From Candidatus Aenigmatarchaeota archaeon (lineage in GTDB: Archaea > Aenigmatarchaeota > Aenigmatarchaeia > GW2011-AR5 > JACRAC01): a stretch of 33,842 nucleotides of DNA. Each line of letters starts with the position of its first letter. Positions within the stretch are counted from its first letter, which is position 1. The notes beneath the pieces were generated by a model that saw only the letters and a program-made list of their open reading frames with translations, searched no databases and was not told the DNA's origin. Positions 1 through 33,842 of the stretch are shown here, in pieces. The stretch covers positions 1 through 33,842 of the forward strand of contig JACRAC010000002.1 of the NCBI GenBank assembly GCA_016213555.1, given 5' to 3'. The position numbers and the translations under genes were made by a program.

Positions 1-576
1 GAATTTTCTATAATCTTCACCTTCATCTCTTATATGTGCATCAAAATAATCGGTAGGTATTACTATTCCTCCTCTTTCTGATATAGCTTTTACACCAGTT
101 AGATATTTTGGAAATATTAGTGAATTTGCATATTCATTAGCAAATCCAAGAGCTCCAACAGTTTTTGCAAAAGGACCTTTTCTGCATAATTCTGTTCTTG
201 TTTTTGCAAACATTGTAGTTTCTGGTAATGTCCTATGGCTTTCAAGTTCTTCCAAAGATATTCCTAAAGAATTTGCCAATTCTATAAAATATTTGTTATG
301 AGCTCCTTCTAACTCTGAACCCCAATGTTCTATTGATAAAAACTCTGCGATTGGCCTTGCTAATTTCCATGCAGGTATATCTAATTTTTCATCTCCTGCC
401 TATCCATATGCATGGGCTAAAGCATATGGCAATGATGTTGATAATCTATACTGCTCTTTTACAAATCTTCTAAAATTGTCAATGGTCATATAACCAAAAT
501 TATCTAGAAAACTATGTTTTAGAGATTGGTGCTTTCTTACGGTTTCTTCAATTCCTAGTAAATATTTTGATGTCAT
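1..576 (-). pseudogene. Heme-oxygenase-like diiron (TenA/PqqC-type) protein, interrupted by TAG, 3' end outside window
   Basis: Reading from an ATG at 576 on the minus strand gives about 192 codons of one continuous protein that runs off the left edge. A single in-frame TAG (400-402) falls after the residues LAHAYG; the frame continues with AGDEKLDIPAW and is otherwise open. Helical segments containing EHWGSELEGAH and, near the edge, YFDAHIRDEGEDY look like the His/Glu/Asp metal-ligand helices of the heme-oxygenase-like diiron (TenA/PqqC/CADD) fold. Members are non-heme oxidases or oxygenases, and the substrate cannot be read here. TAG is an ordinary terminator in neighbouring genes, so readthrough is unlikely. 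A CAG-to-TAG change or a base-call error fits best. The next gene (ACD alpha) follows on the same strand 30 bases upstream of this start. Confidence 0.6.
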
Positions 577-606
577 TATTTTAGTTAAAGAGAAGTGTAT
601 AAACCC

Positions 607-1962
607 CTACTTTTTCTTCTTTAGCTTAATATATTCTGAACGTTTTACTAATGCAGCAAGAGCTGCAGCAGCTCTATCTGGAGTTGGATATGTAGGGATA
701 CCAGATTCTTCTAGGATTTTTTTATAAATATCTGTAAATTCTCCTCCTAAAGAGCATAGTACAATAGGTTTTTTGTATTTTTTAGAATCCGATATGATCT
801 TTATCATTGTACTGTCTAAAGTAGAAAGTTGGAATAATACTATTAGTAAAATGGCATCAACATTTTTGTCTTTCATGGCTGTTTCTATAGATAATTTATA
901 TCTTTGGGAATCAGCATCTCCTGTTAGATCCAAAGGATTGTTAATAGATATGTAATTTGGTACAGATTTCTTTATTTTTGATTTAGAAGATTCTGACAGT
1001 TTTGATAGTTGTAATCCTTGGTTTGTTATTGCATCTGTTGCTATTATTCCAAAACCACCTCCGTTTGTTATTATTTGGATCTTCTTTCCCTTAGGTAATG
1101 GTTGTAAATCCAAAGCTTTTGAAAAATCAAATAACTCGTCTATATTTTCTGCCTCTATTATGCCTGATTGTTTGAATAAAGATGAGTAAATTTCAGCTTG
1201 TCCTGCTAAAGATGCTGTATGTGATTGAATTGCATGAGCTGCTTCAGAGGTTTTTCCTGACTTTAGGACTATCAAAGGCTTCTTAATTTTCTTAAGGGTT
1301 TTGATAAAATCTAAACCATTTTTAGCACCTTCTATGTACATTGCAATGGTTTTTGTTTCTTTGTCTTTTTCAAGGTAATTTAGAAGGTCTATTTCGTCTA
1401 TATCTATTCTATTTCCAATAGAGATGAATTTTGACATTTTTATGTGTTCAGAAGCTGCTATGTCCATCATGGCAACTCCAAATGCTCCTGATTGTGATAC
1501 GAAAGAAATACTACCTTTTTTTGGTCTTTCTTGTCTATGTATTTTTGTAAATAATGTATCTAGACCAGAATCTGCGTTGTATATTCCAATACAATTCGGA
1601 CCTAGGATTCTCATCTTTTTAGAGAAATTTCTTATCTTTTCCTCCTCTTTTACGTTGCCTATTTCACTAAATCCAGCAGAAAGAATTATGACAGAAGATA
1701 TTTCTTTTTTTGAACACTGCTGGATTATGTCATAGACATTATTCGCAGGGGTTATTATAATAGCAAGGTCAATATTACCCTTTACATCTAATAATGATTT
1801 GTAACATTTTTTACCTAGAATAAATTCTGCCTTTGGATTTATAGGATAAACATCTCCTTTGAAATCAATAAGCATGTTTTCTAACACTATATGTCCTAAT
1901 TTCTTTGGATCTCTACTGGCTCCTACTATTGCTACTGTAGATGGATTGAAAAAATTATTCAT
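607..1962 (-). CDS. ADP-forming acyl-CoA synthetase (acetate-CoA ligase) alpha subunit
   Basis: This is the 451-residue alpha subunit of ADP-forming acyl-CoA synthetase (ACD). The enzyme turns acyl-CoA, ADP and phosphate into acid, CoA and ATP in archaeal fermentations. Visible parts are an N-terminal CoA-binding Rossmann domain (NPSTVAIVGASRDP), succinyl-CoA-ligase-like flavodoxin domains (SFVSQSGAFG; IITNGGGFGI), and the SHTASLAG stretch holding the phospho-histidine that relays phosphate. Length matches the family (about 460). The open frame extends to a TTG at 1980, but the ATG at 1962 places the conserved start NNFFNPSTVAIVGASR normally, so I chose it. The beta subunit is the separate gene at 6003-6629. 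In archaea the subunits may be fused or adjacent; here they flank the oxidoreductase operon. Confidence 0.93.
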   Translation of the reverse strand: MNNFFNPSTVAIVGASRDPKKLGHIVLENMLIDFKGDVYPINPKAEFILGKKCYKSLLDVKGNIDLAIIITPANNVYDIIQQCSKKEISSVIILSAGFSEIGNVKEEEKIRNFSKKMRILGPNCIGIYNADSGLDTLFTKIHRQERPKKGSISFVSQSGAFGVAMMDIAASEHIKMSKFISIGNRIDIDEIDLLNYLEKDKETKTIAMYIEGAKNGLDFIKTLKKIKKPLIVLKSGKTSEAAHAIQSHTASLAGQAEIYSSLFKQSGIIEAENIDELFDFSKALDLQPLPKGKKIQIITNGGGFGIIATDAITNQGLQLSKLSESSKSKIKKSVPNYISINNPLDLTGDADSQRYKLSIETAMKDKNVDAILLIVLFQLSTLDSTMIKIISDSKKYKKPIVLCSLGGEFTDIYKKILEESGIPTYPTPDRAAAALAALVKRSEYIKLKKKK

Positions 1963-2079
1963 TCTTATAGTATTTTTCAATCAGAGATAAAGATTACTGT
2001 TAACGAGAAAACGAATTATAACGTTTTATTGACGAAATTTTGTAAAAATTTTTCTAAATTTGGCAAAAAAATCCCAAAA

Positions 2080-2088
2080 CTATATAAA
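2080..2088 (+). promoter_or_regulatory. TATA box upstream of the first micro-ORF
   Basis: CTATATAAA sits about 40 bases before the ATG at 2124. Archaeal transcription starts about 25 bases after a TATA box, which would give a leader near 16 bases, just enough to hold the GGTGA ribosome-binding site at 2114-2118. Position and sequence are seen; promoter activity is inferred. Confidence 0.6.
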
Positions 2089-2123
2089 CAGGTCAAATGT
2101 AATATAAAGTATCGGTGATTAAA

Positions 2124-2162
2124 ATGGCAGCTAAAAAGAAAAAAGCAGCTAAGAAAAAATAA
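2124..2162 (+). CDS. 12-residue Lys/Ala micropeptide, copy 1
   Basis: ATG at 2124, then Ala-Ala, four Lys, Ala-Ala, three Lys and TAA: MAAKKKKAAKKK. It has its own TATA box (2080-2088), a GGTGA ribosome-binding site five bases before the ATG that matches the archaeal 16S anti-Shine-Dalgarno, and a T-rich tract after the stop, so it looks like a complete expression unit. A second near-copy lies 84 bases downstream. The composition resembles Lys/Ala-rich tails of H1-like and nucleoid proteins, so nucleic-acid binding is a guess. It could also be a translated leader. No function is known to me. Confidence 0.5.
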   Translation: MAAKKKKAAKKK

Positions 2163-2178
2163 ATTAAATAAAAAATAG

Positions 2179-2200
2179 TTTTCAATTTTTTATTTTTTTT
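2179..2200 (+). terminator. T-rich terminator after micro-ORF 1
   Basis: Runs of four, six and eight T between 2179 and 2200 follow the TAA of the first micro-ORF. Archaeal RNA polymerase terminates at T-runs without needing a hairpin. The run is seen; its function is inferred. Confidence 0.5.
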
Positions 2201-2245
2201 CACAATTTTGATTCTGATATTTTAATATAAAACGGGTGACTAAAA

Positions 2246-2281
2246 ATGGCAGCAGCTAAGAAAAAAGCTAAGAAGAAATAA
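2246..2281 (+). CDS. 11-residue Lys/Ala micropeptide, copy 2
   Basis: ATG at 2246 encodes MAAAKKKAKKK followed by TAA. A GGTGA ribosome-binding site (2235-2239) sits six bases before the ATG, nearly the same arrangement as copy 1. The two copies share the gca-gct/aag-aaa codon pattern and look like a tandem duplication that kept start, ribosome-binding site and T-rich 3' end. A clear TATA box of its own is not visible; it may use a weak AT-rich one near 2205-2225 or read through from copy 1. The function is unknown. Confidence 0.5.
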   Translation: MAAAKKKAKKK

Positions 2282-2308
2282 ATTCTAGCAAACAGTTAAA
2301 AAATCATC

Positions 2309-2322
2309 TTTTTTCTTTTTTT
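2309..2322 (+). terminator. T-rich terminator after micro-ORF 2
   Basis: A T-rich tract (six T, one C, then seven T) follows the second micro-ORF by about 28 bases and precedes the HTH gene. It is read as a T-run archaeal terminator; this rests on sequence alone. Confidence 0.45.
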
Positions 2323-2367
2323 ATATTTAACTAATTCTATTTAATTTCTTAAAACAACATAAATTTT

Positions 2368-2787
2368 ATGATACGAAAAGGTAAGGATTTTTACCATAAT
2401 CAATATGACAAAGCTATGCAAATGTATAGAGATGGTATCTCTATAAAGGATATTGCCAATAGTCTAGGAATATCTTATTCTAGCGTATATTCATGGACAA
2501 AGGGAAAAATACCAGAAGAAGGTAAATTGAATGAATTTATAGCTTTTTTAGAGAAAACTGGACCATCTCCTGTTATTGTTATTAGAGAGATGTTTTCTAG
2601 TCATGATGATCTATATCAAAATTCTTTGAAAAGAGGTTTTAATGTTAAGAGGTATAAAACAAGCTTACAGAAAATTGGGTCTGCAGCTACATGGTATTAT
2701 TTAGAAGGACAGGAGGATGAATTAAAGAAAAGAGTTTTAGATATGGTTAAAAGATATAAGGAATTGAGAGAGAAATTTGTTGCCTAG
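2368..2787 (+). CDS. Helix-turn-helix DNA-binding protein
   Basis: A 139-residue protein with a helix-turn-helix near residues 14-42 (AMQMYRDGISIKDIANSLGI, then SYSSVYSWTKGKIPEEG), of the resolvase/Xre-like type. The remainder (residues 50-139) is helical and charged, includes the segment SAATWYYLEGQEDEL, and ends in a basic helix; I do not recognise that part as a family. It probably acts as a transcription factor. It converges on the oxidoreductase operon: its TAG at 2785-2787 directly abuts the beta-subunit stop at 2788-2790, so the two transcripts meet tail to tail. The targets cannot be inferred from the sequence. Confidence 0.72.
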   Translation: MIRKGKDFYHNQYDKAMQMYRDGISIKDIANSLGISYSSVYSWTKGKIPEEGKLNEFIAFLEKTGPSPVIVIREMFSSHDDLYQNSLKRGFNVKRYKTSLQKIGSAATWYYLEGQEDELKKRVLDMVKRYKELREKFVA

Positions 2788-3399
2788 CTATTTTACAGAT
2801 AATTGTACTATAGACTTCCAGTTAGATTCTACTTGTTTTTGATCAAATTGGTATTTACTTTGTATGCTATGAACAGGTTCTAAAATACCTAGTTTAGCTG
2901 GTCTAGGTCCTAGAATTACTTTTCCGCCTTCTATTTCAAATAAAGGCCATATTCCTGATTCTACTAAGTCTCCTGCTACCTGAACTGTTAAAGAACGATC
3001 ATAATCCCATTCTGAAGGACATGGTGCTAAAACTTCTATAAATCTTAATCCTGTCATTGTATGAGCTTTTGTTATTTTTCTAGATAAATCCTCTATGTTG
3101 TCGAAAGAAGCTGTTGCAGAATATCCTATGTTTCCAAGCATTTTCACGAATTTCACAAAGGGAGTTCTGTTGCAGCATATTACAAGTATTGATGATTTTA
3201 TTAATGAAGGTAAGAAGCGCTCTGCTGTTTTATCGTCTATAACAGCTATAGCATTGCTTTCTAAAGGATTTTCCATGAAAAAACTTTCATTGAATATACT
3301 AACGTGGTCTTTAAGTGAGGTAGAAACTGTTAAAAGATCTTTCTTTATAACATCTCTTAATAATTTCATTGTTAATTGTGAACCGCAACCTACTATCAT
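2788..3399 (-). CDS. Degenerate 2-oxoacid:ferredoxin oxidoreductase beta-like subunit
   Basis: About 203 residues; family beta subunits are about 290-310. The C-terminal half follows PorB closely (GYSATASFDNIEDLSRKITK, then FIEVLAPCPSEWDYD, then the SGIWPLFEIEGGKV and QSKYQF segments). The N-terminal half lacks the parts that bind thiamine diphosphate: there is no GDG motif and no N-x2-Y-x-NTG-x-Q motif, and the CxGCG cluster/TPP motif is reduced to VGCG with its first cysteine gone. I chose the ATG at 3399 because GGTG lies five bases before it, as in the other operon genes; an ATG at 3414 is the alternative and would overlap the alpha gene by 13 bases. Catalysis of 2-oxoacid cleavage by this subunit seems impossible. 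Confidence 0.7.
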   Translation of the reverse strand: MIVGCGSQLTMKLLRDVIKKDLLTVSTSLKDHVSIFNESFFMENPLESNAIAVIDDKTAERFLPSLIKSSILVICCNRTPFVKFVKMLGNIGYSATASFDNIEDLSRKITKAHTMTGLRFIEVLAPCPSEWDYDRSLTVQVAGDLVESGIWPLFEIEGGKVILGPRPAKLGILEPVHSIQSKYQFDQKQVESNWKSIVQLSVK

Positions 3400-3401
3400 A
3401 T

Positions 3402-4352
3402 TTACACCATCCATACTCTTTCTAATTTATCAGATGTCTTCAAATGCTGGAATAATTCTATTACATCATCTGTGCTTGCTAAATCTGCTATAAAACTTAT
3501 AGTATTTTTATTCATTTCCTTAATCTCTCTATGAAGCATTCCACTAGATCCTAAAAAGAATTTTGTATCTATTACAGCTATCTTTCTTCCATTTACTATC
3601 TCTTCACAGCTTGTTAGAGGGAAAAGATGCATTCTTATTAATCCGACTTTTTCTCCTAAGCCTCTTAGCTTTTTTACAGCTAATTTAGCGTTTGTACTTA
3701 TAGATCCATAAGACAGGATTATAAAATCAGCTCCTTCTGTCATATATTTTTCAGATGGTATAAATGAACGTTTTGTACGTTTTTTCCAATTATCTGAAAC
3801 AGCTTCTATATATTTTTGAACATTGTCAAGAGATTTTTGCATTAATGCAACAGATTCTAGATTGTCTGGTAAAATTGCCTTTAAAAGTTTTTCAGGCTTT
3901 TCAACTGAATATGTTTCTAGGAAATTTTCAACTACTTTAGAACTTAATGTTTCTAGCTGTTCTCTAGTATTTTTTAATAGATTATCCAAGTGTATTACAA
4001 TTGGAACAAGAATTTTTTTATCTTCAGAGAGTTTGAATGAGCATAGAATATCATCATATAATTCTTGAATAGATTCTGGATAGATGTTTAATGCATAGTT
4101 TACAGGTGTTTTGTTCAAGCTCACTAGTACAGAAGGTATTTTCATTAATGCCAGACGTTTTACAGATACTATGCTTCCTAAAACTAAGCTTCTTTTTGCT
4201 ATTAAGGCGCTTCCTATTACAGCGTCTTCTAATGAGTCTGTAACAATACCAGCATTTATTCTAGAAGATGCTTTGTGGTCTGCTATAAGTTTAGCAGAAG
4301 CTCCTTCTGCTGCTGCTAGTATTGCTTCATAAACATTCATAATTTCTGGCAT
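3402..4352 (-). CDS. Degenerate 2-oxoacid:ferredoxin oxidoreductase alpha-like subunit
   Basis: A 316-residue protein that aligns by eye with PorA (about 390 residues). Recognisable parts are the AVIGSALIAKRSLVLGS segment (family: IGASAAGARAxTATS), ESIQELYDDILCSFKLSEDK, and the C-terminal GADFIILSYGSIS / LGEKVGLIRMHLFPLTSCEE transketolase-C-like domain. The YPITP motif and the VESEHSA motif with its catalytic Glu are missing, and the QGLALM segment survives only as KRLALM. GTGAT lies just before the ATG. It is the third gene of the operon in the usual order gamma-delta-alpha-beta. It is probably still part of a complex but not a working TPP half-site. Confidence 0.7.
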   Translation of the reverse strand: MPEIMNVYEAILAAAEGASAKLIADHKASSRINAGIVTDSLEDAVIGSALIAKRSLVLGSIVSVKRLALMKIPSVLVSLNKTPVNYALNIYPESIQELYDDILCSFKLSEDKKILVPIVIHLDNLLKNTREQLETLSSKVVENFLETYSVEKPEKLLKAILPDNLESVALMQKSLDNVQKYIEAVSDNWKKRTKRSFIPSEKYMTEGADFIILSYGSISTNAKLAVKKLRGLGEKVGLIRMHLFPLTSCEEIVNGRKIAVIDTKFFLGSSGMLHREIKEMNKNTISFIADLASTDDVIELFQHLKTSDKLERVWMV

Positions 4353-4356
4353 TTTA

Positions 4357-4611
4357 TCACTTTTCAGACTTTTCTTCTGTTATTGCACTGTGAGTGCATT
4401 CTCTTAAACAAATAAGACATCCGTCACAAAGATCATAGTTTATCTTTGGTTTATTGCTAACAATTTCTATTGCTGCTCTTGGGCATAATGCTATTGATAC
4501 ACATGTAGAATCGCATTTTTTTGCATTTAATACTGGTCTAAACACCTTCCATCTTACATCTTTTTCTTCTTTTATTTCTTGTCTTGCTTTGATTTCAGAT
4601 TCTAGTTTCAT
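4357..4611 (-). CDS. 2-oxoacid:ferredoxin oxidoreductase delta (ferredoxin) subunit with one broken cluster site
   Basis: An 84-residue ferredoxin-type subunit. It begins like PorD (DVRWKVFRPVLNAKKC). The second 4Fe-4S motif is intact (CDGCLICLREC), although the usual following Pro is Thr. The first motif reads CDSTCVSIALCP, so the C-x2-C-x2-C-x3-C spacing is lost and only three cysteines remain. One normal cluster is therefore expected instead of two, which would break the electron path known from pyruvate oxidoreductases. It is preceded by GTGAT and is 4 bases from both neighbouring genes, so it is translated from one operon message. Confidence 0.75.
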   Translation of the reverse strand: MKLESEIKARQEIKEEKDVRWKVFRPVLNAKKCDSTCVSIALCPRAAIEIVSNKPKINYDLCDGCLICLRECTHSAITEEKSEK

Positions 4612-4615
4612 ACTA

Positions 4616-5110
4616 TCACTTTACTAATTTTAATCCTTCTTCTGCTGCTAAGCAGTTTTCTTTTTGTTTTTTGTTTAGCTCTTTTTCAATTGCACTTTTG
4701 ACATGCTTTATCTGTAATTTTGTAAAATATTTAGTAACAGCTCCAGCAATAGGCATGTTTGGAATACCTTTTCCAGTGTTTTTCAATGCTATTTCTGTTG
4801 CATCTATTACATGTAAATTTTTAGATTTTGTAGCTGCTTTTGGCTTTTCCAAGGTGTTTAGAATAAATATGTTAGTTTCTTTCAGGTCTTTTATTGAAAA
4901 AAGTGAAGAATCTAGTATTACAACTAGATCAGGGTTTTTTATAGGACCTTTTTCTAAAACATCTTTGTCTATTCTCACGTAAGCCTTTTTCACACTTCCT
5001 TTTTCACAAAAGTCATTGCTATTAAGACCTGCTAACATTCCTGCTCTTGATAAAGTTCTGGCAAGAGTCTCTACTCCCTGCCCATCATATCCAATTATAC
5101 TTATTTGCAT
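4616..5110 (-). CDS. 2-oxoacid:ferredoxin oxidoreductase gamma-like subunit
   Basis: The 164-residue first gene of the operon. The N-terminal ISIIGYDGQGVETLARTLS corresponds to the GRGGQG-containing start of PorG, with GRGG changed to GYDG. PDLVVILDSSLF and NTGKGIPNMPIAGAVTKYFT match the family's PDxxVxLD and GxPIxNxxMLGA regions, and the C-terminal NCLAAEEG follows the family end. In working enzymes gamma lies beside the alpha/beta core and CoA site. The gene is slightly shorter than the family norm (about 180). It is the operon's promoter-proximal gene; the 170 bases upstream are AT-rich with possible TATA sequences (for example at 5165-5175). Confidence 0.78.
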   Translation of the reverse strand: MQISIIGYDGQGVETLARTLSRAGMLAGLNSNDFCEKGSVKKAYVRIDKDVLEKGPIKNPDLVVILDSSLFSIKDLKETNIFILNTLEKPKAATKSKNLHVIDATEIALKNTGKGIPNMPIAGAVTKYFTKLQIKHVKSAIEKELNKKQKENCLAAEEGLKLVK

Positions 5111-5279
5111 TACATATCATCTATATACTAAAAAATATATGTTGTAGACTTTGTATACTACTCTCTAATAGATATATAATACTTCGAAACGTTAAAAGGC
5201 TTGTTTTGGCTGTTAATTTGAGTGGGAAGAAAGTGCAATTTTAAATATCTTTGACATTAATTCTTTGTAAGGTTGTCTT

Positions 5280-5618
5280 ATGTGGGGGTATGGTTCGTCT
5301 CAAAATAGTAAAAATTCTGATGATTTTCCTCAAGCAGGAGGGCTTGTGTTGCCAGATTTTTCAAAAATTCCTGGAAAAATTGTTTTGATAGCTACACCTA
5401 TAGGTATTGTAGCATCTTATTTTGAAAAAGATGCTACTAACCCTTATACAACAGCTTCTTGTCCCTCTGAGCAAGATATTAAATATACAATTCATCGTGC
5501 TTTAGATGTCGGAGCTGATATTGAATTAAAAGGGGGCGATAGTTTTAGATATTATGTTGAAGTTTACTTAATTCCAGAAGTACAGAAGGAAATAAATATT
5601 CAAAAACCAAAGAAATAG
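5280..5618 (+). CDS. Hypothetical protein, 112 residues
   Basis: Not recognised. ATG at 5280 gives a soluble protein with a polar Gly/Ser/Asn start (MWGYGSSQNSKNSDDF), a hydrophobic stretch too short for a membrane span (KIVLIATPIGIVASYF, residues 37-52) and an acidic/basic C-terminus (IPEVQKEINIQKPKK). A TATA-like TTTAAATAT at about 5240-5248 would start transcription about 10 bases before the ATG, so it is probably nearly leaderless. It stands alone between the divergent oxidoreductase operon and the convergent PRC-barrel gene. The frame is well coded and is likely real. Confidence 0.6.
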   Translation: MWGYGSSQNSKNSDDFPQAGGLVLPDFSKIPGKIVLIATPIGIVASYFEKDATNPYTTASCPSEQDIKYTIHRALDVGADIELKGGDSFRYYVEVYLIPEVQKEINIQKPKK

Positions 5619-5619
5619 A

Positions 5620-5910
5620 TTAAACAGATCTCTTTATAGGTTCTGCTTCTTCAGCTGAAGTAGGTGTTACGTGTTTTATAATTACTACATCGCCTATTGC
5701 CTGTACCATTTGAAATGGAACTACTACTCCACGTTTGTCGCCTACTAATCCTGACAAAAATGATCCTTTATCTGTGTCTATTACCATTGATTTTATTCTA
5801 AATTTTTCCATGTCTAAGTCAATATCGCTAACTTTTCCACAAAACATACCTTTTGCTGTGAATACATCTTTCTTTACTAATTCAGAATAGTTTTTTTGAG
5901 TAACTGCCAT
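5620..5910 (-). CDS. PRC-barrel domain protein
   Basis: A 96-residue small beta protein. KKDVFTAKGMFCGKVSDIDL (residues 12-31) is the start of a PRC barrel, and VVVPFQMVQAIGDVVIIK is its end. PRC-barrel proteins in archaea are small adaptor or RNA/cell-division-linked proteins (for example the CdpB group), but this copy cannot be placed in a subgroup by eye. An upstream GTG (5919) could start translation, yet it forms part of a GTGA ribosome-binding site before the ATG at 5910, which I prefer. It converges with the hypothetical gene that ends one base away. Confidence 0.8.
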   Translation of the reverse strand: MAVTQKNYSELVKKDVFTAKGMFCGKVSDIDLDMEKFRIKSMVIDTDKGSFLSGLVGDKRGVVVPFQMVQAIGDVVIIKHVTPTSAEEAEPIKRSV

Positions 5911-6002
5911 ATATCTCACTATAACTATCTTATCTCTTATAGAATATAAGCTTTGTGTAATTTCGGACGTTGGTTTTATTAGTAAGGATTATATAATTAA
6001 TT

Positions 6003-6629
6003 ATGGATAAAATCAAAAAAATGGTTGATAATGAAGCTTATAGGCTTTTAGAAAAATACAAAATACCTATTGCTAAATATAATTTTGTCAAAAAAAGTAA
6101 GAATTTTGAGAAAGATATTGAAAAACATATAAAAGACTACCCTTGTGTTGTTAAGATAGATGGAGATGTTATTCATAAGAAAAAAGCTGGATGTGTAGAG
6201 ATAGTATACAAGAAAGATGAATTGAAGAAAAAGGTTTCTAGTATTGTAAAAAATTCTAAAAAGTTTAAAGTAAACGGGGCTATTATTCAAGATTTTGTTG
6301 TAGGAAAGGAAGTTATGATAGGTTCAAAGAGGGATCAGCAGTTTGGAACTATATTGATGTTTGGATCAGGAGGCGTTATGGCAGATGTTATCAAAGATGT
6401 GAGTTTTAGGGTATTACCTGTAGATGAAAATGAGCTAGAATTCATGATAAAAGAGACAAAAGCTTATCAGGTGTTTATGGAAGGTGAAAATGTTGACGAA
6501 TTTGTAGATGTTTTGAAAAAAGTGTCAAAATTAATGACTGACAATGTTGAAATAAAAGAGCTTGATATTAACCCATTTTTTCTAAATCAAAAGATTTGTG
6601 CTGGAGATATTAGGATTATACTAAGATGA
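6003..6629 (+). CDS. ADP-forming acyl-CoA synthetase (acetate-CoA ligase) beta subunit
   Basis: A 208-residue ATP-grasp protein matching the ACD beta subunit (about 230). Marks are the VKIDGDVIHKKKAGCV segment (family SPDIxHKSDxGGV), GKEVMIGSKRDQQFGTILMF, GSGGVMADVIKDVSFRVLP and the C-terminal ELDINPFFL. It grasps ADP/ATP and works with the phospho-histidine of the alpha subunit (607-1962). An AT-rich TTATATAAT sits just before the ATG. The next gene follows after 4 bases. All visible ATP-grasp landmarks are kept, unlike the nearby oxidoreductase genes, so the acyl-CoA-to-ATP step appears functional. Confidence 0.92.
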   Translation: MDKIKKMVDNEAYRLLEKYKIPIAKYNFVKKSKNFEKDIEKHIKDYPCVVKIDGDVIHKKKAGCVEIVYKKDELKKKVSSIVKNSKKFKVNGAIIQDFVVGKEVMIGSKRDQQFGTILMFGSGGVMADVIKDVSFRVLPVDENELEFMIKETKAYQVFMEGENVDEFVDVLKKVSKLMTDNVEIKELDINPFFLNQKICAGDIRIILR

Positions 6630-6633
6630 TTTT

Positions 6634-6972
6634 ATGAGAAAACATTTTAATACAAATTGGAAATTTCTTATAATTTTAATTATTTTTGTCATAGCTCTTT
6701 TGATTTCTATAAGCTTTGATATAAATTTTCAGGTAAATAGCGATGGCTTATTCAAGGCAAAACTAACATGCTACGATACTGATAATGGACTGAATTTTAC
6801 AAAGACAGGTTCTGTAAGTATTTTTTATGGAAGAGATCCTTCTACATCTCATCTTGATGAATGTAGAGACGACAAATTAATAGAATATTATTGTGATGAT
6901 AGTCTGAAAGATAAATACAGTATTGTTGTAAAAGATTGTAATTGCCTAGATGGAAGATGTGTCATAGATTAA
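6634..6972 (+). CDS. Membrane-anchored cysteine-rich small protein
   Basis: 112 residues: a basic N-terminus, one hydrophobic span (about residues 10-28, FLIILIIFVIALLISISF), then an outside domain with seven cysteines. The pattern CYDTDNGLNFTKTGS ... DEC ... YYC ... CNCLDGRC is a cysteine-rich unit I associate with repeats in surface proteins of DPANN archaea (C-x-D-x-D-G, then YYC, then a Cys-rich end); that link is from memory. One copy is present here. It probably faces outside and forms disulfides. It may be co-transcribed with ACD beta (4-base gap), and its 3' end overlaps the convergent protease gene by 11 bases. Confidence 0.65.
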   Translation: MRKHFNTNWKFLIILIIFVIALLISISFDINFQVNSDGLFKAKLTCYDTDNGLNFTKTGSVSIFYGRDPSTSHLDECRDDKLIEYYCDDSLKDKYSIVVKDCNCLDGRCVID

Positions 6973-7702
6973 GAGCTTCAAATATTGTATTTACTGTCTG
7001 AAATTCTCCCCAAGTTTTGTCAATTGTTTTATAGCCTCTACAAATTGCAAGAAGGTTACCGTCTTTATCAAAAAGACCTCCTCCGCTAGATCCACCTGCT
7101 GTTAGCAGATCTGCTGTTATTTCAGGAACACATCTTGAAAGATCCAAATCTTCGTAAGGTTCAAAATCTATCTGTGTTCTTCTTGATAAATATGATAATC
7201 CAGATCTTCCTACGGGTAGTCTGTTATCTAACCAAAGATCTATTGCATCAACTGGAAATCCTAAGCTTACTGTAACTTTAGGATCTTTAGGAAGATCTTT
7301 TGACAGTTCTACTGATTGTATAAAATCAAAAGGAAATTCAAATATTGCAACGTCTGCTATAGGTAGCTTTGATTTTGGGTCTTCAGCTATTGGAGTTGAA
7401 TATATCATATGTAAATATCTTAGTGGCATTTCCATATCTTGCCAATAAAATTTATGATTGCTAGGTCTTTTATAAGCTGTTGGCCCTGTTGAATGTGAAG
7501 CTGTTACAAGGTATTTTTTACCTTTAGATCTAACAACAACTCCACCGCCTATATGAAGCTTTTTAATTTCAGTATAAAGATCTCCTGATACAATACCCAT
7601 TGCTTTTCTTGCAACAGCTAATCCAGGTGTTGGCATTTCTGTGAAATACGTATTGTTAATCGAAAGCTCCTCACTTTTTTCATCTCTATGTTTGTATAAC
7701 AT
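6962..7702 (-). CDS. Trypsin-like serine protease (S1/HtrA fold)
   Basis: 246 residues with a chymotrypsin-fold triad in order: His70 in KKYLVTASHST, Asp117 in PIADVAIFEF, and Ser206 in AGGSSGGGLF, which fits GxSGG. A following DKDGNLLAICRG strand is typical. There is no signal peptide, membrane span or PDZ domain, so it seems cytoplasmic or released by another route; that is unusual for the family. Substrates are unknown. The ATG at 7702 is the first in frame. It overlaps the convergent upstream gene by 11 bases. It could be a quality-control protease or a virus-derived one; nothing in the sequence decides. Confidence 0.82.
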   Translation of the reverse strand: MLYKHRDEKSEELSINNTYFTEMPTPGLAVARKAMGIVSGDLYTEIKKLHIGGGVVVRSKGKKYLVTASHSTGPTAYKRPSNHKFYWQDMEMPLRYLHMIYSTPIAEDPKSKLPIADVAIFEFPFDFIQSVELSKDLPKDPKVTVSLGFPVDAIDLWLDNRLPVGRSGLSYLSRRTQIDFEPYEDLDLSRCVPEITADLLTAGGSSGGGLFDKDGNLLAICRGYKTIDKTWGEFQTVNTIFEALNL

Positions 7703-7738
7703 AACTAAGAAAATAACAACTTCTTTCTTTAAATGTTT

Positions 7739-7867
7739 TCATTTATTAACAGCATGCTTTATTATCAATATATTGCACGAAGAATTCTTCGAGCACCATT
7801 CCTCGCATTTTTCCTGCCATTTCTTTTCTTTATAGTCCAATCCGCAGAATTTGCATTTGTATTTCAT
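7739..7867 (-). CDS. 42-residue CxxC/Cys-rich small protein, coupled to the membrane gene
   Basis: An ATG at 7867 overlaps the TGA of the preceding membrane gene (ATGA), a classic translational coupling, and the frame runs 42 codons to TGA at 7739-7741. The protein starts MKYKCKFCGLDYKEKKW and continues with CEEWCSKNSSC and a short hydrophobic end (NILIIKHAVNK). Five cysteines, including one CxxC, suggest a zinc or thiol site. I recall similar small proteins, with a CExWC-x5-C pattern, near archaeal thiol-redox genes, but this is memory and not proof. It is the last gene of the DUF929 operon. Confidence 0.6.
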   Translation of the reverse strand: MKYKCKFCGLDYKEKKWQEKCEEWCSKNSSCNILIIKHAVNK

Positions 7868-8373
7868 TTTCTCACCTTATTTTTAGCATTTACTTTGCAC
7901 AAAGCTGTCAGATTTCTTGAAAGAATGTATATTGAGAATAGCAGCAAGCTAATGCTAATCAATGAAAAATATATAAGATATTTACCAAAAAATGCTGTTG
8001 TTGAGAGCAGGAATGCTCCTGAAAATCCGAAAAGAACTAATATGCTTGGAAGTATAGGAGCACAGCATGTCATTGCAAGCATTCCTGTAAGCAGGCCTGC
8101 TGCAGTTGTTCCAGCTTCTTTCGCTCTAAATAACGATAGTCTAATAAAATAAGCTTGCATTGATATAACAATTCCAAATAATCCAGACAATACAAATAAT
8201 GTAGCTAGCCGAATGTAATTTACTTCGAAGAATATCCCATCTGGAAAAAATGTTATTGTTTGGCTTGCAAATAGATATACAAACGCCATAACTATTGCAG
8301 AAAATGCAGCTATTGCTATGTATTTTTTATCTTCAAATACAATTTGAAAAGATGTTTTAAATTTCTCAAACAT
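7864..8373 (-). CDS. Polytopic membrane protein with TCCAP motif, DUF929 partner
   Basis: 169 residues with about four to five hydrophobic spans. After about 100 residues comes MLAMTCCAPILPSILVLFGF, a vicinal-cysteine motif at a membrane face that could exchange disulfides or bind metal. The open frame extends to a GTG at 8382, but that GTG belongs to a GTGAT ribosome-binding site in front of the ATG at 8373, the likely start. It lies between the DUF929 thiol protein (46 bases upstream) and the coupled 42-residue protein, suggesting one redox operon. A role in passing electrons across the membrane to or from DUF929 is inferred from position and the CC motif only. Confidence 0.72.
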   Translation of the reverse strand: MFEKFKTSFQIVFEDKKYIAIAAFSAIVMAFVYLFASQTITFFPDGIFFEVNYIRLATLFVLSGLFGIVISMQAYFIRLSLFRAKEAGTTAAGLLTGMLAMTCCAPILPSILVLFGFSGAFLLSTTAFFGKYLIYFSLISISLLLFSIYILSRNLTALCKVNAKNKVRK

Positions 8374-8419
8374 AAAAATCACTAGGAATCAATAAAAATA
8401 AAATAAAAAAACAAATCAT

Positions 8420-9160
8420 CTAAAGCTTTGATACTAAACTTTGTACCTTTTCTGTGCTGCAAGCAGGTGCTTTATTCTTGCTATTATAACAAATAATAGC
8501 AGTTATGACATCTGCTTCATTGTTTATGCTAATAGCTTCTTTTGCATCTGGATTGTTTTTCAGATCTTCCTGTATTTCAAAAAAAGACAAACCACTTAAA
8601 GTTCCAGGAGAATATCCAGAACTTATCTGAACGTACACACCTTTCTTGCCTGATATCATAAGAAAAGGTATGGATCCTTTTGGATTGTATTTGTTGAAAA
8701 CCTCCTGCTCCTCAGTTGTGAGCTTTTCCAATTCATTGAAATCTCTGTCCTGTATTTCTTTATGATCAAATCTAACATAACCGCTCGTATAGTCTACTCC
8801 AATAAGATGGAATGTCGCTAGATTTGATGGCATGTCTTTTATTTCAGCACTAGTTGTTCCTTTCAGTTCTCCAAGCTCTCCAAATTTTTTCAAGCTTTCT
8901 ACTAAAGGCCATCGTTGTGCTGCACAAAATGGACAAAATTCGCCTCCTACAAACAATACTCTAACTTTGCCATCTGAATTAGCTGGCTGATTTGAGTACT
9001 GAAAATAGTTTCCTAATGTCTTTACAGGAGCTGTTAGTTCTTTTTCTGTACTTTCAATTGCCTGTCCTGTAACAGGTTTTGAAGGATTTAGAAGAATCAA
9101 TCCTACTATTACAGTTACAATGACAACAACCACAGCTGCTATTACTATTTTATTTTTCAT
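8420..9160 (-). CDS. DUF929 thioredoxin-fold protein, membrane-anchored
   Basis: 246 residues. An N-terminal span (residues 5-24) anchors it with the bulk outside the cell. A thioredoxin-like site GEFCPFC (Cys76, Cys79) is followed by AAQRWPLVESLKKFG, a DUF929 hallmark, and NPKGSIPFLMI supplies the cis-Pro region. Two more cysteines, in IICYN and APACST near the C-terminus, could form a structural disulfide. DUF929 proteins are thought to act in disulfide chemistry outside archaeal cells. GGGTGA lies before the ATG at 9160 (a TTG at 9163 is the longer frame). It is the first gene of an operon with the TCCAP membrane protein and the CxxC protein. Confidence 0.88.
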   Translation of the reverse strand: MKNKIVIAAVVVVIVTVIVGLILLNPSKPVTGQAIESTEKELTAPVKTLGNYFQYSNQPANSDGKVRVLFVGGEFCPFCAAQRWPLVESLKKFGELGELKGTTSAEIKDMPSNLATFHLIGVDYTSGYVRFDHKEIQDRDFNELEKLTTEEQEVFNKYNPKGSIPFLMISGKKGVYVQISSGYSPGTLSGLSFFEIQEDLKNNPDAKEAISINNEADVITAIICYNSKNKAPACSTEKVQSLVSKL

Positions 9161-9269
9161 CAATTCACCCCATTACATTTACAATTAATGTAAAACTTAC
9201 TTGTATTGAGATTAAATTGTATATATAACTATTCATTAAACCATATGTTTAAGGTGTAAAAGAATTGGT

Positions 9270-9893
9270 TTAACGCTGTGGGCAACTATCTATAATAATT
9301 TTTCCTAGCATAGTCAAGTTAATAGACAATCTACCCTTTTTTTCATTGACCTCTACAAGACCCATATTTGCTAATCCTTCTGATTTTCTACTTCCATTTA
9401 TATGGTAGGAAACCAATGGTAAACTCATTTTTAGCTTTTTTGACAATTCATCAAATGATGCACAGCATGTTTTGTCGTCTCTAAGGACTCTTAAAATTTC
9501 CAGCTTTTTCTCAGGAATCAATTTATAGTAAGAAAAGTTTAATGTAGGAAGCATATTTACTTCTCCATCGTTTACTGAAAAAGCTTTCAATCCATTTACA
9601 AAAGCAGCGCAAATTGCAGGACATTGATTTTTAGCTGTAGAAATATTTACTAGAACATTTTCATTTGCTGCTTTGATATCTGAAAATATTTTGAATATAG
9701 AACTCCAAGAACCTTCAGTTTTCATAATTTTTACAGGTATATTAAATTTCTTCAGTTCTTTCAAAGATAATTTTGTATTATCCATTGTTTTATCAATAGA
9801 AACAATAATAATTTTCTCTATTTGAAATTCTTTAATTCCAATAAACAAATTCTTAAGGTTATCTTCTGAAATAGCAACCATTGTATGCTTCAT
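9270..9893 (-). CDS. CARF-like domain plus winged HTH regulator
   Basis: 207 residues in two parts. Residues 1-120 look like a Rossmann-type CARF/DUF6293 sensor (IIIVSIDK near 30; VLVNISTAKNQCPAICAAFV near 80-99, similar to the nucleotide-binding loop of such domains). Residues 125-207 look like a winged helix (KLEILRVLRD, then SFDELSKKLKMSLPLVSYHI, then LANMGLVEVNEKKGRLSINL). Such proteins include Csa3-type regulators that sense cyclic oligoadenylate, but no CRISPR or cas gene is visible here. Cysteines at CPAIC and KTCC could alternatively make it thiol-sensitive, fitting the redox neighbours on both sides. It probably regulates this neighbourhood. Confidence 0.68.
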   Translation of the reverse strand: MKHTMVAISEDNLKNLFIGIKEFQIEKIIIVSIDKTMDNTKLSLKELKKFNIPVKIMKTEGSWSSIFKIFSDIKAANENVLVNISTAKNQCPAICAAFVNGLKAFSVNDGEVNMLPTLNFSYYKLIPEKKLEILRVLRDDKTCCASFDELSKKLKMSLPLVSYHINGSRKSEGLANMGLVEVNEKKGRLSINLTMLGKIIIDSCPQR

Positions 9894-9966
9894 AAGTATT
9901 TGATATTTTTCATTTAATTTAAATCTTTATTTTAAAAGCTAAATATAATATTTAATAGGCAATTTA

Positions 9967-10203
9967 ATGAAAGTAAAAATATATGGATCAAAAGGATGTC
10001 TTCAGTGCTTAATGCTTAAAGAGTTTCTGAAAAAACATAAAATAAAATATAAGGAAATTGATGTAGAAGATAATGAAGATGCATTCAAGAAAATGGTAAA
10101 TAAATCAAATCAAGATAGGACTCCTGTAGTTGAGATAGATAATAAAATTATCATAGGTTATGATAAGCCAAAATTAGAGAAGCTTTTAAAAATCAAAGAA
10201 TAA
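9967..10203 (+). CDS. Glutaredoxin-like thiol protein
   Basis: 78 residues with a thioredoxin fold of glutaredoxin size. The active site is CLQC (Cys11, Cys14), the cis-Pro motif is DRTPVVEI, and the end is IIGYDKPKLEKLL as in glutaredoxins that bind a ligand at GYD. There is no signal peptide, so it acts in the cytoplasm. It is divergent from the CARF-HTH gene with 73 bases between starts, so the two may share a regulatory region. Together with DUF929 it provides thiol chemistry inside and outside the cell. Confidence 0.85.
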   Translation: MKVKIYGSKGCLQCLMLKEFLKKHKIKYKEIDVEDNEDAFKKMVNKSNQDRTPVVEIDNKIIIGYDKPKLEKLLKIKE

Positions 10204-10284
10204 CTTTCTTTAAATGTTTTCTAAGATGATGTTTAGAAATAGCTCTAAGAGTAATGCTGGGGTAGCCAAGTGGTTACGGCGCTA

Positions 10285-10313
10285 ATTCGTAAACTATATT
10301 TTACGAAGCGTGT
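10285..10313 (+). other. Noncanonical tRNA-Ser intron (position 29/30)
   Basis: 29 nt. The pre-tRNA can form a clean bulge-helix-bulge: GCGC (10279-10282) pairs with GCGT (10308-10311), flanked by three-base bulges TAA (10283-10285) and GTG (10312-10314); cutting after the second base of each gives exactly the needed exons. An eight-pair inner hairpin (TTCGTAAA with TTTACGAA) fills the intron. Confidence 0.85.
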
Positions 10314-10321
10314 GCCTGCTA

Positions 10322-10355
10322 ATAACATTTGCTTTAAAAAAGCAAACTAGCTGTA
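10322..10355 (+). other. Canonical tRNA-Ser intron (position 37/38)
   Basis: 34 nt after anticodon base 37. The four-base helix CTGC/GCTG has one T-T mismatch, with bulges TA|A on both sides. A seven-pair inner hairpin (TTTGCTT with AAGCAAA) follows. The boundary is ambiguous by one A because A repeats at both junctions. Confidence 0.75.
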
Positions 10356-10409
10356 AGCTAGTTTCCGAAAGGATGCGTGGGTTCGAATCCCACCTCCAGC
10401 GCTTACCCA

Positions 10410-10434
10410 AACTTTTCTTTTGAAAAGAAAAGTT
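10410..10434 (+). repeat. Perfect inverted repeat after tRNA-Ser
   Basis: AACTTTTCTTTT and its exact complement sit around a single G just downstream of the tRNA. It could aid tRNA 3' processing or termination; neither can be shown from sequence. Confidence 0.5.
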
Positions 10435-10456
10435 ACGGTTCTATCAAAAGAAACTT

Positions 10457-10472
10457 CAGTTCTAAAGAACTG
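10457..10472 (+). repeat. Six-pair hairpin before the phosphatase gene
   Basis: CAGTTC-TAAA-GAACTG lies 16 bases before the chosen ATG. It could sit in the leader of the phosphatase message. Its role is unknown. Confidence 0.35.
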
Positions 10473-10488
10473 ATTATTGGCGAATTAT

Positions 10489-11031
10489 ATGAAAAAGGTA
10501 CATATAACGTATTTTGTGCACGGAACTACTACTGATAATGAGGCTGGCTTGAGTAGTGGATGGAGTGATGTAGGTTTAAGTGACTTAGGAAAGAAACAAA
10601 ACTTAGATCTTAAGGAACTTATCAAAAGAAGCAAGTTTGATATTGTTTTCACAAGCGATCTTAGAAGAGCAAAAGAAACAGCTAACTTTGTATTTAATGG
10701 AACTAAGATTATTGAAGATAAGCGCTTAAGAGAATTAAATTATGGCGTGCTACAAGGTGCTAGAGAAGAAGAGATCGTTTATGAAAAACATATTTCTAAC
10801 AGATTTCCTAATGGAGAATCTCTTAAAGATGTAGAAAAAAGGATGAAAGAATTTTTAGATTATCTGAAGAATAACTATTCTGGAAAACACGTAGCTGTAG
10901 TGGCTCATAAGGCTCCTCAACTTGCTTTGGATGTTTTGCTGAATGGAATGACATGGAATCAAGCTATTGAAAATGATTGGAGACATAAAAAAGCCTGGAA
11001 ACCTGGATGGGATTATTTGTTAGAATGTTAG
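10489..11031 (+). CDS. Histidine phosphatase family protein
   Basis: 180 residues from the ATG at 10489 (a TTG at 10477 would add four). The N-terminus ITYFVHGTTTDNEAG has the phospho-accepting His, but the usual preceding Arg of RHG is Val, a variant I associate with an archaeal subgroup having the same TTTDNE sequence. IVFTSDLRRAKETA carries the second phosphate-pocket Arg, RELNYGVLQG follows, and VVAHKAPQLALDVLLNG holds the second His. It removes phosphate from a small molecule or protein; the substrate is unknown. It stands alone after tRNA-Ser. Confidence 0.88.
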   Translation: MKKVHITYFVHGTTTDNEAGLSSGWSDVGLSDLGKKQNLDLKELIKRSKFDIVFTSDLRRAKETANFVFNGTKIIEDKRLRELNYGVLQGAREEEIVYEKHISNRFPNGESLKDVEKRMKEFLDYLKNNYSGKHVAVVAHKAPQLALDVLLNGMTWNQAIENDWRHKKAWKPGWDYLLEC

Positions 11032-11076
11032 GTGTATACTCATATTTTATAAAGTTTTCTCATTAATTATAATTCT

Positions 11077-12657
11077 ATGACATCTAGGTCTAAAAGTTTA
11101 TTTAATACTGCAGATCCTGATATGAGAAAACTTCTTGAGAAAGAGGCAGTGTTGACTGATTTAGGTAATGCTTCTGGACTTGCTTATTGGGATCAAGATG
11201 TAAATATGCCAGAAGGTGGAGAAGATGCAAGAGTAAAACTTATCTCTACTTTGGATACTATACAACATGATCTACAGACAAGAAGATATTTAGATAGGCT
11301 TATAACAAGACTTGAGGGCAAAGTAGATAATGGAGATTTTTCTGAATACGATAGGGCTCTTTTAAGAGAACTTAGAACTGATTATGATTTAGCATCTAAA
11401 CTTCCTAGAAGATTTGTAACTGAACAAAGCAAAGTTAATTCTAAAGCTCAACAAACATGGAAGAGAGCTAAAATGGCTAATGATGGAAAAGGAGATTTTT
11501 CATTATTTGCTTCTGATCTGGCAGCTGTGTTTGATTTAAAAAGAAGAGAGGCAGATTATCTGGGATTTCAAGGACATCCATATAATGCTTTGTTAGATCA
11601 GTATGAACAAGGGTTAACTGTAGAGCAACTAGACACTATTTTTCCTGTATTAGTAGATGCTACAAAAACCATTCTAGATCGTGTAGAAGGTGCTGAAGTA
11701 GATAGAAGTTTTCTTTCTTTAAAATATCCTAGAGGAGTTCAGTGGTCTTTTGCCAGAAGACTGTCTAGATCTTTAGGATTTGATTTTACTAGAGGAAGAC
11801 TAGATAGAGCAGTACACCCATTTACAATAAAGTTTGATCCTACTGATGTAAGAATAACTAATAGAGCAGATCCTAATTATTTGCCTGCTGGAGTATTTGG
11901 AGTTATTCATGAAACAGGACATGCTCTATATGAACAAGGAGTTGATAGAGGACTGTCAGGAACAAGACTTGCTACAGGTACATCTATGGGTATACATGAA
12001 TCTCAATCAAGATTTTGGGAAAACTATGTAGGTAGAAGTAATGAATTTTGGGAATATTGGTTTCCAATGCTTCAGAGAAAATTTCCAAGTCAATTAGGAT
12101 CTGTTAATGTAGATCAGTTTGTTAAAGCGATAAATGCTGTTAGGCCTTCTCCAATTAGAATAGAGGCTGATGAAATAACATATAATATACATGTAGTTAT
12201 TCGTTATGAAATTGAGAGAGATTTATTATCAGGTAAAATACAAACAAAAGATGTTCCAATGATTTGGAACGAGAAAATGAGATCGTATTTAGGAATTGAT
12301 CCTCAAACAGATTCTCAAGGAGCTTTACAAGATGTTCATTGGTCTAGTGGTCTTGTAGGATATTTTCCTTCATATTCTCTTGGAAATATATATGCAGCTC
12401 AGTTTTATAATTCTTTAAGAAATCAGCATCCAGATATTGATAGAAGTATTTCTAAAGGCGAGTATGGTTTTATTAGACAATGGTTGAGGGAAAATATACA
12501 TAGACATGGAAGTGTTTATAGACCAGGAGATTTATCTACGAATGTTACAGGTGAGCAATTAAATCCACAATATTTTGTTGATTATGCTATGAATAAATTT
12601 GGACGGTTGTATGGAATTGATTTAAAAACATCTCAACTTAATCCACTTCATGCCTAG
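11077..12657 (+). CDS. M32 family metallocarboxypeptidase (carboxypeptidase Taq type)
   Basis: 526 residues, full length for the family (about 500). The zinc motif HETGH begins at His278 in GVIHETGHALYEQG. IHESQSRFWENYVGRS supplies the third ligand Glu and is the family signature. RIEADEITYNIHVVIRYEIE and the YFPSYSLGNIYAAQF segment are also diagnostic. It trims amino acids from peptide C-termini in the cytoplasm and so serves peptide use. A single ATG at 11077 follows a short AT-rich gap with a TATA-like TTTTATAAA near 11045, so the message is probably independent. Confidence 0.95.
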   Translation: MTSRSKSLFNTADPDMRKLLEKEAVLTDLGNASGLAYWDQDVNMPEGGEDARVKLISTLDTIQHDLQTRRYLDRLITRLEGKVDNGDFSEYDRALLRELRTDYDLASKLPRRFVTEQSKVNSKAQQTWKRAKMANDGKGDFSLFASDLAAVFDLKRREADYLGFQGHPYNALLDQYEQGLTVEQLDTIFPVLVDATKTILDRVEGAEVDRSFLSLKYPRGVQWSFARRLSRSLGFDFTRGRLDRAVHPFTIKFDPTDVRITNRADPNYLPAGVFGVIHETGHALYEQGVDRGLSGTRLATGTSMGIHESQSRFWENYVGRSNEFWEYWFPMLQRKFPSQLGSVNVDQFVKAINAVRPSPIRIEADEITYNIHVVIRYEIERDLLSGKIQTKDVPMIWNEKMRSYLGIDPQTDSQGALQDVHWSSGLVGYFPSYSLGNIYAAQFYNSLRNQHPDIDRSISKGEYGFIRQWLRENIHRHGSVYRPGDLSTNVTGEQLNPQYFVDYAMNKFGRLYGIDLKTSQLNPLHA

Positions 12658-12715
12658 AAAATCTTAATAATTATTAATTATTGCTCTTTATAAATATTCT
12701 AAATAATGTGGTAGA

Positions 12716-13585
12716 ATGGGCATTGAAGAAGTTTTTAATGAAAATTTTGTAATACCTTTGGGAAATTACTATACCCCTGTTAATACTATTATTTATGGTT
12801 TAGTATTTGCTTTGGCAGTTTTCGGAGTTTATAAACTTCTCAGAAGAATGAATGTTGATATTGATAGAAATTTTGTAATAGGAATAGTTCCTTATGTTGT
12901 TCTTGGTAGCGTGCTTAGGGTATTGAGGGATGCAAAACTTCTTGATTACTGGTTTTTTGCATCACCGATAATCTATATGCTTTTGTTTGTAGTTGCTACG
13001 ATTACTTTGGTATTTAGCAAACAGCTGGAAAAATTTGCAAAAGCTGCTAAAAAGAAGTCAGGACTTACAGACTTTCTTTCAGATTATCATAGACTTTGGT
13101 GTTTATTAGGAATAATACTAGTTATTGCAGGATTTGTAATACTTTCCACAGTTGGTTACAAAAATTATTATGCAAGCGGTCTTATGTTAGGATTGGCTGC
13201 TATATGGGGAGCCATTCTTTATCTTGCTTATGAAGCTAGAGAAAAATTCGGGGAGAAATATAAATTCTTAAGTGTATTTTCCAAGGAAAACTGCTTGTTA
13301 TTAGGAATACATTTATTTGACGCTTCTACAACATTTGTTGCATTGACCTTCTATCCATATTATGAACAGCATGTGGTTTCTAACTTTGTTATAGGCTTTT
13401 TAGGACCTGCTGGACAATTTGTCCTTAAAATTGCTGTAGTTACTGTTGTATTATGGGCTTTGGACAATTACTTGAAGACAGACAAGGATAGCATTTACAT
13501 GAGAAATTTCATCAAGATAGCAATATTTATCCTAGGATTTGCACCTGGGTTTAGAAACTTCTTGAGATTAGGATTTGGAGTATAA
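12716..13585 (+). CDS. DUF63 family membrane protein
   Basis: 289 residues with about seven to eight hydrophobic spans. The start, including PLGNYYTPVNTIIYGLVFAL, and the middle (NCLLLGIHLFDASTTFVAL; YYEQHVVSNFVI) match DUF63, an archaeal membrane family without a defined role. HLFDAS and YYEQH are the most conserved segments in the family as I recall it. The C-terminal FIKIAIFILGFAPGFRNFLR is also typical. A TATA-like TTTATAAAT at about 12688-12696 lies 20 bases before the ATG. No partner genes are obvious. Confidence 0.88.
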   Translation: MGIEEVFNENFVIPLGNYYTPVNTIIYGLVFALAVFGVYKLLRRMNVDIDRNFVIGIVPYVVLGSVLRVLRDAKLLDYWFFASPIIYMLLFVVATITLVFSKQLEKFAKAAKKKSGLTDFLSDYHRLWCLLGIILVIAGFVILSTVGYKNYYASGLMLGLAAIWGAILYLAYEAREKFGEKYKFLSVFSKENCLLLGIHLFDASTTFVALTFYPYYEQHVVSNFVIGFLGPAGQFVLKIAVVTVVLWALDNYLKTDKDSIYMRNFIKIAIFILGFAPGFRNFLRLGFGV

Positions 13586-13720
13586 ATCTAAGCATTTTCT
13601 TTTTATAAAAAGAATTCTTGGTAGTTTCCTAATAGAAATTCGACAGCCATATGGTCATTCATAAATTTACCAGTTGATTAATGGATTTAAACTCTTTCTT
13701 CCTATATTGCTTTATTAGAT

Positions 13721-13810
13721 GGGCCGGTGGTCTAGCGGTTATCTTTAAAGAGCGTAAATGACGCCGCCCTTACAAGGCGGATATCGCAGGTTCGATTCCT
13801 GCTCGGCCCA
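13721..13810 (+). tRNA. tRNA-Val(TAC) with a D-loop insertion
   Basis: GGGCCGG pairs with TCGGCCC, the discriminator is A (13810), the anticodon stem is CCGCC/GGCGG around CTTACAA with anticodon TAC at 13771-13773, and the T arm is GCAGG/CCTGC. The D stem is GTC/GAC. Without the 17 nt at 13742-13758 the D loop reads like ordinary archaeal tRNA-Val; mature length is 73. CCA is not encoded. A TATA-like GATTTAAAC lies about 35 bases upstream. Confidence 0.92.
13742..13758 (+). other. Probable D-loop intron of tRNA-Val, 17 nt
   Basis: The insertion starts TCTTTAAAGAG. It can form GCG/CGT plus a CTT/GAG mini-hairpin around the junction, a relaxed bulge-helix-bulge. Boundaries are uncertain by two bases because of repeated A and T. 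The stop codon of the antisense endonuclease ORF (13745-13747) lies inside it. Confidence 0.6.
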
Positions 13811-14333
13811 CTTTAAAAATTTTTTATTATGTTTAGAATTATTCGGGGTTACTAGTTTCCACCATCTAATTACGTTTTTACTACCCATGCTATAAATCCT
13901 GTATCTTTTATATATTTTTTTAGTTCTTTTGTCAAAACTTTCATGTTTGAAAATACTATGTTTAAATTCTAAATTTTTTAAAATTTGTGAGATATCTTTT
14001 TTTAGATTGTTACTATTTGTTACTATCTCAATAATTGGATATTTTTTATCTCTTAATCTAAAACAACCGTCAGAATCTATTATACCCCTTAAAAAAGCTA
14101 TTTGAAATTGTTTGCTTGAAAGTATCCATTTAGGTATTCTTATGTTATTTTTTGGAGATTCTTGTACATTCAAAATATCTCTGAAGAAATGAAAAACAGC
14201 TTTTGATCTCAGTCTTATTCTTATACCATTCTTATTTTTTAAGTAATCTAATTTAATGTTATTAAAATTGAACAAATTCTGCTTTCTTTTTATTAGTATA
14301 GACTCAAAATATTCTATATCATCTATCTCTTGC
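13745..14333 (-). pseudogene. LAGLIDADG homing endonuclease, C-terminal piece
   Basis: An open minus-strand frame whose first endonuclease-like residues begin at the inversion breakpoint (QEIDDIEYFESILIKRKQN), then IRIRLRSKAVFHFFRDIL, the LAGLIDADG helix IAFLRGIIDSDGCFRL, and a C-terminal domain ending KHNKKFLKWAEQ. The last 19 residues are read antisense through tRNA-Val and stop in its 17-nt insertion. The missing first third lies on the plus strand at 14613-14803. A TTG at 14275 could restart a shorter protein, but without the first LAGLIDADG helix it should not cut DNA. See the inversion entry. Confidence 0.75.
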
Positions 14334-14471
14334 TGGAAAAAGTGTCTCCACAGTAGCTTTCATTGCCTCATTCCAAAATAAACCAACTACAAACACCATA
14401 GAAGTAACAATAGCTGCAAGAAACATCATCTTAAAATCTTGTTTTTCAGCAGATTCTTGAACAGAAGCCAT
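14319..14471 (-). pseudogene. DUF5654-like membrane protein, N-terminal piece
   Basis: ATG at 14471 encodes 50 residues: a polar start, then FLAAIVTSMVFVVGLFWNEA, matching the first span and WNEA motif of DUF5654 proteins, then MKATVETLFP. After the breakpoint the frame adds only ARDR and stops at TGA. The second half of the family (a second membrane span) is found in the other orientation at 14804-15025. Together they make a normal protein of about 120 residues. Confidence 0.72.
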
Positions 14472-14803
14472 AATAACCTAATAATTATTTAGTTTTTAGA
14501 AGTTAAAAAAGATAACTAGCGTGGAAATTTTAACATATATTCTCTGAAATATATTTTTGTGTTTTTGAGCTCTAGGCAAAGTTTGTATATATTCTACAAT
14601 CTTTAGTTACATATGAATCTGGATCTTTCAAATGTTGAATTTAGCAAGAATGATTTAAGACGTAGAATAAGAATTCCTGAAATTTTGTCAGAAGAACTAG
14701 CAGAAGATGTAGGGTTTCATATAGGAGATGGATATATGAGATCCAGAAAGAATAAAAACGATAATGAGATTAAATACGATTTTGATTATGCTGGTAGTAA
14801 TCT
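14334..14803. other. 470-bp inverted segment that splits two genes
   Basis: Turning this segment around restores two genes in frame at once: the endonuclease (minus strand: N-terminal piece, then C-terminal piece, joining ...AGSNL to QEIDDIEYF) and the DUF5654-like gene (plus strand: ...TVETLFP joining SLGVKFATAM). The breakpoints are 14333/14334 and 14803/14804, give or take two bases. Only a GCT microhomology is shared at the ends; there are no long inverted repeats. Confidence 0.8.
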
Positions 14804-14816
14804 AGCCTTGGTGTGA
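14613..14816 (+). pseudogene. LAGLIDADG homing endonuclease, N-terminal piece
   Basis: ATG at 14613 encodes 67 residues. SEELAEDVGFHIGDGYMRS is the first LAGLIDADG helix, and YDFDYAGSNL is the strand that follows in archaeal endonucleases of this group. The frame then reads ALV and stops in DUF5654-like sequence. A TATA-like GTATATATT near 14584-14592 lies 20-30 bases upstream. It is the beginning of the gene whose rest is at 13745-14333 on the other strand. Confidence 0.75.
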
Positions 14817-15025
14817 AATTTGCGACTGCTATGATTGTGACAGTGATAGTAGCATTTGCAATTTTCATATTATACAGATCTATAACTTTGGCTCAACGAG
14901 CTCAGAAAGGAGTTGTAAATCAGATGTCAAGACTAAAGATAGAACTAGATAAACAAAGAAAAGAAGCAGAAAGAAGACAGAAATTATTGGAAAAGGCTCT
15001 CGCAAAAGCCACTAAAAATCTATAG
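14804..15025 (+). pseudogene. DUF5654-like membrane protein, C-terminal piece
   Basis: The frame SLGVKFATAMIVTVIV continues into AFAIFILYRS (the second membrane span) and a charged coiled-coil tail (residues LDKQRKEAERRQKLLEKALA). It could restart at GTG 14813. It lacks the first span and WNEA motif, which lie at 14319-14471 in reverse orientation. The long tail is not usual for DUF5654 and may be special to this gene. Confidence 0.7.
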
Positions 15026-15055
15026 TCTTTTTCTATGTTTGAAAAATAAATCTTT

Positions 15056-15067
15056 TATGCTCTGTGC
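15056..15067 (+). repeat. 12-bp copy of the tRNA-Glu 3' end (possible att site)
   Basis: TATGCTCTGTGC is identical to 17682-17693, which covers the last ten bases of tRNA-Glu plus two flanking bases, in the same orientation. It lies 2.6 kb beyond the tRNA 3' end, where the far attachment site of a tRNA-integrated element would be. No integrase is seen between the copies. Confidence 0.4.
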
Positions 15068-15248
15068 TATAATTTGCTTTTCCTTATAGATAGTGTTGTT
15101 TTTAGAAGTTTTATAGATATTCATACACTTAACTTGGGGGAGATATTTTTACCATTCTTTTTCTATAGGTCTTTATAATACGAATATTCTTTTAGATACT
15201 TATTAGCCATTCAAAATTGTTAGTTTTAGAAAAAATAATATAAAATCC

Positions 15249-15818
15249 TTATGAAACACTTCTTATAAGATTCTCTAGCTCTTGATGAGTATTTATATAT
15301 AATTTGTTCAGCTCATTAAAATAAACATCATTTAATAAAATCTCTTTATCGTAGCATGTGAGCTTTGGAACGAGTTTTTGGTTTGTTACATCACCTTCTG
15401 GAAAAAAAGCGAGTGTGTTATGTGCAAATCTATTTATTATCTCCCTAATTCTGTCCATATTATCTGCTAAGTCTTTCAAATCCTTTCCCAATAATAAATA
15501 ATGTTCTTTTGTGAGTCTTCTGAAAAGTGATATTTTACTATTAAATGTCATAGGTCTTTCTTTAAGGATAAAATGATCAAAGATCTTTTTGATTTTCTCT
15601 TCATCCCCTGTAATATAGCCTTTAGGGTAAAATAGGTTTTGAATGAGTTGATCTAGAATTATTTCTATTTCTATGCTTATTGCAATTACATTACCTCTTA
15701 TTTCTCTTAATGCTTTCACTTGTAATTGCCAATCTTTAGCCAATTTCTTATCTATGTGAATTGATTGTCCTGGTGATATGGTTATCCAAGAATCTCTAGG
15801 TGCTATTGGGGTTTTCAT
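15249..15818 (-). CDS. HEPN-like hypothetical protein
   Basis: 189 residues, soluble and helical. IEIILDQLIQNLFY (residues about 51-64), SKISLFRRLTKEHYLLL and MDRIREIINRFAHNTL fit a HEPN/DUF4145-type bundle, where an R-x4-6-H motif near the last helix (here RFAH) marks the active or binding site. HEPN proteins include RNA-cutting toxins and harmless nucleotide binders; no MNT antitoxin partner is next to it, so I do not call a toxin. ATG at 15818. The upstream 260 bases hold the left covarying hairpin element. Confidence 0.55.
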   Translation of the reverse strand: MKTPIAPRDSWITISPGQSIHIDKKLAKDWQLQVKALREIRGNVIAISIEIEIILDQLIQNLFYPKGYITGDEEKIKKIFDHFILKERPMTFNSKISLFRRLTKEHYLLLGKDLKDLADNMDRIREIINRFAHNTLAFFPEGDVTNQKLVPKLTCYDKEILLNDVYFNELNKLYINTHQELENLIRSVS

Positions 15819-15881
15819 GTTAATTTTATGGATATTAAAAATTTAATATAGGTTACTTTATTGGTGATAGATATTACTATT

Positions 15882-15968
15882 ATACTATGTGACATAACAA
15901 ACTAGAATATTATTATGACACTACTATATACAGAATGTATAATTATGTTCTAAATTGTTATACATTCT
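15882..15968 (+). repeat. Left copy of the inverted double-hairpin element
   Basis: Two hairpins. The first (15882-15932) is weak. The second has an 11-pair stem (15932-15942 with 15958-15968) and a 15-nt loop containing TATGTTCTAAAT. It matches the reverse complement of 17848-17932 across about 85 nt. Four stem pairs differ but keep pairing in both copies, indicating a conserved fold. It lies between YidD and the HEPN-like gene. Confidence 0.75.
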
Positions 15969-16081
15969 ACTATAATTCTCTATTGAAGATTGAAAGATAT
16001 TTTATGGATAACAAGAAGTTTATCATAGGAGGGTAATTTGAAACTTCGAGAATAATATATTAAAGCTAAAAACCCCTAAAA

Positions 16082-16327
16082 CTAAGGGTAATCTATACAA
16101 GATTCTGTATTATCGTTAGTACATCTTTTTATTCTCTTATATGTGTAATACCAACCTCTAAAGAATCCATATTTTTCCACGGCTTTGATACCATAGTTTG
16201 AACAAGATGAGTAGAAACGACATATAATCCCCTTTCTTTTATTATGGTTTCTACCAAATTTTCCATGCCATATTTTCTTTATGAAAAATATAGATAAGAA
16301 TCCTAGAATGCTATAATTTCTTTTCAT
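16082..16327 (-). CDS. yidD: YidD-like membrane protein insertion efficiency factor
   Basis: 81 residues. The core CRFYSSCSNYGIKAVEKYG, followed by GWYYTYKRIKRC, is the YidD signature (CRFYPSCSxYA...G...RxxRC), with Pro changed to Ser. The N-terminus is a short amphipathic stretch (ILGFLSIFFIKKIW) as in bacterial YidD. In bacteria it helps YidC insert proteins and is encoded beside yidC and rpmH; here it sits behind a zinc-ribbon gene, overlapping it by 17 bases, in a tRNA-linked island. YidD is mainly bacterial, so transfer is likely. The function in this host is unknown. Confidence 0.8.
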   Translation of the reverse strand: MKRNYSILGFLSIFFIKKIWHGKFGRNHNKRKGIICRFYSSCSNYGIKAVEKYGFFRGWYYTYKRIKRCTNDNTESCIDYP

Positions 16328-16619
16328 AATATAAGGGTTCTTCTTTATAATCAGCTGAACTGCATTTTGGACATTTTTTAATCTTATCCAATTCTGTTTG
16401 ATTTGCCTCTACATTTCTTTTTGCTTGATATGCAGCTCCTTTATCACCACAGCAATTTCCAATAACGCCCCAGTTATTAACATTTATATTATCTTTGATT
16501 TTTTTCTCCCTATTTGCCAAAGAATGCCATATTTTTTTACATTGGTTACAAGTTCTCTTAAACTCTGCCACGTGTTTTTTTGGATCAAAGTTATCTTTTG
16601 TTATTTTCATTTTATTCAT
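16311..16619 (-). CDS. Zinc-ribbon hypothetical protein
   Basis: 102 residues from the ATG at 16619, one base after the lipoprotein stop and just after a GGTG-type site; a longer frame reaches 16655 but overlaps the lipoprotein gene. Two CxxC pairs, FKRTCNQCKKIWHS (about residue 23) and KKCPKCSSADY (near residue 86), would bind one zinc, with NNWGVIGNCCGDKGAAYQAK between. I do not recognise the family. It is co-transcribed with the lipoprotein and YidD genes. Confidence 0.62.
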   Translation of the reverse strand: MNKMKITKDNFDPKKHVAEFKRTCNQCKKIWHSLANREKKIKDNINVNNWGVIGNCCGDKGAAYQAKRNVEANQTELDKIKKCPKCSSADYKEEPLYYEKKL

Positions 16620-16620
16620 A

Positions 16621-17682
16621 TCAACACCTATAACAATAACATGTATCTGCACCATCTACTGTACTATGATGTTCTAATCTAAATCCCCATGTTGTTATTT
16701 CATATGATGTATTAGATTTAATTGCTTCATCAGATTTGACAAAACTTTTATTTTCTAAATGTCTTTCTTTACACATAGATTCACAAATTGTTTCTAATTC
16801 ACATTTAGACCTAGATAATCCCTTAGACTCACACCAATCAGTAACCTCACTCTCATAAATATATGGATCATAATAAGTATAGTATTCCTTAACCATATCG
16901 TCATAACAGTTTAATGAGTATAGATTATATCCATCAGATGTAGATTCTTTTTTAGTTGTTAGTGTATCCCCAGAAGGAGCAAAAGGTTCTTTCTTTATTA
17001 GAATTGGTTTTTCTTGTATTTCAGGAAATATAATTGGTTTGAATGTTATATTAATGTAGTTTGGAGAGGATTTATTATAATTATACACCAAGGCAATTCT
17101 CAATACTAATTTATTTGAATCGCTACATCTTATCTTCATGTCAGATGTATAGCTTGTGCCACCGCCTGTAAAAGTAACTGTCCTTCCTGAAGGTATATCT
17201 TTATCAGCATAATCTCTAAGTAAATAATCTGGATTTAATGTACAGTTTCCAAATGAGTAATGTAACCCAGACATACAATAACTACAACTTCCATAAGACC
17301 CTCCTATATAGTAAAGTGTAGAATTTCTTTCATTAGTTATATAAAATTCAAAATAACTTGTTTTCCATCCTTTCCATGGGTTATCTTTATCAATAAGAGA
17401 AAAGCTATTCTGTACTAATGTAACATTTAATCCATCTTGTAAAATAGACTGAGAATATATGGTAAGATCATTATTAGCTGCTTGTTCTGTTAAAGAATCT
17501 GATTTTTGTCCAGTTTCTATATTAGATTTCTCTACTTTATTTGTTTCAGAAGAAACAGATGTATCTTTTGTTTTGGTATCAATATTCGAAGTGTTCTTTT
17601 CATTCTGCCCTATACATCCACTAACAACTACTACTGTAGCTAAAAGAATAATTATTGAAATACTTTTCCACTTTCCATACAT
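16621..17682 (-). CDS. Secreted lipoprotein, cysteine-rich
   Basis: 353 residues. A basic start, a hydrophobic stretch and the lipobox VVSGC (Cys23) mark a lipoprotein signal, followed by a Thr/Ser/Lys-rich linker. Residues about 75-210 look like a beta-sandwich of DUF4352-type lipoproteins (LTIYSQSILQDGLNVTLVQ; SYFEFYITNERNSTLYY). The C-terminal third has about ten cysteines (for example CELETICESMC and the end TCYCYRC), suggesting disulfides. The ATG lies one base after the tRNA-Glu discriminator, so no independent ribosome-binding site exists. The function is unknown. Confidence 0.65.
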   Translation of the reverse strand: MYGKWKSISIIILLATVVVVSGCIGQNEKNTSNIDTKTKDTSVSSETNKVEKSNIETGQKSDSLTEQAANNDLTIYSQSILQDGLNVTLVQNSFSLIDKDNPWKGWKTSYFEFYITNERNSTLYYIGGSYGSCSYCMSGLHYSFGNCTLNPDYLLRDYADKDIPSGRTVTFTGGGTSYTSDMKIRCSDSNKLVLRIALVYNYNKSSPNYINITFKPIIFPEIQEKPILIKKEPFAPSGDTLTTKKESTSDGYNLYSLNCYDDMVKEYYTYYDPYIYESEVTDWCESKGLSRSKCELETICESMCKERHLENKSFVKSDEAIKSNTSYEITTWGFRLEHHSTVDGADTCYCYRC

Positions 17683-17693
17683 ATGCTCTGTGC
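17682..17693 (+). repeat. tRNA-Glu 3'-end copy of the 12-bp direct repeat
   Basis: TATGCTCTGTGC here is the end of tRNA-Glu and the start of the lipoprotein gene. It is identical to 15056-15067. It would be the tRNA-side attachment site if the island integrated here. Confidence 0.4.
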
Positions 17694-17718
17694 GGGATTT
17701 GAACCCACGTCACAGCCT

Positions 17719-17767
17719 ATCTTTATATCACTGCCATTCAAATGAATGACTCTAACCTTTCGGTATT
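17719..17767 (-). other. Canonical tRNA-Glu intron (position 37/38)
   Basis: 49 nt. CTTT of the anticodon loop (17773-17770) pairs perfectly with AAAG in the intron (17724-17721), with three-base bulges CG|A and AT|A at the junctions: a textbook bulge-helix-bulge. A CATTCA/TGAATG hairpin lies inside. Confidence 0.88.
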
Positions 17768-17778
17768 CGAAAGGGCCG

Positions 17779-17803
17779 TATCCTTTTCCGTAAACTTTTG
17801 AAA
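17779..17803 (-). other. Noncanonical tRNA-Glu intron (near position 26/27)
   Basis: 25 nt between D arm and anticodon stem. CTTTTC/GAAAAG forms a six-pair hairpin around it. The exact junction is not fixed, since base 26 could come from either side, and I could not build a perfect bulge-helix-bulge. Confidence 0.7.
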
Positions 17804-17847
17804 AGTCTTGACCGGACTAGACGAACAGAGCTTATTAGTAATACAAT

Positions 17848-17932
17848 AGAAGACATTACTATTTAGAACATATTAATGTCTTCTGTGTATAGTATTTGAC
17901 ATAATAATATTCATAGTTATGTCAAATACTAT
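17848..17932 (-). repeat. Right copy of the inverted double-hairpin element
   Basis: A perfect 16-pair hairpin (17889-17904 with 17917-17932, 12-nt loop) and an 11-pair hairpin (17848-17858 with 17874-17884) with a 15-nt loop that contains, on the minus strand, TATGTTCTAAAT. It is the inverted counterpart of 15882-15968. It lies directly upstream of tRNA-Glu and may overlap its promoter. Confidence 0.8.
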
Positions 17933-17972
17933 AGAATAAAGAAAACTTTAAAAGTAGAATTTTTCCAAGCTA

Positions 17973-18506
17973 TTAGACTATCAGAGCTAGCAGTCCTATG
18001 ACATTTAGGAGATAGATGAATGCCAGACTGAAGATGAAGTTTATGAACATGAATACTGCACCAAATCCGCCGGATATAACTGCCTGTACTATTGCAGCTG
18101 TTATTTGCTTGAATAAAAGAGCTATGATCACTGCTATTAAGAATCCGAACTGAGCTGGGAGAAATCCTATCATTGCTGAGGCTATAGCAATTGCTACAAA
18201 GTTAATATTTGGATAGATTGGTATTACATCTTTTGCTGATAGACTTGACAAAATTGTTATCAAAAGAGGCATTAACAGAAGAGAATAGAAAAACCCAAAT
18301 ATAGGGCCTAGTGCTATACCTGCTATAAGACCTGAAAGCGTAACCAGCTCAAATCCTATTGTTCTTATTGTAAGAATATAGTTTGCAATTATCATTGCAT
18401 CTATCCAGAGCAGCAAGTAAACTAAAAATATCAATGGATTAATTAAATATGCTAGTAGTGATCCAACTATTAATGTTAATGCGTAAACTGTTAGTTTGTA
18501 ACTCAT
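17973..18506 (-). CDS. Polytopic membrane protein of unknown function
   Basis: 177 residues, nearly all hydrophobic: about six spans, small loops and few charges (KDVIPIYP near the middle). Gly-rich span segments (GLIAGIALGPIFGFFYSLL; GGFGAVFMFINF) resemble small transporter S-components or channel proteins, but no family motif is clear. ATG at 18506. It is followed on the same strand by the right hairpin element and tRNA-Glu, and preceded by a zinc-ribbon gene 48 bases upstream. Confidence 0.65.
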   Translation of the reverse strand: MSYKLTVYALTLIVGSLLAYLINPLIFLVYLLLWIDAMIIANYILTIRTIGFELVTLSGLIAGIALGPIFGFFYSLLLMPLLITILSSLSAKDVIPIYPNINFVAIAIASAMIGFLPAQFGFLIAVIIALLFKQITAAIVQAVISGGFGAVFMFINFIFSLAFIYLLNVIGLLALIV

Positions 18507-18554
18507 ATCTTTTCCTCAATAAAATAAACAAATAGCTAGTTATAACTAGTCATT

Positions 18555-18764
18555 TTAATATGGTCTTTCTTTTACTTTTAGATGTTCTTTTTCACCACAT
18601 CCAGGACACTTACAATCGCTAAGAGAGACACTGACATCTGCTTTGCATTTTTTACAATGACAAGGCACTTCTGTAAAAGATCTTAGGAACTTAGGTAGCT
18701 TTATGCTTTTATTGTCTTTTCTCTCTTTTTTTTGTTTACTTGGGGTTTCTTCGCCACCTTTCAT
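18555..18764 (-). CDS. Zinc-ribbon protein with basic N-terminal tail
   Basis: 69 residues from the ATG at 18764; an upstream TTG at 18773 would add three. A Lys-rich N-terminus is followed by a four-Cys ribbon: CHCKKCKADVSVSLSDCKCPGCG. It resembles archaeal small zinc-ribbon proteins that act in transcription or translation, but the partner cannot be named. A divergent gene at 18843 encodes a shorter relative with the same layout (basic tail, EVxC ribbon), so the two probably arose by duplication and share the intergenic promoter region of about 80 bases. Confidence 0.65.
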   Translation of the reverse strand: MKGGEETPSKQKKERKDNKSIKLPKFLRSFTEVPCHCKKCKADVSVSLSDCKCPGCGEKEHLKVKERPY

Positions 18765-18842
18765 AAGTATCAATTATAGAATCTTTTCAAAGGATTAAAG
18801 CCTAAATTACGAGTTTTAATGCATTAAGAGGTTAGATATGTT

Positions 18843-19028
18843 ATGTCATCAAGATCAAGCGGAACAAAGGCAAGAAACGAAAAACAACAGAAAAGAAAAC
18901 CTGAATGGAATAGAGGATATATACAAAACACCCCTATTACAAATGCTGAAGTTTCTTGCAAACATTGTTCTTTCAAAGCAAGATATCAGTTTGTTCGATG
19001 TCCTGAATGTGGTAAAACTCAAGAATAG
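18843..19028 (+). CDS. Zinc-ribbon protein, relative of the divergent neighbour
   Basis: 61 residues: a Ser/Arg/Lys-rich tail (SSRSSGTKARNEKQQKRK) and a ribbon CKHCSFKARYQFVRCPECG with four Cys. Tail composition and the segment before the first Cys (ITNAEVSC) parallel the neighbour (RSFTEVPC). A GAGGTTAGAT-like sequence lies upstream of the ATG. It probably binds RNA or protein. It converges with the SOD gene, 7 bases apart. Confidence 0.65.
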   Translation: MSSRSSGTKARNEKQQKRKPEWNRGYIQNTPITNAEVSCKHCSFKARYQFVRCPECGKTQE

Positions 19029-19035
19029 GGTTTCT

Positions 19036-19686
19036 CTATTTCATTGCTGATGATGACTTTCCGTTGAGGACATGATTTAATCTAGTATTTACTTCATCCC
19101 AGTTTATATTTTCTATAAATGTTTTAATGTACGATGCCTTATCTGTTCCGTAGTCTATCATGTAAGCATGTTCCCAGCAATCTAGAGCAAGTATAACATC
19201 TTGAGCAATTGCAGGAACATTTATGCTGTGTTCATGAATTACCCAATTTTTTAGCTTGTTAGAAATTCTATCGTAAGTAAGAAGAACCCATCCAGGAGTT
19301 GATGCTCCATCTGCCTTTGTCTCTATCTTCCATTTGTCTAAAGATCCGAAAGACTGCTTTACAAGCGATTTTAATTGATCATCAGGCTCTCCAATGTTTT
19401 CTATGTTTTCAAAATAAGCTTTATGTAGATAACTTCCATTAAATGCAACTATTTCTCGTCTTTTTAATTCACTCCAGAGTCCAAAACTAAAGTTTGCGTT
19501 TTTTTGAAGAATTTCAGGATCTTTGTCTAGCTGAGTCCTCATTTCTGATAATTTTTGTTGGATCTCATTAAGTTTTTTAACATAACCATCATAAAGACCT
19601 AAATGAGCTTTTATCTGCTTAGAACTAAGTCCTTTTATAGCATTTTCTTCTAGAAGATTTGTAAAGTCTTTTGTTAAATGCTGCAT
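19036..19686 (-). CDS. Superoxide dismutase, Fe/Mn family
   Basis: 216 residues from the ATG at 19686. A TATA-like TTTAAATAT near 19708-19718 would start transcription right at this ATG; a longer frame begins at 19707. Metal ligands are His28 (QIKAHLGL), His88 (NGSYLHKAYF), and the Asp and His of LDCWEHAYMIDY. The usual HH pair after the first ligand is YD, as in a divergent archaeal branch I recall. Metal choice (Fe or Mn) cannot be read. It converts superoxide to oxygen and peroxide in the cytoplasm. It is one of two unrelated SODs in the window (see 30438). Confidence 0.9.
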   Translation of the reverse strand: MQHLTKDFTNLLEENAIKGLSSKQIKAHLGLYDGYVKKLNEIQQKLSEMRTQLDKDPEILQKNANFSFGLWSELKRREIVAFNGSYLHKAYFENIENIGEPDDQLKSLVKQSFGSLDKWKIETKADGASTPGWVLLTYDRISNKLKNWVIHEHSINVPAIAQDVILALDCWEHAYMIDYGTDKASYIKTFIENINWDEVNTRLNHVLNGKSSSAMK

Positions 19687-19744
19687 ATTAATAACGTACA
19701 TTAACAATATTTAAAATATCTTAAAATGACATTAACGTATTCAA

Positions 19745-20452
19745 ATGTCTTCACTTTGTGGTCTTATGTTGAATAAATTTTTGAAAGATCTTCAAGCTGT
19801 CTCAAATAAGGAAAAGGCCATTTCACTAAGAAAATATTTCAAGACAGGAAAAGGAGAATATGGAGAAGATGATGTATTTCTAGGCATAACTGTTCCTGAC
19901 CAAAGAAATATTTGTAAGAATTATACAGAGTTTTCCTTATTTGATATACAAAAACTTCTTGATAGCAAGGTACATGAGCATAGGTTATGTGCTCTTTTTG
20001 TCTTAATTCATAAATATAATAAAGTATCTGACCAAGAATCTATTATTAAATTTTATTTAAGAAATACTAAAAATATAAATAATTGGGATTTAGTTGATAC
20101 ATCTGCACCAAGTATTTTAGGAAAATGGCTTCTTGATAAGGATAGAAAAATTCTTTCCAAATTAGCAAGATCTAAAAGCCTATGGGAGAAGAGAATTTCT
20201 ATAATTTCTACTTATGAATTTATTAAAAACGGTCAGTTTAATGATACACTTTCTATAGCTGAGATTTTGTTAGATGATAAGCACGATTTGATACATAAGG
20301 CAGTTGGATGGATGTTAAGAGAAGTGGGTAAAAAAGATATTAAAGCTGAAGAAGTATTTTTGAAAAAACACTACAAAAATATGCCTAGAACTATGCTCAG
20401 GTATGCTATAGAAAAGTTTCCTATAGGTAAGAAAAAATACTATATGAATTAG
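19745..20452 (+). CDS. AlkD-like DNA alkylation repair protein
   Basis: 235 residues of HEAT-like helical repeats typical of the AlkD family: RKYFKTGKGEYGEDDVFLGI is the family N-terminal signature, followed by VPDQRNICKNY, NINNWDLVDTSAPSILGKWL and the C-terminal HDLIHKAVGWMLREVGKKD. AlkD enzymes remove bulky or N3/N7-alkylated purines without flipping the base. The Trp and Asp of NNWDLVDTSA and the Arg of GWMLREVG are the expected DNA-contact residues. A shorter start at the eighth codon (LNKFLKDL) is possible. Its start is 58 bases from the divergent SOD start. Confidence 0.9.
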   Translation: MSSLCGLMLNKFLKDLQAVSNKEKAISLRKYFKTGKGEYGEDDVFLGITVPDQRNICKNYTEFSLFDIQKLLDSKVHEHRLCALFVLIHKYNKVSDQESIIKFYLRNTKNINNWDLVDTSAPSILGKWLLDKDRKILSKLARSKSLWEKRISIISTYEFIKNGQFNDTLSIAEILLDDKHDLIHKAVGWMLREVGKKDIKAEEVFLKKHYKNMPRTMLRYAIEKFPIGKKKYYMN

Positions 20453-20628
20453 GACTTTAGGATCTTGTTCTTGTCTTTTAGATACCTGAAAAACAATGCT
20501 ATTATCAATATTGCTACTATAATTGCTACAAAGGCTATAGGAAGTATTTTTGACACAAAATATCCTATAGTTATCAAAGCCATTGAAAATACTATTACTA
20601 TGAAAAAGCTTTTTCTTATAAATTGCAT
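20449..20628 (-). CDS. Small two-span membrane protein
   Basis: 59 residues from the ATG at 20628 (a TTG lies two codons upstream). Two hydrophobic spans, FFIVIVFSMALITIGYFV and PIAFVAIIVAILIIALFF, and a basic C-terminus (RYLKDKNKILKS). It overlaps the end of the AlkD gene by four bases, tail to tail. Plus-strand frames through it look like shadows. No family is recognised; the two-span pattern is the main support. Confidence 0.55.
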   Translation of the reverse strand: MQFIRKSFFIVIVFSMALITIGYFVSKILPIAFVAIIVAILIIALFFRYLKDKNKILKS

Positions 20629-20678
20629 AAACAAATTTGTAGATTTAGATATTTAATACAAGAAAACAAAATATTTGT

Positions 20679-21353
20679 ATGAAACAAAAATACAAAATAA
20701 AGGCAATAATATTAGATATGGATAATACTCTATTAGATTTCTTTGGATATAAAATTAAAGCTACAAAAGCTGCTTTAAGGGCTATGCAAAAAGCAGGACT
20801 TAAAATAGACAGTAAAAAAGGCTATGGAATACTTTTTTCAATGTACTACAAATATGGATTTGAGAGCAGACAGATCTTTCAAAAATTCTTGGAAGAGGTA
20901 ACTGGTAAAGTAGATTATAGGTTGATGGCTGCAGCAATGATTGAGTATAGAAAAGCTAGAGATCTTGCATTGATACCTTATCCTGGTATAAAACCTACAT
21001 TAAGAAAACTTAGGAAGAAGGGAATCAAAGTTATTATAGTTTCTGATGCATTGAACCTGAAAGCATGGCTACGGTTGTATACAGCAAGACTTGAGAATGA
21101 GTTTGACGTTGTTATTACAAGTGATATGGCTGGGGGATTTAAGTCAAGTGGAAAGCCATTTAAGATGGCTGTTAAAAAGCTGAAATTAAAACCAAATCAA
21201 ATACTAATGGTAGGAGATTCTCAATCAAGAGATATTATTCCAGCAAAAAAATTCGGATTTAATACATGTATTGCAATGTATGGAAGGAAACACAGACCAG
21301 AAATGGATGTTCAATGTCTGAATAAATTCAGTGATATTCTTAAGTATGTTTAA
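20679..21353 (+). CDS. HAD-superfamily hydrolase
   Basis: 224 residues. Motif I is ILDMDNTLLDFF (nucleophile Asp13, acid Asp15), motif II VIIVSDAL, motif III Lys in SSGKPFKMAVKKL, and motif IV MVGDSQSRDI. A helical cap follows motif I (residues about 20-90). This is a class I HAD phosphatase or phosphonatase-like enzyme with an unknown small substrate. ATG at 20679. The next gene begins 77 bases later with its own AT-rich upstream region, so co-transcription is uncertain. Confidence 0.9.
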   Translation: MKQKYKIKAIILDMDNTLLDFFGYKIKATKAALRAMQKAGLKIDSKKGYGILFSMYYKYGFESRQIFQKFLEEVTGKVDYRLMAAAMIEYRKARDLALIPYPGIKPTLRKLRKKGIKVIIVSDALNLKAWLRLYTARLENEFDVVITSDMAGGFKSSGKPFKMAVKKLKLKPNQILMVGDSQSRDIIPAKKFGFNTCIAMYGRKHRPEMDVQCLNKFSDILKYV

Positions 21354-21430
21354 ACTCTTGATAAGTTTTTAAATGTTTATTTTTTACTGTAAATAAATAG
21401 CTTTAATCCTTTTTGGTTTAATGGTTTCTT

Positions 21431-23416
21431 ATGCATGATGATGTCCAAGCACTGGTTAATGAAGAAATAAAGGAAAAAATTCAAGATGTTTTAGATAATA
21501 AAAAAGATCCTGTTGAGAGATGGGAATATTTCAAACAAATAGCTATTGGTAATAAACTATCTTTTGAAGTACATGAGGCTTTGTATAAACTTGCTTATTT
21601 AGACTGGAATAGTGATATACCAAAGCCTGTATGGATTCCTACAAAAGAACAGATAGAAAATAGTAATATAGGAAAGTTGATGAAATCTCTTAATTATACT
21701 GATTATAAAAAATTCCATAAATGGGCTTCTGATAATAGAGAAGAGTTTTGGAAAACAATGATTGAAAAACTAGGAATAGTTTTCTCACATTCGTATTCTA
21801 AAATAATGGATGGAACTGTTCAGGAGCCTTTATGGCTAAAAGATGCAAAGATGAATATTGTTGATAGTTGTTTCAAAGCTGATAAAGATAAAATAGCTGT
21901 GATTTATAAAAAAAATAGACTGATTAAAAAGGTTAGCTATGACCAACTTGAAAAACTTGTTAATAGAATTGCAAATTCTTTGATCAATATTGGGATGGAA
22001 AAAGGAGATAATATTGCAATAGATATGCCAATGACGTATGAGTCTGTTGCAATATACCTAGGCATAATAAAAGCTGGTATGAGTGTTGTATGTATAGCAG
22101 ACAGCTTTGCTATTGATGAAATTTCTACAAGGGTAAGGATAGGAAATGCTAAACTAATCTTTACACAAGATTTCAATGTTCTTAGAGATAAGCAAATTGA
22201 TATTTATGAAAAGGTTAAATTATCAGAATCTCCAAGAGCTGTGGTGTTATTTTTTGATAAGGAAGAAAATAGAACACTCAGAGAAAATGATTTAAGTTGG
22301 AATGATTTTCTTGTTTCTAATGATGAATTTGAATCTGTTAAAATGAATCCATATGATAATTCAACTATACTATTTTCTTCTGGAACAACAGGAGATCCAA
22401 AAGCTATTCCTTGGACACATTCAACTCCTATAAAATGTGCTTCAGATGGTTATCTTCATATAAACATTACAGAAAATACAGTGGCTTCATGGCCTACAAA
22501 TCTTGGATGGATGATGGGACCTTGGTTGATTTATTCAACTCTTATAAATAACGCTACAATGGCTTTGTATCCTATTGCAGCTAGCGAGAGAGAGTTTTGC
22601 GAATTTATTCAAGACTCAAAGGTTACAATGTTAGGAGTTGTTCCAAGCTTGGTAAAGGCTTGGAGGCTTAATAAAGTAGCTGAAGGATTAGACTGGGATA
22701 ATATTCAACTATTTGCTTCTACAGGAGAGGCTTCAAATGAAAGTGACTATTTCTATTTGATGAGTCTTGTAGGATACAACCCTGTTATTGAATATTTGGG
22801 AGGTACTGAGATAGGAGGAGCTCATATAACAGGAACTGTTGTTCAGTATTCTTCACCAGCAACATTCTCAACTATTGCTTTAGGATTGGATGCAGTTATT
22901 CTTGATGAATATGGAGTGGAGATAAAGAAGGGAGAATTATTTATAAATCCACCTTCTATAGGTCTTTCTTCAACTTTGCTTAATAAAGATCATAAGAAAG
23001 TTTATTTTGATGGCTGTCCTAGAGGATTGAGAAGACATGGAGATGAAATAGAAAAGTTTTCAAATGGATATTTCAAAGCACATGGACGTGTTGATGACTC
23101 TATGAATCTCGGAGGTGTTAAGGTAAGTTCTGCTGATATAGAGAGATGTGTTATGAAACATCCTGATGTTATGGACGCAGCTTCCATAGGAATTTCTCCA
23201 AAAGATGGAGGGCCTAGCAATTTAGTAATTTATATTGTTTTGAAAAATAATTTTAAAACAAATCAATATATATTGAAGAAAGAATTGCAGGGTTTAATTA
23301 AAGAAAAATTAAATCCTCTATTTAAGATATACGATATTGTGATTACAAATAGCTTGCCTAGAACAGCTTCCAATAAGGTAATGCGAAGAGTTCTAAGAGA
23401 TATGTATTCAAAATAA
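21431..23416 (+). CDS. Acyl-activating (AMP-forming) enzyme, acetyl-CoA-synthetase-like
   Basis: 661 residues of the ANL superfamily. The ATP loop SSGTTGDPKAI begins near residue 315; YLGGTEIGG is the A5-type motif, HGRVDDSMNLGGVKV the hinge, and RTASNKVMRR carries the catalytic Lys near the end. Segments such as NIAIDMPMTYESVAIYLG, then CIADSFAIDEISTRVRI and IFTQDF resemble plant peroxisomal acyl-activating enzymes 17/18 more than classical acetyl-CoA synthetase; that comparison is from memory. The acyl substrate is unknown. It is followed 28 bases later by a sugar-phosphate isomerase. Confidence 0.85.
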   Translation: MHDDVQALVNEEIKEKIQDVLDNKKDPVERWEYFKQIAIGNKLSFEVHEALYKLAYLDWNSDIPKPVWIPTKEQIENSNIGKLMKSLNYTDYKKFHKWASDNREEFWKTMIEKLGIVFSHSYSKIMDGTVQEPLWLKDAKMNIVDSCFKADKDKIAVIYKKNRLIKKVSYDQLEKLVNRIANSLINIGMEKGDNIAIDMPMTYESVAIYLGIIKAGMSVVCIADSFAIDEISTRVRIGNAKLIFTQDFNVLRDKQIDIYEKVKLSESPRAVVLFFDKEENRTLRENDLSWNDFLVSNDEFESVKMNPYDNSTILFSSGTTGDPKAIPWTHSTPIKCASDGYLHINITENTVASWPTNLGWMMGPWLIYSTLINNATMALYPIAASEREFCEFIQDSKVTMLGVVPSLVKAWRLNKVAEGLDWDNIQLFASTGEASNESDYFYLMSLVGYNPVIEYLGGTEIGGAHITGTVVQYSSPATFSTIALGLDAVILDEYGVEIKKGELFINPPSIGLSSTLLNKDHKKVYFDGCPRGLRRHGDEIEKFSNGYFKAHGRVDDSMNLGGVKVSSADIERCVMKHPDVMDAASIGISPKDGGPSNLVIYIVLKNNFKTNQYILKKELQGLIKEKLNPLFKIYDIVITNSLPRTASNKVMRRVLRDMYSK

Positions 23417-23444
23417 CTTTATACAGTTTATGTTTTGTGGGTTT

Positions 23445-24398
23445 ATGATTGATAAGATGAGAAAAGAGTTTGAAGGGTTTCCAGATCAGATAGAAAGCTC
23501 TATCCATGCGGGAGATAATATTCTTGTAAGTGATATAAAAAAAATAATTGTTGCTGGTGTTGGAGGCAGTTCATGGCCTGGAAATATATTAGAGACATTA
23601 CTTCCTAATGTTGATATTTCTCTAAGTAGAGTGTATACTATTCCTGATTATTGTAATGAACATACACTTGTTTTTGTTATCTCGTATTCTGGAAACACAG
23701 AAGAGGCTATATATAGTTTGAATGATGCTCTAAGAAAGAAGTGTAAAGTTGTTTGTATATCTTCTGGTGGAAAATTGGAAGAGATTGCATTAAAAAACTC
23801 ACTTCCATATATAAAAATACAATCTGGGCTAGAACCTAGGAATTCAACTGGATATATAGTTGTTTCCATGTTGTCTGTTCTTATAAAAAATAATATAGCT
23901 AGTGATATTGATCTTATATCTGCTGTAAATGACATAAAAACCAATGATATAGAATCTATTGGTAAGACAATTGCATCAAAACTTGTAGGAAAGATACCTC
24001 TTATATATAGTTCTGAAAAACTTCTAATTCTTTCTTATGCATGGAAAATAAAGATTAATGAAAACAGTAAAATTCATGCATTCTATAATGTACTCCCAGA
24101 ACTTAATCATAATGAGATTACAGGTTACACACATCTCTTAGGAGATTTTTATACAATAATATTCTCTGACAGAGATGATCATGAGAGGATAAAGAAAAGA
24201 TATTCTATTACAAAACAAATTATAGAAGAGAAAGGTGGACAATGTGATATAATAGAGACTATTGGAAGTAATTTGTTTTCAAGAATCCTGTGTACTCTTC
24301 ATATAGGAGATTGGGTAAGCTATTATCTTGCAAAAGAATATGGATTTGATCCAAAACCAGTTGATATAATAGAAAATCTAAAGAAGAAGCTAGCTTAA
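23445..24398 (+). CDS. Bifunctional phosphoglucose/phosphomannose isomerase
   Basis: 317 residues with two SIS domains. VAGVGGSSWPGN and VFVISYSGNTEEAI are the sugar-phosphate loops; LPELNHNEITGY holds the catalytic His and Glu of the family, and the end HIGDWVSYYLAKEYGFDPKP is diagnostic. The enzyme interconverts fructose-6-phosphate with glucose- or mannose-6-phosphate. I chose the ATG at 23445 because GTG lies five bases before it, the spacing seen in neighbouring genes; an ATG at 23430 is the longer choice. It probably shares a message with the acyl-activating gene. Confidence 0.9.
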   Translation: MIDKMRKEFEGFPDQIESSIHAGDNILVSDIKKIIVAGVGGSSWPGNILETLLPNVDISLSRVYTIPDYCNEHTLVFVISYSGNTEEAIYSLNDALRKKCKVVCISSGGKLEEIALKNSLPYIKIQSGLEPRNSTGYIVVSMLSVLIKNNIASDIDLISAVNDIKTNDIESIGKTIASKLVGKIPLIYSSEKLLILSYAWKIKINENSKIHAFYNVLPELNHNEITGYTHLLGDFYTIIFSDRDDHERIKKRYSITKQIIEEKGGQCDIIETIGSNLFSRILCTLHIGDWVSYYLAKEYGFDPKPVDIIENLKKKLA

Positions 24399-24408
24399 CG
24401 TAAATAAA

Positions 24409-24834
24409 TTATTCTACGATGGTTAGAGTTCCCCAATGACCGTTTTGCCTGTGACCTGGCATACTACAGTAGTATACAAATTCTCCTGATTTGTCTGCAA
24501 TAAATTCTATTGTAGTTATTTGACCAGTAGGCGTTTGTTTATGTACATTTAATTCGTCTATATTAAAATCATGGGTTCCTTTTGTTGTATTCACATATAT
24601 TCTTACAAAATCCCCTTTATTTACAGTTATGTTTTTAACAGAGAATTGTGGATGAGGGTTACCATCTTCCATTGTATAAAAAGATTCTAAATGGAATTCT
24701 TTGACATTATTCTCATCAGCATGAGATGTATTACTAGGTTGTTGTGTTGCATTACCAGTTACAGCAAAATACCCTATTGATATAGCTGCTATAATTAAAC
24801 ACAATCCTACTATTAAAACAATTTTGTTATCCAT
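24409..24834 (-). CDS. Membrane-anchored cupredoxin (plastocyanin-like)
   Basis: 141 residues: an N-terminal anchor span (residues 5-24), a linker, then a cupredoxin fold. Copper ligands are visible as His in TTKGTHDFNI, Cys in EFVYYCSMPGH and His in the same segment. At the place where related proteins carry the axial Met (C-x4-H-x4-M) this one has His (GHRQNGHWG). The Met in CSMPG is not at that position. It would carry electrons outside the membrane or bind copper. The neighbouring membrane gene (24843) lies 8 bases upstream on the same strand, so the two are likely an operon. Confidence 0.88.
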   Translation of the reverse strand: MDNKIVLIVGLCLIIAAISIGYFAVTGNATQQPSNTSHADENNVKEFHLESFYTMEDGNPHPQFSVKNITVNKGDFVRIYVNTTKGTHDFNIDELNVHKQTPTGQITTIEFIADKSGEFVYYCSMPGHRQNGHWGTLTIVE

Positions 24835-24842
24835 ATTATCAA

Positions 24843-25226
24843 TTATTTCTTTGATGCTAGTGCGTAAATAGCTTTTATTGACAGAACTGCTGCTATTGGT
24901 GCTATGAGTATTGCTATAAGATCTATTACATTTTCTAACATTGTTCCTATCCTAGGAAATATGTTGTTTATAGGATCAAATGCTGTTCCTGAAACTACAA
25001 TAAGAGCTATAGCTGCTATTAAAAAAGGTATTATTTTTTCAGCAGATATTGATGTAAGACCTACTATTAATCCTATAGCTACTAGAATTACAAGCATCCA
25101 GGATATCCATGATACAGATGTTAGATTGCTCATAGAAAGTCCTAAAGCTCCAGTAAATATACCAGATATTATTGCTAATATTATTCCTATTATGAACAAA
25201 AATTTGCCAAAATCTCCTATTTTCAT
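24843..25226 (-). CDS. Four-span membrane protein
   Basis: 127 residues with four spans (about residues 9-30, 42-60, 66-84 and 102-122). The loop FDPINNIFPRIGTMLENVID separates spans three and four. The pattern of a short start (MKIGDFGKFLFIIGI), Gly-rich first span and SWISWMLVIL resembles a small archaeal membrane family seen in several DPANN genomes, without a known role. ATG at 25226. It precedes and probably shares a message with the cupredoxin gene. Confidence 0.65.
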   Translation of the reverse strand: MKIGDFGKFLFIIGIILAIISGIFTGALGLSMSNLTSVSWISWMLVILVAIGLIVGLTSISAEKIIPFLIAAIALIVVSGTAFDPINNIFPRIGTMLENVIDLIAILIAPIAAVLSIKAIYALASKK

Positions 25227-25332
25227 AAATTTACCACATAAAGATTACTTGTATATAAGATATAAATATTTTTCTTTTTAACCTTATATAGGACATCATA
25301 TATTTAAATATATTCTCAACAAAATTATTATT

Positions 25333-26318
25333 ATGAGTAATTCTATACATGTTGAAAAATTAACAAAGAAATATGGAGAATTTACAGCGGTTGATTCTAT
25401 TGACCTTAGCATAAAACAAGGAGAGCTTTTTGGATTGTTAGACCAAATGGAGCAGGCAAATCAACTGCTATCAGCATGTTGGCTACTATACTTAGTCCAA
25501 CTAGTGGAGGTGCTAAATTAAATGGGTTTAGTTTAGATGACAGTGAGAACGTAAGAAGGAGCATTGGAATTGTATTTCAAGATCCTAGTCTTGATGATGA
25601 GTTGACTGCAAAGGAGAATTTGGAGTTTCATGCAAGAGTTTATCATTTATCAGAACAGGAAAAAAATAAAAGAATTCCAGAAGTTTTGGAGATTGTAGGT
25701 CTTAATGAAAAAGCAGATTTGCAGATAAAAACCTTTTCTGGAGGGATGAAAAGAAGATTGGAGATAGCTAGAGGACTATTGCATTATCCAAAAATTTTAT
25801 TCTTAGATGAGCCTACAATTGGATTAGATCCTCAGACAAGAAGAACTATTTGGGAACATATAGAGAATCTAAATAAACAACAAGGAATTACTGTTGTTCT
25901 GACAACCCATTACATGGATGAAGCTGATTATCTTTGTGATAGAATTGCAATAATAGATAAAGGTAAAATTATCGCACTGGATACTCCAGAGAATTTGAAA
26001 AATGTAATGGGAGGAGATATTGTAATAATTGATACAGATGATAAAGAAAAATTTCAAAAAGTTCTAAAATTTGACTGGATTAAAGAAATCAAGGAATTTG
26101 AAGGAAAGCTGAATATTACTGTGCTAAATGGAGAGAAAGCTATTCCTAAGTTACTTGACCTATCTATCAAGCATAAAATAAAAATAAATTCTGTTAATCT
26201 GAAGAAGCCTACATTGGAAGACGTTTTCATTCATTATACAGGAAGAGCTATAAGAGATGAAACATCAAGTTCAAAAGATCTTTTAAGATCTCAGGCAAGT
26301 GCTATGTGGAGAAGATGA
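25333..26318 (+). pseudogene. DrrA-type ABC transporter ATPase, frameshifted in Walker A
   Basis: The reading frame begins MSNSIHVEKLTKKYGEFTAV and stays in frame up to GELFGLL (25440). The next bases read GACCAAATGG where GGACCAAATGG would give GPNGAGKST: one G is missing. The remaining 280 residues, open from 25476, keep the Q-loop (IVFQDPSLDD), signature (FSGGMKRRLEIARG), Walker B (ILFLDEPTIGLDP), H-loop (VVLTTHYMDEAD), and the DrrA C-terminus PTLEDVFIHYTGRAIRDE. With its permease (26355) it would export a hydrophobic compound. Because the rest is intact, this is either a sequencing error or a very recent loss. Confidence 0.85.
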
Positions 26319-26354
26319 CTACCAAAAAAGAAAATCTAAGTTAAGTGATATAAT

Positions 26355-27101
26355 ATGAATATGATTGGAGATATTTATGCTGTTTGGCTAAGAGAGATGA
26401 TAAGATTTGTAAGAGCCAAGTCAAGAGTCATAAGCAGTTTGGCTATGCCATTTTTCTGGCTTGTTTTTATAGGAATTGGTATAGGATCTTCTTTTTCATT
26501 GCCTGGAACTAGTTACATAACTTTTCTTGCTCCTGGAATATTAGGAATGACTTTATTGTTTAGCTCTATTTTTGCTGGAGTCTCTGTTATCTGGGACAGA
26601 CAGTTTGGGTTTTTGAAAGAACTTTTAGTAGCTCCTATATCAAGGACTAGTATTGTCCTTGGAAAAGTTTTTGGAGGAGCTACTGTTTCAATGATTACTG
26701 CCATGATAATGCTTGTTGTAATGGTTTTTGTAGGTCTTATTAGTTTTAGTGTTATGATTTTGGTTTCTATAGTTTTCATGGCACTAATATCAATGACTTT
26801 TGTTTCCCTAGGAGTTGTTATGGCTTCTAGAATGAAAGGCATGGAAGGATTTCAGATGATAATGTCTTTCTTGATAATGCCTATATTCTTTTTATCAGGT
26901 GCTTTGTTTCCACTAGAAAATACACCTGGGTGGATGCAGGTAGCATCTTACCTTGATCCTCTAACTTATGGAGTAGATGGATTGAGAGGCGCTTTGATTG
27001 GACATAGTATATTTCCTATAACATTAGATTTGACAGCTTTGGCATTGATCACTATTTCAATGATTATAATAGGAAAATATATGTTTGACAAGGCTAATTG
27101 A
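26355..27101 (+). CDS. ABC-2 type (DrrB-like) transporter permease
   Basis: 248 residues, six spans. An amphipathic start (VWLREMIRFVRAKSRVISSL) precedes the spans; FAGVSVIWDRQFGFLKELLV and APISRTSIVLGKVFGG are the characteristic ABC-2 cytoplasmic segment, and PIFFLSGALFPLENTPGWMQ plus LDPLTYGVDGLRGAL complete the DrrB pattern. It pairs with the frameshifted ATPase 36 bases upstream. Its frame is clean, which suggests the ATPase frameshift is recent or an error. Confidence 0.9.
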   Translation: MNMIGDIYAVWLREMIRFVRAKSRVISSLAMPFFWLVFIGIGIGSSFSLPGTSYITFLAPGILGMTLLFSSIFAGVSVIWDRQFGFLKELLVAPISRTSIVLGKVFGGATVSMITAMIMLVVMVFVGLISFSVMILVSIVFMALISMTFVSLGVVMASRMKGMEGFQMIMSFLIMPIFFLSGALFPLENTPGWMQVASYLDPLTYGVDGLRGALIGHSIFPITLDLTALALITISMIIIGKYMFDKAN

Positions 27102-27141
27102 TCAAATATAAGCATTACTTTCCAAATAGTAATTGACAATT

Positions 27142-27921
27142 ATGGGATTTTCAGATTATTTTAATTCAATGTATGTTTGGGCTATAGGAACTTTGATAAT
27201 AATTGCGGCTCTAGCAAGTTATACTTTGAATACAATTCCCCTAAATCTTATTCTTGCTGTTTTTTTATGTTGTGTTATTGATATACTAATTAAGAAAATT
27301 GTTTTGAAGAAAGATCTTTCTTTTCCTAAGTCTGCATTTATAACAGGATTGATAATTGGATCTGTAGGGTTGCTTAATTTTGATATTTTATATGTAGTTA
27401 TAGCTTGTTTGATTGCAATTGGATCAAAGCATGTTATCAGACTGAAAGGAAGACATATATTTAATCCAGCTGCACTAGGTCTTTTGGTTTCACTTGTATT
27501 GCTTAGTACTGGAGAAACATGGTGGGCTACAACAGGATTTCTACTTTTTGGTCTTACTATACCACTTACGGTTTTCTTGATTTTTGCTAATTACAAGGCT
27601 GATAAATTAAAAATAGCTATTCCAGCTATCTTACTTTTTGGAATTGTCTACTTTATAGAAGGATATCTAAAATTAACTTTTACTTTAAATGGAATATTAG
27701 GAGCACTGGCTGTTATACCATTTTTCTTTATATTTATCATGCTATCTGAGCCTAAAACAAGTCCATATTTTGCAAAGGAACAACTTTTATTCGCATTAGG
27801 AGTTGTTAGTTTAGGACTTTTGTTAGAGTATATGAAAATTTTCCATCCAATGTTCTTGGCTTTGCTTGCAGGTAATCTTGTTTATGCTATTTATAGAAGT
27901 AGACCTAATGCAGGAGCTTAA
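27142..27921 (+). CDS. RnfD/NqrB-family membrane protein
   Basis: 259 residues from the ATG at 27142 (a TTG at 27133 is the longer frame). About eight spans. SKHVIRLKGRHIFNPAALGL and MLSEPKTSP are diagnostic for RnfD/NqrB, where the Thr of the latter carries covalent FMN. Normal systems have RnfABCDEG or NqrA-F; none of the partners lies in this window, so this is a solitary relative, possibly a flavin-linked membrane redox protein or part of a ferric/flavin system. It follows the exporter genes by 40 bases. Confidence 0.85.
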   Translation: MGFSDYFNSMYVWAIGTLIIIAALASYTLNTIPLNLILAVFLCCVIDILIKKIVLKKDLSFPKSAFITGLIIGSVGLLNFDILYVVIACLIAIGSKHVIRLKGRHIFNPAALGLLVSLVLLSTGETWWATTGFLLFGLTIPLTVFLIFANYKADKLKIAIPAILLFGIVYFIEGYLKLTFTLNGILGALAVIPFFFIFIMLSEPKTSPYFAKEQLLFALGVVSLGLLLEYMKIFHPMFLALLAGNLVYAIYRSRPNAGA

Positions 27922-27962
27922 TACAAGGATTATTTATTATTCTAAATTTCAATATTTTTAGC

Positions 27963-28787
27963 TTAATTAAAACAGAAAATAGTCTTTATCCCATATTTTT
28001 TTGATAAACTGTTTATTTCTGATCTTATGTCTTTCCAATATCCTGATTTTCCAAAAACAACTTTATTCCATTTTTCAACGCTATCTGGATAGTTTTTCTT
28101 TAAAGCTGCTTCTATATATTTCCAGTTATCTGATTTTATGTTAAGTTTGTCTACCCATATATGATCTAGACTAAGCTTGGAAAATTCTTCAAATAATTTT
28201 TCTAGATCATGTTCAGTTATGTATGGCAATATAGGAGAGAGAAACGCAAATGTTTTAATTTTGTTTTTCTTTAATTCTTCTAAGGCTTTTAACCGCTGTT
28301 GAGCTCTGGATGCGTATGGTTCAAAGACTTTTTGTACTGCTATATCAAGAGTTGATATACTAAAGCCAACTTCACAAGAAAGTTTTTGAAATAAGTCTAT
28401 ATCTCTCAAACAAAGGGTAGATCTTGTTAAAATTGATATATGAAACTTTCTTCCTTTTTCAGATTTTACAAATTCTTCCAGTATTTTTCTTGTTAATTCA
28501 TACTTAGCGTCTATTGGCATGTATGGATCTGTCACAGAACTCATTAGTATGTTTCCAGGTGGAAGCCCTTTTATTTCTTGACGTAATATTAAATGGCTAT
28601 TCAATTTGACGTCTGCAAATTCTCCCCATCCTCCCTTTTGCTGTGTATATTGTTTCATGAACATTGCATAACAAAATGGACATGCATGCTCACATCCTAC
28701 GTAAGGGTTTATAGAATAATCTACTCCAGGCAATTTGCTTGGAGTCAACACTTGCTTAGCACTGATTTCTTTTACAGAGAATTCCAT
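27963..28787 (-). CDS. Radical SAM protein, SPL-like (Rv2578c type)
   Basis: 274 residues. The cluster motif C-x3-C-x2-C is in GCEHACPFCYA (Cys32, Cys36, Cys39). LMSSVTDPYMPIDAKYELTR, ILTRSTLCLRDIDLFQKL and FLSPILPYITEHD are typical of the stand-alone SPL/Rv2578c-like radical SAM group, distinct from true spore photoproduct lyase; the reaction is not known. It is cytoplasmic, ATG at 28787. It converges with the RnfD-like gene. Confidence 0.88.
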   Translation of the reverse strand: MEFSVKEISAKQVLTPSKLPGVDYSINPYVGCEHACPFCYAMFMKQYTQQKGGWGEFADVKLNSHLILRQEIKGLPPGNILMSSVTDPYMPIDAKYELTRKILEEFVKSEKGRKFHISILTRSTLCLRDIDLFQKLSCEVGFSISTLDIAVQKVFEPYASRAQQRLKALEELKKNKIKTFAFLSPILPYITEHDLEKLFEEFSKLSLDHIWVDKLNIKSDNWKYIEAALKKNYPDSVEKWNKVVFGKSGYWKDIRSEINSLSKKYGIKTIFCFN

Positions 28788-28953
28788 ATAAACCCCTTTC
28801 TTTTAGAAAGAAAGGTTTTTATCAAGTTCCAAAGAAACATTTGAATATGATAAAAAGATCTTTCTAATTAATTACATTTACTCAGAGATTATAAAGCTCT
28901 TTAAATTTGATTTTAAATATATTATAATTATAGATCATGTGTTGGTTTTGTCT

Positions 28954-29121
28954 ATGATGAAAGGAACTTCAGGGTATTTCATATTTTTGAGCATTATTGG
29001 AATAATTGTAGGAATTGCAATGATACTAGTAGGATTTGGAGGTAATGGATTGTCTGCTCCTATTGTGATAATACTTGGATTCTTTGTGTTATTCAAAGAG
29101 ATTCTGGATTTGTTCCATTAG
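28954..29121 (+). CDS. Small two-span membrane protein
   Basis: About 55 residues. MMKGTSGYFIFLSIIGIIVG and MILVGFGG form the first span, IVIILGFFVLFKEILDLFH the second. The open frame reaches a GTG at 28939, but the ATG pair at 28954/28957 is the natural start. No family is recognised. It is supported by hydrophobic pattern and clean frame only. Upstream is an AT-rich 160-base gap with a TATA-like TTTAAATAT at about 28913-28921. Confidence 0.5.
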   Translation: MMKGTSGYFIFLSIIGIIVGIAMILVGFGGNGLSAPIVIILGFFVLFKEILDLFH

Positions 29122-29167
29122 TGTTCCTACTTTTAGATTTAAGAACATTTGCTAGTAAAGGATTTTT

Positions 29168-29509
29168 ATGGTTACACAAGAAGAACTTCAAGAAAAATTA
29201 AGAGGTCTATCAGAACTTCAAATTCCTTTTGATACAACAGGTCTTTCTGAAAACGAAATTCAAGTTTTAGACATCTTAAAAAATGCTACATCTCAGGTAG
29301 ATGAGTTATTTCTTGAACAAATGTATTCTCGAAATTTAGAGTTAAGAGATAGATTATCTGGATCAACAGATCCTTTAGATGCTATGAAACTGAGACTGCT
29401 TAGAGCACATGGAGGTCCTTGGGATAGTTATGATCATAATAAACCTTTTATTGAAAATGTTCAAAGACCAATTGGATGTGAATATTATCCTCGTAATAAG
29501 GAACAATAG
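29168..29509 (+). pseudogene. N-terminal remnant of an M49-like (DPP III-type) peptidase
   Basis: ATG at 29168 opens 113 residues that look like the start of dipeptidyl-peptidase-III-like proteins: LSENEIQVLDILKNATSQVD, DELFLEQMYSRN, then GGPWDSYDHNKPFIENV and GCEYYPRN (family GPWDR...NKPFI...GAxFYP). Full proteins have over 500 residues with HExxGH-type zinc motifs, all absent here. The frame stops at TAG (29507-29509), exactly where sequence of a different gene (YbhB) begins. A deletion joining two genes is the simplest reading. A short stand-alone protein is less likely. Confidence 0.6.
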
Positions 29510-29712
29510 GAAAAAATACTAGCGGAGAAAACGATTATACAGGACCTTGCCCACCAGACAAAAGACATAGATATTTCTTTAGATTATATGCGCTTAATAA
29601 GCTTCTTGAGTTAAGAGAAGGTGCAACAAAACAACAAGTTTTAGACTCAATGAAAGGTCATGTAATAGAACAGACAGAACTAGTGGGAACATATGATAAA
29701 AAACATAAGTAA
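29509..29712 (+). pseudogene. C-terminal remnant of a YbhB/YbcL (PEBP-like) protein
   Basis: An open frame without a start codon, bounded upstream by a TAA at 29497-29499. GENDYTGPCPPDKRHRYFF, FRLYALNKLLELREGATKQQ and MKGHVIEQTELVGTY are the C-terminal half of the Raf-kinase-inhibitor-like YbhB family (family GPCPPxGxHRYxFxLYAL...GHVL...ELxGxY). The N-terminal half, with the ligand-pocket Asp-Pro, is missing. It joins directly to the M49-like remnant, in a different frame. Confidence 0.78.
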
Positions 29713-29738
29713 ATGATTTAGCTTAAAGGTATTTGAAT

Positions 29739-29885
29739 ATGGTAGACTTGATGTGTGGTTGTAAAGTTTCTGAAATAGGAGAGTTTATAGTAGGAAGATT
29801 TTGTGTAAACTGTAAAGAATGTAATACAATACCTAATATTCATCCTTTTGGGAATGGAAGACTTATTAGTAATCAATTAAAATAA
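29739..29885 (+). CDS. 48-residue cysteine-rich small protein
   Basis: ATG at 29739. The protein starts MVDLMCGCKVSEIGEF and contains FCVNCKECNTIPNIHPFGNG: five cysteines as C-x-C and C-x2-C-x2-C plus a His. It probably binds zinc. An AAAGGT sequence lies about 10 bases before the ATG. The stop is 5 bases before the DUF167 gene, so they may be co-translated. No family is recognised. The cysteine pattern and position support a real gene. Confidence 0.5.
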   Translation: MVDLMCGCKVSEIGEFIVGRFCVNCKECNTIPNIHPFGNGRLISNQLK

Positions 29886-29890
29886 TTTAT

Positions 29891-30109
29891 ATGATTATAA
29901 AAGTTAGAGCAACTCCAAATTCTAATAAAAATGAGCTAGTAAAAGACGACAACATCTATAAAGTTTATCTTACCTGTCCTGCTAGGGATGGAAAAGCAAA
30001 TAAGCTCTTGATAAAAATTCTTGCAAAACATTTTTCAATTAGCAAAACACAGATAAAGATAGTTAAGGGTAATAAATCAAGAGATAAGATAATAGAAATT
30101 ATTGAATAA
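29891..30109 (+). CDS. DUF167 (YggU) family protein
   Basis: 72 residues, complete for the family. VRATPNSNKNELVKDD (start of the alpha/beta fold), YLTCPARDGKANKLLIKILA (the ARDGKAN signature) and IKIVKGNKSRDKIIEI match DUF167, a widespread small protein of unknown biochemical role. ATG at 29891, after the small cysteine-rich gene. It converges with the signal-peptidase-like gene one base away. Confidence 0.92.
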   Translation: MIIKVRATPNSNKNELVKDDNIYKVYLTCPARDGKANKLLIKILAKHFSISKTQIKIVKGNKSRDKIIEIIE

Positions 30110-30110
30110 A

Positions 30111-30401
30111 TTAAATAATTCTAAATAGAACTTTTGCAACAACTCTATCAGAAGAAACAAATCCAAAATACCTACTATCAGTGCTATGCTCTTCATTATC
30201 TCCTATAATATAAACTCTATTTTTTTTGATCTCAGAAATCCTCTTTATCATCAAAATATCTCTTCCAGGAACTTTTATCACAACTATGTCCCCTACATTA
30301 GGCTTTAACAAACTTACAGACACAGTAACAACATAATTACCACTTCTTAAACTAGGTTCCATACTCCTTCCACGAACCTTGAATATAGAAATCGGTAGCA
30401 T
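30111..30401 (-). CDS. S26-type peptidase, probable nickel-SOD maturation protease
   Basis: 96 residues with no membrane span. VRGRSMEPSL carries the catalytic Ser, MIKRISEIK the base Lys, and GDNEEHSTDSRYFGFV is the box E region of signal peptidase I. Soluble, short S26 enzymes of this size are the known maturation proteases (SodX type) that remove the leader of nickel superoxide dismutase. Here the gene lies 36 bases downstream of a nickel-SOD gene on the same strand, which makes that role likely. ATG at 30401. Confidence 0.88.
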   Translation of the reverse strand: MLPISIFKVRGRSMEPSLRSGNYVVTVSVSLLKPNVGDIVVIKVPGRDILMIKRISEIKKNRVYIIGDNEEHSTDSRYFGFVSSDRVVAKVLFRII

Positions 30402-30437
30402 AATATTATTAGAACAAGGAATTTCTTATACTAAGAG

Positions 30438-30932
30438 TTATAGCATAGGTAACACAAACTCTCCTCCACTTGGATAAGGTGCTTTAACTCTTTTAATCTC
30501 AATGCCTTTTGTTTTCCAGAATATTTCAGCTAACTTTCTTGTAGCTTCTAACAGATCTTCAGATACTTTCTTATCAGTTCCTTGCTTAACTTTGCTGCAT
30601 AATTTCATAATATTCCAAACTAGTTCATGAAGATCAGGATATTCTTTCAGATGTTCTGGCTTGAAATAATCTCCCCATAATATTCTTGCTTCATGCTTGA
30701 CAATTTCAGCATGTTCTTCCTTGACCATTACATGTCTAAAAAAAGTATTTCTAAACTCAGCATCATGAGTCTTATGATTTTTCTCCAAATCATGCATAAG
30801 ATCTATCATTCTTATTACAGTATGTGCCGCAACTTGCATTCTATGAGGATCATAAATTCCACAAGGTACATCACAATGAGCATTTACCTCTTGTATATTT
30901 AATTTATCAAGAAATGTTCCAATAAGACTCAT
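30438..30932 (-). CDS. sodN: Nickel superoxide dismutase precursor
   Basis: 164 residues. The nickel hook HCDVPCGIYDP begins at residue 19, so an 18-residue leader must be cut to free His1; Cys2 and Cys6 (here Cys20, Cys24) then bind nickel. RMQVAAHTVIRMIDLM and the following helices match the four-helix bundle, and the end (KAPYPSGG) is family-like. It disproportionates superoxide. It forms an operon with the S26 protease. The ATG at 30932 follows an AT-rich region shared with the divergent gene at 30993. Confidence 0.95.
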   Translation of the reverse strand: MSLIGTFLDKLNIQEVNAHCDVPCGIYDPHRMQVAAHTVIRMIDLMHDLEKNHKTHDAEFRNTFFRHVMVKEEHAEIVKHEARILWGDYFKPEHLKEYPDLHELVWNIMKLCSKVKQGTDKKVSEDLLEATRKLAEIFWKTKGIEIKRVKAPYPSGGEFVLPML

Positions 30933-30992
30933 ATTTATGAATATATAATTTACTTATTTAAAGATCATTTTGAATATCTTTTTAGTGGTTAT

Positions 30993-31289
30993 ATGAAAGG
31001 CTATAGAAAGCCAATCAAAGTACTTGAAAAGCCAAAAGAACTGCCTGTAGTAGTTTTTGTTAATGTACCCTACGAAAAAGGCGATCAAGAACAAAGACTT
31101 GACAGAGTTGTAAAATTATTAGATCATCTAACAGAATATCAAACTATTCATAACATAGATACTGCTGGAAAATTTGACCAAAAAATGGCTTACGATGCTC
31201 TTTTAAGATTTAGAACTTCAGAAGAAGCTGAAGCTTATTTAAAACAAGCCCAAGGAAAATTTCCTGAATACAAGTTTAGAATCTCATAA
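30993..31289 (+). CDS. Hypothetical protein, 98 residues
   Basis: Not recognised. Soluble; a basic, Pro-rich start (MKGYRKPIKVLEKPKELP), a strand (VVVFVNVPY), then two charged helices (QRLDRVVKLLDHLTEYQ; EEAEAYLKQAQGKF). It could be a small alpha/beta protein. It is divergent from nickel SOD with 60 bases between starts, and converges with the next gene two bases away. Confidence 0.6.
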   Translation: MKGYRKPIKVLEKPKELPVVVFVNVPYEKGDQEQRLDRVVKLLDHLTEYQTIHNIDTAGKFDQKMAYDALLRFRTSEEAEAYLKQAQGKFPEYKFRIS

Positions 31290-31291
31290 AA

Positions 31292-32161
31292 TCATTTAAA
31301 ACTTTTTATGCTTCTTGAATATTTTTCAACTTTTTCAGATAAATCATACCTCTTTTCAACATCTCCCAGAGCTTCAGAAACCTTTTTTGGCGTAAGCTTA
31401 TTTTTCTTTGTAAAATCCATGAATTTAACACATGTAAAGGATTTTCCTAATCCTCTAGGAACCATTGATTTCAAAGCTATAAAGAAAAAGATAGCTCTTG
31501 TTACATCATAAGCACTCAAATCTTTATTTTTCTTTTTCATTTCATCTACAAGTTCTTCAGTCTTTTTTATAAAATATTTGTCATCTTCATAATATTGGTA
31601 GTAAGGTCCTATCTCATTGTTTACAAAAGATTTTATCTGTCTTGTAGCAGGTATAGCACTTTTTCCTCTACCTATAGAATGTAACCAAATAATAACTTTT
31701 GTTTGTCTTACATTGGAAACATCCTCATCCTCAGCTATTTCATCTATAAATTCCGCTGTTGTAGCATCATCTTTTGTAAGTTTATCAATATCCTGTATTA
31801 CCTTTCTTCTGTCAAAAAATCTTCCAAGCCCTTTTATAGAAGCAGTAATTCTAAAAAGTTCTTTCAATAAATTATTTATAAAAACTTTGTCTTCTTCCTC
31901 CATTTTTTCCATTTTCTTCTTTAAAATCTTTTCAATTTCCTTTGATAAATCATCGCCAGTTAGCTTGTTTACCTTTTCAAGCTTTAGCAACCCATCTTTT
32001 TTAAAATATCCTAAAAGCACGTTAGTGTCAGCTTCGCTTCTACCGCCACCGATAAGAGCAACTTGAACAAATTTATCCCAAATATTCTGACCATTAATTT
32101 TTTCAACAGGCTCTTTTACAGTCCATTTCACAACATCTTCAAACCCTACAGGAATGTCCAT
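31292..32161 (-). CDS. Hypothetical helical protein, about 289 residues
   Basis: Not recognised. It is helix-rich and charged, with VALIGGGRSEADTNVLLGYF near the N-terminus and a long Lys/Glu stretch (ILKKKMEKMEEEDK). The sequence RQTKVIIWLHSIGRGKSAIP and a C-terminal KSMVPRGLGKSFTCVKFMDF are the most distinctive parts. The open frame begins at TTG 32200; a TATA-like TATTTAAAT at 32211-32219 would start transcription after that codon, so I chose the ATG at 32161. There is no membrane span. A distant helix-hairpin-helix or DNA-binding fold is possible but not shown. Confidence 0.5.
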   Translation of the reverse strand: MDIPVGFEDVVKWTVKEPVEKINGQNIWDKFVQVALIGGGRSEADTNVLLGYFKKDGLLKLEKVNKLTGDDLSKEIEKILKKKMEKMEEEDKVFINNLLKELFRITASIKGLGRFFDRRKVIQDIDKLTKDDATTAEFIDEIAEDEDVSNVRQTKVIIWLHSIGRGKSAIPATRQIKSFVNNEIGPYYQYYEDDKYFIKKTEELVDEMKKKNKDLSAYDVTRAIFFFIALKSMVPRGLGKSFTCVKFMDFTKKNKLTPKKVSEALGDVEKRYDLSEKVEKYSRSIKSFK

Positions 32162-32248
32162 CACTAAATTTGGATAGAAAAGACTATAAAGTGTTGGCAA
32201 ATTTTATTCATTTAAATAGTTATTTCTTGTAAATAGTTACAGATACAT

Positions 32249-33148
32249 ATGGTTGCAATGAAAGGAGTTAGACCTAGTATAGATGTTTACAAAGTACTAT
32301 TACCAAGTCTAGAGGCAAGAGAATATAGTCTTGTTGAAGATCGAGAAGCTATTGAACGACATTATAGAGGTGAACCTATAAGTTGTACAACAGGATTTGA
32401 AAGAAATAGAGAGAGAGTAAGAAGTTCCTTGGTAAATTTATTTGATGATATTTGGGAAGAATATGGATTGCCTAGAGAAAATATTATAGAATACGGTTCT
32501 GGAGCAACAGGTTACTATGATGCTTTTTTAAGACCAAGAAATATTAAGAATTGGTTACAAATAGAGATAAATCCTACAGCTATAGCCGAAAATAGAAGAA
32601 GAAACCCAAGAGCAAATATTGTTGAAGGCTCCTATAATGATATACAATATAAAAACGTTCCTATGATAACAGGACTGTCTTCTTTTGATACATCAGAAAA
32701 TCTTTATCACGCAATGAATCAAGTTGCAACAGCTCTAGAATCAGGAGGTTATTTTCTTCATGTGCAAGATGTAAGACCAGGAGTAACAACAGTACTAAAT
32801 TATCTACATAAAAAAGGAATAAATTCAAAAACATTTTTAGGTCCTTCTAAAGTTGTATGTGGTGATATGCTTGCTGTGATTAATGGAAACCCAGTTCCTA
32901 CAGTAGATATTTTTAGAGATGCTTTAGGTGATGCTATAAAATCTCAGCCAAACCTTGATTTAGTTGAAAACACGTATTTTACATTAATAGAAAGTAATGG
33001 AAAACTTACTTATGAAGTATACGATGCAAATGTGTATTTGGAAATACCTTTACACAATCTTTTGTCGTTTGGAGATATTGATGAAGTTGGTCACCTAATA
33101 GGAAGAAGAGAAGTGTGTGTTTTGGCAACAATAGCTAGAAAGAAATAA
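32249..33148 (+). CDS. Class I SAM-dependent methyltransferase-like protein
   Basis: 299 residues. IIEYGSGATGYYDAFL is a motif I-like Gly-rich loop, WLQIEINPTAIAENRRRN supplies the acidic end of strand 2, NIVEGSYNDI strand 3, and ESGGYFLHVQDVRPG strand 5. Residues 1-85 form a helical extension. The substrate is unknown. ATG at 32249, with a second in-frame ATG three codons later. It is followed by the aldo/keto reductase gene after 33 bases. Confidence 0.7.
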   Translation: MVAMKGVRPSIDVYKVLLPSLEAREYSLVEDREAIERHYRGEPISCTTGFERNRERVRSSLVNLFDDIWEEYGLPRENIIEYGSGATGYYDAFLRPRNIKNWLQIEINPTAIAENRRRNPRANIVEGSYNDIQYKNVPMITGLSSFDTSENLYHAMNQVATALESGGYFLHVQDVRPGVTTVLNYLHKKGINSKTFLGPSKVVCGDMLAVINGNPVPTVDIFRDALGDAIKSQPNLDLVENTYFTLIESNGKLTYEVYDANVYLEIPLHNLLSFGDIDEVGHLIGRREVCVLATIARKK

Positions 33149-33181
33149 TTGTTTTTAATAATTAGTTGTATAGCTAGTTCT

Positions 33182-33715
33182 ATGAAATATCGTGATTTTG
33201 GAAAAACCCAGAGTAAAGTATCTGAAGTAGGTATGGGTTGTTGGGCTATTGGAGGAAACGAATATGGTAATAGTTACGGTAGTACAGATGATTCTGATTC
33301 TATAAGAGCAATAAAAAGATCTGTTGAACTTGGCTGTAATTTTTTTGACACAGCAGATGTTTATGGACAAGGACATTCAGAAGAATTGCTTGGAATGGCT
33401 TTGAAAAAAGTGCGTGAAAAAGTTATAATTGCTACAAAGGTCGGCGGTTCTTATATGTATGGTGGTCAATGGGGTATGTCTAACTTTTCTGAAGAATACA
33501 TAAGATTTGCTCTAGAAAAAAGTTTACAAAGACTACAAACAAACTATATAGATATTTATCAACTTCATAACCCTTCATTAAATTTAATTAAAAAAGCTGA
33601 GATATTTAGTATTCTTAGAAAGCTACAAAAAGAAGGAAAGATAAAACATATAGGAATTTCTGTTCATACTCTAGAAGAAGGTGTGGCTGCTCTTAATTAC
33701 GTAGATGTTAACTGA
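33182..33715 (+). pseudogene. Aldo/keto reductase, cut by an insertion sequence
   Basis: From the ATG at 33182, 177 residues match the first half of aldo/keto reductases: MKYRDFGKTQSKVSEVGMG, FFDTADVYGQGHSEELLG (Asp and Tyr of the tetrad), VIIATKVGG (Lys) and IYQLHNP (His). Homologs have about 310 residues. The protein ends ALNYVDVN at TGA, where transposase sequence on the opposite strand begins (33708). All catalytic residues are present but the C-terminal cofactor site is lost. Confidence 0.82.
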
Positions 33716-33842
33716 CAGCCCATACGAGTCCACTACTTTGCTTGGCTCTAAATACTTGTAGTGGAGACAAATATTTAAGACTTGAGTGTGGTGTGCTGTT
33801 GTATTCTTTCTGAAATATTTTCAAGAGCTCATTGGTATGATC
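33708..33842 (-). mobile_element. End of an insertion sequence with transposase C-terminus
   Basis: Minus-strand frame running off the right edge: HTNELLKIFQKEYNSTPHSS, then LKYLSPLQVFRAKQ and a TAA at 33708-33710. YNSTPHSSLKYLSPLQVF is the C-terminal signature of rve-type DDE transposases (IS3/IS481-like). The stop lies at the IS end, and the sequence from about 33706 (TGTTAACTGACAGCCC) may be the terminal inverted repeat. Family assignment needs the rest of the element. Confidence 0.75.

What the first reader, a model, noticed from the sequence alone, without database searches (positions are those of the whole stretch)
14319..15025. One 470-bp inversion reciprocally splits a homing endonuclease and a DUF5654-like gene
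The endonuclease start is on the plus strand (14613-14803) and its rest on the minus strand (14333 to 13745); the DUF5654-like start is on the minus strand (14471 to about 14334) and its rest on the plus strand (14804-15025). Re-inverting 14334-14803 rebuilds both in frame at the same breakpoints. Only a GCT microhomology is shared. It may be a recent inversion, a reversible switch, or a chimeric contig.
Basis: seen in the sequence. Interest (0 to 1): 0.8.

Follow-up and report, generated by a model that had tools for sequence, protein, structure and literature searches.

The report
Small inversion breaks two archaeal genes
In a genome of an uncultured archaeon, a flipped stretch of about 479 bases cuts through two neighbouring genes, one of them a selfish DNA-cutting gene parked against a transfer-RNA gene. 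The flip itself is ordinary, but the cutting gene belongs to a family that repeatedly settles on the ends of tRNA genes.

Summary
The contig carries a balanced inversion that splits a divergent pair, a LAGLIDADG homing endonuclease (HEN) gene and a DUF5654 gene. Relatives encode both proteins uninterrupted. They move the left breakpoint 9 bp: the segment is 14325-14803 (479 bp, not 470), with 3 bp of microhomology (TAG/CTA, not GCT). Rebuilt this way, both proteins align with relatives with no gap at the junction, and the DUF5654 score rises from 33 to 42 bits. There is no inverted repeat and no recombinase noticed nearby, so a switch is very unlikely. A recent one-off inversion is the best reading; an amplification chimera cannot be excluded without reads.

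The context is more interesting. The HEN sits antisense between tRNA-Val(UAC) and DUF5654, and its stop codon lies inside a 17-nt insertion in the tRNA's D-loop. A relative has intronless tRNA-Val directly before DUF5654: an empty site. The three closest HENs (43-49% identical, in genomes labelled as three different archaeal groups) also lie antisense against tRNA-Val(UAC), each carrying an intron or the same kind of D-loop insertion. Across the family, HEN 3' ends overlap or abut tRNA genes far above chance. I infer a free-standing, tRNA-targeting homing endonuclease, later broken by the inversion.

The parts
13721..13811 (+). tRNA-Val(UAC) gene with a D-loop insertion (ARAGORN calls it tRNA-Leu(gag) because of the insertion)
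   Evidence: Acceptor, anticodon (CUUACAA) and T arms intact by sequence and fold. ARAGORN; Rfam tRNA match to its 3' part, 28.5 bits, just below cut-off. No uninterrupted copy at 2 mismatches or fewer in the own genome.
13742..13758 (+). 17-nt insertion in the D-loop of tRNA-Val (placement ambiguous by 1-2 nt); holds the HEN stop codon (13745-13747, minus strand)
   Evidence: Comparison with intronless tRNA-Val of G008 and with L079, which has a 28-nt insertion at the same site. The only hit among 156 genomes of the phylum to the strict inserted pattern.
13745..14325 (-). 3' part of the LAGLIDADG endonuclease (second motif FLRGIIDSDG), cut off from its start
14323..14326 (.). left inversion junction (CTA microhomology)
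14325..14471 (-). 5' part of DUF5654, with GCAAGAGAT (residues ARD) restored to it; its frame now runs on to a stop at 14319
   Evidence: Pfam DUF5654 28.0 bits for the fragment; nearly all relatives spanning the join have the extra residues
14325..14803 (.). inverted segment, 479 bp
   Evidence: Breakpoint scan
14472..14612 (.). intergenic region between the two gene starts, inverted as a whole
14549..14591 (+). promoter-like block (GTTTTTGAGCTC..TAGGCAAAGT..TATATA) upstream of the HEN start, shared with other free-standing endonuclease-like genes of this genome
14613..14803 (+). 5' part of the LAGLIDADG endonuclease (first motif GFHIGDGYM); its frame now runs on to a stop at 14816
14802..14805 (.). 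right inversion junction (TAG microhomology)
14803..15025 (+). 3' part of DUF5654 (second membrane segment and charged tail)

Best explanation
Ancestrally the locus read tRNA-Val(UAC)(+) - HEN(-) - DUF5654(+). The HEN was a free-standing LAGLIDADG homing endonuclease that had settled against the 3' end of tRNA-Val. A single balanced inversion of 479 bp, joined at 3 bp of inverted identity (TAG/CTA), then exchanged the 5' ends of HEN and DUF5654 and disabled both. It is recent and one-off, not a switch. Shown: the inverted arrangement in the contig, the intact genes in relatives, the empty site, and the tRNA overlap. Inferred: that it happened in cells, that the HEN cut tRNA-Val, and that the D-loop insertion protects the tRNA gene from it.
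For: Rebuilt HEN aligns end to end with a 49%-identical relative (G004, L029/L078) and with L079 and L080. Rebuilt DUF5654 matches relatives with no gap once the breakpoint is moved 9 bp, and its Pfam score rises from 33.1 to 42.4 bits. G008 has intronless tRNA-Val, then about 70 bp, then DUF5654 on the same strand, without a HEN: an independent witness of the ancestral orientation. The exchange is balanced to the base, with no detectable loss. None of the four fragments has a premature stop or frameshift, although 5.4% of possible substitutions in them would make a stop; that suggests an age below roughly 2-5% neutral divergence (my estimate). Ku is absent from the genome, which fits a microhomology join, and 3 bp or more of identity is found in 7.6% of random breakpoint pairs here.
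Against: No reads and no second genome of the species were available, so the other orientation was not looked for. Position along the breakpoint diagonal is fixed only to a few bp by protein scores (720.0 against 717 for neighbours). The inversion step itself rests on this one contig.
Confidence: 0.8

Rival explanations
1. The inversion is a laboratory or assembly chimera (whole-genome amplification or library artefact); both genes are intact in the organism.
For: Single draft genome of 62 contigs, 87% complete. Amplification by MDA mostly makes inverted joins, usually primed on 2-21 nt of identity (PMC1855051).
Against: MDA chimeras are single inverted joins with an intervening deletion (PMC1855051); here two joins reciprocate each other without detectable loss. 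An assembler cannot join k-mers across 3 bp, so reads with both joins must have existed (inference).
Confidence: 0.15
2. A reversible promoter or gene switch: both orientations coexist and are exchanged by a recombinase.
For: The segment holds both gene starts and the intergenic region, as phase-variable segments do.
Against: No inverted repeat at the junctions beyond 3 bp. No recombinase noticed in the ORFs around the segment (not tested by profile). One orientation breaks both genes rather than switching them.
Confidence: 0.02
3. The four ORFs are separate functional genes and the match is coincidence or an old, fixed rearrangement.
For: All four frames are open.
Against: Each fragment lacks half of a known family; relatives carry contiguous genes; the HEN fragments separate the two LAGLIDADG motifs.
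Confidence: 0.02

Closest known systems
Single-chain LAGLIDADG homing endonucleases (I-DmoI, PI-PfuI, PI-SceI; Pfam LAGLIDADG_3)
   Same: Both motifs with their acidic residues in the rebuilt protein (G-D-G and D-S-D-G). Profile matches intein endonucleases (7qsu E=2.8e-15, 1dq3 E=9.9e-8) and I-DmoI (E=1.1e-5).
   Different: Not inside an intron or intein: free-standing, its 3' end overlapping a tRNA gene on the other strand. Here split by the inversion.
Free-standing phage homing endonucleases, intronless and collaborative homing (T4 seg genes, mobE; reviewed in PMC2988022)
   Same: The endonuclease gene lies beside a conserved gene, and a nearby intron could be carried along by co-conversion.
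   Different: LAGLIDADG rather than GIY-YIG or HNH; archaeal; the neighbour is a tRNA gene. Cleavage and homing are not shown.
Insertion at tRNA-Thr in Caldiarchaeum subterraneum (PMC3293823)
   Same: An archaeal mobile ORF (813 bp, predicted DNA-binding or recombination) inserted at a tRNA gene together with an intron in its D-arm region (24/25).
   Different: That element carries a repeated 545-bp region and was read as a plasmid-type transposable element; no LAGLIDADG assignment is given. I did not compare the proteins.
Archaeal group I and BHB introns with LAGLIDADG genes in rRNA (PMC6125680)
   Same: Same nuclease class in the same archaeal groups.
   Different: There the nuclease gene is inside the intron and all 39 reported group I introns are in rRNA; here it is outside and next to a tRNA.

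Membership tests
LAGLIDADG homing endonuclease | Two LAGLIDADG motifs with catalytic acidic residues in one chain | tested here: met
   GFHIGDGYM (D39) and FLRGIIDSDG (D147) in invariant columns of the alignment; Pfam LAGLIDADG_3 44.6 bits against cut-off 22.5. Rebuilt protein only; split in the contig.
LAGLIDADG homing endonuclease | Site-specific DNA cleavage leading to homing | not testable with these tools
   Needs purified protein and target DNA.
DUF5654 | Match to the Pfam DUF5654 profile above cut-off over most of its length | tested here: met
   Rebuilt protein 42.4 bits, cut-off 23.8, profile 4-68 of 71.
Phase-variable invertible segment | Inverted repeats at both ends recognised by a recombinase | tested here: not met
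   Only 3 bp of inverted identity; no inverted repeat pair at the junctions.
Phase-variable invertible segment | Both orientations in the population | not testable with these tools
   No reads held.
MDA chimera | Inverted join with intervening deletion | tested here: not met
   Two reciprocal joins, balanced; definition from PMC1855051.
Free-standing (intronless or collaborative) homing element | Nuclease gene next to its target gene; empty site in relatives | tested here: met
   HEN against tRNA-Val in window, L029/L078, L079 and L080; empty site in G008. That tRNA-Val is the cut target is inferred.
Free-standing (intronless or collaborative) homing element | Target site interrupted in carriers of the nuclease | tested here: inconclusive
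   4 of 4 tRNA-Val genes next to this subfamily carry an intron or D-loop insertion, but in the wider family some adjacent tRNAs are intronless (about 71-75 nt), and tRNA-Val introns also occur without a HEN (L014).
BHB tRNA intron (for the D-loop insertion) | Bulge-helix-bulge at the exon-intron borders | tested here: inconclusive
   No clear BHB motif in the fold of either inserted tRNA.

The most novel reading that the evidence does not exclude
A large family of free-standing LAGLIDADG endonucleases in DPANN and other archaea targets tRNA genes from outside. It settles with its 3' end on the tRNA and carries tRNA introns and D-loop insertions along by co-conversion (collaborative homing). 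It would be a driver of tRNA intron spread in these archaea, with insertions at two tRNA-Val sites serving as alternative protections of one target.
Probability: 0.4. Interest if true: 0.7.

Novelty: new variant of a known kind. Interest (0 to 1): 0.42.

Why it matters
The inversion is an unusually clear case of a selfish nuclease gene being switched off in one step together with its neighbour. The larger point is its setting. If free-standing endonucleases of this family do home into tRNA genes and bring introns with them, that gives a testable cause for the many tRNA introns of these archaea. The prediction is concrete: purified nuclease should cut the uninterrupted tRNA-Val gene and spare the interrupted ones.

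Tried and rejected
GCT microhomology: rejected. End joining by Ku: no Ku in the genome. DUF5654 loci as a control for tRNA proximity: unsuitable, since DUF5654 is itself often next to tRNA genes in relatives. Viral origin of the HEN: only weak relatives (23-29% identity over most of the length) in viral contigs.

Full report
WHAT WAS CHECKED. Inverting 14334-14803 in silico gives two open frames of 259 and 119 residues. They match LAGLIDADG_3 (E=1.5e-11) and DUF5654 (E=5.7e-8) in Pfam. The window is contig C10 of an 879-kb, 62-contig, 87% complete genome. Its nearest relative with a similar endonuclease, G004, is in the same order.

BREAKPOINTS. Giving GCAAGAGAT (ARD) to DUF5654 removes both gaps. 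The rebuilt proteins are then 256 and 122 residues, and the DUF5654 score rises from 33.1 to 42.4 bits. The four tied solutions reflect a shared TAG (CTA inverted) at the two sites; 3 bp or more of identity occurs in 7.6% of random pairs here.

INDEPENDENT WITNESS. In G008 (L020) an uninterrupted, intronless tRNA-Val(UAC) lies about 70 bp upstream of DUF5654 on the same strand, without a HEN. This fixes the ancestral orientation of DUF5654 and shows the site before the HEN arrived. In G004 (L029), L079 and L080 the HEN is contiguous.

HOW THE INVERSION AROSE. The exchange is reciprocal and balanced, with 3 bp of identity and no inverted repeat. The genome has no recognisable Ku. A microhomology join of two breaks is the simplest cause (inference). 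All four fragments remain free of premature stops and frameshifts although 5.4% of substitutions in them would create a stop, so the event is young, below about 2-5% neutral divergence by my estimate. MDA chimeras are inverted joins with a deletion (PMC1855051), unlike this balanced pair, but only reads can settle it. With 3 bp of inverted identity, and with both genes broken in the present orientation, a switch is very unlikely.

THE ENDONUCLEASE AND ITS SITE. The rebuilt HEN has both LAGLIDADG motifs and resembles archaeal intein endonucleases and I-DmoI by profile. Its 3' end runs antisense through most of tRNA-Val(UAC), and its stop codon lies in a 17-nt insertion in the D-loop. The three closest relatives lie in genomes labelled Aenigmatarchaeota, Woesearchaeota and Nanohaloarchaea (49, 45 and 43% identical). 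All three are also antisense at the 3' end of tRNA-Val(UAC). All four tRNA genes are interrupted: a 37/38 intron in two (64 nt in G004), a D-loop insertion at the same site in the other two (17 nt in the window, 28 nt in L079). The inserted D-loop pattern was found in 1 of 156 genomes of the phylum, the window's own, and in L079's genome. No uninterrupted copy was found in the window's genome at up to 2 mismatches. The two insertion sites are about 17 nt apart, within one typical LAGLIDADG recognition length (established knowledge), so both could protect one target. That is inference.

THE FAMILY. Counting Rfam tRNA matches at or above cut-off, the HEN stop lies in or beyond a tRNA gene in 13 of 40 relatives from related genomes. 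In 40 loci from GTDB species, 24 have a tRNA overlapping or within 110 nt of the HEN stop, 10 of them overlapping (one of the ten, L079, identified by eye). The sets share a few loci, for example L029 and L078. In a further 19 loci from another phylum, not chosen for this, 5 overlap, 2 lie 2 nt away and 1 lies 107 nt away; by the share of tRNA bases in those loci about 0.4 overlaps are expected. Several others end in peptides typical of tRNA antisense or sense reading without a detected tRNA. Adjacent tRNAs are often, not always, interrupted, so a strict need for an intron is not supported.

LITERATURE. Closest precedents are intronless and collaborative homing in phages (PMC2988022) and the tRNA-Thr insertion of Caldiarchaeum (PMC3293823). 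In the open library searched I found no description of tRNA-adjacent free-standing LAGLIDADG genes in archaea; subscription papers are not covered.

VERDICT. The inversion is real in the contig, probably real in the organism, ordinary in kind and without sign of function. The tRNA-seated endonuclease family is the part worth following.

Noticed in passing
window 13742-13758; L079 3702-3806 (minus): tRNA-Val(UAC) genes with an insertion at the same D-loop site (17 and 28 nt) in two different archaeal lineages, both next to a related HEN; no clear bulge-helix-bulge motif.
   Followed up: partly
window 14549-14591; L002 (C11), L003 (C3), L004 (C14): A promoter-like block (GTTTTTGAGCTCTCTAGGCAAAGTGGTATATA) is shared upstream of the window HEN and ORFs on C3 and C14; CTCTAGGCAAAGT occurs only at these three places in the genome, and a partial form precedes the C11 HEN. 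The C14 ORF is LAGLIDADG_3; the C3 ORF has no Pfam match.
   Followed up: partly
L003 29-1479; L004 1579-3010: The C3 ORF ends beside the 3' end of ribosomal protein S11, and the C14 endonuclease overlaps the 3' end of a TGS-domain gene: nuclease-like genes against ends of conserved genes other than tRNA.
   Followed up: no
L002 776-1623 (G000 C11): A second HEN in the same genome ends in ASVAQLVER, running in the sense direction into the 5' end of an interrupted tRNA gene.
   Followed up: yes
window 10256-10401: Another tRNA gene with a long insertion (146 nt, Rfam 39.2 bits).
   Followed up: no
window 17691-17721 (minus): tRNA T-arm-like stretch (weak tmRNA model match), possibly a tRNA with insertions; the ORF 17459-17749 reads through it.
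   Followed up: no
L020 1360-1767; L014, L015, L016, L021, L023: DUF5654 is often flanked by tRNA genes (Val, Glu) in related genomes.
   Followed up: partly
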